In this document: in pieces, positions 1 to 64,000 of the stretch
Numbering within the stretch: the first letter of the stretch is position 1
Layout: every line of letters starts with the position of its first letter
From: Pontibacillus sp. HMF3514
GTDB taxonomy: Bacteria; Bacillota; Bacilli; Bacillales; BH030062
DNA length: 64,000 nt
Direction: 5' to 3'
NCBI RefSeq assembly: GCF_009858175.1
Contig: NZ_CP047393.1
Coordinates: forward strand, 434,001-498,000
Notes under the pieces: model-generated
Seen by the model: the letters and a program-made list of their open reading frames with translations, nothing else
Told to the model about the DNA's origin: nothing
The model's database searches: none
Position numbers and translations under genes: made by a program

Positions 1-1767
1 ATTTTAACGATTATTTACCTAACGGTTTTAGATACTTTTACGGTATATGAGGCGAAGGTTCCCATCATCCGTACTTTTCTGATCTCATTAACGATTATGG
101 GCGTATCAAGCTTTGTGAAGGAAATGGAGAAGGAATCGATTAATCTTAGGGAAAGAAAAGCTTCGTATATTTGGGTGATCCCTCTTATTCTAGTTGTGTT
201 AGCGTCTAGTATTGTGGGATACGCAGCGCCAAAGCAAGTCTCTCAATGGCCAGACCCAGTTCCGTTCATTAAGTCTACAGCTACTGGATTTGGTGGTGGT
301 TCTGGTGGAAGTGTTCAAAAGGTTGGGTATGGTACGAATGATGAGCGTCTAGGTGGATCTTTTGTGCAAGACGATTCTCTTGTGTTTCAGGCGATCGCCA
401 AAGATGATCATTATTGGCGTATTGAAACGAAAGAAATTTACACAGGTAAAGGCTGGGTTCGTGATGACAAAGGATTCTTCCAAGAAGTGCCAAGTCAAAA
501 CCTCGTGAATGTACTTCCTTATTCAGATGAAGTAAAAACAGAGAAGAAGAATGCCATAGTTGCTATGGAGGATCGTGCATCTTTCTCAAAATTGGTTTAT
601 CCTTATGGGATTCAAAAAGTTCTAGGCAGTAGGGCTGAATCCTTTGAATTGAACCGAACTACTGGGGAGATTTTGCCACAGAGAAACGGTGAAACGATAA
701 AACTGGATCGTTTCAGTCTGTCTTATAATCAACCTACTTTTTCTTTTAAGCAACTACGAAGTGCATCTACACAGGACCCTGAAAATATTGAAGAGCAATA
801 TACACAGTTACCTGAGAGTTTACCTGATCAGGTTCGTCAGTTAGCAGCTACGATCGTTGAGGGGAAGGATAACCGATATGATAAGGCTAAGGCTATTGAA
901 GGTTATTTTTCTCGAAATGGATTTGAATACGATACGCAGGACATTCCAGTTCCAGAAGAAAATGAAGATTATGTAGCAAAATTCTTATTTGAGACGAAAC
1001 GTGGATACTGTGATAATTATTCAACTTCCATGGTTGTATTGCTAAGAAGCCTTGGTATCCCAGCTCGTTGGGCAAAAGGGTTTACGGGTGGAACAGAAAC
1101 ACAACAAGTAGAATACAACGGTGAAATGTATAATAAGTTTGATGTGAAAAGTTCAAATGCTCACTCCTGGCCTGAGGTTTACTTCCCGGGTGTTGGTTGG
1201 GTTCCATTTGAGCCTACTCAGGGTTTTACGAATCCTACAGACATGTACATCGAAGAAACGGATGATAATGAAGAGCAGGATCAGGAGACAAACCTTCCTG
1301 ATCAGTCCATGCAGGATCCTATGCAAAAACCAGAGTCCATGCAAGAAGATCTATTTAGTGATTCTGGTGGCGGATTATCTTCATCAGAAACATGGATTCC
1401 TGCAAAAGTGTTGCTTGGCATCATAGCTGGAGTGATTCTTTTAGCTGGTTTACTATTCTTCTATCGATTCCATATTCAAATGGTTTACTACAAGTGGCGT
1501 ATCTATCGAAATCCAAATAAAGAAAATTTTGAAGCGGCTTATCTCTTTTTATTAAAATCGTTAGATGTGAAAGAGAAGATTGCTCGCTCTTCTCAACAAA
1601 GTTTGAGAGAGTACGCCCGTGAAGTTGATTCGTTCTATCAATCTCGAGATATGGGGATTCTCACCCATCACTATGAGCGTCTGTTATACCGTAACGATAT
1701 CCAAGGACAGCCTTGGGATAAGGTTAGGGAATTGTGGGAAAATTTAATTAAAAAGACATTGTCTTGA
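1..1767 (+). CDS. yebA: YebA-like transglutaminase membrane protein (5' end outside window)
   Basis: The reading frame is open from base 1, so the N-terminal part (normally several membrane helices) lies upstream. What is visible is an extracytoplasmic domain, then a transglutaminase-like core with the catalytic-type Cys in RGYCDNYSTS, the His in SNAHSWPEVYF and the following acidic position. A Gln/Glu/Asp-rich linker follows, then one membrane helix (AKVLLGIIAGVILLAGLL) and a cytoplasmic tail resembling DUF4129. This is the TgpA/YebA architecture. The position immediately upstream of guaA matches yebA of B. subtilis. The substrate is not known from sequence. The stop codon overlaps the -35 box of the guaA promoter. 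Confidence 0.85.
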   Translation: MLTIIYLTVLDTFTVYEAKVPIIRTFLISLTIMGVSSFVKEMEKESINLRERKASYIWVIPLILVVLASSIVGYAAPKQVSQWPDPVPFIKSTATGFGGGSGGSVQKVGYGTNDERLGGSFVQDDSLVFQAIAKDDHYWRIETKEIYTGKGWVRDDKGFFQEVPSQNLVNVLPYSDEVKTEKKNAIVAMEDRASFSKLVYPYGIQKVLGSRAESFELNRTTGEILPQRNGETIKLDRFSLSYNQPTFSFKQLRSASTQDPENIEEQYTQLPESLPDQVRQLAATIVEGKDNRYDKAKAIEGYFSRNGFEYDTQDIPVPEENEDYVAKFLFETKRGYCDNYSTSMVVLLRSLGIPARWAKGFTGGTETQQVEYNGEMYNKFDVKSSNAHSWPEVYFPGVGWVPFEPTQGFTNPTDMYIEETDDNEEQDQETNLPDQSMQDPMQKPESMQEDLFSDSGGGLSSSETWIPAKVLLGIIAGVILLAGLLFFYRFHIQMVYYKWRIYRNPNKENFEAAYLFLLKSLDVKEKIARSSQQSLREYAREVDSFYQSRDMGILTHHYERLLYRNDIQGQPWDKVRELWENLIKKTLS

Positions 1768-1792
1768 CCTTCATGACCTGCCTTGATAGAAT
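1764..1792 (+). promoter_or_regulatory. sigma-A promoter of guaA
   Basis: TTGACC (1764-1769) and TAGAAT (1787-1792) are separated by 17 bases, just upstream of the riboswitch. The -35 box overlaps the yebA stop codon. Assigned by motif only. Confidence 0.6.
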
Positions 1793-1812
1793 GAGTGCAA
1801 CTTAATAAGAGA

Positions 1813-1883
1813 CCTTCATATATCCTCGATAATACGGTTCGAGAGTCTCTACCGGAGCACCGATAATGCTCTGACTATGAAGG
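1813..1883 (+). promoter_or_regulatory. guanine (purine) riboswitch aptamer of guaA
   Basis: The aptamer has P1 strands CCTTCATA (1813-1820) and TATGAAGG (1876-1883) around the conserved purine-riboswitch core, including GTCTCTACC and the TGACTATG 3' junction. The ligand-discriminating base is C at 1875, as in guanine/hypoxanthine aptamers; adenine aptamers have U. The 3' P1 strand extended to 1879-1888 is exactly complementary to 1918-1927. This pairing would be the antiterminator, in competition with the downstream terminator, so guanine should switch guaA off. Confidence 0.92.
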
Positions 1884-1910
1884 CAGAAGCCGTGTGAGTT
1901 ATATGTGTAC

Positions 1911-1950
1911 AGGGGATTTCTGCCTTCTATGGGCAGAAGTCCCCTTTTTT
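1911..1950 (+). terminator. riboswitch-controlled terminator before guaA
   Basis: A 14-bp stem with one G-U pair (1911-1924 with 1932-1945) is followed by a run of T. It overlaps the antiterminator strand 1918-1927, as expected of an OFF switch. Confidence 0.85.
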
Positions 1951-2022
1951 ATTGAACCTCTTAATAGTTTTATAGCGATCTTGCATTTATAATAGTAATC
2001 ATTAATAAAGGAGATGACATAC

Positions 2023-3561
2023 ATGAGCCAGGTAAATGACATGATTCTTGTACTCGACTTTGGTAGTCAGTATAATCAGCTTATCACAAGACGAATTCGT
2101 GAGTTCGGTGTGTATAGTGAATTGCATTCTCACAGATTGACAGCGGAAGACATTCGCCGTATGAACCCGAAAGGTATTATCCTCTCAGGTGGTCCGAACA
2201 GTGTGTATGAGGAGAATAGTTTCAGGTGCGATCCAGAAATATTTGATCTCGATATACCGATTTTAGGTATTTGTTATGGGATGCAATTGATGACACATCA
2301 TTTTGGTGGCAATGTACAACAGGCAGATGAACGTGAATATGGTAAAGCAACCATTCATGTTCAAGAATCTCCTCGTCTATTTGGAAATCTTCCGAAAGAA
2401 CAAGTTGTTTGGATGAGTCATAGTGACAAGGTGATTGAAGCTCCTCAAGAGTTCACGGTAGATGCTGTGAATGAGTCATGTCCGGTAGCAGCCATGAGTC
2501 ATCAAGAAAGATCATTGTATGGCGTTCAATTCCACCCAGAAGTGCGCCACTCTGAGTACGGTAATGATTTATTAAAACAATTTGTTTTTCAGATTTGTGA
2601 ATCCAAAGCAGAGTGGACAATGGAAAACCTTGTTGAGTTAGAAGTTGAAAAGGTCCGAGAACAAGTGGGTGACCAAAAGGTACTTTGTGCTTTAAGTGGT
2701 GGTGTTGATTCTTCTGTAGTTGCAGCACTTATTCATAAAGCAATCGGCGACCAACTAACATGTATCTTTGTGGATCACGGGTTACTGCGTAAAAATGAAG
2801 CGGATAGTGTCATGGAAACATTCAGTGGAGATTTTAATATGAATATTATTAAAGTTGATGCTCAAGAACGATTTATGTCTAAACTTCATGGCGTTTCGGA
2901 CCCAGAAGAAAAGCGTAAGATTATCGGTAATGAATTTATATATGTGTTCGATGATGAAGCAGATAAACTGAAGGATATTGACTTTTTAGCTCAAGGAACT
3001 CTTTATACAGACATTATCGAAAGTGGTACAGAAACAGCGCAAACGATTAAATCTCACCACAACGTAGGCGGTCTTCCAGAGAACATGCAATTTAAGTTAA
3101 TTGAGCCGTTAAATACGTTATTTAAAGATGAAGTGAGAGCGCTAGGTACAGAGCTTGGTGTTCCTGATGAAATTGTTTGGCGCCAACCATTCCCTGGACC
3201 TGGACTTGCGATCCGTGTATTAGGTGAGATTACAGAAGAAAAACTTGAGATCGTGCGTGAATCTGATGCCGTTCTTCGTGACGAAATTAAAAAAGCTGGT
3301 TTGGATCGTGACATTTGGCAGTACTTCACTGTATTACCTGATTTCCGTAGTGTAGGAGTTATGGGAGATGCGAGAACATATGATTATACTGTTGGTATCC
3401 GTGCGGTAACTTCAGTAGATGGGATGACATCTGATTGGGCGCGTATTCCATTTGATGTACTTGAGAAGATTTCGAACAGAATTGTAAATGAAGTTCAGCA
3501 TGTTAATCGTATTGTGTATGACGTAACGAGTAAGCCACCTTCAACGATTGAATGGGAATAA
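2023..3561 (+). CDS. guaA: GMP synthase (glutamine-hydrolysing)
   Basis: GuaA converts XMP to GMP using glutamine and ATP. The class I amidotransferase domain is N-terminal, with the nucleophile Cys in GICYGMQLM and His/Glu in VQFHPE. It is followed by the ATP-pyrophosphatase P-loop LSGGVDSSV and the C-terminal dimerisation domain ending in PPSTIEWE. The length of 512 aa is normal for the family. I use the ATG at 2023, which lies 9 bases after AAAGGAG (2007-2013); an ATG at 2014 abuts the Shine-Dalgarno and is unlikely. Expression is expected to follow the guanine riboswitch upstream. Confidence 0.97.
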
Positions 3562-3606
3562 AAGCGAATGTTTTGCCTTTTTAATGCAATTAATGTTCGT
3601 TTTTAG
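3558..3606 (+). promoter_or_regulatory. PurBox pair (PurR operator) of pbuG
   Basis: There is a degenerate box around AAAAGCGAATGTT and a good inverted box TTAATGTTCGTTTTT (reverse complement AAAAACGAACATTAA). The central CG dinucleotides are at 3565 and 3598, 33 bases apart. The spacing at purE is identical and at purB it is 32. The pair sits just upstream of the -35 box. Confidence 0.65.
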
Positions 3607-3608
3607 TG

Positions 3609-3637
3609 TTGACTCTTGTCGAAATGGCTAGTAAAAT
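3609..3637 (+). promoter_or_regulatory. sigma-A promoter of pbuG
   Basis: TTGACT (3609-3614), 17 bases, TAAAAT (3632-3637), placed between the PurBox pair and the riboswitch. Confidence 0.7.
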
Positions 3638-3667
3638 GGTCATATAAATAAATGAATACAACCACCA

Positions 3668-3737
3668 TCGTATAATATTGGGGATAAGGCCCAAGAGTTT
3701 CTACCGGACTACCGTAAATGGTCCGACTACGAGGTAA
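3668..3737 (+). promoter_or_regulatory. guanine riboswitch aptamer of pbuG
   Basis: Purine aptamer with the conserved GAGTTTCTACC and CCGACTACGAGG segments. The discriminating base at 3727 is C (guanine class). P1 pairs TCGTA with TACGA. Bases 3731-3744 are complementary, with one mismatch, to 3811-3824, a possible antiterminator. How this excludes the terminator at 3839 is not obvious to me. Confidence 0.9.
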
Positions 3738-3838
3738 TTACTAGATGATCAAAGACAAGAGAGTATATCATATACAAAAGGAACGTATATGTATGATTTG
3801 CTTTTACTAGTCTAGTAATTCCCTCTGGTTCGATAGAA

Positions 3839-3872
3839 AACACTCTTGGCTAATGCTAAGGGTGTTTTTTTA
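3839..3872 (+). terminator. terminator in the pbuG leader
   Basis: AACACTCTTGGC pairs with GCTAAGGGTGTT across a 3-base loop, followed by TTTTTTT. It is the presumed expression platform of the riboswitch. Confidence 0.75.
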
Positions 3873-3907
3873 TGTATCGGTGGCATGAATCAGGGAGGAA
3901 TCAAATT

Positions 3908-5242
3908 ATGAAGAACTTCTTCAAGTTTAAGGAATTAGGTACAAATTATCGTACTGAGTTTATAGCTGGATTAACAACGTTTTTATCAATGGCTTATATT
4001 CTGTTTGTGAATCCTAGTGTTTTGGCGCTTGATGGGGTGGAGCAGCTACCGGAAGGCGTTTCACGAATTGATAAAGGTGCAGTGTTTACTGCTACAGCGA
4101 TAGCGGCTGCCATTGGCTCACTTATAATGGGTCTCTTGGCAAAATATCCGATCGCTCTAGCGCCTGGTATGGGGTTAAATGCGTTCTTTGCCTATACGGT
4201 TGTTCTTTCGTATGGAATTAATTGGGATGTAGCGTTAGCCGGTGTATTTGTTTCAGGATTTATTTTCATTATTTTAACGGTATCCGGCATACGTGAAAAA
4301 ATCATTAATGCAATACCATCCAATTTAAAAATGGCAGTTGGAGCTGGTATTGGTCTGTTTATAGCGTTTATAGGCTTTCAGAATTCTGGCATCATTAAAA
4401 GTAACCCAGATACACTTGTACAACTTGGACCTCTAGGTGAATCAACAACATTGCTTGCTATTTTTGGTCTGATTGTATCTATTATTCTATTGGCAGCAGG
4501 CGTAAAAGGCGGAATCTTCTTTGGGATGATTCTTACTTCAATTGCAGGGATTATTACAGGTTTAATCGACCCACCATCAGGATTGAATGGAATTGTAGGA
4601 TCTGTACCTAGTGTGGCGCCTACATTTGGTGAGGCGATAGTTCATTTACCAGAAGTGTTAACGTTAGATATGCTTGTTGTTATTTTAACTTTCTTGTTTG
4701 TGGACTTTTTTGATACTGCTGGTACACTTGTGGCCGTTGCGACGCAAGCAGGTTTAGTGAAAGATAACAAAATCCCAAATGCTAGTCGTGCATTGTTCGC
4801 TGACTCAGCTGCAACAGTAGCAGGCTCAGTTCTTGGGACGTCTACCACTACATCTTATATTGAATCCTCTGCTGGTGTTGGAGCGGGAGGACGTACTGGT
4901 TTTACAGCAGTTGTAACGGCAGGGTTCTTCTTGCTCGCTTTAATTTTCTCTCCATTATTAAGTGTTGTAACGCAAGAAGTTACTGCACCAGCTTTGATTA
5001 TTGTTGGAGTTCTAATGTCTGCATCATTGAAAAATATTGACTGGGATCAGTTTGAGATTGCAGTACCTGCTTTCTTAACGGTTATTGCGATGCCTCTAAC
5101 GTATAGTATTGCTACTGGTATTGCGATCGGATTTATCTTTTACCCAATAACAATGATCGTAAAAGGAAGGATAAAAGAAATTCATCCGGTTATGTATTTC
5201 TTGTTTGTTGTTTTTGTTCTCTATTTTGTTTTCTTAGGTTAA
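3908..5242 (+). CDS. pbuG: hypoxanthine/guanine permease, NCS2 AzgA-type
   Basis: A polytopic membrane protein of 444 aa with about 12-13 hydrophobic segments and the AzgA/PbuG signature regions (TTFLSMAYILFVNPSVL near the N-terminus, DFFDTAGTLVAVATQAG in the middle). It imports hypoxanthine and guanine. The start is the ATG at 3908, 9 bases after GGGAGG; an in-frame ATG at 3872 lies in the terminator U-tract and would not be used. Control is doubly purine-dependent: a PurR-type operator and a guanine riboswitch. It follows guaA as in B. subtilis. Confidence 0.95.
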   Translation: MKNFFKFKELGTNYRTEFIAGLTTFLSMAYILFVNPSVLALDGVEQLPEGVSRIDKGAVFTATAIAAAIGSLIMGLLAKYPIALAPGMGLNAFFAYTVVLSYGINWDVALAGVFVSGFIFIILTVSGIREKIINAIPSNLKMAVGAGIGLFIAFIGFQNSGIIKSNPDTLVQLGPLGESTTLLAIFGLIVSIILLAAGVKGGIFFGMILTSIAGIITGLIDPPSGLNGIVGSVPSVAPTFGEAIVHLPEVLTLDMLVVILTFLFVDFFDTAGTLVAVATQAGLVKDNKIPNASRALFADSAATVAGSVLGTSTTTSYIESSAGVGAGGRTGFTAVVTAGFFLLALIFSPLLSVVTQEVTAPALIIVGVLMSASLKNIDWDQFEIAVPAFLTVIAMPLTYSIATGIAIGFIFYPITMIVKGRIKEIHPVMYFLFVVFVLYFVFLG

Positions 5243-5263
5243 AGAAAAGAATGAACGACTCAG

Positions 5264-5293
5264 CACGGGCTTTTTAAAGGGCTCGTGTTTTTT
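5264..5293 (+). terminator. terminator after pbuG
   Basis: CACGGGC and GCTCGTG arms (one G-U) are followed by TTTTTTG. Confidence 0.75.
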
Positions 5294-5403
5294 GTTAAGA
5301 AATTGCAGATTATTTTTTGATTGTTAACAGGAGTTGTGAGAGTATTATGGTAGAACTATCCTAAGAAACGTTATTTCATAATCTTGATAGAGGTGACGAT
5401 CCC

Positions 5404-6198
5404 TTGAAAAACCAAGAGTTATTTAAGATAGCAAATATAATAGAAGAAAGAAAACATGAATTAGCAAGACAAGTAAAAGGTGAAGAAGAAAACGAAGAAG
5501 CTACTAAAGCTTTTGAAGAACTTTATCAGCTTTTTGCTGATGGTTTAAAAAATGGAAAAGAAGAAACCGTTGAAAATGTAACAGAGTGGGGCAAACGAAT
5601 CGGAAAACTTTCTTTAGAGTATGGTGGCAAGTTAGATGAGTCGTTAAAAGAAACCTCTGCATTCCGAGATACACTTTGGGATACAATTGAGAGAATTATG
5701 AAAGAAGAGGACTTCAGCCGAGATACGGTATTCCGTGTAGCTAGAATAATTGATCCTCTTTTAGATGAAGCTGTCTATGCTTTTAGTACAGAATTCGTTG
5801 ATTCTTATAAAGAAACATTAGATAAAGCGCAAGAAGAATTTTTGAAGTTATCTGCGCCTGTTGTACCCATTTATGATGGAGTAGCGGTATTGCCTATTAT
5901 CGGTAGTGTTGATGAAAATAGAGCATATTATTTAATGGATACTACTCTTAAGGAAGCAACGAAAAGACAATTGAGCTACTTACTAATTGACCTTTCGGGT
6001 GTAGCGGTTGTAGATACTATGGTAGCAAATAGTATCTATAATATTATCCACTCCTTAGAATTGGTTGGTGTGAAAGCGATTCTAGCAGGTATTCGACCTG
6101 AAGTAGCTCATACAATGGTCAGCCTGGGTATTAATTTCTCTGAAATCCAAACCTACAACTCATTACAACAAGCTCTTTCAACCCATGTTTTTAAGTAA
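5404..6198 (+). CDS. RsbR-family stressosome protein (STAS domain)
   Basis: A 264-aa protein with an acidic, helical, globin-like N-terminal sensor region (about 1-145) and a C-terminal STAS domain (about 150-260). It resembles RsbRA from SAPVVPIYDGVAVLPIIG to the end. RsbR proteins form the stressosome with RsbS and RsbT and feed the SigB stress cascade. Thr205 in VVDTMVA aligns with the phosphorylatable Thr205 of RsbRA, but the residue aligned with Thr171 is Glu (DENRA where RsbRA has DTERA). The start is TTG 5404, 8 bases after GAGGTG. Monocistronic between two terminators. There is no rsbS/rsbT nearby, so it is probably an orphan paralogue. Confidence 0.88.
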   Translation: MKNQELFKIANIIEERKHELARQVKGEEENEEATKAFEELYQLFADGLKNGKEETVENVTEWGKRIGKLSLEYGGKLDESLKETSAFRDTLWDTIERIMKEEDFSRDTVFRVARIIDPLLDEAVYAFSTEFVDSYKETLDKAQEEFLKLSAPVVPIYDGVAVLPIIGSVDENRAYYLMDTTLKEATKRQLSYLLIDLSGVAVVDTMVANSIYNIIHSLELVGVKAILAGIRPEVAHTMVSLGINFSEIQTYNSLQQALSTHVFK

Positions 6199-6226
6199 TA
6201 AACAATGTTATAATAGATAGACAATC

Positions 6227-6268
6227 AAAAGCGCTCTTACCTTTTAAATAAAGGTGGGCGCTTTTGGT
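6227..6268 (+). terminator. terminator after the RsbR-like gene
   Basis: AAAAGCGC...GCGCTTTT arms with an extended stem through CTTACC/GGTGGG; nearly symmetrical, so it could work in both directions. Confidence 0.75.
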
Positions 6269-6334
6269 GTATGAGAGTTAAGAAGGGGTGTAACAACTCT
6301 TTTAAATAGATTTAAAAAAATATGAATCTACCTA

Positions 6335-6364
6335 TTGCATTCCTATTTGCATACGTGGTACATT
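6335..6364 (+). promoter_or_regulatory. possible upstream rRNA promoter (P1)
   Basis: TTGCAT (6335-6340), 18 bases, TACATT (6359-6364). rRNA operons of Bacillaceae often have tandem promoters, but this one is weak by motif. Confidence 0.35.
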
Positions 6365-6440
6365 ATTAATTGTCGCATTGAGAGCGGCAACGCAAGACAT
6401 TCGAAGGAAACAAATTAAATAAACTTTTTCAAAAAAGTTA

Positions 6441-6469
6441 TTGACTCTCTTTCGGATAAATGATATATT
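6441..6469 (+). promoter_or_regulatory. main rRNA operon promoter
   Basis: TTGACT (6441-6446), 17 bases, TATATT (6464-6469), with an A/T-rich UP-like stretch directly upstream. Downstream, CCTTGAAAACTGAAC near 6518 is the usual antitermination/processing leader. It can pair with GTTCAGTTTTGAAAG after the 16S gene to form the RNase III processing stalk. The remainder of 6270-6600 shows no gene. Confidence 0.8.
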
Positions 6470-6607
6470 AATTGAGTCGCTGTTTTGAGGCGACGAAATA
6501 AAAGAAACACCATTTGATCCTTGAAAACTGAACGAAACGACATGTTACGTCAATGAATTACTTTTTATTTTTAAAAAGCCAGACATCATTTTGATGCAAA
6601 GGCGAAC

Positions 6608-8177
<1,570 letters not shown>

Positions 8178-8278
8178 ATAACTACGGAAAACGCAGTGTT
8201 ACTGCGTTCAACGTGACATGTTTCGTTTTGTTCAGTTTTGAAAGATTAATTTCTTCATATTTTTCTCCTATAAGGAAT

Positions 8279-8355
<77 letters not shown>

Positions 8356-8370
8356 TTCCTAACTTTATAT

Positions 8371-8446
8371 GGGGCCTTAGCTCAGATGGGAGAGCGCCTG
8401 CTTTGCACGCAGGAGGTCAGCGGTTCGATCCCGCTAGGCTCCACCA
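8371..8446 (+). tRNA. tRNA-Ala (TGC)
   Basis: Acceptor GGGGCCT pairs with AGGCTCC, anticodon TGC at 8404-8406, T-loop TTCGATC, encoded CCA. Second spacer tRNA. A CCTTGAAAACTAGATAAG processing/boxA-like sequence follows at about 8463. Confidence 0.97.
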
Positions 8447-8552
8447 ACTCAACTAATATGTACCTTGAAAACTAGATAAGAATCAGACATCAAACCAACG
8501 TCAATTTTTTCATTCACACCAGATGATATTCGCTCATCTGGCAACTTGAGAT

Positions 8553-11469
<2,917 letters not shown>

Positions 11470-11536
11470 TCTCTATTGAAAAAACGTTACGATGTCTCTT
11501 ATCTAGTTTTGAAGGTATATCCTTCAACTATATAGG

Positions 11537-11652
11537 TTTGGTGGCTTTGGCGAAGAGGTCACACCTGTTCCCATGCCGAACACAGAAGTTAAGCTCTTCA
11601 GCGCCAATGGTAGTCGGGGTTTCGCCCCCGCAAGAGTAGGACGCCGCCAAGC
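11537..11652 (+). rRNA. rrf: 5S ribosomal RNA
   Basis: 116 nt, TTTGGTGGC...GACGCCGCCAAGC with complementary ends and the conserved CCGAACACAGAAGTTAAG segment. Confidence 0.97.
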
Positions 11653-11660
11653 ACACTATA

Positions 11661-11700
11661 GAACCCCAGAGGATTTCGATTCTCTGGGGTTCTTTTTGTT
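11661..11700 (+). terminator. rRNA operon terminator
   Basis: 11-bp stem GAACCCCAGAG / CTCTGGGGTTC followed by TTTTTGTTT. Confidence 0.9.
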
Positions 11701-11789
11701 TATATAGAAGAGGTTGTTGAGATTCAAGCATTATTGCATTAAAGCCCCCTTATCTTGAAGACTTGGATTCGAGATTAAGTGCTGAGGAG

Positions 11790-11955
11790 GTCCGTTGCTG
11801 GAAAAAGAGTTAGGGGTTCAGTGAAACGGCAATACTCCTGCGGAAGACCGTCCAAGCCTCCTCGTCACTTCGTTCCTGCGGGGTCTCGGCCGCCCTTTCT
11901 ACCGCGGGAGTTTGCCGTTTCCCTCACCCCTTTGCGTTTATGGAGGTTAACGGAC
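11790..11955 (+). repeat. ~170-bp inverted-repeat element, copy 1
   Basis: Nested inverted repeats: outer GTCCGTT (11790-11796) / AACGGAC (11949-11955), then GTGAAACGGCAA / TTGCCGTTTC arms, then CTCCTGCGG / CCGCGGGAG. The core reads GCCTCCTCGTCACTTCGTTC then TGCGGGGTCTCG. The core is shared with copy 2 in the opposite orientation, whereas the long arms differ in sequence but stay self-complementary in each copy. No convincing gene lies between 11700 and 12437; only these two elements are recognisable. Confidence 0.75.
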
Positions 11956-12094
11956 CCATGGCTTGAGTTATATTTTCTTACATAAGTAAAATTGCGAATT
12001 TAGATACTTAAACCCTTAACATATAAAGCTTTAGATCACTTTCATTCATATATGATTTAACCTTATTTAAATCAGAAAACCTTACGATAGCTGC

Positions 12095-12268
12095 GGTTCC
12101 GTTAGTCACCATTATGGCCAAGGTGGGCTGGGAAATGGGTTGACTCCAGCGGTCAAACGGGCTAGCGAGACCCCGCAAGGAGCGTAGCGGATGAGGAGGC
12201 TCGATAGTTCGTCCGCAGGAAAGCAACCCATTTCCCAGCCCACCCGCTCTCTATCTGGCAACGGTACC
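12095..12268 (-). repeat. ~170-bp inverted-repeat element, copy 2 (opposite orientation)
   Basis: Perfect 21-bp arms (12122-12142 with 12224-12244, GGTGGGCTGGG...CCCAGCCCACC), outer GGTTCCGTT / AACGGTACC. Read on the minus strand, the core GCCTCCTCATCCGCTACGC then TGCGGGGTCTCG matches copy 1. Confidence 0.8.
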
Positions 12269-12437
12269 ACTCCACACCTTATTCCAGATAACTGCCATAT
12301 AACTGAATAATAGATTTACTAGAATAGATATTTCAATTTGGAATTTACTGTGAACGTGATACTATATAATGTAAGAATAATAGTATAGCCCCAAGGAGTT
12401 GAGGGCTTTGTTAAGTATATAAGAAGAAAACAGAGCA

Positions 12438-12467
12438 TAAAAAACGCTCAGGAAATGTCTGAGCGTT
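12438..12467 (-). terminator. terminator of the hsp20 gene
   Basis: AACGCTCA / TGAGCGTT arms followed by T's on the minus strand. The stem starts inside the TAA stop codon of the gene. Confidence 0.75.
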
Positions 12468-12897
12468 AGTCTTCAATCGAACGTATCTTTATTCGGTTTT
12501 TGGATGTCTCTTGATGAATGAGTCGGTGCAGTTGGATAATGAGTAAACCGTTTTTATAGGATGCATGGATTTTATCACCTCGAACAGGGTATGGGAGATC
12601 GATCTTTCGTTCAAATGAACCTTGTAGAATTTCTTCATGAACGAGCTGATGGTGTTGAGGTTGTAACGAGATGACGCCTCTAATTTCTAAAGTGGCATAG
12701 TCTACATAAACATCTACTTTATCAATGTCATCTAATCCTGGAATGCTTACATAACATAGTATTTCATTATCTGATTTGTATAAGTTGATATGAGGGATGG
12801 GAGGTTTCATGATGCCCTCAAATTCTCCCCAAAAGTTTTCACCAAAAAAACGATCCATATTCTTTCGCCAATCTTGCATGTTTTGAAATGGGTCCAT
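12466..12897 (-). CDS. Hsp20/alpha-crystallin family protein
   Basis: A 143-aa small heat-shock-type protein. The N-terminus is short and aromatic (MDPFQNMQDWRKNMDRFF), followed by an alpha-crystallin domain from about residue 38 (NLYKSDNEILCYVSIPGLD) to the GLLIIQL strand near the end. The canonical GVL motif appears as NGLLIIQ. The family holds unfolded proteins; Bacillaceae also have Hsp20-like spore coat proteins (CotM/CotP/YocM type), so a coat role is possible. I use the ATG at 12897 behind GGAGGG rather than the ATG 24 bases upstream, which precedes that Shine-Dalgarno. Confidence 0.85.
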   Translation of the reverse strand: MDPFQNMQDWRKNMDRFFGENFWGEFEGIMKPPIPHINLYKSDNEILCYVSIPGLDDIDKVDVYVDYATLEIRGVISLQPQHHQLVHEEILQGSFERKIDLPYPVRGDKIHASYKNGLLIIQLHRLIHQETSKNRIKIRSIED

Positions 12898-12938
12898 AGA
12901 AATCCCTCCATTTTTAATCATTCAGTTATTATAATTTC

Positions 12939-12968
12939 TTGTGAAAATGGAATAGATTGCGATATAGT
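12939..12968 (+). promoter_or_regulatory. putative promoter of yebE-yebG
   Basis: TTGTGA (12939-12944), 18 bases, TATAGT (12963-12968). Confidence 0.45.
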
Positions 12969-13051
12969 GTATGCATAAGTTTTTTAATGGGTGAATGTCC
13001 TAAGAGTATTTGAAGTTATTTATCGTGGTAGTTAGGAGGGACAAAACCAGC

Positions 13052-13609
13052 ATGGAAAATCTTTTAGATAATAGTCTAGTCATGGTATTAATTATATTAG
13101 TTGTGAACGTTGTATACGTATCTTTTTTAACGATTCGAATGATTTTTACGTTAAAAGGTCAAAGGTATTGGGCGGCTTTTATAAGTGTCTTTGAAATTAC
13201 AGTGTACATCGTTGGGCTTGGTCTTGTTCTAGAAAACTTAGATCAAATCCAAAATGTAATTGCCTATGCACTTGGATTTGGGTTAGGTGTTATCGTTGGT
13301 ATGAAGATTGAGGAGAAGTTAGCACTTGGCTACATAACGGTCAACGTTATTTCCTCTAACCCTGATATTGAATTCACGAAACAGCTAAGAGAAAAAGGGT
13401 ATGGCGTAACGAGTTGGTTTGCCTATGGAATGGAAGGCGATCGACTTGCTATGCAGATTTTAACGCCAAGAAAGTATGAATTAGCCTTGTATGATACGAT
13501 TAAAACCATTGACCCTAAAGCGTTTATAATTGCCTATGAGCCAAAACAAATTCGTGGAGGCTTCTGGGTGAAGCAGGTACGGAAAGGACGTATTAAGAAG
13601 GATGGGTAA
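13052..13609 (+). CDS. yebE: YebE, UPF0316/DUF2179 membrane protein
   Basis: 185 aa. Three hydrophobic segments occupy the first ~90 residues, followed by a cytosolic DUF2179-like domain ([27 protein letters not shown]...). Function is unknown. DUF2179 domains in related proteins (YitT type) are thought to sense a ligand. The start at ATG 13052 follows TAGGAGGG; an upstream TTG at 13010 has no ribosome binding site. The gene overlaps yebG by 8 bases, and the pair precedes the purine genes exactly as in B. subtilis. Confidence 0.9.
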
Positions 13610-13799
13610 AAAGAAAAAACGTTTTACTGTAGAAGAGGGGCAATCCATTGATGAGGTTCTTGCCCAAATGAAAGAAGAAGGATATCAGCCTGTACGTCGC
13701 GTGGAAGAGCCCATTTTCCAGGAGCGTATGGAAGATGGAGAGAAAAAGGTTGATCCTGTAGGACGACAGATTATTTTTGATGCTGTGAAAACTGAATAA
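13602..13799 (+). CDS. yebG: YebG, NETI-motif small protein
   Basis: 65 aa, highly charged ([20 protein letters not shown]...). It matches the YebG family found downstream of yebE in Bacillaceae. No membrane segment or catalytic motif is visible; function unknown. Translationally coupled to yebE by an 8-base overlap. The stop codon overlaps the first PurBox of the purB operator. Confidence 0.88.
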
Positions 13800-13845
13800 C
13801 GAACAAATTTTTATTTCGACACTAAATTGTTCGTGATTTGATTGC
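13793..13845 (+). promoter_or_regulatory. PurBox pair (PurR operator) of purB
   Basis: AATAACGAACAAA on the plus strand and ATTGTTCGTGATT (reverse complement AATCACGAACAAT) have their CG cores at 13800 and 13832, 32 bases apart. This matches the PurBox architecture seen at pbuG and purE. TTGCTT (13842), 17 bases, TAAGAT (13865) is the best-placed promoter candidate; TTACAT-17-TAGTAT (13870-13898) is an alternative. Confidence 0.7.
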
Positions 13846-13962
13846 TTTTTCTATTCGCTCTTGTTAAGATTACATTGATACGAGCGAAATGATAGTATGG
13901 CATATAAAAGCAATCACTTAAGCCTATTATCTTTTCTACATGAAGGATAGTAGGCTTTTTTA
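13840..13962 (+). promoter_or_regulatory. purB leader with nested hairpin and terminator-like stem
   Basis: GATTGCTTTT (13840-13849) pairs with AAAAGCAATC (13906-13915), and TCGCTC (13855-13860) with GAGCGA (13882-13887). Directly downstream, AAGCCTATTATC and GATAGTAGGCTT (about 13919-13957) form a stem followed by TTTTTTATTTA. I see no purine aptamer. It may be the terminator of yebG, or an attenuator within the purB transcript. Confidence 0.5.
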
Positions 13963-13980
13963 TTTATAGGAGGTTATGTA

Positions 13981-15273
13981 ATGATTGAACGTTATACGCG
14001 TCCTGAAATGGGTGCAATATGGACGGAAGAGAATAAATACAAGGCGTGGTTAGAAGTTGAAATTTTGGCATGTGAGGCATGGAGTGAACTGGGTCATATT
14101 CCAAAAGAAGACGTTGAGAAGTTACGTGAAGGTGCTTCTTTTGATATCAAGCGTATTCATGAGATCGAACAAGAAACACGTCACGATGTGGTTGCATTTA
14201 CACGTGCGGTTTCTGAGACGCTTGGTGAAGAGAAGAAATGGGTTCACTATGGTCTCACGTCTACGGATGTAGTCGATACGGCTTTATCTTACCTGTTAAA
14301 GCAAGCAAACAATATCATTCGTGAAAACTTACATACGTTTGTTGATGTGTTAGGGGAAAAGGCGAAAGAGCATAAATACACGATTATGATGGGACGTACA
14401 CATGGTGTTCATGCTGAGCCAACCACTTTTGGTTTGAAACTGGCACTATGGTATGAGGAAATGAAACGTAACTTAGAGCGTTTTGAAATGGCAGCCCATA
14501 ACATTGAATTTGGTAAGCTATCAGGGGCAGTAGGAACTTATGCGAACATTGACCCCTTTGTTGAGGATTATGTTTGTGAAAAATTAGGATTAACCCCTGC
14601 ACCTGTATCAACACAAACGTTGCAGCGTGATCGACATGCTCATTATTTATCCACATTAACATTAATTGCGACTTCTATTGAAAAATTCGCAGTGGAAATT
14701 CGCGGCTTACAGAAAACAGAAACACGCGAAGTAGAAGAATTCTTCGCAAAAGGGCAAAAAGGTTCTTCTGCGATGCCACATAAGAGGAACCCGATCGGTT
14801 CAGAAAACATGACTGGAATGGCGCGTGTGTTACGTGGTCACATGGTAACAGCGTATGAAAACGTGGCTCTCTGGCATGAACGTGATATTTCACATTCTTC
14901 AGCAGAACGAATTATTTTACCAGATGCAACGATTGCGCTAAACTATATGCTTCATCGTTTTAGTAATATCGTGAAAAACTTAACGGTATATGAGGATAAT
15001 ATGAAGCAAAACATGGACAAGACTTATGGATTAATTTTCTCCCAACGCGTGCTATTAACGCTTATTGATGAAGGAATGGCTAGAGAAGAGGCTTATGACA
15101 TTGTTCAACCAAAGGCGATGGAAGCTTGGGAAAAAGGAATCTCCTTCCGTGAGTTAATTGAATCAGATGAAAGAATTAAATCGACTCTATCCTCTGAACA
15201 ACTAGATAGCTGCTTTGATCCAACTCATCATTTGAAAAATGTTGATCGCATATTTGAACGAATTGGATTGTAA
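13981..15273 (+). CDS. purB: adenylosuccinate lyase
   Basis: 430 aa, fumarase/aspartase superfamily, with the signature [16 protein letters not shown]. It acts twice in purine synthesis: SAICAR to AICAR plus fumarate, and adenylosuccinate to AMP plus fumarate. The start ATG follows AGGAGG by 7 bases. In B. subtilis purB is the third gene of the pur operon; here it stands alone ahead of purE with its own PurR-type operator and its own terminator. Confidence 0.97.
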
Positions 15274-15284
15274 AGGAATATACG

Positions 15285-15320
15285 GCACGGAACTTCTTCG
15301 CTGAGGTTTCGTGCTTTTTT
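15285..15320 (+). terminator. terminator after purB
   Basis: GCACGGAACTTC and GAGGTTTCGTGC arms with G-U pairs, then TTTTTT. Confidence 0.7.
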
Positions 15321-15343
15321 GCGTTTTAGTTAATGAAATTGAA

Positions 15344-15393
15344 TCAAAAAACGAACAATGTATGTTATTTCAATTTAAAATGTTCGAAAATTA
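15344..15393 (+). promoter_or_regulatory. PurBox pair (PurR operator) of the pur operon
   Basis: AAAAAACGAACAATG and AAAATGTTCGAAAATT are inverted, with CG cores at 15352 and 15385, 33 bases apart. Confidence 0.8.
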
Positions 15394-15401
15394 CATTGAC
15401 T

Positions 15402-15430
15402 TTTACAATACCCCCTTGTTACGCTATAAA
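15402..15430 (+). promoter_or_regulatory. promoter of purEKCSQLFMNHD
   Basis: TTTACA (15402-15407), 17 bases, TATAAA (15425-15430). A TTGACT at 15396 is closer to consensus but too far from a -10. Confidence 0.6.
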
Positions 15431-15448
15431 TAGAAATTAAATAAAGAA

Positions 15449-15517
15449 CCTCATATAATCTCGGGAATATGGCCCGTAAGTCTCTACCTGACGACCGTGA
15501 ATCGTCGGACTATGAGG
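15449..15517 (+). promoter_or_regulatory. guanine riboswitch aptamer of the pur operon
   Basis: P1 CCTCATA / TATGAGG; core AAGTCTCTACC...; discriminating base C at 15510 in GGACTATGAGG, so guanine class. Bases 15514-15522 can pair fully (two G-U) with 15584-15592, a candidate antiterminator against the stem downstream. Confidence 0.92.
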
Positions 15518-15572
15518 GGAGATCGGTTGCAGAAGTATCTGTATTCTGTCAGGGATACGTATCTTCAATAAT

Positions 15573-15627
15573 ATGCGCCTACTGTCTTCTCTCTGTATAG
15601 AGACTAGATGGTAGGCGCATTTTTTAT
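15573..15627 (+). terminator. riboswitch terminator before purE
   Basis: ATGCGCCTAC (15573-15582) pairs with GTAGGCGCAT (15611-15620), then TTTTTTAT. Confidence 0.85.
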
Positions 15628-15650
15628 AAAAAACTTTTGGAGTGGTGATG

Positions 15651-16142
15651 ATGGCGAAGGTTGGCGTGATTATGGGAAGTTTATCGGATTGGGAAACGAT
15701 GAAACCTGCCTGTGAGATGTTAGAAGAATTTCAAATTGAGTATGAAAAAGACATCGTATCAGCGCACCGTACACCTGATGACATGATCAATTATGCGGAA
15801 ACAGCACGTGATCGAGGAATAAGTGTCATTATTGCAGGGGCAGGTGGTGCTGCACATCTTCCAGGTATGGTTGCTTCAAAAACAACATTGCCGGTCATTG
15901 GTGTTCCAGTTCAAACAAAAATAGATGGGTGGGATTCACTCTTATCTATCGTTCAAATGCCTGGTGGCGTTCCAGTTGCAACGGTAGCGATTGGAGCTTC
16001 TGGAGCGAAAAATGCAGGAATCCTAGCGGCAGAAATCATTAGCGTTTTTGATACAAACGTTGCGGAGAAGCTCGAAGCTTATCGCCAAGAACTTCAACAA
16101 CGCGTTCAAGAAATGAGGGAATCATTGCATGAACAATCCTAA
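15651..16142 (+). CDS. purE: 5-carboxyaminoimidazole ribonucleotide mutase
   Basis: 163 aa, class I PurE. It shifts the carboxylate of N5-CAIR to give CAIR. Visible motifs are [16 protein letters not shown] and the glycine-rich [10 protein letters not shown]. Of several possible starts (GTG 15642, ATG 15648, ATG 15651), the ATG at 15651 has the best distance (8 bases) from GGAG at 15639-15642. It is the first gene of the pur operon and overlaps purK by 14 bases. Confidence 0.95.
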
Positions 16143-17274
16143 TATAAATCCAGGACAAACAATAGGAATTTTAGGTGGCGGCCAACTTGGCAAAATGATG
16201 GCACTTTCTGCAAAAGAAATGGGGTATCGCATAGCTGTTTTAGATCCTGCACCTTACGGACCGTGTGCCCAAGTTGCTGATCAACACATCCAAGCTTCTT
16301 TTGATGATCGGAAAGCTGTTCTTCAGTTAGCTGAGGTGAGCGATGTCATCACATATGAATTTGAAAATGTGGACCTCACGTTGGCAGAAGAACTAGAAGC
16401 GAAAGGAAAATTACCACAGGGAGCAAATGCCCTTCGAATTACGCAGGATCGAATAGAAGAAAAGCGTGCTATGGAAGAAGCGGGAGTTCCAGTAGCTCCT
16501 TATCGTGTCGTTCAACACCCGGAGGAGTTAGATCATGTTGTAGAAGAACTCGGTTTTCCTTGCGTAATCAAAACAACGCGAGGAGGTTATGACGGCAAAG
16601 GCCAATTGAAATTAAGCTCTTCACAAGATCTTGAGCAAGGGAGAGCTTTTGTGAATGTTCATCCTTTCTGTGTCGTAGAAGCATGGCTTCCTTTTGATCA
16701 AGAAGTGTCTGTAGTGATGACAAGAGGGGGAGACGGTGAGCTTGAGTTGTTCCCAGTTCCAGAGAATGAACATGAACACCATATTTTAAAAAGAAGTATA
16801 GTGCCTGCGAGAATATCAGAAACATTACTTGAAAAAGCCCAAAATGCGGCTCGCTACATAGCCGATCACCTTCAATTCATCGGAACGTTTGCAGTTGAGA
16901 TGTTTGTCGTGGGTGAGGAGATTTATGTGAATGAAATGGCACCACGTCCACATAACTCTGGTCACTTTACGATAGAAGGATGTAATGTATCCCAGTTTGA
17001 TCAGCATATCAGAGCGATATGTGGGCTTCCTTTATTAAAAATAAACAGACCTTATGCTTCTGTTATGACGAACCTCTTAGGTGATGAAGTTAACAAGGTT
17101 ATTCAGGAAAAACGTTATTTCCAAGATGCACATGTTCATTTATATGGAAAAGACAAAGTAACAGAGAAGCGGAAAATGGGACACATAACGGTATTGGGCA
17201 CTTCTTTAGACGAAGCGCTTGAGAAGGCAGAGGTTTTCAATTTTTCAGAGGTCTTGATAAACCAAAAGGGGTGA
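16129..17274 (+). CDS. purK: 5-(carboxyamino)imidazole ribonucleotide synthase
   Basis: 381 aa ATP-grasp enzyme making N5-CAIR from AIR, bicarbonate and ATP for PurE. The N-terminus [20 protein letters not shown], central ATP-grasp residues ([16 protein letters not shown]) and [15 protein letters not shown] are typical. It starts inside the 3' end of purE, with GAGGGA as its ribosome binding site. Confidence 0.96.
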
Positions 17275-17279
17275 CGGTA

Positions 17280-17999
17280 ATGAGGGGATCATTGCTTTAT
17301 GAAGGAAAAGCTAAAAAAGTGTACACAATGCTAGGTGAAGAGTTTCAACTTATTTTGGAATATAAAGATGAGGCAACAGCATTTAACGGTGAAAAATATA
17401 AAATGTTTCGAGGGAAAGGTCGTTTAAATAACTTGATCTCTTCGAAAGTCTTTCAATATTTGCATATGAAGGGAATCCAGACTCATTTTATAGAGACCCT
17501 TTCAGATACAGAACAAATGGTTTCCCATACAAGGATTATTCCATTAGAGGTGGTTGTGCGTAATGTTGCTGCAGGCAGTTTATCTAGGAGACTTGGAATA
17601 AAGGAAGGTACAATCTTAGAGCCTGCATTAGTTGAATTCTATTACAAAGAGGATGAGCTACAGGATCCCCTTATAAATGATGAACATGCTACTTACTTAA
17701 CAGGCTTGAGTCAAGAAGATTTAGAAGGCATTAAGAAGGATGCGCAAGCGATAAACGCTCATTTGAAATCTTTCTTTGATGAAGCAGACCTTAAGCTGAT
17801 CGATTTTAAATTGGAATTTGGAAAGTTACATGATGGATCTATTGTTCTAGCAGACGAAATTTCACCAGATACGTGTCGCTTATGGGATAAGAAAACGAAC
17901 CGCAAGATGGATAAAGATGTGTTCCGTGAAGATATTGAAGATCTGGTTGAAATCTATGAAACCATATTGAAGCGATTGGAGGCGAAGGTACATGTATAA
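17280..17999 (+). CDS. purC: SAICAR synthase
   Basis: 239 aa. Condenses CAIR with aspartate (ATP-dependent). Motifs: LLYEGKAKKVY at the N-terminus, RNVAAGSLSRRLGI, and DEISPDTCRLWD. The start at ATG 17280 lies 8 bases after AAAAGGGG; an in-frame GTG at 17271 overlaps that Shine-Dalgarno. It overlaps purS by 8 bases. Confidence 0.96.
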   Translation: MRGSLLYEGKAKKVYTMLGEEFQLILEYKDEATAFNGEKYKMFRGKGRLNNLISSKVFQYLHMKGIQTHFIETLSDTEQMVSHTRIIPLEVVVRNVAAGSLSRRLGIKEGTILEPALVEFYYKEDELQDPLINDEHATYLTGLSQEDLEGIKKDAQAINAHLKSFFDEADLKLIDFKLEFGKLHDGSIVLADEISPDTCRLWDKKTNRKMDKDVFREDIEDLVEIYETILKRLEAKVHV

Positions 18000-18243
18000 A
18001 GTGCAGGTGTATGTAACATTAAAAGAAGGCGTTTTGGATCCACAAGGGAAAGAAGTAAGAGGTTCACTCCTTTCGATGGATTATGATGAAGTTCAAGAAG
18101 TACGTGTTGGAAAGTATATTGAATTGTTTATAGAGGAGACAGAAAACCTGGATCAAAGAATTGATAGCATGATTGATCAGTTGCTTGCTAATCCTGTGAT
18201 AGAGGATTATCGCTATGAGGTCGAGGAGGTTGTGACCAATTGA
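17992..18243 (+). CDS. purS: FGAM synthase subunit PurS
   Basis: 83-aa small subunit of the three-part formylglycinamidine ribonucleotide synthase (PurS-PurQ-PurL); it bridges the amidotransferase and synthase subunits. Starts [21 protein letters not shown]. Overlaps purC by 8 bases and purQ by 4. Confidence 0.95.
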
Positions 18244-18923
18244 AATTCGCTGTGATTGTGTTTCCTGGATCGAATTGTGATCGTGATATGTATCATGCCG
18301 TCCAAGAAGGTATTGGAGAAGAAGTACATTTTGTTCGCCATACTGAATCCGACCTTACTTCTTTTGACGGCATTCTACTGCCTGGTGGTTTTTCTCACGG
18401 AGATTATCTTCGGTCTGGAGCTATGGCGGCCACTTCCCCTATTATATCTGCCATAAAAGAAGAAGCGGAAAAAGGTAAACCCGTATTAGGGGTGTGCAAT
18501 GGATTTCAAGTTTTACTAGAGGCAGGCCTTTTACCTGGAGCCATGCTATCAAATGAAGGTCAGCGATTTATTTGCCGTACAGTTGAGTTGCGTGTTGAGA
18601 ACAACAATAGCGTTTTTACCAACTCATATGAAAAGGATCAGACCATTCATATTCCAATTGCTCATGGAGACGGAAACTATTTTTGTGATGAGGAAACGTA
18701 TAAGAGTCTCAGAGATCAAGAGAGAATCTTATTCACATACGAGGATAACCCGAACGGTTCTGCCCATAACATCGCGGGGATCTCAAATGAACAAGGAAAT
18801 GTTCTCGGTATGATGCCACACCCTGAACGAGCTGTAGAGAGATTACTAGGCTCTGTTGACGGCTTAAAGTTATTTCAATCCATTGTGAAGAGTTGGAGGG
18901 AAGCACATGCAGTCCATACTTGA
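18240..18923 (+). CDS. purQ: FGAM synthase glutaminase subunit PurQ
   Basis: 227 aa class I glutamine amidotransferase supplying ammonia to PurL. Nucleophile Cys in [10 protein letters not shown], oxyanion region [13 protein letters not shown], and catalytic His/Glu in [11 protein letters not shown] start overlapping the purS stop by 4 bases, behind GAGGAGG. Confidence 0.96.
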
Positions 18924-21132
18924 GCTAACACCAGCGTATATCGCTGAGCAAAAAATATATAAGGACATGGGGTTATCGGATGCTGAGTTTTTATCTATAC
19001 AAAACATTCTTGGACGCAATCCAAACTATACAGAAACAGGATTGTTTTCCGTCATGTGGTCGGAACATTGTAGCTATAAAAATTCGAAACCTCTATTGAA
19101 GAAGTTTCCCACAACGGCTCCACATGTTCTACAAGGTCCTGGAGAAGGAGCAGGGATTGTGGATATCGGTGACAATCAGGCGGTGGTTTTCAAAATAGAG
19201 AGCCATAACCACCCTTCAGCAATAGAACCATATCAGGGTGCTGCTACTGGCGTTGGAGGCATTTTACGAGATGTTTTCTCTATGGGTGCTCGTCCGATTG
19301 CTTTACTTAACTCCTTACGTTTTGGCGAGTTGACTTCTGAGCGTGTGAAGTATTTATTTCGTGAAGTAGTCCATGGAATATCAGGTTACGGGAACTGTGT
19401 TGGAGTTCCAACTGTTGGCGGTGAAGTTCAGTTTGATGACTGTTATGAGGGCAATCCACTTGTGAATGCCATGTGCGTTGGGTTAATCGATCAAAAAGGT
19501 ATACAGAAGGGGATTGCGAAAGGGATCGGCAATACGGTGATGTATGCTGGAGCACCAACAGGGCGAGATGGGATTCATGGAGCTACGTTTGCATCTGAAG
19601 AGCTCTCTGAAGAGTCAGAGAGTAAACGTCCATCTGTTCAAGTCGGCGATCCTTTCATGGAGAAGCTTTTGATTGAAGCGTGCCTTGAAGTGACGCAGTG
19701 TGATGCTTTGGTGGGAATGCAAGATATGGGGGCAGCGGGCCTTACGTCTTCATCTAGTGAGATGGCGAGTAAATCAGGGACAGGAATCGAGATGAACCTG
19801 GATAGAATTCCGCAGCGTGAGCAGAACATGACGCCTTATGAACTGATGCTTTCAGAGTCACAAGAACGCATGCTACTCATTGTGGAAAAAGGACGTGAGC
19901 ATGAAATTGAAGCAACTTTTGAAAAGCACGGATTGCATGCTGTCTCTGTTGGTGAGGTGATTGAGGACCGTGTGCTACGCCTGACTCATCAAGATGAAGT
20001 CGTAGCGGATGTTCCGGTTGACTCCTTGGCTGAGGATGCACCTGTTTATCACCAACCGTCAAAAGAGCCAGCGTACTTTTCCACATTTCAAAACATGGAA
20101 CCCTATTATCCACATGTGGACAACACGGAAGAAACACTAATGGATTTATTGAAACAATCCACAATCGCAAGTAAGGAATGGGTCTATGACCAATACGATA
20201 CCATGGTTCAAACGAACACGGTAGTTGCACCAGGTTCAGATGCTGCAGTTTTGCGTATTAAAGGAACGAACAAAGCTATTGCGATGACCACAGATTGTAA
20301 TTCTCGCTATATTTATTTAGACCCAAATACGGGTGGGAAAATCGCAGTGGCTGAAGCGGCTCGCAATATTATTTGTTCAGGTGGAAAACCGTTAGCATTA
20401 ACGGATTGTTTAAACTTTGGTAACCCAGAAATTCCGGAATACTTTTGGCAAATGGAGCATGCAGTGGAAGGGATGAGTCGTGCTTGTGAATCGTTATCCA
20501 CACCTGTAATCAGCGGAAATGTTTCGCTTTATAATGGTTCCAATCAGCAATCGATTTTCCCAACTCCTGTAGTCGGTATGGTGGGTCTTATTGAAGATCT
20601 GGAACATGTAACGCGACAAAGCTTTCAAAAGCCTGGAGATCTTATATATGTCATGGGTGAGGCTCAACCTGAGTTTGGAGGAAGTGAGCTGCAAAAGCTT
20701 CGAGAAGGACGGTACTTTGGAAAAGCTCCACACCTTGATTTAGAAATTGAACAAAAAAGACAAGAACAACTTTTACAGGCTATCCAAAGCGGAGTTGTCC
20801 AGTCAGCCCATGATATTGCTGAAGGTGGATTAGCTGTTGCATTGGCTGAATGTTTATTTGATCAGGAACTTGGATGTGATGTGGCTCTTTCAGGAGATAT
20901 AGGGACTGAACTTTTCTCTGAAACACAATCACGCTTTGTCGTGTCGGTGTCAAAAGAAGACGCTTCAGACTTTGAAAAAATGGTAGACGATGCCCGTTTG
21001 ATTGGAACAGTAAAGGATGAGTCAAACATGAGCATCAACCATAACGATACTCCTATTCTTAACCTACCCACACACGAATTGAAACAAGCTTGGAAGGAGG
21101 CAATTCCGTGCCAACTGAAATCAAAGGGTTAA
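18907..21132 (+). CDS. purL: FGAM synthase large subunit PurL
   Basis: 741 aa, the small type of PurL used with separate PurS and PurQ. Converts FGAR to FGAM with ATP. Motifs include [46 protein letters not shown] and [16 protein letters not shown]. Overlaps purQ by 17 bases and contains the start of purF in its last 25 bases. Confidence 0.96.
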
Positions 21133-22520
21133 ATGAAGAATGTGGCGTTTTTGCTGTATGGGGACATGAGGATGCTGCACAACTCACTTATTATGGTTTA
21201 CACAGTCTTCAGCACCGTGGGCAAGAAGGTGCTGGAATCGTCGTAACAGATGGGGAACAATTGAAAGTTGAAAAAGGCCTTGGCTTGATGACAGACGTAT
21301 TTGATGCGCAGCGATTTGAACGACTGAATGGTCATGGAGCAATCGGGCATGTACGCTATGCCACACAAGGTGGGGGAGGATATGAAAATGTGCAGCCCCT
21401 TGTATTTCGCTCTCAACAAAATAGCCTTGCCTTAGCTCATAATGGGAATCTTGTAAATGCTCATGCGCTCAAACGTCAACTTGAGGCGCAGGGAAGTATT
21501 TTACAAACGACCTCAGATACAGAAGTTGTTGCACACCTTATTCGTCGAAGTGGATCCCTTCCTATTAATGAAGGTATAAAGCAGGCACTAACGATGCTGA
21601 AAGGTGCCTATGCGTTTGTCATGATGACGGAGGATCAATTGTTTGTGGCACTTGATCCTCGAGGGTTGCGCCCGTTATCACTTGGGAAAATGGGAGATTC
21701 CTATGTTGTTTCTTCTGAGACATGTGCCTTTGACGTAGTTGGTGCAGATTATGTTCGGGAGATTGAACCAGGAGAGATGGTTGTCATTGATGATAACGGC
21801 ATTCATTCTGAGCGATTTGCTTCCCCTATTCAACGGACGTTGTGCTCGATGGAATATGTGTATTTTTCTCGTCCTGATAGCAATCTTGATGGGGTTAATG
21901 TTCATTCGGCTCGTAAGCGAATGGGGAAAAAATTAGCTATAGAATCTCCGATTGAAGCAGATGTTGTAACAGGTGTACCAGACTCTAGTATTTCAGCTGC
22001 CATTGGGTATGCGGAGTACTCAGGTATCCCTTATGAGCTTGGTTTAATCAAAAATCGTTATGTTGCACGTACCTTTATTCAACCTTCTCAAGAATTAAGA
22101 GAGCAAGGTGTCAAAATGAAGCTTTCAGCTGTCCGAGGAATCGTGGAAGGAAAACGTGTCGTGATGGTGGATGATTCTATTGTGCGCGGTACAACAAGTA
22201 GACGAATTGTAACAATGCTGAAAGAAGCAGGTGCAAAAGAAGTGCATGTACGAATCGGTGCACCTCCCATTCAAAATCCATGCTATTACGGAATAGATAC
22301 TTCAGAAAAAGAGGAACTTATTGCTGGTAAGCACAATGTGGAAGAAATACGAGACATGATTGGTGCAGATAGCTTGGCCTTTTTATCTGTTGAGGGCTTG
22401 CAACAGGCGATCGGAAAACGGGAAGAAAGCCTGATGCATGGACATTGCCAGGCATGTTTTACCGGATCTTATCCAACTGAAATCTTCCCGGAAACAGTCC
22501 ATCCATATGAAAAAGCGTAG
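21108..22520 (+). CDS. purF: amidophosphoribosyltransferase
   Basis: 470 aa. First committed step of purine synthesis: PRPP plus glutamine to phosphoribosylamine. It has an 11-residue propeptide ([11 protein letters not shown]) before the N-terminal nucleophile Cys12 of CGVFAVWGH, the PRPP loop [14 protein letters not shown], and four Cys (in RTLCSM, NPCYYG and GHCQACF) matching the [4Fe-4S] ligands of the B. subtilis enzyme. The start is GTG 21108, 7 bases after AAGGAGG; TTG 21090 is upstream of that site. Overlaps the end of purL. Confidence 0.96.
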
Positions 22521-22532
22521 AGGGGTGACGTT

Positions 22533-23555
22533 GTGAGAGAGTCATACAAACAAGCTGGAGTAGATGTAGAAGCAGGGTACAAAGCTGTTGAAGGTATGAA
22601 AAAACATATCGAGCGTACGAAACGACCAGAAGTTATGGGGGAGATCGGTCGATTTGGAGGTATGTTTGATCTATCTTTCCTAACATATGATGAACCTGTT
22701 CTTATATCAGGTACAGATGGTGTAGGTACGAAGCTGAAAATTGCTTTTGACACAAATCGACATGACACCATCGGGATTGATGCCGTAGCGATGTGTGTGA
22801 ATGATATCATCGCTCAAGGTGCAGACCCACTCTTTTTCCTTGATTATATCTCCTGTGGGAAGAATGATCCTAAGCAAATAGAAGACATCGTAAAAGGTAT
22901 TTCGGAGGGGTGTGTTCAATCTGGCTGTGCACTTATTGGAGGTGAAACAGCAGAAATGCCTGGCATGTATCCTGAAGGAGAATATGACCTTGCTGGCTTT
23001 GTGGTAGGCATTGCTGAAAAACAAAATATCATTACGGGTGAAGATATTGAACCTGGTGATGTCTTGATAGGAATTGGATCAAGCGGTATTCATTCCAACG
23101 GGTACTCCCTTGTTAGAAAAGTGATTCATGACAAAGAAATGGAACTTAATCAAGACTATGGCATTTTTGATCAATCACTGGCTGAAGTGCTTCTCACCCC
23201 TACAAAAATCTATGCGGAAGCCATTAAAGCTTTGAAAAAAGAAGTGTATGTGAAAGGGATATCCCATATAACAGGTGGAGGGTTTGATGAAAATATACCG
23301 CGCATGCTTCCGTCTTCTTACGGGGCAATAATTGAAAAAGGAGCCTGGGAAGTTCCGAAAATATTTTCATTTTTGCAACGTTTGGGTGCGTTGAATGAAC
23401 CGGATATGTACAGTGTATTTAATATGGGAATCGGCATGGTTGTGGCGGTTTCACCTGATGATGTGGATAATGCGTTAAAAGAGTTACATGCGTCGGGAGA
23501 AAAAGCATGGTCCATCGGTCAAGTAACATATAGCTCGGGGGTTCGTTACCGATGA
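22533..23555 (+). CDS. purM: AIR synthase
   Basis: 340 aa. Closes the imidazole ring of FGAM to AIR with ATP. Motifs: [35 protein letters not shown] and [16 protein letters not shown] start behind AGAGGGGTG. Overlaps purN by 4 bases (ATGA). Confidence 0.96.
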
Positions 23556-24157
23556 AACAAAATATCTCAATTTTTGCCTCAGGTAGTGGATCTAATTTTG
23601 ATAGGATTGCTCTAAAAGCTTTAGGAGGGGAATTACCTTGTGATGTAAAGCTGTTAGTATGCGATAAACCTGATGCTCCAGTTATCCAAAAAGCGGAAAC
23701 GCTCGGTATAGAGACTCTAGTTTTTCAGCCAAAAACCTTTTCGAATAAGCAAGCTTATGAAAAAATGATTGTACAACGATTAGAAGCTCTAGAAGTGGAT
23801 TGGCTGATTTTAGCAGGCTATATGCGATTGTTAGGTGAAACGATGCTTGAGGCTTATCAAGGGAAGATTTTAAACACTCACCCATCTTTGCTTCCTTCAT
23901 TTCCAGGTAAGGATGCTGTTGGGCAAGCGCTTGATGCAAAAGTAAAGAAGACTGGTGTAACCGTTCATTTTGTTGATGAGGGAATGGATACTGGACCGAT
24001 TATTCAGCAGGAATCTGTTGAAGTCACGCCATATGATGATCGAGAATCCTTGCAACGTAAAATACAAAAAATCGAGCACGAGTTATATCCAATCGTTATT
24101 CATAGATGTTTAGAAGGAGAGATTAAACCATGCCACAAACGAAACGTGCACTCTTAA
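23552..24157 (+). CDS. purN: GAR formyltransferase
   Basis: 201 aa. Transfers the formyl group of 10-formyl-THF to GAR. The catalytic Asn-His-Asp set is seen in [15 protein letters not shown] and DEGMDTGPI. The C-terminus ([10 protein letters not shown]) is read through the start of purH, a 28-base overlap, so the last ten residues are probably a by-product of tight packing. Confidence 0.95.
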
Positions 24158-25668
24158 GCGTATCGAATAAAGAAGGAATTGTAGATTTTGCTAAGCAACT
24201 GATTACATTGGGATATGAACTGATATCTACTGGAGGAACCAAACGTACGCTAGAAGAAGCGGGACTTCATGTGATGTCTATCTCGGATGTGACGGATTTT
24301 CCAGAGATTTTGGAAGGTCGCGTTAAAACGTTACATCCTAATGTACACGCTGGTCTATTAGCGAAACGAAATGGATCGGATCACATGAAACAGTTAGATG
24401 AGTTAGATATCAAACTGATCGATTTAGTTGTTGTAAACTTATATCCTTTCAAAGAAACAATCTCTAAAAAAGACGTAACGGAAACGGAAGCGATTGAGAA
24501 CATCGATATTGGTGGTCCAACGATGTTACGTGCAGCGGCTAAAAACTTTGAAAGTGTGACAGTTGTGGTTGATCCACGTGATTACCCTGAGCTAATTATG
24601 AGTATGAAAGATAGAGAATTATCACATGAAGAGCGTAAACGTCTGGCTGGAAAGGTTTATCAGCATACAGCAGCTTATGACACTCTAATCGCGCAGTATT
24701 TTCAAGACTCGCAAGATGAACAGTCACCTGAGCAATATTCCGTTACATATGAAAAAGTCCAAGATCTCCGTTATGGAGAAAACCCACACCAGAAAGCTGG
24801 TTTTTATAAGGATCCTTTATATAAAGGAGCTTCCCTTGCGAATGCTGAGCAATTAAACGGAAAAGAGCTATCTTATAATAATATCCAAGATGCGAATGCA
24901 GCTTTACAAATGGTGCTTGAATATAAGCAGCCAGCAGCTGTTGCTGTGAAGCATATGAATCCTTGTGGTGTAGGTGTAGGAGAGGATCTCTTTACAGCAT
25001 ACTCTCGAGCTTTTGAAGCAGATCCTGTTTCGATTTTTGGAGGCATTGTTGCTTTAAATCGTGAAGTTGATAAAGAGACAGCGGCCAAAATGAAAGAAAT
25101 CTTTTTAGAAATCATTATCGCCCCTTCCTTTTCACAAGAAGCGATGGAGTTATTAACAGAGAAGAAAAACTTACGCTTGTTGAAAATTGATACAGAGCAT
25201 AGTGACAGCGCTTCTTCACTTATCACAAGCGTTCGTGGAGGCGTACTTGTGCAGGATGCTGATCAAGGTACATTAGAAGATGTCACGATTTCGGTTCCAA
25301 CTGATCGACGTCCTACAGAACAAGAGTGGGAAGATCTACAGTTTGCTTGGAAAGTTGTAAAGCATGTGAAGTCGAATGCAATTGTTTTAGCAAAGGGTCA
25401 ACAAACAGTTGGCGTTGGAGCAGGGCAAATGAACCGTGTTGGAGCAGCGAAAATTGCATTTGAACAAGCAGATGAAAAAGCTGAAGGTAGCGCACTTGCC
25501 AGTGATGCATTTTTCCCAATGCCAGATACAGTTGAAGCAGCAGCTGAAGCGGGTGTTAAAGCGATTATTCAACCAGGTGGTTCGAAACGTGACCAGGATT
25601 CAATCGATGCTTGTAATAAGCATGGTATAGCAATGGTCTTTACAGGTATGCGTCATTTCAAACACTAA
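24130..25668 (+). CDS. purH: bifunctional AICAR formyltransferase/IMP cyclohydrolase
   Basis: 512 aa, final two steps to IMP. The N-terminal cyclohydrolase (MGS-like fold) carries [16 protein letters not shown] and [18 protein letters not shown]. The C-terminal AICAR transformylase carries NPHQKAG and [18 protein letters not shown] preceded by GGAGAG at the end of purN. Confidence 0.96.
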
Positions 25669-25686
25669 GTGAAGGAGTGGGGGAGC

Positions 25687-26970
25687 TTGAATATTCTCGT
25701 TATTGGCCGTGGTGGTCGAGAACATAGTCTTGTGAAGAAAATAGAGGAAAGCCCTAGAGTGGATACGGTTTATGCAGCTCCGGGAAATGCAGGGATGACA
25801 GAGGCTGAGCTTGTCTCTATTTCTGAAACAGATGTGGAAGAATTGATTCATTTTGCTAAAACGAATCAGGTGGCATGGACTGTTGTAGGGCCTGAAGTAG
25901 CTTTAATGAACGGTATTGTAAATCAGTTTAGAGAAGCGGGATTAGATATCTTTGGCCCAACGAAAGAAGCTGCGAGAATAGAGGGTAGTAAAGCTTTTGC
26001 TAAGGATATTATGAAGAAGTACGACATCCCAACAGCAAAATATGAATCCTTCACTTCTTCAAATGATGCCAAAGCTTATGTAAAAGACCAAGGTGCGCCA
26101 ATTGTTATAAAAGCGGATGGTCTTGCTGCTGGTAAAGGTGTCACAGTAGCGATGAGTGTTGAAGAAGCAATTGAGGCGATTGATGTAATGATGGAACAAA
26201 GCCAGTTTGGTGATGCTGGTAAAGAGGTAGTTATTGAGGAGTATTTAGAAGGGGAAGAATTCTCATTAATGGCTTTTGTTCATGGTTATAAGGTATATCC
26301 TTTAATTCCTTCCCAAGATCATAAGCGAATTTTTGATGGAGATACAGGACCAAATACAGGTGGAATGGGGGCGTATGCTCCTGTACCACATTTATCCCAA
26401 GAGGCAATCGAGGCAGCTGTTAGAGGAATTCTTGAACCGACGGCCGCTGCTCTTGTAGAAGAAAAGCGATCGTTTAGCGGTATTCTTTATGCGGGATGTA
26501 TTCAAACACAAGAAGGTCCAAAGGTAATTGAATTTAATGCTAGGTTTGGGGATCCAGAAACACAGGTAGTTCTTCCTCTACTTGAGAATGACTTTATACA
26601 GGTAATGGAGGACGTTCAGGCGGGAATAGACCCTCAACTTAATTGGAAAGATGGTTTCTGTGCAGGTGTTGTCGTTTCCTCAGCAGGTTATCCAGGTGAC
26701 TATCAAAAAGGAATCCTTTTACCTAATGTAAAAGGAAATCGTACAGTAATTCCTATATATGCCGGTGTTCGAAACGAGGATAATCAGCTTGTGAGTGATG
26801 GAGGACGTGTGTTTTTATTAAGTGCTCAAGGTGACACGCTAGAAGAAACAATTGAAACTATTTATAACACACTTCAAGAAGCACAAGTACCGAGTACGTT
26901 TTTTTATCGTCGAGATATTGCAAGGAAGGCCATTAGGACTTCCGTTTCCGGATATAAATATACAAAATAG
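25687..26970 (+). CDS. purD: GAR synthetase (phosphoribosylamine-glycine ligase)
   Basis: 427 aa ATP-grasp enzyme. Motifs: ILVIGRGGREHSLVKK, DGDTGPNTGGMGAYAP and IEFNARFGDPETQVV. The start is TTG 25687 after AAGGAGTGGGG. An in-frame GTG at 25669 directly abuts the purH stop and precedes the Shine-Dalgarno. Last gene of the pur operon; its 3' end is overlapped antisense by a 34-aa gene. Confidence 0.95.
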   Translation: MNILVIGRGGREHSLVKKIEESPRVDTVYAAPGNAGMTEAELVSISETDVEELIHFAKTNQVAWTVVGPEVALMNGIVNQFREAGLDIFGPTKEAARIEGSKAFAKDIMKKYDIPTAKYESFTSSNDAKAYVKDQGAPIVIKADGLAAGKGVTVAMSVEEAIEAIDVMMEQSQFGDAGKEVVIEEYLEGEEFSLMAFVHGYKVYPLIPSQDHKRIFDGDTGPNTGGMGAYAPVPHLSQEAIEAAVRGILEPTAAALVEEKRSFSGILYAGCIQTQEGPKVIEFNARFGDPETQVVLPLLENDFIQVMEDVQAGIDPQLNWKDGFCAGVVVSSAGYPGDYQKGILLPNVKGNRTVIPIYAGVRNEDNQLVSDGGRVFLLSAQGDTLEETIETIYNTLQEAQVPSTFFYRRDIARKAIRTSVSGYKYTK

Positions 26971-27037
26971 CGACAATACTACCGATGATTAAGGCAATCA
27001 CGAACGTCATATCTGTCATGTATTCTGCTATGTTCAT
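26933..27037 (-). CDS. EYxxD-motif small membrane protein (34 aa)
   Basis: 34 aa: MNIAEYMTDMTFVIALIIGS followed by IVAILYIYIRKRKS. One membrane helix with a positively charged C-terminus; the N-terminal EYMTD fits an EYxxD motif, a name I recall for tiny Bacillaceae membrane proteins. A strong ribosome binding site (AAGGAGG, 8 bases before the ATG) supports translation. It ends antisense inside purD, overlapping 38 bases. Function unknown. Confidence 0.7.
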   Translation of the reverse strand: MNIAEYMTDMTFVIALIIGSIVAILYIYIRKRKS

Positions 27038-27059
27038 ACGATTTACCTCCTTAGTGTTT

Positions 27060-27105
27060 GTACCGTGACGCTCCTTACTTAGGAGCGTCACGGTACTTTT
27101 AGTTT
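27060..27105 (+). terminator. pur operon terminator
   Basis: Perfect 16-bp stem GTACCGTGACGCTCCT / AGGAGCGTCACGGTAC with a 5-base loop, followed by TTTTAGTTTA. Confidence 0.75.
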
Positions 27106-27106
27106 A

Positions 27107-27358
27107 TTAAGATGGGTTAATTCCACTTTCTTCATCATCTTTTTCTTTCTTTTGATCGACTTGTTGTTGTACCATAGCAGTAACAGGGCAATAACGTACG
27201 ATCCCTTCTGCTACTTTCATAGCCCCGATCATGACATACATCATGGAGCTCTGTCTCCATGGCTGTCGCACCATACGTGCTGTTGAATAGGCCACTACAG
27301 TTAACCCTACTGTTATGCGAATCATTGCGTTAATGATTCCAATGTTTGGACGTACCAT
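27107..27358 (-). CDS. DUF2892-type small membrane protein
   Basis: 83 aa: MVRPNIGIINAMIRITVGLT, a first hydrophobic segment, a second segment around MMYVMIGAMKVAEGIV, the RYCPVTAM Cys motif, then a charged tail (QKKEKDDEES). This matches DUF2892 (YgaP-like membrane domain) proteins: N-terminal NIG...R, inner-membrane hairpin and a CP motif. Function unknown. The start could be ATG 27358 or TTG 27361. Transcribed divergently from yerA. Confidence 0.7.
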   Translation of the reverse strand: MVRPNIGIINAMIRITVGLTVVAYSTARMVRQPWRQSSMMYVMIGAMKVAEGIVRYCPVTAMVQQQVDQKKEKDDEESGINPS

Positions 27359-27394
27359 CAATAACCATTCCCTTCAAAACATTAATGCGTTAAA

Positions 27395-27423
27395 TTCAAA
27401 ATTATGTTACCATTAAATAAAAT
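27395..27423 (+). promoter_or_regulatory. putative promoter of yerA
   Basis: TTCAAA (27395-27400), 17 bases, TAAAAT (27418-27423). Confidence 0.4.
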
Positions 27424-27498
27424 TAATGTATGGAAAATACTAGGTCTATTTCGCCTAGCACACTCCCAAAAGACGAATCAAACAATGGAGGAAGACCG

Positions 27499-29220
27499 AT
27501 GAATGAACACCGTTACCGCTGGCGCAACAAACAACTTCGAGAGCATGTAGCTGTTATGGATGGTTCCATTGCTCCCTCGATTGTGCTGCAGAATGCTACG
27601 TATTTAAATGTATACATGAAACGTTGGATGAAGGCTCATATATGGATCTATGAAGATCGCATTGTGTATGTAGGAGATCAATTGCCATCTCAGAGTGACG
27701 AGACAGAATACGTTGATTGCTCCAATCAGTACCTCGTTCCAGGTTACATTGAGCCACACGCGCATCCGTTTCAGTTATATAATCCCCATCGATTGGCACA
27801 ATATGCATCCCAATCTGGGACAACCACATTAATTAATGACAACCTTGTGTTGCTTTTTTTATTAAAGAAAAAGAAAGCGTTTTCTTTAATGGAGGGATTG
27901 AATGATTTACCCGTTTCGTTATACTGGTGGAGCAGGTTTGACTCACAATCCTCATTACAAAATGACGAAGAGTTTTTACGAGATCAAGATGTGTTAGATT
28001 GGCTTCAACATGACGCTGTTTTACAAGGTGGAGAACTGACATGCTGGCCAAATGTATTAAAGGATGATGATCGCGTACTCCATTGGATGCAAGAGACCAA
28101 AAGAGCACGCAAACCTGTAGAGGGACACTTCCCAGGAGCATCAGAACGCACTTTAACAAAAATGAAGCTTCTTGGTACGGATGGTGATCATGAAGCCATG
28201 ACAGGTGAAGAAGTGTTTGAGCGACTCCGTCTAGGATATACAGCTGCACTTCGCTATTCATCAATTCGTCCCGATCTACCGAAGATTTTAAAAGAAATGA
28301 ACGACCTTGGCATTGATACATATGATCGCATCATGTTGACCACTGATGGATCAACTCCTTCCTTTTATGAACAAGGAATTATGGATCGATGTATAGAAAT
28401 TGCATTAGAGAACGAAATTCCTGCGCATGAAGCATATAGTATGGCTTCTTATAATGCAGCTAAATATTTTGGGATGGAGCATCGAATCGGCTCAATTGGT
28501 CCAGGTCGTGTTGCTCATATCAATTTTCTCGAAGCGAAGGACCAACCCACACCTGTTTCTGTTATGGCAAGAGGAAAGTGGGTGAAAGGTTACGGAGATG
28601 TTCAAAAGTGGAAAGACTCTTTCCCTTGGGCAGAGTATGGAATGGGCAAGTTGCAATTAGATTGGGATATGACCGATCATGATCTTCAGTTTTCTATACC
28701 AGTTGGCTTACATATGCAAAATGAAGTCATACTAAAGCCATATACTGTCCAAACCCCACCAGCACAAGATGAGGCATATCTTACGTTGTTGGATCGAGAA
28801 GGAAAGTGGAAAGTAAATTCTATGATTAAAGGCTTTACAACGTCACTTGGAGGCCTGATTAGCTCTTATTCCAATACCGGTGACTTGGTGTTAATCGGTA
28901 AAGATAAAGAAGATATGAAACATGCTTTCAAAAGGATGAAAGAAATTGGTGGAGGCATAGTAGCTGTCCATGAAGGAGAAGTCGTCTACGAAATCCCATT
29001 GCATATTGCAGGCATGATGTCTGATGTGCCTATGGAAACGTTAATTAAACAGGAAAAGGGATTGAAGAAGCTTTTAGAAGAGCATGGGTACCCATATCAT
29101 GATCCGGTGTACACGCTCTTGTTCTTATCTTCAACTCATTTACCTTTTATTCGCATAACACCTAAAGGAATTATTGATGTAAAAAAGAAAGAGGTACTTT
29201 TTCCTGCGATAATGCGTTAA
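27499..29220 (+). CDS. yerA: YerA, adenine deaminase-related amidohydrolase
   Basis: 573 aa, amidohydrolase superfamily, AdeC/YerA branch. The metal-site motif GYIEPHAHPFQ follows a small beta-sandwich N-terminal part; VEGHFPGAS and LTTDGSTPS correspond to later metal/catalytic regions; the C-terminal third is the AdeC-type domain. It probably deaminates adenine or a related base, but the YerA branch has not been proved to be an adenine deaminase. Start at ATG 27499, 5 bases after GGAGGAA; an upstream in-frame ATG (27430) lacks a Shine-Dalgarno. yerA-yerB-yerC order as in B. subtilis. Confidence 0.88.
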   Translation: MNEHRYRWRNKQLREHVAVMDGSIAPSIVLQNATYLNVYMKRWMKAHIWIYEDRIVYVGDQLPSQSDETEYVDCSNQYLVPGYIEPHAHPFQLYNPHRLAQYASQSGTTTLINDNLVLLFLLKKKKAFSLMEGLNDLPVSLYWWSRFDSQSSLQNDEEFLRDQDVLDWLQHDAVLQGGELTCWPNVLKDDDRVLHWMQETKRARKPVEGHFPGASERTLTKMKLLGTDGDHEAMTGEEVFERLRLGYTAALRYSSIRPDLPKILKEMNDLGIDTYDRIMLTTDGSTPSFYEQGIMDRCIEIALENEIPAHEAYSMASYNAAKYFGMEHRIGSIGPGRVAHINFLEAKDQPTPVSVMARGKWVKGYGDVQKWKDSFPWAEYGMGKLQLDWDMTDHDLQFSIPVGLHMQNEVILKPYTVQTPPAQDEAYLTLLDREGKWKVNSMIKGFTTSLGGLISSYSNTGDLVLIGKDKEDMKHAFKRMKEIGGGIVAVHEGEVVYEIPLHIAGMMSDVPMETLIKQEKGLKKLLEEHGYPYHDPVYTLLFLSSTHLPFIRITPKGIIDVKKKEVLFPAIMR

Positions 29221-29320
29221 AATAGAAGAGAATTAAAGTGTGAAAATGTTGTTCAAGGAGGAAGGGGCCTCTTTGGACAAGTTCTACATAGAGAAAGTCT
29301 TACAAAAAGGTGTGACAAGA

Positions 29321-30451
29321 ATGCAAAAACGATGGATGCTATTATTGGCAATAGCGACCATACTGGTTCTGGCTGCATGTAGTGAAAAATCAACGCAAGA
29401 AAAGGACGAAACGAGTCAAAAAGAAAATGAAGAAAAACAGGAACAAAATGAAGAAAAAGAAGATCCTGTAGAAGTTGTAGATAAAGAAGATGAAGAAAAA
29501 AAGGAAGAGGAAGAAAAGAAAGAGCCTGAGTTTGCCTATACCTATCCATTAACAGGTAAAGGGACAGATGAACCTGTTAATCATCGTATCATATCTGTTA
29601 TGGTTAACAACCATTCAAAAGCACGCCCTCAAACAGGTCTGAATCAGGCAGACATGGTGTATGAAGTATTAGCAGAAGGCCCAATCACAAGGTTTTTAGC
29701 TTTTTATCATAGTGAAAAGCCTCCGCTTGTAGGACCTGTTCGAAGTGCTAGAGAGTATTATTTCAGAATTGCTAAAGGGTATAATGCTCTATATCTCTAC
29801 CACGGAGCAGCACAGTACATTGAAAATAAGTTAAAAGCAGGCTATATTGATCATATCAATGGGATGTATTATGATAATGACCGTCATTTATTTAAGCGCG
29901 AAAGCTTTCGTTATGCGCCTCACAACTCTTACTTAATGATTCGTAATGTGTACGATGTTGCGCAACAAAAAGGGTATGAGGTTAAGAAAGAGCACAAACC
30001 CCTTCCATTCTTGAACGATGAACAAATCAAGAATATCAGTGGGAATGAGGCTACAACGATCAATATTACATATTCGGACTCACCTCGTGAAACCGTTAAA
30101 TTCGAATATAATCAAGATACACAAAAATATACACGTTTCAACGATGGCTCCAAAACAGCCGATCTAAATTCAAAAGAACCAACCACGGTGGATAACGTAT
30201 TTATCGTAGAAACGGGCCATCAGGTGATTGATAGTAAATTACGCCGTGCCATTGATACAGAATCAGGTGGAAACGGTTATCTGATTCAAAAAGGGAAAGT
30301 GCAACAAGTCTCTTGGAAGAACGTAGACGGGCGTATTATCCCATTTAAGGATGGGAAGAAGCTCGGTTTTGTACCAGGAAAGACATGGGTAAACATCATA
30401 CCAGAAAGTCCTGGTATCCAACAGTCTGTAACATTCACGAGTCCGCAATAA
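29321..30451 (+). CDS. yerB: YerB, DUF3048 lipoprotein
   Basis: 376 aa. Signal peptide with lipobox LAAC (mature Cys about residue 20), a Lys/Glu-rich low-complexity linker (about 25-70), then the DUF3048 domain (RPQTGLNQADMVYEVLAEG, GPVRSAREYYF, SGGNGYLIQKGKV). Membrane-anchored on the outer face; biochemical role unknown. Start ATG 29321 follows AAAAAGGTG; the upstream in-frame extension lacks signal-peptide character. Confidence 0.9.
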   Translation: MQKRWMLLLAIATILVLAACSEKSTQEKDETSQKENEEKQEQNEEKEDPVEVVDKEDEEKKEEEEKKEPEFAYTYPLTGKGTDEPVNHRIISVMVNNHSKARPQTGLNQADMVYEVLAEGPITRFLAFYHSEKPPLVGPVRSAREYYFRIAKGYNALYLYHGAAQYIENKLKAGYIDHINGMYYDNDRHLFKRESFRYAPHNSYLMIRNVYDVAQQKGYEVKKEHKPLPFLNDEQIKNISGNEATTINITYSDSPRETVKFEYNQDTQKYTRFNDGSKTADLNSKEPTTVDNVFIVETGHQVIDSKLRRAIDTESGGNGYLIQKGKVQQVSWKNVDGRIIPFKDGKKLGFVPGKTWVNIIPESPGIQQSVTFTSPQ

Positions 30452-30468
30452 TTAAAGGAGTGTCCAAC

Positions 30469-30765
30469 ATGCAAATTGATAAATTAAGAGGAAAAGAATT
30501 GGATCAACTATTTCAAGCCATTCTTGCTCTAGAAAGTGTAGAAGAATGCTATGAATTTTTCGATGATCTGGCAACCATGAATGAAGTCCAGTCTTTAGCG
30601 CAGCGCTTAGAAGTTGCACGCATGTTACGTGAAGGCCATACGTATCATAAAATTGAAAATGACACAGGTGCATCAACAGCAACAATCTCCCGTGTTAAAC
30701 GTTGTCTTAACTACGGAAACGATGCTTATACGATGGCGCTTGATCGTATTCATAAAGAAGAATAG
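30469..30765 (+). CDS. yerC: YerC, TrpR-like DNA-binding protein
   Basis: 98 aa, YerC/YecD family with a TrpR-like helix-turn-helix (EVQSLAQRLEVARMLREGHTYHKIENDTGASTATISRV, residues ~42-80). The regulon is not apparent from sequence. ATG 30469 follows AAAGGAG by 8 bases. Its own terminator, 8 bases after the stop, has been split by the transposon (see mobile element). Confidence 0.93.
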   Translation: MQIDKLRGKELDQLFQAILALESVEECYEFFDDLATMNEVQSLAQRLEVARMLREGHTYHKIENDTGASTATISRVKRCLNYGNDAYTMALDRIHKEE

Positions 30766-30773
30766 TTTTTATC

Positions 30774-30786
30774 AAAACGCTCTGGG
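30774..30786 (+). terminator. left half-stem of the disrupted yerC terminator
   Basis: AAAACGCTCTGGG. Perfectly complementary to CCCAGAGCGTTTT at 35098-35110, now more than 4.3 kb away. By itself it no longer terminates. Confidence 0.8.
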
Positions 30787-30795
30787 GTCATGATT
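30787..30795 (+). repeat. 9-bp target duplication, left copy
   Basis: GTCATGATT, identical and in the same orientation as 35089-35097, immediately outside the terminal inverted repeats. Confidence 0.88.
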
Positions 30796-30822
30796 TAACG
30801 GGTTCGGTTGAGAGGGAGAAAA
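30796..30822 (+). repeat. left terminal inverted repeat (27 bp)
   Basis: Begins TAACGGGTTCGGTTGAGAGG; exact reverse complement of 35062-35088. Confidence 0.9.
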
Positions 30823-30902
30823 TTGAAAATATCAACAAAAATAAAACCCTTTCTAATAATTTGATCAACATGTGAATTAACAAGTTAATCATCAAGGAGA
30901 TT

Positions 30903-30931
30903 AGCAGACCAAATATTAAGGTCTGCTTTTT
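30903..30931 (+). terminator. inward-facing terminator at the left end of the transposon
   Basis: AGCAGACC / GGTCTGCT stem with 9-base loop, then TTTT. Stops plus-strand transcription entering from yerC. Confidence 0.75.
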
Positions 30932-31091
30932 CCTTGTTTTTTTGGTAAAGTCTTACTTTTTAGTGATATAATGATGTAAAAAAGTGAGGTTTGATCTTAA
31001 ACTAACAAAGGAGTAATGCTTAAGAGGCAATAACAGTTTGATCTTTAGAGATGAATCTAACAAAATTGAATTGATAGGAGTATTATTTTAA

Positions 31092-31556
31092 ATGAACTAT
31101 ATTAAAGATATGAGAAAGCTTATTGGTCACGAAACGCTTTTTACAGTTGGATGTGGAGTAATAATTGAAAAGGATGAATGTATATTATTGCAACATCGAA
31201 CTGATGAAGATAATTGGTGTATTCCTGGTGGAGTAATGGAATTAGGAGAATCATTTGAAGAAACAGCTAAAAGGGAAACCTTTGAGGAAACAGAATTAGA
31301 AGTCAATGAATTAGAATTATTTGGGGTTTATTCAGGAGAAAGTTGTTTTGTTGAATATCCAAACAAAGATAAGGTCTATAGTGTTCAGGTTATTTTTAAG
31401 GCAAAGGAATATAATGGTGATTTAAAACAAAAAGGTATAGAAAGTAAAGAACATCGGTTCTTTCGAAGAGAAGACTTACCTGAAAACTTAAATCCTCGTC
31501 AAAAACAGTTTATTCTTCATTGGGCAGAAAAACGAACCTTACCGATAATAAGTTAA
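31092..31556 (+). CDS. Nudix hydrolase (transposon passenger)
   Basis: 154 aa with a Nudix box GGVMELGESFEETAKRETFE then ETEL; the catalytic REXXEE core is intact, though the Gly that usually follows is Glu. The family hydrolyses nucleoside diphosphates linked to another group; the substrate cannot be told. Ribosome binding site TAGGAG about 10 bases before the ATG; a TATAAT at 30967 with a poorly spaced TTGGTA may be the promoter. Lies inside the transposon, next to a lipoprotein gene in the same direction, so it is probably cargo. Confidence 0.85.
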   Translation: MNYIKDMRKLIGHETLFTVGCGVIIEKDECILLQHRTDEDNWCIPGGVMELGESFEETAKRETFEETELEVNELELFGVYSGESCFVEYPNKDKVYSVQVIFKAKEYNGDLKQKGIESKEHRFFRREDLPENLNPRQKQFILHWAEKRTLPIIS

Positions 31557-31732
31557 TTTAACGGGTGGTGGTGCTTTAACAAAGGTATTGCCTTTCCTTG
31601 TGTAAGTACAGTATGTAGTAATGTGGATTAAGAAATACGGTAGTATTTAAAATATTTAGTTAACGGAGATTGAAACCTTTATAAACTTTTTCCGTCTAAA
31701 CTAATAAAGAGTTTTATAAAGGTGGGGTTCTT

Positions 31733-32452
31733 TTGCGTAAGATTTCTTTATTGTTTTTAATATCAATCATTTTTATTATTTCTGGATGTGCACATAATCA
31801 AGTTAAACCTAAAGACTTTGAAGTGAAAGATAAAGATGTTCAAGTGCAATTCGATGGAATTATTGATGGAACAAATGTTAGATACGATGAAGAAGCGAAG
31901 GCACTATGGACATTAAATTCATTTAAGTGGAAAGATGACAAGCTTACCTTCAATGCTGATTTCCAGTCAGAAACGGTTTATCCAACAGAACTAAAGTTTA
32001 TCGACTCTATTGTATTTTTACGATTAGAAGGCCTATACCCTTATAAACCAACAGGAAATGAAGGCGTAGATAGTTTTGAACATAAACCTTTAACAAATAT
32101 TATTCCAATGACATGTGAGGAAGCACAAAAGGGAAAATGTTCTTTTCAATTTGATCTAAAATTGGAGAAAATAAATCGACAAACTAAAAAACAATATTTA
32201 GATAACTTATCTTTAAGGATTGGTTGGGTTCAAATTTTTGAAGATGAAGAAAATCAAATTAAATATTACCAATGGTCACAGGCTGATAATAGAAATATAA
32301 AACCAGGAGTGGTTGATTTTAAGGAAGCATACGAAAAGATCTCAGGTGAATTCTTATCTTATAAGCCACTAAAAGAAAGCGAGACTACCAATTTAAATGA
32401 ATTCAATAATTTTAATTATATTGAATGGATTGAGGAGAACATTTTTAGATAA
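31733..32452 (+). CDS. lipoprotein of unknown function (transposon passenger)
   Basis: 239 aa. Signal peptide MRKISLLFLISIIFIISGC with lipobox ISGC, then a soluble, beta-rich, charged domain. I recognise no family. TTG start behind AAAGGTGGGG. Cell-surface anchored by prediction. It is the second plus-strand gene in the transposon and ends against the shared terminator at 32541. Confidence 0.7.
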   Translation: MRKISLLFLISIIFIISGCAHNQVKPKDFEVKDKDVQVQFDGIIDGTNVRYDEEAKALWTLNSFKWKDDKLTFNADFQSETVYPTELKFIDSIVFLRLEGLYPYKPTGNEGVDSFEHKPLTNIIPMTCEEAQKGKCSFQFDLKLEKINRQTKKQYLDNLSLRIGWVQIFEDEENQIKYYQWSQADNRNIKPGVVDFKEAYEKISGEFLSYKPLKESETTNLNEFNNFNYIEWIEENIFR

Positions 32453-32540
32453 ACCACCGATAATCAGAGTTTTTTGTAATTCTCAAGGTCCTAGTTCCAA
32501 AAAAAGGGTGGCATAGTTGAAGAAAAATAATAATAGAACT

Positions 32541-32574
32541 AAAAGGAGCTTGGATTTCCAAGCTCCTTTTTTCC
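32541..32574. terminator. bidirectional terminator between cargo and transposase
   Basis: AAAAGGAGCTTGG / CCAAGCTCCTTTT, 13-bp perfect stem with 4-base loop, T-run on the plus strand and a short T-run on the minus strand. Serves the convergent lipoprotein and transposase genes. Confidence 0.85.
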
Positions 32575-32587
32575 GTCTTTAGTCCGA

Positions 32588-34558
32588 TCACCTTAAATAA
32601 ATAATATCTTTCAGTTCAAATATCTTATCAACAATACCTAATCGTTGGGCGGGGGTCTTATTTACTTTACCTGTCTTGTAAGGTAAACAAAAATTATAGT
32701 ACGTCCTCAATATCGTTATGGCCATTTGTGCGTACTTTGGATTAAAGTTCGCATAGATGTAACTCTTTTGATCTCCTCGAGCAGTTGTTAAGGGCCTCTC
32801 AAGTATCGACAGTCTTCTTCTAATTTGCTGTATAAAGGCATTTGATGCGTTGTCGTTCACATTTAGCATTAATTCAGCAATATCCTTTGGTTCGAGAGAC
32901 GATAAGTTGGTTGTACAATCCACAGAACGATACCCCCTATCTATCGTAGCCAAAGGATGTTCTATCGGGTTATCATCGTATTCTAAATGAGTACCAGTAG
33001 AAGTTTTAACTTCTTTATGAAAATGGTGGGTTTCAAATAGTTTTTCTAGTTTAAGCTTGGCTAAGTCTCTTAGTTTTTTTGTCTTAATATCATTGAAATT
33101 AGCCCATTCTAAAAGTTCATTTTGTGCTTCTAAAAACTCCTGTCGCGCTTGTTTCCTTGACTTAGTTTTGTCTGTTTGACACAGGAAGTGGTGTCCATCG
33201 CTCAAACGTATTTCTCTCGCAAACACTCGGAAAATAGCTGTGATAAGAGAGCTGTCTTCATCCGTTATAAAACGCCATTCCGATGCATTTACCATCTCTT
33301 TAATTAACCAATAGTGAGCAATACTTGTGTAAGTTGAGTTAACCTGTAAGCCATCTGTATATTTGGCTCTTTTCTCCACTTTAGATAGATCATTGTTATA
33401 CTCTGCTTTTGACTGTGTATCATTCGCTGAAGGTGGTTGCGGATAAAAAGAGAATTTGGTGTGCCTTGCATTCTTTCTGGCGTATACACCTAAATGGTCA
33501 TCCTTAAATTGAATAGTATCTTTCTCAATATCATCAAGAGAAGCTTCCCAATCATAATTTACATCGCTTCTAAATACATATCTAGAAATTGCATCAGCAC
33601 TAATTACTACATTAGTAGGGAAAACAGATTCCTCGAGTTCGCTATATTTGCTTCCTCCCATGCCTTTCTTGCGTACATTGTTTAAGTGGTATGTCATTTT
33701 ATCTGTGTTGATCCATATCTCTTTAAACTCTTTTGATTGCATCGGTTTGATTTCGTTTCTTTCTAAAAATTCAAGGCATCTAAGGTATACAAACTCTAAT
33801 TTGTCATAATATGTTCCATCTGCAATTCCTAACACTTCACAAGCTCTAGTTATTGGTTCTCTGTTTAGCAATAATTTAGTAAATAATAGGTTAATTTCAC
33901 TGCGCTTCTGATTATACACAACTGATTTTTTACCATCTGGTCTGAGTGTTGTCTTTTTCTTACATGTCTTGCATTGCCATTGCTGAGCGCCCGTGCTGCT
34001 ACTTTTCCCTTGTCTGTAAAATAGTGACGGTGATTTAAAGGGAGTTTGCTCGTGTTTAGGACATCCTTCCTTATGAAAGTTGTAAATAGGTTCATCAACC
34101 TTAACGCTATTTATGCGAATTAACCTATGTATTTCTTCAGCAATAGACCAATTAGATAACGCGGCAGACTTGCAACCAAGTGCGGCACCTCTATTTGGAT
34201 TCACTGGATCAGGATTACATTTGATCTGTTTTCTTTCATCACTTGATGAATCTAATCTATATCGACTTGGCTTTCCCTTTGTATCAAATTTCTCTTGTTG
34301 TAGTCCTTGCCACTTACAGTATGGATTTGTACAAAGATTGAATTGAAAAGAATAACTCTTTTTTAAAAGGGTGAATTCAATTGGTTTAAACAACAAATCC
34401 CTATACTTTGTTCCAAATTTCCTTGGAGGTAAGACATCATAATCCTTTTGTCTATTTTTTAACTCTTCTTCAGAAACAGGGTTAGTGACTTCTAATATAA
34501 CATCGTCCTTTGAAAGTATTTTTTTGAGTTTAGCCAACTTCCTCTTCCTTTTCCTCAA
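32588..34558 (-). CDS. large zinc-finger DDE-like transposase
   Basis: 656 aa. The basic N-terminus is followed by a Cys-rich region with Cys at 76, 81, 114, 129, 166, 196 and 199 (CTNPYC, GCPKH, CKTC), then an HTH-like stretch (ITRACEVLGIADGTYYDKL, 236-254). A DDE/RNase H-type core is suggested by D286 (WINTDKM), D433 (FITDEDSS) and E587 (SILERPL). The C-terminus has YNFCLPYK...TPAQRLGIVDKIF, typical of DDE transposases. The triad is my inference. Length is about twice that of common IS transposases. TTG 34558 is the outermost start; TTG 34537, behind a purine-rich Shine-Dalgarno, may be the true one. Overlaps the 85-aa gene upstream. Confidence 0.75.
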   Translation of the reverse strand: MRKRKRKLAKLKKILSKDDVILEVTNPVSEEELKNRQKDYDVLPPRKFGTKYRDLLFKPIEFTLLKKSYSFQFNLCTNPYCKWQGLQQEKFDTKGKPSRYRLDSSSDERKQIKCNPDPVNPNRGAALGCKSAALSNWSIAEEIHRLIRINSVKVDEPIYNFHKEGCPKHEQTPFKSPSLFYRQGKSSSTGAQQWQCKTCKKKTTLRPDGKKSVVYNQKRSEINLLFTKLLLNREPITRACEVLGIADGTYYDKLEFVYLRCLEFLERNEIKPMQSKEFKEIWINTDKMTYHLNNVRKKGMGGSKYSELEESVFPTNVVISADAISRYVFRSDVNYDWEASLDDIEKDTIQFKDDHLGVYARKNARHTKFSFYPQPPSANDTQSKAEYNNDLSKVEKRAKYTDGLQVNSTYTSIAHYWLIKEMVNASEWRFITDEDSSLITAIFRVFAREIRLSDGHHFLCQTDKTKSRKQARQEFLEAQNELLEWANFNDIKTKKLRDLAKLKLEKLFETHHFHKEVKTSTGTHLEYDDNPIEHPLATIDRGYRSVDCTTNLSSLEPKDIAELMLNVNDNASNAFIQQIRRRLSILERPLTTARGDQKSYIYANFNPKYAQMAITILRTYYNFCLPYKTGKVNKTPAQRLGIVDKIFELKDIIYLR

Positions 34559-34787
34559 TTAAATGTTCGATGTTTACCTGCTTGATAATCCGCTTGTTGT
34601 TTCTTTTGTCTTTTATCCACTCTATAAACTTTTTGTCATCTAGTATATTTAGCAATAGTTTATCAACTACATCGCTTTCCGTGTATTCTGTGTATTCTGC
34701 GTAGTAAGAGACGAGAGCTCTAACACGTTCTGAAATAAGCCAATCCACTTTATCAGCATTAATATTTCTAGGTTCAATAAATTCCAT
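34530..34787 (-). CDS. 85-aa transposon accessory protein
   Basis: 85 aa: MEFIEPRNINADKVDWLISE then RVRALVSYYAEYTEYTESDVVDKLLLNIL... and a basic/acidic tail. The residues around 10-45 could form a ribbon-helix-helix-like or small helical DNA-binding fold, which is a guess. It precedes and overlaps the transposase gene on the same strand, so it is probably a regulator or transposition cofactor. ATG 34787 lies 11 bases after AAAGGAG; a GTG at 34799 abuts that site. The AATTRRCATG boxes are directly upstream. Confidence 0.65.
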   Translation of the reverse strand: MEFIEPRNINADKVDWLISERVRALVSYYAEYTEYTESDVVDKLLLNILDDKKFIEWIKDKRNNKRIIKQVNIEHLIEEKEEEVG

Positions 34788-34831
34788 TATAAAAGACACT
34801 CCTTTATATCCTATTTTTAATCAGCATAACC

Positions 34832-35041
34832 AATTAACATGGGTTTTAACACTGAATTTAACACCAAAATTAACATGCTAAATAACATACCTTTTAGCAG
34901 TAGTACAATAATTTTTGTACGCTTGCGAATCAGTATACTAAATAGGGTGCTAATTGGCATGTTAAAGTACAAAATTTTTTCAAAAAACCTTGATATATCG
35001 ATAAAAAATGGAGGTGCAATTAGCATGCTAATTGCACCTCC
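34832..35041 (-). promoter_or_regulatory. AATTRRCATG box cluster and 32-bp palindrome at the right end
   Basis: Boxes AATTAACATG at 34832 and 34868, AATTGGCATG at 34952 and AATTAGCATG at 35018, the last being half of a perfect 32-bp palindrome (35010-35041; GGAGGTGCAATTAGC + mirror). The palindrome followed by ATTTTTT on the minus strand looks like a terminator facing inward. It also holds GGAGGTG 8 bases before an ATG on both strands. Short open frames here have no family resemblance. Candidate binding sites for the transposase or the 85-aa protein. Confidence 0.55.
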
Positions 35042-35061
35042 AAAAACAATGTTATTTTACG

Positions 35062-35088
35062 TTTTCTCCCTCTCAACCGAACCCGTTA
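35062..35088 (-). repeat. right terminal inverted repeat (27 bp)
   Basis: Exact reverse complement of 30796-30822. Confidence 0.9.
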
Positions 35089-35097
35089 GTCATGATT
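35089..35097 (+). repeat. 9-bp target duplication, right copy
   Basis: GTCATGATT, matching 30787-30795. Confidence 0.88.
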
Positions 35098-35118
35098 CCC
35101 AGAGCGTTTTTCTCTTTT
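35098..35118 (+). terminator. right half of the disrupted yerC terminator
   Basis: CCCAGAGCGTTTT followed by TCTCTTTT, that is, the 3' strand and U-tract of the original terminator. Confidence 0.8.
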
Positions 35119-35266
35119 AAGTAATTCTTACAGGATTGATGCGGAAAATCCTTAAACAAATGATTACGAGAAAGGCTACAATAACACTTAATAAACCTAC
35201 TTTGATTTCACGGAAGTAGGAGAGCTCCGCACGAAAGAGGTGGAGCTTCGCGAAGCAGGAAAGCAT
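35117..35266 (-). CDS. possible 49-aa membrane peptide
   Basis: Open frame of 49 codons (MLSCFAKLHLFRAELSYFRE then IKVGLLSVIVAFLVIICLRI FRINPVRIT). One convincing membrane helix flanked by charged residues, but no Shine-Dalgarno before the ATG and position downstream of the glyS terminator. It could be the remains of a longer membrane protein. Low confidence. Confidence 0.25.
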   Translation of the reverse strand: MLSCFAKLHLFRAELSYFREIKVGLLSVIVAFLVIICLRIFRINPVRIT

Positions 35267-35299
35267 GCAGTTAACAGGATCTTACCCTTCCAAGAGCAA

Positions 35300-35341
35300 A
35301 AAAAAGCTTTCGACCTGAGTTCCACAGGTCGAAAGCTTTCC
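35300..35341 (-). terminator. terminator of glyS
   Basis: AAAGCTTTCGACCT and AGGTCGAAAGCTTT arms; eight T's follow on the minus strand. Confidence 0.85.
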
Positions 35342-35347
35342 CAATAA

Positions 35348-36730
35348 TTAATAATCCATTTTACCTTCTAAGAAGCTACGCAGCTCACTGATTGGCATGC
35401 GTTTTTGCTCCATAGTGTCGCGGTCACGTACAGTTACCTGGCCGTCTTCTTGAGAGTCGAAGTCGTATGTGATACAGAATGGTGTACCGATCTCGTCGTG
35501 GCGACGGTAACGTTTACCGATAGATCCTGCATCATCATAGTCAACCATGAAATGCTTGCTTAGGTCAGCGAAGATCTCTTTAGCTTGATCTCCAATTTTC
35601 TTAGAAAGAGGGAAGATCGCTGCTTTGTATGGTGCAACAGCTGGGTGGAACTTCATAACGGTACGAGAAGATCCATCTTCAAGCTCTTCTTCCTCATATG
35701 CGTCAGCAATGAAGCTTAGTGCTAAGCGGTCCGCGCCTAGAGCAGGTTCAATTACATAAGGAATGTAACGTTCGTTTGTTTCCTGGTCAATGTACTTGAA
35801 GTCTTCGCCAGAATGCTCAGCGTGCTTACCTAGGTCATAGTCTGTACGAGACGCAATGCCCCAAAGCTCGCCCCATCCCATGGGGAACTTATACTCAATG
35901 TCAGTAGTTGCATTGGAGTAGTGGGATAGCTCATCTGCATCATGCTCACGAAGACGTAGGTTTTCGTCCGCAATTCCTAGAGATGTTAGCCAATTGTGGC
36001 AGAAGTCTTTCCAATACTTATACCATTCTAGCTCTTCACCAGGCTTACAGAAGAATTCCATTTCCATCTGTTCGAATTCGCGAGTACGGAAAATAAAGTT
36101 ACCAGGTGTGATTTCGTTACGGAAGCTTTTACCGATTTGGCCAATACCAAACGGAAGCTTTTTACGCATAGAACGCTGAACGTTTTTGAAGTTTACGAAA
36201 ATACCTTGTGCAGTTTCAGGACGAAGGTAGATATCATCTGTAGCCCCTTCTGTAACACCTTGTTGCGTTTGGAACATCAGGTTGAACTGACGAATTCCAG
36301 TGAAGTTTTGCTCGCCACAAGTTGGGCATACAATGTCATGCTTTTCGATTAGCTTTTCCATTTCATCAAATGGAAGGCCATCTACAACCATTTCATTCCC
36401 TTCTGCTTCAAGCTTATTTTCGATAAGCTTATCCGCACGGTGACGGGATTTACACTCTTTACAGTCGATCATTGGGTCGTTGAAGTTACCTAAGTGACCG
36501 GAAGCTTCCCAAGTTTTCGGGTTCATTAAGATCGCAGCATCCAGACCAACGTTCATCGGGTTCTCCTGGATGAATTTTTGCCACCAAGCGCGCTTTAAGT
36601 TGTTCTTAAGCTCAACGCCTAATGGACCGTAATCCCATGTGTTCGCAAGTCCGCCGTAGATTTCAGACCCCTGAAAAATAAAACCGCGATGCTTGGAGTG
36701 AGATACTAACTGTTCCATGTTTACTGACAT
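35348..36730 (-). CDS. glyS: glycyl-tRNA synthetase, single-chain (alpha2) type
   Basis: 460 aa class II synthetase of the eukaryote/B. cereus-like type, not the alpha2-beta2 GlyQS of B. subtilis. Motifs: [20 protein letters not shown] at the N-terminus, [54 protein letters not shown] and the C-terminal anticodon-binding domain. A CKEC/CPTC Cys pair set suggests a zinc site. Start ATG 36730 is 8 bases after AAGGAGG; ATG 36736 is only 2 bases away. Controlled by the T-box upstream. Confidence 0.95.
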
Positions 36731-36803
36731 ATGCATGTCCTCCTTATTAGATAGGTATTATAAATAAAATTAGCGAAAAGATACGCATGCAACACGAAAC
36801 CAT

Positions 36804-37034
36804 TAAAAAAACTCTCATCGCTGGGCGTCGTGTTGCCCAGGGACGAGAGTTATACCCGCGGTTCCACCCTGATTGATGCTATGTAAGTAAGGATAGCATC
36901 CACTTTATACGTGCATATTCGGGAGTGCCGTTTCCTTCATCCATTCTCCAGGCTTCCACCATCCCTGGATCGCTTTTGTTGAAGTGGGATCAAGTACTAT
37001 TTCTCCGTCATCATATGTAAATATTGATTTTGGT
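36804..37034 (-). promoter_or_regulatory. T-box leader of glyS
   Basis: On the minus strand the T-box GGGTGGAACCGCGG is at 36856-36869, followed by a terminator (AACTCTCGTCCC...GATGAGAGTT then TTTTTT; 36805-36851). Stem I region carries GAGAAATAGTA; GGC at 36927-36929 is the likely glycine specifier codon. Uncharged tRNA-Gly should favour read-through into glyS. Confidence 0.88.
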
Positions 37035-37040
37035 GAATCT

Positions 37041-37069
37041 ATAGTAGCACAGCTCCCGCGCTAGCACAA
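37041..37069 (-). promoter_or_regulatory. promoter of glyS
   Basis: Minus strand TTGTGC (37069-37064), 17 bases, TACTAT (37046-37041). Confidence 0.55.
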
Positions 37070-37086
37070 GTCTAGACCAAGCCTAA

Positions 37087-37500
37087 CTATTCTTTCGGAA
37101 CGCGAAGGCTGTCTAATAGGATGTAACCGAGTACGACTCCGGCTAGCGTTGGGATGTCTTGGTTCAAAAAGCCGCTATGTATTAGAGGTGGGTATTGATT
37201 TAATGGGGTAAGAGCCCATATCATACTGAATGTTACATAAGCAGCAGGTACTCCTACGAAAACAAACTTCACCCAATCGAATCCCCATTTTGTATTGTTT
37301 CTTCGTAACCAAATGCTAGGGATTCGAAGGGAAATCCCTAAAATAATGGGGAAAAGAGTGAAAGCAATCAAATAGGGGAGGTGTTCATATGTCATCATAC
37401 TATTATACTTCATGCGATAAAGGAGTAACCCTCCTTGGAACAGTAATACCCCAATTCCAATCGTCCAGCCAAGGTAGAACAAAGCGTGTTTCACGTTCAT
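37087..37500 (-). CDS. four-helix membrane protein of unknown function
   Basis: 137 aa with four hydrophobic segments (about 7-28, 42-60, 78-97, 115-132) and the basic loop RRNNTKWGFDWVK. I recognise no family. Ribosome binding site AGAGAGG before ATG. Ends just upstream of the glyS promoter, same strand. Confidence 0.65.
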   Translation of the reverse strand: MNVKHALFYLGWTIGIGVLLFQGGLLLYRMKYNSMMTYEHLPYLIAFTLFPIILGISLRIPSIWLRRNNTKWGFDWVKFVFVGVPAAYVTFSMIWALTPLNQYPPLIHSGFLNQDIPTLAGVVLGYILLDSLRVPKE

Positions 37501-37632
37501 CGACCTCTCTTTCTGGAAAAAATATCAACCCACTTTTGTTAATTCTACAAATTCCCCCTTCTGACCTTTCGATTGCGACATGAATTTTTGATATAATAAA
37601 CAGATGGAAAATGTAAAACGGAGGCTACACCC

Positions 37633-38322
37633 ATGTATGACATGAAGCAATGGGAGCATGTGTTTAAGCTTGATCCCAATAAAGAGATATCAGATAAAGA
37701 TTTAGAAGAGATTTGTGAGTCTGGAACAGATGCGATTATTGTAGGAGGAACGGACAACGTTACGCTCGATCAAGTTCTCTCCCTCTTAGCAAGTATTCGT
37801 CGATACACAGTACCGGTGATTTTAGAGGTGTCCAACCTTGAATCGATCACACCAGGCTACGATTATTATTTTGTTCCAACCGTACTTAATAGTTCAGAGA
37901 AAAAGTGGACGATGGATCTTCACCATCAGGCCGTGAAAGAATATGGAGATATTATGGACTGGGACGAAATTTTTGTTGAAGGTTATTGCATCTTAAATCC
38001 TGAAGCAAAAGCCTATCAGGTGACCAACAGCAAAATGCCAGACCAGGAAGATACCATAGCCTACGCACAAATGGCTGAAAAAATGTTCCGATTACCGATT
38101 TTTTATATGGAATATAGCGGAACCTATGGTGATCCTGAACTCGTCAAAAAGGTAAAGGACAAGCTAGACGATACACTCCTGTTTTATGGCGGAGGTATCA
38201 CATCCAAAGAGCAAGCTCTTGAAATGAAAGAACATGCTGATGTTATCGTGGTCGGCAACATTATATATGAAAACAAAAAAGCAGCACTCAAAACGGTTAA
38301 AGCGATAAAAGAACGAGATTAA
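37633..38322 (+). CDS. pcrB: heptaprenylglyceryl phosphate synthase
   Basis: 229 aa TIM-barrel prenyltransferase of the PcrB/GGGPS family. It joins a polyprenyl diphosphate (heptaprenyl in Bacillus) to sn-glycerol-1-phosphate. Motifs: VGGTDNVT, EGYCILNPEAKAYQVT, YMEYSGTYGDPELV and FYGGGITS. ATG behind CGGAGG; a TATAAT lies near 37593. First gene of pcrB-pcrA-ligA-camS. Confidence 0.94.
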   Translation: MYDMKQWEHVFKLDPNKEISDKDLEEICESGTDAIIVGGTDNVTLDQVLSLLASIRRYTVPVILEVSNLESITPGYDYYFVPTVLNSSEKKWTMDLHHQAVKEYGDIMDWDEIFVEGYCILNPEAKAYQVTNSKMPDQEDTIAYAQMAEKMFRLPIFYMEYSGTYGDPELVKKVKDKLDDTLLFYGGGITSKEQALEMKEHADVIVVGNIIYENKKAALKTVKAIKERD

Positions 38323-38337
38323 AGGAAGGTGTTTCCC

Positions 38338-40623
38338 TTGAACCCGTTACAGAATGATTTACTTAGTGGTTTGAATAAAGAACAGCAGGAAGCCGTGAAG
38401 AAAACGGAAGGTCCTTTGTTAATTATGGCAGGTGCAGGTAGTGGTAAGACACGCGTACTTACACACCGTATTGCTTATCTTCTTGGCGAAAAAGACGTGT
38501 CTCCACGTAATGTACTGGCTATTACCTTTACGAATAAAGCAGCCCGTGAGATGAAAGAACGTGTTGCAGATATTGTTGGATCAGACGCAAATGAAATGTG
38601 GATTTCGACATTCCACTCTATGTGCGTACGTATATTACGCCGAGACATTGATCGTATAGGCATCGATCGTAACTTCTCTATTCTTGATACAACCGACCAG
38701 CTTTCCGTCATTAAGCAGGTCCTAAAAGACTTAAATCTTGATCCGAAAAAGTTTGATCCACGTGCAATGCTAGGTGCGATCAGTAGTGCGAAAAACGAAC
38801 TTAAAACAGCTGAGGACTATAACAAAACCGTCGGAAGCTACTATGATCAGCAAACGGGTAAAGTTTATGAGAAGTATCAAAAAACACTTCGTAAAAACCA
38901 ATCACTCGACTTTGATGATCTCATCATGCAGACGCTTACGTTATTCGACCGTGTTCCAGAGGTTCTGGAATACTATCAACGTCGCTTTCAATACATTCAC
39001 GTTGATGAGTACCAGGATACAAACCACGCACAGTATCAACTTGTAAAGCTTTTAGCAGATCGTTTTCAAAATCTATGTGTTGTAGGGGACTCCGACCAGT
39101 CAATCTATCGTTGGCGTGGAGCGGATATTGCGAATATCTTATCCTTTGAAAGTGACTACCCTAATGCGAAAGTGATTATGCTTGAGCAAAACTATCGTTC
39201 AACGAAAAGCATCCTGAATGCAGCGAACGAGGTTATACAACAAAACTCCGGTCGTAAGCCGAAGAATCTTTGGACCGATAATGATGATGGCGAAAACATT
39301 CAATACTACCAGGCACCAACTGAGCGTGATGAAGCGCTTTACGTGGTGAATAAAACAGAAGAATATGTTCGCTCAGGCGATTATAAATACAAAGATGTAG
39401 CGATTTTATATCGTACGAATGCGCAGTCTCGTACGATTGAGGAAACGTTTGTAAAAGCAAACGTACCTTATCAAATCATCGGAGGCACGAAGTTCTACGA
39501 TCGTAAGGAGATTAAGGACATTCTGGCTTACCTTCGTCTTATTTCGAATCCGAACGATGATATTTCATTCTCTCGTATTGTCAATGAACCGAAGAGAGGA
39601 GTAGGAAAAACATCTTTAGAAAACTTGCAAATGTACGCAGCACAAAATGATTTGTCGATGTACGAAGCAGTGGGAGAAGTTGAATTCGTGGGTCTAAGCA
39701 AAAAGGCGACGAATGCTTTAAAAGAGTTCGGTTCCATGGTTAAGAACTGGCACCAACAACAGGACTTCCTTTCAGCTACAGATCTAGTAGAAGATGTTTT
39801 GAAGAAAACGGGTTATGAAGAGATGTTGAAAAATGAAAAGTCTCTTGAAGCTCAAAGCCGTCTTGAAAACATTAACGAATTCTTGTCTGTTGCACAGGAC
39901 TTTGAGAAGAATAATGAGGACAAGAGTTTAATTGCATTTTTAACAGACTTAGCCCTTATTGCAGATATTGATAAAGTAGATGATGATCCATTTGCTGATA
40001 ACAAAGTAACACTCATGACGCTTCACTCTGCAAAAGGACTTGAGTTCCCAATCGTATTCCTAATCGGTATGGAGGAAAACGTCTTCCCTCATAGTCGTTC
40101 AATCATGGATGAAGAAGAGATGGAGGAGGAACGCCGTCTCGCTTACGTAGGAATTACGCGCGCTGAAAAACAACTGTTTTTAACACATGCGAAAATGCGC
40201 ACGCTATTTGGTAAGACGAATATGAACCCAATCAGTCGTTTTATTGATGAAATTCCAGCGGATCTGATTGAAGGAAGAGATGAATCGGCTGGCTCTTCTC
40301 CGTTTGGTGGAGGAGGTTTCAGCGACCCAGCTCCCAAAGAATTTAACTCTATGTCTGGTGGCGGTCTGAACGGTGGCATGAACCAGGCACCAAAAGCAAA
40401 GCAGCAACCTAAACGTAAAGCTACGATGAACAAGAAACCTTCTACTGGAGGAGAGAGTGTCTCTTGGGCAACTGGTGATAAAGTATCCCATAAAAAATGG
40501 GGAGAAGGTACCGTTGTGAAAGTACAAGGATCCGGAGACTCGATGGAATTAGACATCGCTTTTCCAGCGCCAACCGGAATCAAACGTGTCCTAGCGAAAT
40601 TTGCCCCGATTACAAAAGGGTAA
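38338..40623 (+). CDS. pcrA: ATP-dependent DNA helicase PcrA
   Basis: 761 aa UvrD/Rep-type SF1A helicase. Walker A AGAGSGKT, motif Ia FTNKAAREM, Walker [39 protein letters not shown] and [10 protein letters not shown] are all present. The C-terminal tail ends in a Tudor-like [12 protein letters not shown] segment that binds RNA polymerase in relatives. Acts in repair, plasmid replication and clearing transcription conflicts. Start TTG 38338 (9 bases after AAAGGAAGG) is preferred over GTG 38329. Confidence 0.96.
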
Positions 40624-40643
40624 ACCTTGAGGTGAGTGAATAG

Positions 40644-42647
<2,004 letters not shown>

Positions 42648-42661
42648 GGAGAGTGGGGACC

Positions 42662-43858
42662 ATGAAGCGGGTCGCATTTATTTTGTTAAGCTTATTCCTG
42701 TTGGTAACAGGATGTGCTCCCGATTATGACGAACAAGAGGAAGTCATACAGGAAAATCAAAAAAATGATAAACGAGAAAAGGCGATTGTGGCGAAGTACA
42801 GCATATCAGAGGATTATTACCGCCCATTAGAAAGATACAAACCCGGTAAAGCCAGGGGTGTACTCATGAACCAAGTCGCAAATCGCCTTGATATTGAAGA
42901 AATGGAAATCGGCTTAAGACGTCATTCCAAAGATGTTTTTGATCCTGAAGATTACTTTTTTCAGGAAGGTCAGTATCTGACAGAAGATATGCTCTATGAT
43001 TGGTTGGAGCGTAAGTTGACACAACAGCAAGTGAACAAGTTGTTAGAAGGTGCTAGCCAAGAGTTATCTGAAGAAGAATTACAAAGAGGATTAAATCCTT
43101 CCCTTAAGGATGGCGCAACAGAGGAAGATTATCGGGATCGCCCTCGCTATCTCTCCCACATTCTAGAGCAGAACTTCCTTCAAAAGAATGAAGATGGAAC
43201 AGTTGAAGTAGAAGGCATTTCGATAGGGTTAGCTTTACGTTCTACGTATCGCTTTCAGCCAGTTAAATACGGTGCTTACTATTATGAACAAATTAGCCGT
43301 GAAGAATCATTAAAACAAGGAAAACAGTTGGCACAAACCGTTCTTGAACGCATTCGAAAAATAGAAGCGTTAACGGATGTCCCTGTTATGATTGCATTGT
43401 ATCGCCAAGAGGAGCGCGGCTCTATGGTTCCCGGTAATTTCATGACGAAGACAACTGTAAAAGGTAGCGATATGACGATTAAAGAATGGCAGTCAATTCA
43501 GGAAGACTATGTGCTTTTCCCTTCGGATGAAGCAAAAGAAGAGCATCGTGACGATTCTGAATTGATTGCAGACTTTCAGGCTAAAATTGCCGAATACTTT
43601 CCAAATTACATTGGTGTTGTAGGAAAAGGATTTTATAAGGACGATGAACTCACCAAACTCACGATTGATATCCCAATCGAGTTTAAAGGAAAAACAGAAG
43701 TGATCGGAATTTCTCAATATGTGTACTCTCTTATCGTTGAGAAATTCCCGACTTACTTTGCATTAGAAGTGAATATCGAATCCCACAATGGACAGGAAAG
43801 TTTGATTTTCCGAGAGCCAGGCGATGAAAAGCCTACTGTTCACATTTACGGGCAATAA
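42662..43858 (+). CDS. camS: CamS family lipoprotein (YerH)
   Basis: 398 aa. Lipobox VTGC (MKRVAFILLSLFLLVTGC), then a large extracellular CamS domain. CamS in staphylococci and enterococci carries a sex pheromone peptide (cAM373) in its signal sequence; the signal peptide here differs, so a pheromone role cannot be inferred. Start ATG 42662 follows GGGAGAGTGGGG. Last gene of the pcrB operon. Confidence 0.88.
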   Translation: MKRVAFILLSLFLLVTGCAPDYDEQEEVIQENQKNDKREKAIVAKYSISEDYYRPLERYKPGKARGVLMNQVANRLDIEEMEIGLRRHSKDVFDPEDYFFQEGQYLTEDMLYDWLERKLTQQQVNKLLEGASQELSEEELQRGLNPSLKDGATEEDYRDRPRYLSHILEQNFLQKNEDGTVEVEGISIGLALRSTYRFQPVKYGAYYYEQISREESLKQGKQLAQTVLERIRKIEALTDVPVMIALYRQEERGSMVPGNFMTKTTVKGSDMTIKEWQSIQEDYVLFPSDEAKEEHRDDSELIADFQAKIAEYFPNYIGVVGKGFYKDDELTKLTIDIPIEFKGKTEVIGISQYVYSLIVEKFPTYFALEVNIESHNGQESLIFREPGDEKPTVHIYGQ

Positions 43859-43862
43859 CCAG

Positions 43863-43899
43863 AACCCCCTTTTCGCTATTAAGCGGAGAGGGGGTTTTT
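43863..43899 (+). terminator. terminator of the pcrBA-ligA-camS operon
   Basis: AACCCCC...GGGGGTTTTT with an inner CGC/GCG; U-tract follows. Confidence 0.85.
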
Positions 43900-43924
43900 G
43901 TATGTTAGATGCTGTTGGGGGGGC

Positions 43925-44185
43925 GATCGCCTGCAAATGAGGAAGGATCGCCTGAATTTGACTGTCGACCGCTCGTAATTAAGGAACTATCGCCCGAAAA
44001 TGAATTGGAATCGCCTGCAATCACATGAAGATCGCCTGAAAGTGTTGCTTGCTCATATTTGTTCATCTCGCTCATAAAATAGCGACTCGGCTCATAACAC
44101 TAGCAGATCGATTATAAAAAAAGAGGTACCGCTCATATCAGGCTCACTTCGCTCATAAAATTAACCCCCTCACTCATATCTGAAG
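43925..44185 (+). repeat. degenerate ~20-nt tandem repeat array
   Basis: About 13 related units spaced 18-22 bases: first GATCGCCTGAAA-like (43925, 43946, 43989, 44010, 44030), then CGCTCATAAA-like (44048 to 44168), with an intermediate CGCTCGTAATT at 43971. There is no open frame of note and no promoter inside. Function unknown; nothing else is seen between camS and the yrrT promoter. Confidence 0.6.
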
Positions 44186-44240
44186 AAACTTGCTACGTAA
44201 ACCAAATTATCCCAACCCCCTCAATTTAGGCCCTTGCCCA

Positions 44241-44270
44241 TTTACGGTTCATCTAAGAGTGTGCTATACT
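44241..44270 (+). promoter_or_regulatory. promoter of yrrT-luxS-mccAB
   Basis: TTTACG (44241-44246), 18 bases, TATACT (44265-44270). An AT-rich stretch follows where the B. subtilis operon has a CymR site, but I cannot identify one reliably. Confidence 0.5.
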
Positions 44271-44337
44271 CATCATAATAAACTAAAGCATAGTAAACTG
44301 ATAGGGATTATCAAAATAAATCAAATGAGGTGGAGAC

Positions 44338-44979
44338 ATGGGTAGGGAATTTGTTGACCTATTTGATGGCTGGGCTAAATCTTACGATAAAACCGTCTCA
44401 GGTGAAGATATAGAATATCGTGAAGTATTCGAAAATTATGACCATATATTAGATTCTGTTGTTGAACATACAGTAGGTCCAAATGTCATCGAGTTTGGTG
44501 TTGGGACTGGAAATCTAACACGCAAACTAATTAATAAAGGCTACAATGTATTCGGTGTTGAACCGTCTATGGAAATGCTGAAAATCGGGCAGTTGAAGGT
44601 ACCTGAAGCTAAGATTCAGGACGGAGATTTCATTCATTTCAAATCGCCCAATACACCAATTCAGTCCATTGTTAGTTCTTACGCTTTTCATCATTTAACA
44701 GATGAAGAGAAGGACGAAGCGATAAAACAATATCGTGATCTTTTGCCAAAGGGTGGTGTAATTGTTTTTGCTGATACGTCCTTTGAAGATCAGAAAGCAA
44801 AACGAAAAATGATCGAAACAGCGATTGCATCTTATCACCACAACCTTGCTGATGATTTAACACAAGAGTACTACTCCGAAATCAGCACACTTCAATCCAT
44901 TTGCGAAAAACATGGTTTTGAAGTGAAGTTTGAACAAAAAAACAAATACGTGTGGGTAATGACGGCAAAACGAAAATAG
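44338..44979 (+). CDS. yrrT: YrrT-type SAM-dependent methyltransferase
   Basis: 213 aa class I methyltransferase: SAM motif I NVIEFGVGTGNLTRKL, post-I VEPS, motif II region PIQSIVSSYAFHHL. Substrate unknown. It heads the sulfur-recycling operon, as yrrT does in B. subtilis. ATG preceded by GAGGTGG. Confidence 0.88.
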   Translation: MGREFVDLFDGWAKSYDKTVSGEDIEYREVFENYDHILDSVVEHTVGPNVIEFGVGTGNLTRKLINKGYNVFGVEPSMEMLKIGQLKVPEAKIQDGDFIHFKSPNTPIQSIVSSYAFHHLTDEEKDEAIKQYRDLLPKGGVIVFADTSFEDQKAKRKMIETAIASYHHNLADDLTQEYYSEISTLQSICEKHGFEVKFEQKNKYVWVMTAKRK

Positions 44980-45021
44980 ATATAGAGTAAACCAATAAAA
45001 CGAAAAGGGAGAGGTTAGAGA

Positions 45022-45492
45022 ATGCCAAAAATGAATGTGGAAAGTTTCAACCTTGATCACACGAAAGTTGCTGCACCTTATGTAAGACTAGTTGGAATTA
45101 CAGAAGGACCAAGTGGAGATAAAATTTATAAGTACGATTTCCGAATTAAGCAACCGAATAAAGAGCACATGGATATGCCATCTCTTCACTCTCTAGAGCA
45201 CATGATGGCAGAGTTCAGTCGAAACCATCACGATCACATTTTGGATATTGGGCCGATGGGATGTCAGACAGGATTTTATATTGCTCTTCTTAATGATGAT
45301 AGCTATGAAAATATCTTAATTGTTATCGAAAATGCACTAAAAGATGTGCTTCAAGCTACAGAAGTACCAGCTTGTAATGAAGTTCAATGCGGTTTTGCAG
45401 CAAGCCATAGTTTAGAAGGAGCACAAGCGCTAGCTCAAGATATGCTTGATAAGCGTGACGAATGGACACAAGTTTTTGCAGATGAAAAGTAA
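45022..45492 (+). CDS. luxS: S-ribosylhomocysteine lyase
   Basis: 156 aa. Cleaves S-ribosylhomocysteine to homocysteine and DPD, the precursor of autoinducer 2. Metal site HxxEH (H56, H60 in SLHSLEHMM) with the later Cys in PACNEVQCG; catalytic Cys in GPMGCQTGF. In B. subtilis luxS is elsewhere and this slot holds mtnN; here luxS feeds homocysteine straight to MccA. Confidence 0.97.
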
Positions 45493-45504
45493 GGAGCTTG
45501 TCCG

Positions 45505-46422
45505 ATGAATTATGTAAAAAGCGTTCAAGAGTTAATTGGCAAAACCCCTCTCATTGAGTTGACCAATGTCGACATCCCTGAGGGGGTTCGTATTTTTGCT
45601 AAACTTGAGTACTTTAACCCTGGAGGTAGTATCAAAGATCGACTGGGACAAAAACTGATTGACCATGCGTTAGAAACCGGGGAGTTAAAGCCGGGGGGAA
45701 CAATCGTTGAACCAACAGCAGGGAATACAGGGATTGGTCTAGCACTTGCTTCGATTGGAAGAGGATTTAAAATCATCTTTGTTACACCTAAAAAATTTAG
45801 TGTTGAAAAACAAACATTAATGCGTGCTTTAGGGGCTGAGGTTGTGAACACCCCAACTGAACAGGGAATGAAGGGCGCAATAGATAAAGCGAAGCAAATG
45901 ACGGAGAACACACCAAATGCGTACTGTCCACAGCAATTTAATAATAATGCAAACCCTTTAGCCTATTATGAAACGCTTGGACCAGAAATATATGAAGCAC
46001 TTGAGGGGAAGATAGATATTTTTGTAGCGGGTGGCGGTACAGGTGGCACATTTGCCGGAACCGCCCGCTATCTTAAGGAACAAAATGATTCAATAAAGAC
46101 GGTTATAGTCGAACCTGAAGGCTCCATATTAAATGGTGGTGAATCTGGGCCACACCGAACAGAAGGAATCGGGATGGAATTTTTGCCGAGTTATATGGAT
46201 CCTGATCACTTTGATGCCATTCACACCATTTCAGATGATGATGCCTTTCGAGCTGTAAAAGAACTAACACAAAAAGAAGGCTTACTCGTAGCGAGCTCAT
46301 CTGGTTCTGCTTTTGTAGCAGCCATGAAGGAAGCTCAACGTGCCAAGCCAGGAACCAATATCGTAACCGTCTTTCCAGATAGCAGCGAAAGGTATTTAAG
46401 CACAGGAATCTATGAGGAGTGA
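45505..46422 (+). CDS. mccA: O-acetylserine-dependent cystathionine beta-synthase
   Basis: 305 aa PLP enzyme of the cysteine synthase/CBS family; PLP Lys44 in NPGGSIKDRLG, phosphate loop GGGTGGTFAG. By context it is the MccA (YrhA) type, joining homocysteine to O-acetylserine to give cystathionine. An ordinary CysK role is less likely given mccB next to it. Confidence 0.9.
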   Translation: MNYVKSVQELIGKTPLIELTNVDIPEGVRIFAKLEYFNPGGSIKDRLGQKLIDHALETGELKPGGTIVEPTAGNTGIGLALASIGRGFKIIFVTPKKFSVEKQTLMRALGAEVVNTPTEQGMKGAIDKAKQMTENTPNAYCPQQFNNNANPLAYYETLGPEIYEALEGKIDIFVAGGGTGGTFAGTARYLKEQNDSIKTVIVEPEGSILNGGESGPHRTEGIGMEFLPSYMDPDHFDAIHTISDDDAFRAVKELTQKEGLLVASSSGSAFVAAMKEAQRAKPGTNIVTVFPDSSERYLSTGIYEE

Positions 46423-46426
46423 TGAT

Positions 46427-47563
46427 ATGAGACGTAAGACGAAACTAATACACGGTGGAATTACCGGGGATGAGCAAACAGGTGCTGTTTCTGTACCCAT
46501 CTATCAAGTAAGTACGTATAAACAAAATGGTGTAGGTCAGCACAAAGGTTATGAATATTCTCGTACCGGGAATCCAACTCGTTTTGCGCTTGAGGAACTA
46601 ATAAAAGATATCGAGGGTGGTCATGCAGGGTTCGCTTTTGCTTCCGGGATGGCCGCTATTAATTCTGTTCTAATGATGTTCAAGAGCGGTGACCACATTA
46701 TTTTCACAGATGATGTGTACGGTGGAACGTATCGCTTACTTTCCAAAGTCTTGAATCGTTTTAACATAGAGGTCTCTTTTGTAGACACATCAAATGTTCA
46801 AAATGTAAAAAGTTCGATTCAATCGAATACAAAAGCGGTTTATGTGGAAACGCCGACAAATCCACTGTTAAAAATCACAGATCTGCAGGCTGTTTCTGAA
46901 CTAGCAAAGGAACATGATCTTACCTTTATCGTAGACAACACATTCAGTACTCCTTATTGGCAAAACCCAATCGATCAAGGTGCAGATATCGTCCTCCACA
47001 GCGCTACAAAATATCTTGGTGGCCATAGTGACGTTGTTGCCGGTTTAGTTGTCGTAAATTCTCAGCAACTAGCAGAAGAGCTTCACTTTGTGCTCAATTC
47101 TTCAGGAGCAGTACTTGGACCACAGGATTCTTGGTTATTAATGCGCGGTATTAAAACACTAGGGATCCGTATGGAAGAGATCGAATCCAACACAAGAGAG
47201 TTCGTATCCTTCTTGCAAGAGCATCCTGAAGTATCCAATATCTATTATCCAGGCCTTGAATCGCATGGTAGTCACGATGTGCACACAAAACAAGCTCGTG
47301 GTGGAGGCGGTATGATTTCCTTTGATGTAGGAAGCTCAGAAAATGCTGATAAGCTCCTCCGAAACTTACGCTACTTTACATTAGCTGAAAGTCTTGGAGC
47401 GGTAGAAAGCTTAATTTCTGTACCTGCTAAAATGACTCACGCATCGATTCCAAAAGAACGTCGAGCAGAACTGGGCATCACGGATGGACTTGTCCGCGTG
47501 TCAATAGGACTTGAAGATATTGAAGACTTAAAAGAAGATTTTGTGCAAGCATTAAGAGGTTAG
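46427..47563 (+). CDS. mccB: cystathionine gamma-lyase
   Basis: 378 aa Cys/Met-metabolism PLP enzyme; PLP Lys in SATKYLGGHSDVVAG. Splits cystathionine to cysteine (MccB/YrhB); some members also degrade homocysteine. ATG 46427 lies 7 bases after AGGAG, four bases past the mccA stop. The terminator stem begins in its stop codon. Confidence 0.92.
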   Translation: MRRKTKLIHGGITGDEQTGAVSVPIYQVSTYKQNGVGQHKGYEYSRTGNPTRFALEELIKDIEGGHAGFAFASGMAAINSVLMMFKSGDHIIFTDDVYGGTYRLLSKVLNRFNIEVSFVDTSNVQNVKSSIQSNTKAVYVETPTNPLLKITDLQAVSELAKEHDLTFIVDNTFSTPYWQNPIDQGADIVLHSATKYLGGHSDVVAGLVVVNSQQLAEELHFVLNSSGAVLGPQDSWLLMRGIKTLGIRMEEIESNTREFVSFLQEHPEVSNIYYPGLESHGSHDVHTKQARGGGGMISFDVGSSENADKLLRNLRYFTLAESLGAVESLISVPAKMTHASIPKERRAELGITDGLVRVSIGLEDIEDLKEDFVQALRG

Positions 47564-47587
47564 CTATTAAAGCTAGCCTTTTTTTGT
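47557..47587 (+). terminator. terminator after mccB
   Basis: AGGTTAGCT / AGCTAGCCT stem with 5-base loop and TTTTTTT. Confidence 0.85.
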
Positions 47588-47634
47588 GCCTGACCCCCAC
47601 TGTAGTAATGCGTTAAAGCGGTGGAGGCAGGCAC
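47586..47634 (+). repeat. GTGCCTG...CAGGCAC hairpin, copy 1 (divergent)
   Basis: GTGCCTGACCCCCAC and GTGGAGGCAGGCAC ends with an unrelated centre. Same termini as the hairpins at 60216, 62395 and 63228 but without the TTTTGT/GACAAAA core. Confidence 0.5.
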
Positions 47635-47689
47635 CTGAAACAAATGCTCGCTATCTATCGTCTAATCTTACAAAAGGGAGGGAGAGGTA

Positions 47690-48169
47690 GTGAAGAAATA
47701 CTCTATGCTTTTATTAGGAATACTGACTTTATTGTTGTTCTGGGGATGTACGTCATCAGAGGATGAAGCAAAAATGATTCCATCAAAATATAAGAATATC
47801 TCCAATACATACAAAGGGGAAGATTTTCAACTCTCCATGAATTCTTCAAAGGATTTTTATAGCCCCTTCTTAGATGAGATTACATTTGAAATGAAACATC
47901 AAGGTAAAGGGATTGTTACCTTTGGAACACCCTTTATTGTTGAACGATATAAAGATGGAGAGTGGTACAAGGTTCCTTTTCGAGGTGACTATGGGTTTAA
48001 TAGCATCGGTCTAACTTTGAATTTCAACTATAATACTTACAATCAAACAGTGAGTATGAGGGAATATGGTCTTAATTTTGAAAAGGGAGTTTATCGCTTT
48101 GTAAAAGATTTCGATATTGAAGATTCCCGTAAAAAATTTACTTTAGCTGCCGTATTTAAGGTTGAATAG
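47690..48169 (+). CDS. lipoprotein with Ig-like domain
   Basis: 159 aa. Lipobox FWGC after MKKYSMLLLGILTLLL, then a beta-sandwich-like domain (FQLSMNSSKDFYSPFLDEIT, GIVTFGTPFIVERYKDGEWY, FEKGVYRFVKDF) resembling bacterial Ig-like folds of small Bacillaceae lipoproteins. GTG start behind GGGAGGGAGAGG. Function unknown. Confidence 0.7.
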   Translation: MKKYSMLLLGILTLLLFWGCTSSEDEAKMIPSKYKNISNTYKGEDFQLSMNSSKDFYSPFLDEITFEMKHQGKGIVTFGTPFIVERYKDGEWYKVPFRGDYGFNSIGLTLNFNYNTYNQTVSMREYGLNFEKGVYRFVKDFDIEDSRKKFTLAAVFKVE

Positions 48170-48279
48170 TAAGATTTATTGAACAGAAGTTAAATCAACT
48201 TACATTTGTACGAGATTCCCAAAATATAACTATTATTATAGAATGATCTATAATGATTTTTTTGATAGGAGGGATTTAG

Positions 48280-48450
48280 GTGGAGACGTTTGGGAGAGGT
48301 TGTTTATACATTATTGTAGCTTTTGCGCTTTTATTTTTCTTAGCTATCATTACACAAAGTCATATAAATATTCCATGGATTATTGCAATTCCTCTAATTA
48401 TTTTGGCGTTTTGGATTGCCAAAAAGAAAACGGATGAAAAAGATCAATGA
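48280..48450 (+). CDS. 56-aa two-helix membrane protein
   Basis: GTG start 6-7 bases after ATAGGAGGG. Sequence METFGRGCLYIIVAFALLFF...ITQSHINIPWIIAIPLIILA...AKKKTDEKDQ: two membrane helices with a charged C-terminus. The strong ribosome binding site and clean helix pattern support a real gene. Function unknown. Confidence 0.65.
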   Translation: METFGRGCLYIIVAFALLFFLAIITQSHINIPWIIAIPLIILAFWIAKKKTDEKDQ

Positions 48451-48508
48451 GACTAGGAAGCTATTTATGACCTGCAAAACAATACATAGTATAATAAAAT
48501 AAGCATGA

Positions 48509-48540
48509 AAAAAGAAGGGGCCATCCCCTTCTTTTTCTTT
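48509..48540. terminator. bidirectional terminator
   Basis: AAAGAAGGGG / CCCCTTCTTT with a 4-base loop, A-run before and T-run after; shared by the 56-aa gene and the methyltransferase on the other strand. Confidence 0.85.
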
Positions 48541-49291
48541 ACGGTTTAACCAATTTGGCTAAATAAGACATAGCGCGTTCTAAAATGGTTTCTGGAATAA
48601 ACTCTCGTGATTCATAATCCATCTCTCCACCCACTTGGATTTTATCTAAATGTAAATCGGATTCTTTCAATAACAAGTTTAAATCAGCAGGTGAATAACA
48701 TCGGAGGTATTGAGTTACTTTACTTTCAGGCTCATTCTTATGCCACCAAGTATCAACCATTTTACATCCCACTGGGTCAAAGTTATATCGTCTGGCGATA
48801 TGGCCTAACTTCATTTCCTCGCCCGCAACTTTTGCCCAATACCAAGGTGTATAGATGTCGATTAAAGCCATACCATCTGATTTAAGCCATTGGGAGACAC
48901 GATTTAATAATCTCTGTTGGTCTTCATCTGATCCGATCCCAAATCCATCCCAATAACAAACCACATCAAACGGACCTTGTACATCCACCTTATAAAAGTT
49001 CCCCTCTATAATATGAAGGTTATTCTCTACTCCATGTTCAGAAGCAAGTTTTTTCATGAGGTTAATTGCTTTAGGAACAAGTTCGATAACTGTCACTTTG
49101 TATCCTCTTTTAGCTGCGGCAACGGCAAATTGTCCACTTCCAGCCCCTAATTCTAAAATATGTTCAATAGGTTGGTCGACATATACTTCAAGCTTATCTA
49201 CCAAATCTTCTCTTAAATCATTAAAGATTCCAGTTGTTTCGGATTCAGCCCAACTAAACATTTTACTGTAAAACTGATTGGCCCATTCCAT
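48539..49291 (-). CDS. class I SAM-dependent methyltransferase
   Basis: 250 aa. SAM motif I HILELGAGSGQFAVAAAKRG, motif II GPFDVVCYWDGFGIGSD, then a Trp-rich stretch (YTPWYWAKVAGE, DTWWHKNEPES) and a C-terminal beta region. Substrate not predictable. ATG 49291 lies 8 bases after AAAGGAG. Confidence 0.82.
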   Translation of the reverse strand: MEWANQFYSKMFSWAESETTGIFNDLREDLVDKLEVYVDQPIEHILELGAGSGQFAVAAAKRGYKVTVIELVPKAINLMKKLASEHGVENNLHIIEGNFYKVDVQGPFDVVCYWDGFGIGSDEDQQRLLNRVSQWLKSDGMALIDIYTPWYWAKVAGEEMKLGHIARRYNFDPVGCKMVDTWWHKNEPESKVTQYLRCYSPADLNLLLKESDLHLDKIQVGGEMDYESREFIPETILERAMSYLAKLVKP

Positions 49292-49469
49292 TAGAAGCAC
49301 TCCTTTAGGTTATTATTAAGCTAGCCTGTTGAGTAACTTCATATATTAGTAATTCAAAACCCCCATAAGAATCCTCCTTAACAAAACTTACAGATAATTC
49401 AAAATATATGTTACATTTAACAAGTAAACAAATCAACCTGAATTAGATAATAGAAAAGGCGGCTGGAAT

Positions 49470-49847
49470 ATGGCTAAACACTTTATTAGTGGAACAATTT
49501 TATTATTAAGTATATCAATCTTTTATTTAGGGTTTCAGTTGCACGGTGTAGCAAAAGTAGATAACATGGCTGAAGCTCTTGAGCATGAAGAAGATTCATC
49601 AAAAGCTTCCATTGTAAGTATGGAAAAGGGGTTGTGGACACTTGAGGAAGCTGCTACTTATTTAAGCCTTACATCCAAAGAGCTTGATGAGATTATTGTT
49701 TCGCAAAGGTTAATACGAATGAAGCGTACCTCCTATCCTACATATGATTATATCCCGTATGTTCAAATTAATGGAAAGTTCTATTTTAATAAAACAAACT
49801 TAGATAAGTGGATTCAACAAGCGGTCTACGAAAAAATAGGTGGATAA
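49470..49847 (+). CDS. membrane-anchored helix-turn-helix protein
   Basis: 125 aa. N-terminal hydrophobic segment (FISGTILLLSISIFYLGFQL, 5-24), an acidic linker, then an excisionase/MerR-type DNA-binding-like domain (LWTLEEAATYLSLTSKELDE... to YVQINGKFYFNKTNLDKWI, 55-115). The combination of a membrane anchor and an HTH-17-like fold is unusual, and the fold may bind something other than DNA. Ribosome binding site AAGGCGG is weak. Confidence 0.65.
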   Translation: MAKHFISGTILLLSISIFYLGFQLHGVAKVDNMAEALEHEEDSSKASIVSMEKGLWTLEEAATYLSLTSKELDEIIVSQRLIRMKRTSYPTYDYIPYVQINGKFYFNKTNLDKWIQQAVYEKIGG

Positions 49848-50152
49848 GCAGATATAAATAAAGAACTATTAAGGTAACTTGGTGTAATGGAAGGTTAAAA
49901 GTATCATATCCCAATAGATTCTTCTCTTCTAAAACCTTCTCACACGCATACACATAAAGTTGTGCTAAAATTTAAATGGACGTGTAAAAAGTTGTAAAAC
50001 GTCTATTTTAAAAGATGTACTGCTGTTTTTACACATAAAGCTTCGTCACTGAAGCGGGATACAAGAAGTGAAGTTTTGAAAGCGCTTCACTAATACTTAT
50101 AGCAACATGGAAGCAGTATATTGGAATAATTATTCTAAGGAGGCTGTTACAC
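49848..50152 (+). other. gene-free leader of rocA with cre-like site
   Basis: No gene seen. TGAAAGCGCTTCA at 50077-50089 resembles a CcpA cre site but lacks one base of the usual palindrome. GACGTGTAAAA...AAAACGTC (49979-50005) is an imperfect inverted repeat. No convincing sigma-A or sigma-L promoter. Confidence 0.35.
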
Positions 50153-51703
50153 ATGGTAGTACCATACACACATGAACCATTCACTGACTTTTCTCTACCA
50201 GAGAATCGTCAAGCAATGGAGGAAGCATTAAAGAAAGTTGAGGCGGATTTTGGAAAAGAATATCCTCTCGTTATTGGGGGAGAGAGAATCTACACGGATG
50301 ACAAAATCACATCCTTTAATCCTGCCAACAAGGAAGAAGTAATAGGATATGTTTCAAAAGCGAACAAAGAATTAGCTGAGCAAGCTATGAAGGTTGCGGA
50401 CGACACATTCCAATGGTGGCGTAAATCAAAACCGGAAATGCGAGCAGATATTTTATTCCGAGCTGCAGCTATTGTACGTCGTCGTAAACATGAATTTACA
50501 GCACATCTTGTAAAAGAAGGCGGTAAACCGTGGAAAGAGGCTGATGCTGATACTGCAGAAGCGATCGACTTCATGGAATACTACGGCCGACAGATGCTTG
50601 AAATAAAAGATGGGGCACAAGCGAATAGCCGACCTATTGAAAACAACCAATTCGATTACATTCCATTAGGTGTGAGTGTAGTATTCTCACCTTGGAATTT
50701 CCTTTTTGCTATTATGTGCGGAACAGCAGTGGCACCAATGGTTTCTGGAAACACTGTTATTTTAAAACCTGCAAGCCTGACTCCAATCATTGCTTATAAG
50801 ATGATGGAAGTATTAGAGGAAGCTGGATTACCAGCTGGTGTCATAAACTACTTACCTGGACCAGGTGCTGAAGTAGGGGATTACTTAGTGGATCACCCAC
50901 GTACTCGCCTTATTTCCTTCACGGGATCACGTGAAGTTGGGACTCGAATTTATGAGCGTGCCGCAAAAGTTCAACCAGGCCAGAAGTGGTTGAAGCGTGT
51001 TATTGCTGAAATGGGTGGGAAAGATACCATTATTGTCGATAATGAGGCAGATCTAGAATTAGCTGCAGAATCGATTGTTCATTCCGCATTTGGTTTCAGT
51101 GGACAGAAATGTTCTGCATGTTCACGTGTAGTAGCTCATGAGGATGTGTATGATAGTTTATTAAAACGTGTTGTTGAGCTGACAGAAGAACGTGTTACCG
51201 TAAATGATCCACACGATGGAAAAACATTCATGGGCCCTGTTATCGATCAAGGTGCTTATGACAAAATCATGGGCTATATTGAAACAGGTCGTAAAGAAGG
51301 AAAGCTTATGACTGGTGGTGAGGGAGATAACTCTAAAGGATTCTTCATACAACCGACTATTATTGCTGACCTAGATCCAAAAGCAGTTGTGATGCAGGAA
51401 GAGATCTTCGGACCAGTTTTAGGATTTACCAAAGGAAAAGATTTTGATGAGTTAATCGAGATTGCAAATAACACAGAATATGGTTTAACGGGGGCTGTTA
51501 TTTCAAATAACCGTCTTCATATCGAGCAAGCTCGTGAGGACTTCATGGTAGGTAACCTATACTTCAACCGTGGATGTACAGCGGCAATTGTAGGCTATCA
51601 TCCATTTGGTGGTTTCAATATGTCGGGTACAGACTCCAAGGCTGGTGGACCTGGATACCTTCTACATCATATGCAAGGTAAAACAACATCTGAAATGCTT
51701 TAA
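50153..51703 (+). CDS. rocA: 1-pyrroline-5-carboxylate dehydrogenase
   Basis: 516 aa aldehyde dehydrogenase superfamily, RocA/PutC type. Oxidises glutamate semialdehyde/P5C to glutamate with NAD. Catalytic Glu in IAEMGGKDT and Cys in [13 protein letters not shown]; cofactor region [11 protein letters not shown] and [15 protein letters not shown] precedes the ATG. Proline dehydrogenase is not in the window. Followed by its own terminator, then a proline transporter. Confidence 0.93.
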
Positions 51704-51709
51704 TCATAA

Positions 51710-51750
51710 AATCCCCTTCTCTTCATAGTGTGAAGAGAAGGGATTAGTTT
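51710..51750 (+). terminator. terminator after rocA
   Basis: ATCCCCTTCTCTTCA / TGAAGAGAAGGGAT stem with a single bulge, 5-base loop, weak U-tract TTAGTTT. Confidence 0.7.
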
Positions 51751-52013
51751 GTCTAGGTAACGAATCTCTCTTAATTTGATTTAAGTTGAAAGCAAACGTT
51801 TTGGTAATAATTTTATTAAGATCTTACTATCTACTGGAAAAACAATGAAATCTAAAAAAACTATGATTTAATTTTATTCGTTTTGCTCTATAATTATAGG
51901 CGAATTTGTTCATATCAGGCATATATAATGCATGTTATGTATATTTATTCGTTAACTTGCGTTTGTTTTAATTTTTTGAATGTTCGAATAATGTTAATGT
52001 GTTATAGTGTTTT

Positions 52014-52042
52014 TTGTATTTCCTAAGTGCATCGTCTATAAT
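52014..52042 (+). promoter_or_regulatory. putative promoter of the opuE pair
   Basis: TTGTAT (52014-52019), 17 bases, TATAAT (52037-52042). The region 51751-52010 is AT-rich with no gene. B. subtilis opuE also has a SigB promoter, which I cannot identify here. Confidence 0.5.
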
Positions 52043-52129
52043 AACTATAATATTATTTTCTGAATTGAAGGAAAATTGTATGGCGATGTATAATCTATTC
52101 AAATAAAGTGGAAAAAAGGAGGATCTTAA

Positions 52130-52240
52130 ATGGGAGAAGAATTTGCTCTATCTGGAGCTACATGGTTTTGGTTGTTTGTTCCAATGCCAATTTTAATTAT
52201 TTTATCAACAATTACTTTATTTACTGGAAGGAGAGATTAG
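52130..52240 (+). CDS. 36-aa symporter small accessory protein
   Basis: MGEEFALSGATWFWLFVPMP then ILIILSTITLFTGRRD. One membrane helix, with AAAAGGAGG at a good distance before the ATG. It ends 6 bases before opuE, and its last codons contain the opuE Shine-Dalgarno (GGAAGGAGAG), so the two are translationally linked. Tiny single-helix proteins encoded before sodium/solute symporters are known as symporter small accessory proteins; I assign it by position and type, not by alignment. Confidence 0.65.
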   Translation: MGEEFALSGATWFWLFVPMPILIILSTITLFTGRRD

Positions 52241-52246
52241 TACCCA

Positions 52247-53686
52247 ATGAGTACTGCTACGTTAATTACGTTTATTATTTATTTAATTGGAATGCTTTTA
52301 ATTGGTCTAGCGGCTTATCGCTTGACTAGTAATTTATCAGACTATGTATTAGGTGGACGCCGCCTTGGACCAGGTGTTGCTGCATTAAGTGCCGGAGCAT
52401 CAGACATGAGTGGTTGGTTGCTACTTGGATTACCTGGTGCCATTTACGCTGGAGGTTTATCTAGTGCTTGGATTGGTGTCGGACTTGCTATTGGTGCCTA
52501 CTTAAACTGGCAATTTGTTGCGCGTCGACTACGTAATTATACGGAGGTTGCCAACGATTCAATCACAGTGCCAGACTTCTTTGAAAATCGCTTCCGTGAC
52601 AACTCGCATGTTTTGCGTGTTATCTCCGCACTTGTTATTTTACTATTTTTCACATTCTATACGTCTTCTGGTATGGTAGCCGGAGCAAAATTATTTGAAG
52701 CATCCTTTGGTTTAGGGTATGAACAAGCTCTATGGATTGGTGCTATTGTTATTATTTCGTACACATTTTTAGGTGGATTCTTAGCAGTAAGTTGGACGGA
52801 CTTCGTTCAAGGAATCCTAATGTTCTTAGCTCTTATCGCTGTACCAATTGTGGCTATTAGTGAACTTGGTGGATGGAATCAAGTTATGCAAACAGTAGGG
52901 GAAATTGATCCAAGCCGTTTAGACATGGTTAAAGGTGTTGGCGTATTAGCTGTTATTTCTTCTATGGCATGGGGACTTGGTTACTTTGGTCAGCCACATA
53001 TCTTAACACGTTTTATGGCATTACGTTCTTCTAAAGATGTACCAAAAGCTCGTTTCATCGGTATGACTTGGATGATCCTAGGTCTATATGGTGCTATCTT
53101 TACTGGTTTTGTTGGTCTAGCTTATGTAAGTGACGTTGCTAACGCTGGCAACTTAGCAGAGTTTGGTGTAAAAGTTGTAACTGATGGTGGAGTTCAGATG
53201 TTAGATGACCCTGAGAAAATCTTCATTGCATTCTCTCAAATCTTATTCCACCCAGTGATTGCAGGTATTCTATTAGCAGCAATTCTATCTGCAATCATGA
53301 GTACAATTGACTCTCAGCTACTTGTATCATCTTCAGCTGTAGCGGAGGACTTTTATAAAGCAATCCTTCGTAAAAATGCATCTGAACGTGAGCTTGTATG
53401 GGTAGGTCGTATTTCTGTTGGTGTAATTGCACTAATTGCTATCCTACTTGCTTACAACCCGGAAAGCTCAGTGCTTGGCCTTGTAAGTTATGCTTGGGCA
53501 GGATTTGGTGCTTCATTCGGTCCAATTATCTTGCTTTCTTTATTCTGGAAGCAATTAGGAACAGGTCTTTACGAAATTGTTCCAGGTTTCATTCTATGTG
53601 CACTAGTAGCTATAGTTGTTAGTCTAATGAGCCGTCGTCCAAGTGACGAAATCATTGCAGAATTCGATCAAGCAAAAAGCATGTAA
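52247..53686 (+). CDS. opuE: sodium/proline symporter OpuE/PutP
   Basis: 479 aa, SSS family with about 13 membrane helices. Signature regions: SDYVLGGRRLGPGVAALSAGASDMSGW near the N-terminus, GAYLNWQFVARRLR, and SAIMSTIDSQLLVSSSAVAEDFY. Imports proline with Na+. Its place before gatCAB matches osmoregulated opuE of B. subtilis, whereas the P5C dehydrogenase upstream suggests a catabolic PutP role; both are possible. Confidence 0.92.
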   Translation: MSTATLITFIIYLIGMLLIGLAAYRLTSNLSDYVLGGRRLGPGVAALSAGASDMSGWLLLGLPGAIYAGGLSSAWIGVGLAIGAYLNWQFVARRLRNYTEVANDSITVPDFFENRFRDNSHVLRVISALVILLFFTFYTSSGMVAGAKLFEASFGLGYEQALWIGAIVIISYTFLGGFLAVSWTDFVQGILMFLALIAVPIVAISELGGWNQVMQTVGEIDPSRLDMVKGVGVLAVISSMAWGLGYFGQPHILTRFMALRSSKDVPKARFIGMTWMILGLYGAIFTGFVGLAYVSDVANAGNLAEFGVKVVTDGGVQMLDDPEKIFIAFSQILFHPVIAGILLAAILSAIMSTIDSQLLVSSSAVAEDFYKAILRKNASERELVWVGRISVGVIALIAILLAYNPESSVLGLVSYAWAGFGASFGPIILLSLFWKQLGTGLYEIVPGFILCALVAIVVSLMSRRPSDEIIAEFDQAKSM

Positions 53687-53697
53687 TATACAATTTG

Positions 53698-53733
53698 AAG
53701 AACCTCTTCTTTCTAGAAGGGGTTCTTTTTTAT
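53698..53733 (+). terminator. terminator after opuE
   Basis: AAGAACCTCTTCT / AGAAGGGGTTCTT with a 4-base loop, then TTTTTATA. Confidence 0.85.
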
Positions 53734-53876
53734 ATGTATCACAACCTAAATAACATAAACATTTAAATAAGTTGGAATTTGACAGTTCTCATTCAACTCA
53801 GTCTTCTTGATTGTTATACGGTAATTTTGGTATCATCATATATTATGTGATGTTCGATACGAATGGAGGTTATACA

Positions 53877-54167
53877 ATGTCACGCATTGATAAAGAACAA
53901 GTAAAGCACGTTGCTCATTTAGCACGTTTACATGTTTCTGAAGAAGAAGCAGATAAGTTTACAAAGCAGCTAGACGATATCATCTCGATGGCTGAACAGT
54001 TAAATGAATTAGATACTGAAGGTGTAGAACCAACTACACACGTTTTAGATTTGAAAAATGTCATGCGTAAAGATGAACCGAAAAAATGGATTACGCAAGA
54101 TGAAGCATTGAAAAACGCACCGGAAAAACAAGATGGCCAAATCCGTGTGCCATCCATTTTGGAATAG
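53877..54167 (+). CDS. gatC: Glu-tRNA(Gln)/Asp-tRNA(Asn) amidotransferase subunit C
   Basis: 96 aa GatC; starts [20 protein letters not shown] and ends with the usual IRVPSILE. Stabilises GatA-GatB. ATG 53877 follows TGGAGG by 7 bases; earlier in-frame starts have no ribosome binding site. Heads gatCAB. Confidence 0.96.
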
Positions 54168-54179
54168 GAGGTTAATCGC

Positions 54180-55655
54180 ATGTCTCTTTTTGATCATAAG
54201 CTTTCAGAAATACAGGAATGGCTACATAACAAAGAGATCTCCGTTAATGATCTTTTAGATGAAGCCTTTAAGCGTATTGAAGAAGTTGATGGAGAAGTAA
54301 AATCCTTTTTAACACTTAACGAAGAAGGAGCTCGTGAGCGTGCAAAAGAACTAGATGAATTACGAGGCACGAAAGAAGGTCGTGGCTTGTTATTTGGTAT
54401 GCCGATCGCGATTAAAGATAACATTGTAACAAAAGGCTTACGTACAACAGCAGCAAGCCAGATTTTGGACAACCTTTATGATCCTTTATACGATGCTCAT
54501 GTTGTTCAAAAGCTAAATAATGCTGAGTCTGTAACAGTTGGAAAACTTAACATGGACGAATTTGCTATGGGTTCTTCAAACGAAAACTCTAGCTACTTCC
54601 CTACACGTAATCCTTGGAACACGGATTATGTTCCAGGAGGATCTAGTGGTGCATCAGCAGCGTCCGTAGCTGCAGGTGAAGTTCCGTTCTCTCTAGGTTC
54701 TGACACAGGTGGCTCTATCCGTCAACCTGCAGCGTATTGTGGTGTTGTAGGTCTTAAACCAACATACGGTCGTGTATCTCGTTTTGGTCTGATCGCTTTT
54801 GCGTCATCCCTTGACCAAATTGGACCGTTAACACGTACTGTAGAGGATAATGCATATATTCTTGAAACAATTGCTGGGCATGACAAAATGGACTCTACTT
54901 CAGCAGATGTAGAAGTACCAAAATATACAGAAGCATTAACAGGTGATGTAAAAGACCTGAAAATTGCTGTACCTAAGGAGTACCTTGGTGAAGGTGTATC
55001 TGAAGAAGTTAAAACAGCTGTTCAAAATGCAATTAAAGAATATGAGAAGATGGGAGCAACATGGGAAGAGGTTACACTTCCTCACTCTAAGTATGCCCTA
55101 TCAACGTATTACCTAATTTCATCCTCAGAAGCATCTGCAAACCTTGCTCGCTTCGATGGGGTTCGTTATGGTCGTCGTTCTGAAAAAGCAGAGAACATGC
55201 TAGACATGTTTAAGCTTTCCCGTAGCGAAGGCTTTGGTGATGAAGTGAAGCGCCGTATTATGCTTGGTACATTTGCGTTAAGCTCTGGTTACTATGATGC
55301 TTACTATAAAAAAGCGCAACAAGTACGTACGCTAATCAAGAAGGACTTTGACGACATTTTCGAAAACTATGACGTCATCATTGGACCTACTACACCAACA
55401 CCAGCCTTTAAAGTTGGTTCAAAAACAGATGATCCATTAACGATGTATGCTAACGACATCCTAACGATCCCTGTGAACTTAGCGGGTGTTCCGGGTATTT
55501 CCGTACCTTGTGGCTTCTCTTCAGAAGGCTTACCGATCGGCTTACAAATCATCGGAAAGCACTTTGATGAAAGCACAGTGTATCGTGCAGCGCACGCTTT
55601 TGAACAAGCAACAGATTACCATAAGCAAAAACCGTCCCTGGGAGGTGCCCAATAA
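54180..55655 (+). CDS. gatA: aspartyl/glutamyl-tRNA amidotransferase subunit A
   Basis: 491 aa amidase-signature enzyme supplying ammonia from glutamine. Ser-cisSer-Lys elements: Lys in [26 protein letters not shown] and [19 protein letters not shown]. Shares one base with gatB (TAATG). Confidence 0.97.
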
Positions 55656-57085
55656 TGAACTTCGAAACGATTATCGGAATTGAAGTCCACGTAGAATTAA
55701 AAACTGCATCGAAAATTTTCAGCCCGAGTCCGAACATGTTTGGTGATGAGCCGAATACAAACGTGAACCCGATCGACTTAGGGTACCCAGGTGTTTTACC
55801 GGTTTTAAATGAAGAAGTTATTAATTACGCAATGAAGGCTGCTATGGCATTAAACTGTGACATTGCTACTGATACGAAATTTGACCGAAAGAACTATTTC
55901 TACCCAGATAACCCGAAAGCTTATCAAATTTCTCAGTTTGATCAGCCACTAGGTGAAAACGGATATATCGATATTGAAGTAGACGGTAAAACGAAGCGAA
56001 TCGGTATTACACGTCTTCATGTTGAAGAAGATGCGGGTAAACTTACGCACAGTGATGATGGCTACTCCCTAGTAGACTACAATCGTCAAGGGACACCACT
56101 TGTTGAGATTGTATCTGAGCCAGACATTCGCTCTCCAAAAGAAGCATATGCTTACTTGGAAAAGCTGAAGAATATCATTCAATATACAGGCGTTTCGGAT
56201 TGTAAGATGGAAGAAGGTTCGCTTCGTGCTGACGCAAACATTTCCATTCGCCCAATCGGCCAAGACGAATTTGGTACTAAAACAGAATTAAAGAACTTAA
56301 ACTCCTTCTCTTTCGTTCAAAAAGGACTAGAGTTTGAAGAGCAGCGTCAGGAAAAAGCATTACTTGCAGGCGAAGAGATCCTACAAGAAACACGTCGTTT
56401 TGATGAGTCTTCTAAAAAGACGATTCTGATGCGTGTTAAAGAAGGATCAGACGACTATCGTTATTTCCCGGAGCCGGACCTAGTTCCTCTTTACATTAAC
56501 GATGATTGGAAAGAACGCATACGTGCTGAGATTCCTGAGCTTCCAGATGCTCGTAAAGAACGTTACGTGAAAGAACTAGAGTTACCTGAATACGATGCAA
56601 TGGTTCTTACAAATAACAAAGCTCTATCTGATTTCTTTGAAGAAACGATCAACGCTGGAGCTGATGTGAAGCAAGCTTCTAACTGGTTAATGGGTGAAGT
56701 ATCTGCTTACATGAATAAGAACTACAAAGAAATTCATGAACTTGCATTAACACCAGAAGGCCTTGCGAAAATGATCAAATTGATCGAAGACGGAACCATT
56801 TCTTCTAAAATTGCGAAGAAAGTATTTGCTGAGCTAGTTGAAAACGGTGGCGATCCAGAGAAAATCGTTAAGGACAAAGGTCTTGTGCAGATCTCAGATG
56901 AAGGACAACTTCGTGAGATTATCACAGGTATTCTTGATGAAAACCCACAGTCCATTGAAGACTATAAGAACGGTAAAGACCGTGCCCTAGGCTTCCTTGT
57001 TGGACAGACGATGAAAGCGACCAAAGGACAGGCAAACCCACCTATGGTTAACAAAATCATCTTAGAAGAGATCGAAAAACGCTAG
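55655..57085 (+). CDS. gatB: aspartyl/glutamyl-tRNA amidotransferase subunit B
   Basis: 476 aa. Phosphorylates and transamidates mischarged Glu-tRNA(Gln)/Asp-tRNA(Asn). N-terminal [11 protein letters not shown] and the GatB motif [14 protein letters not shown] are clear; C-terminal tRNA-binding YqeY-like domain ends [17 protein letters not shown]. Confidence 0.97.
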
Positions 57086-57109
57086 AATACGAATTAGTCA
57101 CAAATGAGG

Positions 57110-57140
57110 AAAAGCACGCTTTCTTGGCGTGCTTTTCTAT
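57110..57140 (+). terminator. terminator after gatB
   Basis: AAAAGCACGC / GCGTGCTTTT with a loop of 7-8 bases. Confidence 0.8.
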
Positions 57141-57251
57141 GTGTTAAATACCACATCATCGGAAATCCTATAAAAGGGCTTAAACTTTTCAAATAAAGGA
57201 AAAAGAAGTATGATGATGAAAGGAAATATGGCTTGGATGGGGGTAAGACCT

Positions 57252-58148
57252 ATGAAGCGAGCACGGATTATCTACAATCCAACCTCTGGCAGAGAAGCCG
57301 TTAAGAGAGAGCTCCCTGAAATATTGCAACGATTTGAACAAGCGGGATATGAAACATCCACCCATTGTACAGTAGGTTCAGGTGACGCGACACATGCAGC
57401 AGAAATAGCTGCACAGCGAAAGTTTGATGTCGTCGTCGCAGCTGGTGGGGATGGAACTATTAACGAAGTTATTAATGGTCTTGCTGAGAACGAGCATCGA
57501 CCTAAACTAGGGATAATCCCTGTTGGAACGACAAACGATTTTGCTCGAGCAATTTGTGTACCGCGAAATATTAAAAAAGCGATTGATGTCATTTTAGATG
57601 ACTTTTCAAAAGAACTGGATATTGGGCGAGTTAATGATCAATACTTCGTAAATATCGCTGGTGGTGGGAAGCTAACCGAGTTAACCTATGAAGTGCCAAG
57701 TAAGCTCAAGACAATGTTGGGTCAATTGGCGTATTACTTAAAAGGAGTCGAAATGATTCCCTCCCTTAGACCAACTCATGTGCAAATTGAGTATGATGGG
57801 AAATGGTATGAAGGGGAAGTTATGGTCTTTCTTGTATCCAATACAAATTCAGTTGGTGGCCTTGAAAAATTAGCTCCAGATGCTTACATGGATGATGGCA
57901 TGTTTGATTTACTTATTATTAAGAAAGTCAATCTAGCTGAACTTATTCGCCTTGCTTCATTAGCTATGAAAGGGAACCATGTTAATGATCCTAATGTCAT
58001 CTATGCAAAAGCAAATCGCATAAAAGTTTTAACGGATGAAAAAATGCAATTAAATATAGACGGAGAATTTGGCGGATTATTACCCGGGGAATTTGTCAAT
58101 TTATATCGCCACCTCGAATTTTTTGTCCCAAGAGATCGATGGGAGTAA
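57252..58148 (+). CDS. dgkB: diacylglycerol kinase, DgkB type
   Basis: 298 aa lipid kinase with the DAGK catalytic motif VAAGGDGTINEVINGL and GIIPVGTTNDFARA. Recycles diacylglycerol released by lipoteichoic acid synthesis to phosphatidic acid. I use ATG 57252 (MKRARIIYNPTSG), where family homology begins; upstream in-frame ATGs give an unlikely extension. The order gatB-dgkB-rlmCD follows B. subtilis. Confidence 0.92.
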   Translation: MKRARIIYNPTSGREAVKRELPEILQRFEQAGYETSTHCTVGSGDATHAAEIAAQRKFDVVVAAGGDGTINEVINGLAENEHRPKLGIIPVGTTNDFARAICVPRNIKKAIDVILDDFSKELDIGRVNDQYFVNIAGGGKLTELTYEVPSKLKTMLGQLAYYLKGVEMIPSLRPTHVQIEYDGKWYEGEVMVFLVSNTNSVGGLEKLAPDAYMDDGMFDLLIIKKVNLAELIRLASLAMKGNHVNDPNVIYAKANRIKVLTDEKMQLNIDGEFGGLLPGEFVNLYRHLEFFVPRDRWE

Positions 58149-58163
58149 TAATATAAAGTAGAT

Positions 58164-58218
58164 GCCTTGTTACGCTCGAGGTTTGTCGAGACTGACAAAG
58201 TCCGAGCGTAACACGGTA
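58164..58218 (+). repeat. hairpin with TTTGT/GACAAA core
   Basis: GTTACGCTCG / CGAGCGTAAC arms (58169-58178 and 58203-58212) around GTTTGTCGAGACTGACAAAG. The core resembles the GTGCCTGTCACC hairpins, but the outer arms are different. Lies after dgkB. Confidence 0.5.
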
Positions 58219-58249
58219 CCATAACAAGATGGTAAAGGAAGTTATATAG

Positions 58250-59623
58250 ATGTCAAAACCACAGCCACCTGTGCAGAAAAATGAAACCGTAGAGCTAACA
58301 TTTGAAGACTTAACACATGAAGGCAATGGTGTAGGCAAAGTTGATGGCTATCCGCTCTTCGTTCCTTATGGTTTACCAGGGGAAAAAGGAAAGGTTAAAG
58401 TCATTAAGGTGAAAAAGAATTTTGGCTTCGGTAAGCTCCTTGAAGTTGAGGAGCCAAGCCCTGAACGTGTAGAACCGCCTTGTGATGTCTTTTATCAATG
58501 TGGCGGTTGTCAGATTCAACATATGAGCTATGACATGCAGTTGAACATGAAACGTAATCAAGTGGAAAGCTCTATGCATAAAGTTGGTCATCTGGGTCAT
58601 GTACCCGTACATCCTACACTTGGGATGGAAAATCCATGGCGCTACCGCAACAAGGTGCAAATTCCTGTTGGCAAAGACGGGGATGGTCTTAAAACAGGAT
58701 TCTATCGAAAACGAAGCCATGACATCATCAACATGGATACATGTGTGATCCAGGATGAAAAGAATGACCGTATGGTAGAAGCTGTTCGCCGTATCGCCGA
58801 GAAACATGGTATTCAAGCGTATGATGAAGAAAAGCATCGTGGTACGCTTCGTCATATTATGGTCCGTACAGGTCAAACAACTGGCGATGTGATGGTTGTC
58901 ATGATTACGAAAACTAAAGAACTACCTCATAAAGATGAGATTGTTGAGGAAATTCGACAAACCTATCCGGATGTAAAATCGATCGTTCACAACGTAAACC
59001 CTAAACGTACGAATGTCGTTATGGGAGACCAAACGACGATTCTTTGGGGTGAAAAATATATTAAAGACCGTATTGGTGACATCGAATTCATGATCTCACC
59101 TAAATCGTTCTACCAAGTAAACCCTAATCAAACGAAACAATTATATGATAAGGCTCTTGAATATGCCGATCTGCAAGGACATGAAACGGTGATTGATGCT
59201 TACTGTGGTATCGGAACCATCTCGCTTTTCTTAGCTCAAAAAGCTAAGAAAGTGTATGGTGTAGAGGTCGTTGGTCCAGCTGTGTCAGATGCTAAGAAAA
59301 ATGCTAAGCTAAATGGCTTAGATAACACAGAATTCTTTGTGGGCGAAGCTGAAAAAGTATTTCCGTGGTGGAAGTCCCAAGGCCTTGACCCAGACGTGAT
59401 TGTAGTCGATCCACCTCGAAAAGGCTGCGATGAAAACCTACTTCAGGCGATGATTGAAATGAAGCCGAACAAGATTGTTTATGTTTCCTGTAATCCATCT
59501 ACTTTAGCGCGTGACTTACGTATTTTAGAAGATGGTGGGTTTGAAACACAGGAAGTGCAGCCTGTCGATATGTTTCCTCAGACGGGGCACATTGAATGTG
59601 TAACGTGGCTCAAAAGAAAATAG
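58250..59623 (+). CDS. rlmCD: 23S rRNA (uracil-5)-methyltransferase
   Basis: 457 aa RumA/YefA family. N-terminal TRAM domain ([20 protein letters not shown]), iron-sulfur Cys cluster [11 protein letters not shown] with a further Cys later (MDTCVIQ), SAM site [24 protein letters not shown], and catalytic Cys in [12 protein letters not shown]. In B. subtilis the single enzyme modifies U747 and U1939. AAAGGAAG before the ATG. Confidence 0.94.
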
Positions 59624-59637
59624 AAATATAGTATGCA

Positions 59638-59680
59638 GAAGTCCCGAGAGTAGATAAAAGTTTCTCGGGACTTCGCTTTA
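59638..59680 (+). terminator. terminator after rlmCD
   Basis: GAAGTCCCGAGA / TCTCGGGACTTC stem, 12 bp. Confidence 0.75.
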
Positions 59681-59700
59681 TAGTAAAGGTGGTATATTAG

Positions 59701-60201
59701 ATGAATAATAATGATCGGTTAATTCGATTAAGATATGCTCTAGATATAAAAGATCCAGATATGGTGGAAATATTTAAACTTGGTGATATGGAAGTAACAT
59801 TAGAAGAAGTACGTGAAATGCTCACCAAATCCAAGGACAGTTACGACAATGATCGTGATGATGAAGAGGATACAACAGTGGATAATGTGATGCTAGAGTC
59901 ATTTTTAAATGGCCTTATTATTTTGAAAAGAGGCAAGCAAGATCCGAAGCCAGGACAACCTGAAAGGCCCGCACTGTCTGGAGATGAAAGTATCAATAAT
60001 ATCCTACTAAAGAAATTGAAAATTGCACTAAAGTTAACAAGTGAGGATATGCTTGATGTGTTTAACAAAGCAGGAGTCAGAGTCACAAAAGGAGAATTAA
60101 GTGCTCTATTAAGAAAAGAAGGGCATAAAAATTATCAAGAGTGTGGAGATAAGTATGCTAGGAGCTTCTTGAAGGGACTAACGATTTTATATAGAGGCTA
60201 G
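59701..60201 (+). CDS. DUF1456 family protein (YehS-like)
   Basis: 166 aa with two copies of the DUF1456 helical module: NNNDRLIRLRYALDIKDPDM (1-~45) and NNILLKKLKIALKLTSEDML (~100-145), each ending near FLNGLIILKRG / FLKGLTILYRG. Function unknown. AAAGGTGG before the ATG. Confidence 0.85.
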   Translation: MNNNDRLIRLRYALDIKDPDMVEIFKLGDMEVTLEEVREMLTKSKDSYDNDRDDEEDTTVDNVMLESFLNGLIILKRGKQDPKPGQPERPALSGDESINNILLKKLKIALKLTSEDMLDVFNKAGVRVTKGELSALLRKEGHKNYQECGDKYARSFLKGLTILYRG

Positions 60202-60215
60202 ACGATCACAAGTAA

Positions 60216-60284
60216 GTACCTGTCACCAACCAAGTTTTGTTGAATAGTAACGACAAAACTCGGTTGGTGACAGGCACTTTTTTT
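60216..60284 (+). repeat. GTGCCTGTCACC-type hairpin, copy 2
   Basis: Arms GTACCTGTCACCAACCAAGT and its near-complement ending GGTTGGTGACAGGCAC, core TTTTGT...GACAAAA, then a run of seven T. Probably works as the terminator of the DUF1456 gene and, on the other strand, of the 56-aa gene. Confidence 0.7.
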
Positions 60285-60287
60285 GTA

Positions 60288-60458
60288 CTATTCTTGTAAA
60301 GCGTTATAATACTTTAACTCATTTTCAATTTCAAGCAACTTTTGCTCTTGTTTATCAACGGATCGGCCAAATGACTCTAATCTTTCCATATCATCTTGTA
60401 ACCTCAAATATTCCATTTTTAATTCTGCAATCTTTTGGTTAATTTCTTCTTTTTTCAT
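60288..60458 (-). CDS. SE1832-like small coiled-coil protein
   Basis: 56 aa: MKKEEINQKIAELKMEYLRL then QDDMERLESFGRSVDKQEQK... Highly charged, heptad-like, no membrane segment. It resembles the SE1832 family of short Bacillota proteins. AAAGGAGAG precedes the ATG. Function unknown. Confidence 0.75.
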   Translation of the reverse strand: MKKEEINQKIAELKMEYLRLQDDMERLESFGRSVDKQEQKLLEIENELKYYNALQE

Positions 60459-60738
60459 AAGGTACTCTCCTTTAGATGATTCATATATATATTAGTTTAG
60501 TTCATTTATACATGTAAAAAAAGTGTCTGTACACAGTCCGTTTCATGCCTAAGCAAAGCAGGGGAAACAGGAACCGTTTACAATAAGCTTTTACGAAATA
60601 AAGGGAAAGGGGGGCTAAGTTTCAATAAATGTTGGAATGGGACAGGCACTTTTTGTATGATATGGTCTAAATCCGTATTCACGTCGAATAGAGTATGTAT
60701 AGCAACTGCTTTATTCAAAGAGGATAGGGGGAGTACGA

Positions 60739-61461
60739 ATGTTTTCGGTTACAGAAATGCGTACCTTCGAGTTGTTTTCAACCCCTCATATCGCCGTAAT
60801 CTTCATATTTATATTCATTTCTGTTTTGATGGTTATTTTTAGACGGTCCTTAAGACCTCACCAGTCTATCATAAAATGGACATTATTCGGATTATTGATT
60901 ATATGTGAAGTATCCGGACAAATTTGGGAAGCTGCGACAAACCAATATGAAGTTGGGAGTCTTCCTTTACATCTTTGTTCAATCAGTACATTCTTATGTC
61001 TCTATTTATTTCTGAAACCAAATAAGAAAATCTTTTATTTGTTGTTTTTTACCGGTCTTCTTCCTCCCAGTTTAAGCATTATCACACCTGAAATGTTCTA
61101 CCAATTTCCTCACTTTGACTTCTTGAGCTACTTCCTCCATCATGCTGCTATCACTTGGTCCGTCATTTACTTCATTGTGTTTCAGGGTTATCGCGTACCT
61201 GTAAAAGCAATCGGGAGTGTTTTTTTGATCCTGAATCTCATGGCCATCCCAATTTTTATCATCAATATTCTTCTCGACACGAACTTCTTCTACTTGGCTA
61301 ATCCAACTGAATCCAAAACAATTCTATCCTTCTTTGGATCAGGCATTATGTATTATATAAACCTTGAAATAGCAGCGTTTATTGTATTTTCTATTACGTA
61401 CGTTCCAATGTGGATGTTGTTGAAACGAGAAAAGAATAAGCGAATAAACCAAGAGACTTAA
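60739..61461 (+). CDS. ywaF: YwaF/TIGR02206 membrane protein
   Basis: 240 aa with about seven membrane helices; SLPLHLCSISTFL and LHHAAITWSVIYFI match the TIGR02206 (YwaF) family of integral membrane proteins of unknown function. ATG behind AGGGGGAG. The stretch 60460-60738 upstream holds no gene; it contains a degenerate AAGTGTCTGT...GGGACAGGCACTT pair of hairpin ends ~130 bases apart. Confidence 0.85.
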   Translation: MFSVTEMRTFELFSTPHIAVIFIFIFISVLMVIFRRSLRPHQSIIKWTLFGLLIICEVSGQIWEAATNQYEVGSLPLHLCSISTFLCLYLFLKPNKKIFYLLFFTGLLPPSLSIITPEMFYQFPHFDFLSYFLHHAAITWSVIYFIVFQGYRVPVKAIGSVFLILNLMAIPIFIINILLDTNFFYLANPTESKTILSFFGSGIMYYINLEIAAFIVFSITYVPMWMLLKREKNKRINQET

Positions 61462-61463
61462 GT

Positions 61464-61489
61464 ATATTGATCAAACGTTTGATCAATAT
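61464..61489. promoter_or_regulatory. perfect 26-bp palindrome
   Basis: ATATTGATCAAACGTTTGAT then CAATAT; symmetrical around ACGT, without a T-run, so it looks more like an operator than a terminator. It is located 3 bases after the ywaF stop and 90 bases before the acetyltransferase. Confidence 0.45.
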
Positions 61490-61578
61490 CGTCTCCCTTT
61501 GAGGAAATCCCAAGAAAAAGTAATGGAGGAAGGCTGTGGTGAAAAAGAGCTTTCTCCATAATTAGCGGGAGGGGTAGA

Positions 61579-62379
61579 ATGTCTATGATTCTAAAAGATG
61601 CCTCTAAAGAACAGCTCATACAAGCGAATCAAAGAAGCTTGTTAGCGTTTAATAAAGAAATGAGTAATGATAGCGATGTTGTTCATTATCTTCAAAGGGA
61701 TCAAGTTGAGGGTCTCTATAGCCTAATCCCTGTAGAATTCCTGAACCGTGTTATTCTCACAAAGTTAAGTTCTGACCATTTCGAGAAAAAACTTCTAGCC
61801 ATAAAGGATTTTTATATAGATAAGAGCTCTCCATTGAGTTGGGAAATCTGGCCAACAGATTCTCCGGATAATATGGAAGAAAAGCTAAAACAAAATAAAT
61901 TTCAATATTCTAGAGATTATCCAGCTATGTCTGTCCGGGTTAATCACATTGTAGAGGAGCCATTAGGGAACTTAGTCATTAGGAAAGTAAAGAATCAAAC
62001 TGAGGCTGAGGTTTTCGCAGACGTATTCCAAGAGGTTTATGGGTTACCAGACTCCATAAGGGAGGATTTTTTAAGTACGGTCAAAAATAAAGGGTATGAC
62101 CGGGATTTGTTAAATTATGTTGGCTATGTTCAAGGAGAACCTGTATGTGTGTCCACATTTTATTATGCTGCAGGAGTTGCTGGCATCTATAATGTAGGAA
62201 CCAAAAAAGAGCATTCTCGAAAGGGGTATGGAAGAAAAATCACAGCTTATCCTTTACTAGAAGCAAAAAAACAAGGATATGAATATGCCATTCTCCAGTC
62301 ATCTGTACAAGGGGAAAAGGTGTATGCACGAATGGGATTTGATGAATTGTGTAGAGTGAAAGTCTATAAAAGCGTATAG
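61579..62379 (+). CDS. GNAT family N-acetyltransferase
   Basis: 266 aa. The N-terminal half is an unrecognised domain; the C-terminal half is a GNAT fold with the acetyl-CoA loop VGTKKEHSRKGYGRKITAY and the final strand YARMGFDELCRVKVY. Substrate unknown. ATG behind GGGAGGGG. Confidence 0.8.
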   Translation: MSMILKDASKEQLIQANQRSLLAFNKEMSNDSDVVHYLQRDQVEGLYSLIPVEFLNRVILTKLSSDHFEKKLLAIKDFYIDKSSPLSWEIWPTDSPDNMEEKLKQNKFQYSRDYPAMSVRVNHIVEEPLGNLVIRKVKNQTEAEVFADVFQEVYGLPDSIREDFLSTVKNKGYDRDLLNYVGYVQGEPVCVSTFYYAAGVAGIYNVGTKKEHSRKGYGRKITAYPLLEAKKQGYEYAILQSSVQGEKVYARMGFDELCRVKVYKSV

Positions 62380-62394
62380 TGAAAGTGCCTGTCA

Positions 62395-62451
62395 CCCCCA
62401 CGGGTTTTGTAGAATGTTGACAAAATCCGAGAGGTGACAGGCACCTTTTTT
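62395..62451 (+). repeat. GTGCCTGTCACC-type hairpin, copy 3
   Basis: GTGCCTGTCACCCCCACGGG / CCGAGAGGTGACAGGCAC with core TTTTGT...GACAAAAT and TTTTTT at the end. Terminator-like, after the acetyltransferase. Confidence 0.75.
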
Positions 62452-62527
62452 AAACATTGATATACCTGTTTTGAATATACATATAAGAATGATGTGTTGA
62501 AAGGATATATGGGAAAGGATGGTTGGG

Positions 62528-63217
62528 ATGAACAAAGAGATCCTTCATATCGCAAGAGATTTTATAGAAACTCATTTTCCTGATAGTCGTGCTGCTTTAT
62601 TGGCAGGAAGTTATGTTCGAGGGGATGATACCCCTTCTTCCGATTTAGATATTGTCATACTGGATGGAGATACGTATAGAAAATCCTACATATTTTCAGA
62701 TAAGCCGATAGAAGCTTTTGTTTATAGTAAAGATTCGCTTGAGTTCGAATTATTTCTGGAAAAGCAGCATGGTATTCCCTTAATCACTCGAATGTGTGCT
62801 GAGGGTGTTGTACTCAAAGGTGAAGAAGATGCACGTACATTAAATTTACAAGGAAAGCAAAATTTGATGGAAGGACCCACCCCTTTGTCCTCGAACAAAT
62901 TGGATGAATTTCGATACACCATTTCAGATCTGCTTTATGACTTAGAGGGTTCCAGAGTAGAAATGGAGGATACATATAGTGTTGGAGAACTCACAAGAAA
63001 ACTTCCTGAATTTATCCTTAGAGCTAACCAAGAGTGGATCGGTGAAGGAAAGTGGATGTTTCGGTGTTTAAAACACTTTGATCCAAATATCACCAAGGAT
63101 TTTACAAAGTGTATTCAAGGGTACTATAAATCAAATAATAAAGATGAACTCATACGTTTCGTGGACCATCAATTAGTACCTTTTGGCGGAAGGTTATTTA
63201 AGGGGTATCAAAAATAG
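62528..63217 (+). CDS. nucleotidyltransferase-domain protein
   Basis: 229 aa. The N-terminal polymerase beta-like nucleotidyltransferase motif LLAGSYVRGDDTPSSDLDIV (GS...DxD) is intact; the C-terminal part is helical. Related to aminoglycoside/small-molecule nucleotidyltransferases, but the substrate cannot be assigned. ATG 62528 is 8 bases after AAAGGA; ATG 62519 is too close. Confidence 0.78.
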   Translation: MNKEILHIARDFIETHFPDSRAALLAGSYVRGDDTPSSDLDIVILDGDTYRKSYIFSDKPIEAFVYSKDSLEFELFLEKQHGIPLITRMCAEGVVLKGEEDARTLNLQGKQNLMEGPTPLSSNKLDEFRYTISDLLYDLEGSRVEMEDTYSVGELTRKLPEFILRANQEWIGEGKWMFRCLKHFDPNITKDFTKCIQGYYKSNNKDELIRFVDHQLVPFGGRLFKGYQK

Positions 63218-63227
63218 CCTCATATAA

Positions 63228-63296
63228 GTGCCTGTCACCACCCGAATTTTGTCAAATATTATAAACGACAAAATTCGGGTGGTGACAGGCACCTTT
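63228..63296 (+). repeat. GTGCCTGTCACC-type hairpin, copy 4 (perfect arms)
   Basis: 26-bp perfectly complementary arms: GTGCCTGTCACCACCCGAAT then TTTGTC, with a 12-13-base loop, then CTTTATTG. After the nucleotidyltransferase gene. Confidence 0.8.
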
Positions 63297-63376
63297 ATTG
63301 CCCATTCTTATGCATAAAACTCATTAAACAGGGTAATTGATAATGAGAAGTTTGTTTAGAACGGAGGGTGTAATTC

Positions 63377-63853
63377 ATGCAAAAAATGAACAAGGGGATT
63401 GTCACAGCGATTGCATCTATTGGAATTGCTCAAGGGTTAAAAATCCTTACTCATAAAAAAATTAGTGGGGAATGGGATCTGAAGCAGGTATCGACCACTG
63501 GAGGCATGCCAAGCTCGCATTCAGCTGGTGTGTCAGCTCTTGCGACTTATATCGCAGCTAATAAAGGTGCCAGTCATACTGAAACAGCATTGGCTACTGT
63601 TTTAGGTGTGATTGTCATGTATGATGCACAGGGATTACGTCGTCATACTGGAGAGATTGCCCAGCTTGTTAATGACTTAGAGGATAGTATGGCTGAGATA
63701 TCAGGAGATTTTCCGAGCTTTGAATTTGTGGAACGAGAAGAAGAGTTAAATGAACTATTGGGTCATCAGCCTGTTGAGGTTATGGGAGGTGCGTTATTAG
63801 GAGGACTATTAGGTTTCTTATCAGCAAAAATTGAGAATCGAGAGAGGGATTAA
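63377..63853 (+). CDS. yuiD: divergent PAP2/DUF212 family protein (YuiD)
   Basis: 158 aa. STTGGMPSSHSAGVSALATY and AQGLRRHTGEIAQLVN match the DUF212 (divergent PAP2) family, which keeps a phosphatase-like PSSH motif; membrane segments near both ends. Reaction unproved. ACGGAGGG before the ATG. Confidence 0.9.
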   Translation: MQKMNKGIVTAIASIGIAQGLKILTHKKISGEWDLKQVSTTGGMPSSHSAGVSALATYIAANKGASHTETALATVLGVIVMYDAQGLRRHTGEIAQLVNDLEDSMAEISGDFPSFEFVEREEELNELLGHQPVEVMGGALLGGLLGFLSAKIENRERD

Positions 63854-63887
63854 CGATCAATTCGCTCAACTACTAATAGTCTGTGAT

Positions 63888-63915
63888 AAGAGTCCAACGA
63901 AAGGGCTCTTTTTTA
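63888..63915 (+). terminator. terminator after yuiD
   Basis: AAGAGTCC / GGGCTCTT, loop of 7, then TTTT. Confidence 0.75.
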
Positions 63916-63975
63916 CTGCCGATTGATGGTATGATGTTATGAGGAATTAGAATATATAGAAAATGAGGCTACAAA

Positions 63976-64000
63976 ATGAATGTAGATTTTAAAAACTATG
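63976..64000 (+). CDS. start of a gene cut by the window end
   Basis: ATG preceded by ATGAGGCT; only MNVDFKNY is visible. A weak ribosome binding site and a preceding terminator suggest a new transcription unit. Identity unknown. Confidence 0.4.

Follow-up and report, generated by a model that had tools for sequence, protein, structure and literature searches.

Group IIC introns are retroelements that insert through RNA, beside or in a stem-loop, and that have neither terminal inverted repeats (TIRs) nor a duplication of the loop. The stem-loops at which they insert are those of terminators, or other inverted repeats, according to the available portions of the literature (PMC7923331). IS1272 and TnSha1, of the IS1182 family, are described in the accessible parts of the relevant papers as targeting inverted repeats, several of which are confirmed terminators and which share no sequence consensus; TnSha1, in addition, carries a gene (PMC5678879, PMC4923244). 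In the same accessible text, the model of Figure 13 includes, as a hypothetical pathway, "duplication of the loop only" (PMC5678879). A further transposon, Tn7491, is the 3.3-kb dfrG transposon of Staphylococcus, Enterococcus, and Listeria, with a second copy located between the convergent genes csbB and saeS, and the word "terminator" does not occur in the available portions of the 2023 paper that describes it (PMC10763498).

The locus considered here lies in a stretch of 64,000 nucleotides from Pontibacillus sp. HMF3514, called the window in what follows and numbered from its first base. Its features are:

30469..30765, + strand, yerC (TrpR-related), the host gene upstream of the split terminator (NCBIfam TIGR02531, E=1e-47; stop TAG at 30763-30765)
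30774..30786, + strand, 5' half-stem of the yerC terminator, AAAACGCTCTGGG, 13/13 complementary to 35098-35110
30787..30795, + strand, copy 1 of the target duplication, 9 bp, equal to the terminator loop, GTCATGATT
30796..30822, + strand, 27-bp TIR at the cargo end, TAACGGGTTCGGTTGAGAGGGAGAAAA
30903..30931, + strand, inward-facing terminator inside the cargo end: AGCAGACC, 9-nt loop, GGTCTGCT, T-run
31092..31556, + strand, cargo NUDIX hydrolase, 154 aa (Pfam PF00293, E=5.7e-20)
31733..32452, + strand, cargo ORF for a putative lipoprotein, 239 aa, TTG start (sub-threshold LPAM_1 match only)
32541..32570, no strand assigned, perfect 14-bp inverted repeat with a 2-bp spacer, read as terminator-like, in the gap between the convergent genes for cargo and transposase
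32588..34558, - strand, transposase, 656 aa (candidate DDE residues D286, D433, and E587, a guessed assignment)
34530..34787, - strand, conserved small partner protein, overlapping the transposase start (from aligned upstream ORFs and a protein alignment)
35009..35042, - strand, perfect 34-bp palindrome followed by a T-run on the - strand, an inward-facing terminator inside the transposase end
35062..35088, - strand, 27-bp TIR at the transposase end
35089..35097, + strand, copy 2 of the target duplication, 9 bp, GTCATGATT
35098..35111, + strand, 3' half-stem of the yerC terminator, CCCAGAGCGTTTT (35098-35110), with T-run
35348..36736, - strand, ORF of 462 aa, convergent with yerC, which we take, with the initial annotation, to be glycyl-tRNA synthetase

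The 4,293-bp element (30796-35088), bounded by perfect 27-bp TIRs, sits within the loop of the yerC terminator, so that the 9-bp loop is present on both of its sides; the first half-stem lies 8 bases beyond the yerC stop. The flanking half-stems pair at 13 of 13 positions in register with the duplication, a match far beyond chance because a stem score of at least 12 with an adjacent A- or T-run occurs at 0.015% of the 210,460 host-DNA positions sampled as background at the family's loci. The letters and coordinates that the initial annotation gave for this insertion were all confirmed on the sequence. In the host genome, the transposase occurs once and the ends occur as a single exact pair, in addition to which there is a solo end carrying 3 mismatches. 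The cargo-end terminator at 30903..30931 would stop yerC transcripts entering the element.

Relatives free of the element, whose comparison the initial annotation had proposed, provide uninterrupted terminators. The exact yerC terminator was matched in 0 of the 61 genomes searched, the host's own among them, and a diverged copy was then located by means of YerC: in a sister genome that encodes a 100% identical protein, the hairpin after yerC is uninterrupted, has the same outer 10-bp stem (AAAACGCTCT/AGAGCGTTTT) with different inner bases and loop, and has a folding energy of -19.0. It is regarded as the orthologous yerC terminator, and not as an identical empty site, because the DNA beyond it differs from the right flank in the window. 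Two exact natural empty sites were found on plasmids (L182 for L169, and L183 for L160), each with one copy of the loop inside an intact terminator.

To place this element in its family, we need to define the samples. A match to the transposase at E<=0.001 was found in 75 genomes out of a sample of 397 from the order (own included), many of the matches being short or broken. The end finder was run on 114 loci, in 65 of which the TIR motif gave both ends, leaving 53 after removal of 12 duplicates; the other 49 are contig ends, decayed copies, and distant relatives without a motif pair. Further Tn7491 records, 13 of 15 of which yielded new sites, raised the total to 66. Exclusion of L157 (whose right flank differs, beside IS1216) and L165 (a near-duplicate of L156) left 64 sites for the statistics on stems, energies, and intervals, and addition of L128 and L144, from a blind search, to these 64 gave the 66 used for gene context and for counts of hairpins versus A/T pattern. 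L162 and L166 may represent a single site, shared by related plasmids. No total includes the four copies that come from other classes of the same phylum, and the ends of the Gram-negative relatives L152, L204, and L205 were not definable. Viral contigs, searched for the transposase and for a Gram-negative relative, gave no confirmed match.

Members of the family have the TIR TAACGGGTTC or TAAGTAGTTC and variants, and their cargo varies between elements. The transposase is probably of the DDE type and may, in the best reading of its sequence, be a distant relative of IS1 with the order zinc ribbon, HTH, and DDE. The window transposase has no match in Pfam at E<=1 or among PDB sequences at E<=10, and against the NCBIfam IS1 model it reaches 14.7 bits, far below the cut-off of 100, over residues 181-257. 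This model (transpos_IS1) matches 24 of the 26 members of the transposase alignment, with a best E of 3.8e-8, and an InsA zinc ribbon is matched in 10 of 26 (best E 0.0025). D286, D433, and E587 are invariant in 31 transposase sequences, as are D336, E142, and E269. The partner protein, of about 70-90 aa, is conserved; its gene precedes the transposase gene, and the upstream ORFs align. We guess, from its sequence pattern and weak matches among 13 members (DUF6364 in 3, E 0.0016; PSK_trans_fac in 1, E 0.019), that it may be a ribbon-helix-helix protein, although a match of one member to phi-29 GP16.7 (E 0.00054) points away from this fold and a comparison with PDB gave nothing convincing (best E 0.08, dTor_3x33L).

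The arrangement seen at yerC recurs at most of the scored sites. A flanking ungapped stem of at least 8 together with an A- or T-run was found at 42 of 64 sites, compared with 0.12% of 210,460 background positions, and an arm-duplex energy of -12 or below at 45 of 64, compared with 1.6% of 9,600 background positions and 4.3% of mismatched pairs of left and right flanks. In a strict test against mismatched flank pairs, with A/T runs in common, 44 of the first 66 sites gave p<=0.05 and 36 of them gave p<=0.01. The initial annotation had offered two explanations, namely that terminators are targeted by their structure or that this one was hit by chance, and had suggested that the flanks of homologues be examined. 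These flanks, along with the empty sites, decide for targeting. The idea that a random transposon struck the yerC terminator by chance, conceivable for one copy and nothing more, is refuted by the recurrence, and its probability is vanishingly small.

The target duplication is 9 bp long in 53 and 10 bp in 9 of the first 66 sites, and unreadable in 4. In most scored copies it is centred, within 1-2 bases, on a dyad formed by an A-run, stem, loop, stem, and T-run, and for this reason the terminator is split, and its loop duplicated, when the element inserts. Over 52 nine-bp sites, positions -9 to -12 are A in 77-83% of cases and positions +9 to +12 are T in 83-88%, the runs lying about 9-12 nt outside the duplication, and arm pairing is above expectation through position 8, beyond which the runs dominate. 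The proposal of the initial annotation can be refined in that two-way terminators, whose A-run and T-run are separated by a nearly fixed distance, are the typical target.

Such spacing also suits a reading of double-stranded DNA only, in which the recognised feature would be an A-run and a T-run placed symmetrically on either side of the insertion point at an interval of about 22-28 bp, the hairpin would be irrelevant, and terminators would be merely common sequences of this kind. The runs do stand at near-fixed distances from the duplication, their interval is 22-28 bp at 37 of 53 sites versus 32 of 76 background two-way terminators, and at 8 of 66 sites the A/T pattern is accompanied by only a weak hairpin. 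However, a hairpin (-10 or below) accompanies 32 of 40 insertions with the A/T pattern versus 84 of 696 background clusters (Fisher p ~1e-20), and it persists in 18 of 26 insertions that lack the pattern. Hairpin and A/T pattern are additive; recognition of the runs alone, judged insufficient given the enrichment of the hairpin beyond the pattern, is in our opinion unlikely. As a second refinement, a minority of sites, commoner among Tn7491 copies, is without a clear hairpin, and 8 of 66 (L011, L023, L040, L044, L049, L061, L071, and L072) have neither hairpin (-10) nor A/T pattern. The four same-phylum copies from other classes comprise two strong hairpins, one weak (-8.7), and one without, and a clear hairpin is missing from two of the three distant Gram-negative relatives whose ends are defined.

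The terminator-like character of the targets, with T-runs of at least 4 at 57 of 64 sites, might instead reflect a transposase attracted by the RNA hairpin, or by RNA polymerase pausing there. Yet A-runs are nearly as frequent (55 of 64), the duplication is centred on the dyad and not on the T-run, and orientation at codirectional sites is unbiased, 12 versus 12 (of 66), which favours a symmetric DNA target. Judged less likely given this orientation, transcription-coupled targeting seems to us quite improbable.

Gene context fits the idea, raised by the initial annotation, that terminators are safe sites, since 20 of 66 copies lie between convergent genes and 2 of 66 between divergent genes. 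The same counts speak for a rival in which insertion is random and only copies in harmless sites persist. However, selection for harmless sites would not centre the duplication on the dyad to 1-2 bp, and dyad-type sites are 0.12% of the sampled positions. Survivorship was rejected on these site statistics versus background, and we consider it highly improbable.

We therefore think it likely that this cargo-carrying, probably DDE-type transposon family chooses two-way intrinsic terminators as its targets. The location of the second Tn7491 copy, between the convergent csbB and saeS, supports this view from the literature (PMC10763498). The transposase, alone or aided by the small partner protein, would recognise the terminator as DNA, either as the double-stranded dyad between the A- and T-runs or as an extruded hairpin or cruciform, and would join the element to the two strands at points that lie 9-10 bp from each other around the loop. 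The element's own terminators would then replace the destroyed one, so that host genes would still end and the cargo would be insulated.

Most elements have terminator-like inward hairpins a short way inside each end. Inward terminators were found at 46 of 50 transposase ends and 47 of 50 cargo ends, compared with 25 of 300 background segments in transposase genes and 57 of 300 in host DNA, and, near the transposase end, the distance from the tip to the start of the best hairpin is 39-54 nt in 41 of 52 elements. For these counts, elements with the Tn7491-identical tip were counted once, a rule that also dropped L130, which shares this tip but is a different element. Outward terminators are frequent too (28 of 50 and 41 of 50 ends), and the end hairpins are thus often two-way and not specially inward. 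The pair variety within the hairpins of the 52 elements is only supportive, because these hairpins were chosen for pairing. A bolder reading, which we offer tentatively and hold to be rather doubtful, is that a protein module, perhaps the small partner, recognises terminators as a class in DNA, independent of any fixed sequence, and that the transposon performs a "terminator swap", in which the host terminator is split at its loop and the element supplies its own at fixed positions. If so, gene ends throughout the cell would be silent docking sites for cargo, drug-resistance genes included.

These findings offer a rule that describes most insertions of a transposon family widespread in Bacillota. 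They show the loop-duplicating outcome of structure-guided transposition, drawn earlier as one possible pathway (PMC5678879, in its available part), and suggest how cargo is spread with little harm by the family and, in a looser sense, by the dfrG transposon Tn7491. Insertion after genes, free of guide RNA and of a fixed sequence, could become a safe-site tool, and recognition of the terminator in DNA by the transposase is now directly testable.

Regarding the known systems, IS1 typically makes a 9-bp target duplication, and the window transposase, at 656 aa, is almost three times the size of that of IS1. Beyond the match to the IS1 model, the family differs from IS1 in its partner protein, its cargo, and its other TIRs. 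Unlike group IIC introns, the window element has TIRs and a target duplication, and the four element proteins scanned have no match to a reverse transcriptase. Judged by sequence likeness, the family includes the published Tn7491, carrier of the trimethoprim-resistance gene dfrG: its transposase is about 54% identical to that of the window, the gene plan with partner protein is common to both, and the 27-bp TIRs both begin TAAC/TAAG..GTTC (TAACGGGTTCGGTTGAGAGGGAGAAAA in the window, TAAGTAGTTCAGTTTTGGAGTACAAAA in Tn7491). The Tn7491 TIR given in the available text is exactly that found here, with a 9-bp duplication (PMC10763498). Tn7491 differs in its cargo, which is dfrG in 18 of 18 records examined (one truncated), and in its sites, where the hairpin reaches -10 at 8 of 14, being weak or absent at the other 6, versus 40 of 50 for other family members. 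The Pfam and NCBIfam family matches of window and family proteins include no IS1182-type transposase. IS1272 and the group IIC introns use terminators too, but differently from this family. With IS1272 and TnSha1, the hairpin is replaced or partly deleted and there is no target duplication, as the accessible text has it (PMC5678879, PMC4923244), whereas in the present family the hairpin is split, the loop is duplicated, and both half-stems are kept.

The element inserted beside yerC is 4,293 bp long (30796-35088), ends in perfect 27-bp terminal inverted repeats (TIRs) and is bordered on either side by GTCATGATT, beyond which lie two fully complementary 13-nt half-stems, the second followed by a T-run; the terminator split in this way begins 8 bases past the yerC stop. 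A direct check of the sequence bore out, base for base, the letters and coordinates by which the initial annotation had placed a transposon in the loop of this terminator. The nearest sister genome, whose YerC protein is identical, has an uninterrupted hairpin after yerC (energy -19.0). The outer 10-bp stem is shared with the window, the inner bases and the loop differ, and the DNA past the hairpin does not match the window's right flank, so the sister hairpin is the orthologous yerC terminator and not an identical empty site.

Features of the element, from the cargo end to the transposase end
30903-30931: inward-facing terminator just interior to the cargo-end TIR
Next inward of this terminator: cargo gene for a NUDIX hydrolase (PF00293, E = 5.7e-20)
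After the NUDIX gene: cargo gene for a putative lipoprotein
32541-32570: inverted repeat between the putative lipoprotein gene and the transposase gene
Convergent to the cargo genes: transposase gene (656 aa)
Overlapping the transposase gene: small partner gene
Between the partner gene and the transposase-end TIR: perfect palindrome of 34 bp, followed on the minus strand by a T-run

The window's genome has a single copy of the transposase and one exact end pair; a further, unpaired end has 3 mismatches. This solo TIR-like end, TAATGGGTTCACTTGAGAGGGAGAAAA (L004:1501-1527; genome position G000:C1:1123384), is preceded by an A-run, 8 nt and a 9-nt stretch, which fits the target rule described below, and is followed by a hairpin and then, by our reading, a small toxin-antitoxin-like gene pair; it may be what remains of a second element that has lost its other end. 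A second long terminator-like hairpin, unoccupied (window:35303-35339, AAAGCTTTCGACCTG...CAGGTCGAAAGCTTT), lies ~200 bp from the insertion, 3' of the gene convergent with yerC.

The initial annotation had weighed structure-guided targeting of terminators against a chance hit, and the homologues, their flanks and natural empty sites favor the former, as most scored sites of the family have stems flanking the duplication. Ends were set by the TIR motif plus the duplication, never via hairpins; 114 loci gave 65 with both ends, 53 of them distinct, and 13 sites from 15 further records of Tn7491, a dfrG transposon, brought the set to 66, with duplications of 9 bp (53 sites), 10 bp (9) or unreadable length (4). 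A stem score of at least 8 plus an A- or T-run occurs in 42/64 sites versus 0.12% of 210,460 background positions, and an arm-duplex energy of -12 or lower in 45/64 versus 1.6% of 9,600 background positions and 4.3% of mismatched flanks. The mismatched-flank test, a strict one given that A/T runs are common to the sites, gave p ≤ 0.05 in 44/66 sites and p ≤ 0.01 in 36/66. Tn7491 copies fit the rule less well, with energies of -10 or lower in 8/14 versus 40/50 of the others. At locus L031, the 9-nt stretches flanking the element (6516-6524 and 9554-9562; GGTTGAAAC / GTTTCAACC) are mutually reverse-complementary, and over 30 nt the two flanks repeat each other almost perfectly in inverted orientation, which could reflect a long palindrome as target, an inversion, or recombination involving two copies; at L027 (9894-9930) the right flank is similar to the TIR of the family itself, as if the element had landed beside another copy's end.

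Natural empty sites were examined for two loci. A plasmid that lacks the element and matches 400 bases of the L169 left flank without a difference reads ...AAAAAAGACTATC TGAAAAACG GATAGTCTTTTTT..., where the duplicated 9 bases occur once and form the loop; the L160 empty site likewise holds one loop copy, AAAAAGGCAATCC ATCTGAGGT GGATCGCCTTTTTTT.

Regarding the geometry of the target, A occupies -9 to -12 in 77-83%, and T +9 to +12 in 83-88%, of 52 sites whose duplication is 9 bp long; there is more pairing than expected between the duplication edge and position 8, the runs dominating beyond. Of 53 sites with both runs, 37 have an A-to-T interval of 22-28 bp, versus 32/76 background two-way terminators; the site has the two runs nearby in 50/64 cases versus 76/144 terminator-like hairpins, the definitions of "near" differing slightly. 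The transposase might recognize the runs alone, the hairpin being irrelevant, which the 8/66 sites with runs and a weak hairpin would fit; this is the less probable account, because 32/40 insertions with the A/T pattern have a hairpin, compared with 84/696 background clusters having the pattern. A hairpin is also present in 18/26 insertions without the pattern; hairpin and runs count separately. Counter to the rule, 8/66 sites have neither by the cut-offs used.

Gene context, taken from a mechanical ORF caller, places 20 of 66 sites between convergent genes and 2 between divergent ones; at 20 others the caller found no gene up to 350 bp away on one or both sides. The codirectional sites divide 12 versus 12 between the two orientations, which lowers the odds of targeting coupled to transcription, since a symmetric DNA target explains the lack of bias better than one read in transcription. 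The mechanism that we judge most likely is capture of two-way terminators, in the form of DNA dyads, by the transposase complex, with joining around the loop; the dyad would be either double-stranded or extruded, and joining would be to two strands 9-10 bp apart.

The elements also carry terminators of their own. With the Tn7491 tip taken once (50 elements) and hairpins sought up to 220 bp from the tip, an inward-facing terminator-like hairpin is present at the transposase end in 46/50 and at the cargo end in 47/50, versus 25/300 control windows inside transposase genes and 57/300 in host DNA. Outward ones are frequent (28/50 and 41/50, respectively), so many end terminators are two-way. The best hairpin by the transposase end begins 39-54 nt from the tip in 41/52, and many types of base pair occur along its stem, a variety that is supportive only, since these hairpins were chosen for pairing. 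The net effect of an insertion is thus the loss of one terminator and usually the gain of two, which would restore termination for the host gene. A bolder and less probable reading is that a protein module of the element, perhaps the small partner, recognizes terminators as a class in DNA, the host terminator being swapped for the element's own.

A scan of GTDB species genomes yielded 66 loci, 65 of which, by titles and names, we take to be Bacillota, one being titled Chryseobacterium. Transposase matches, many short or broken, occur in 75/397 genomes of the window's order, and matches occur in 11/299 of a phylum sample (own genome included in both); a plasmid search gave 114 records. An alignable small ORF precedes the transposase in the listed elements with a full-length transposase, and its matches are weak or single (DUF6364 in 3/13 members, E 0.0016; PSK_trans_fac and phi-29 GP16.7 in 1/13 each). 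Cargo between the transposase and the far end varies from element to element and presumably includes ABC transporters, lipoproteins, a metal-type P-type ATPase, oxidoreductases, germination-type proteins and dfrG. Five elements (L041, L044, L051, L053 and L061) of 1.5-1.9 kb have both ends, an open cargo frame and a partial transposase; cargo may here outlive mobility. All 18 plasmid/phage records examined with the Tn7491 tip have dfrG, one truncated. L130 has other cargo than Tn7491, its transposase shares 52% identity with that of the window, and its first 27 bases apparently equal those of Tn7491, judging from its loss in tip de-duplication, so conservation may be higher at the tips than in the remainder of the element.

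The window's transposase has no Pfam match at E ≤ 1. The NCBIfam IS1 transposase model is matched by 24/26 aligned members (best E = 3.8e-8), with the window's protein, at 14.7 bits, far below the cut-off of 100. Thirty-one residues are invariant across the 26 members and 5 distant Gram-negative proteins; D286, D433 and E587 are, as a guess from the alignment, a candidate DDE triad, and D336, E142 and E269 are likewise invariant.

Among four copies from three genomes in other classes of the phylum, L199 (-21.2) and L200 (-22.4) have strong hairpins, L202 a weak one (-8.7) and L201 none (-2.9). Three Gram-negative relatives with defined ends (L203, L153 and L154) have duplications of 9-10 bp and no room for a partner gene or cargo. 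L203, a 2,010-bp element on a Pseudomonas plasmid (CP136985.1; TIR CAAGCCGTTCGCTTAAGG; 9-bp duplication), interrupts a perfect 12-bp hairpin ~3 bp off center by eye, and the L153 and L154 sites lack a clear hairpin; terminator choice may be peculiar to the Bacillota clade, three Gram-negative sites being too few to tell.

The TIR published for Tn7491 is identical to that of the dfrG records with the Tn7491 tip, and its duplication is 9 bp (PMC10763498), which makes the window's element a relative of a transposon already known from the clinic; this is the one paper in the open-access library that names Tn7491, the word "terminator" is absent from its available portion, and no open-access text combines it with Tn6198. 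Among the matches listed from the open-access literature, titles and abstract openings do not report the rule for this family. Known systems with related targets, according to the portions available, include group IIC introns, which insert by terminator stem-loops (PMC7923331), and IS1272 and TnSha1 of the IS1182 family, which target inverted repeats and terminators (PMC5678879, PMC4923244). The latter two replace or partly delete the hairpin without duplication, whereas here the loop is duplicated, a pathway that the model in Fig 13 of PMC5678879 lists as possible.
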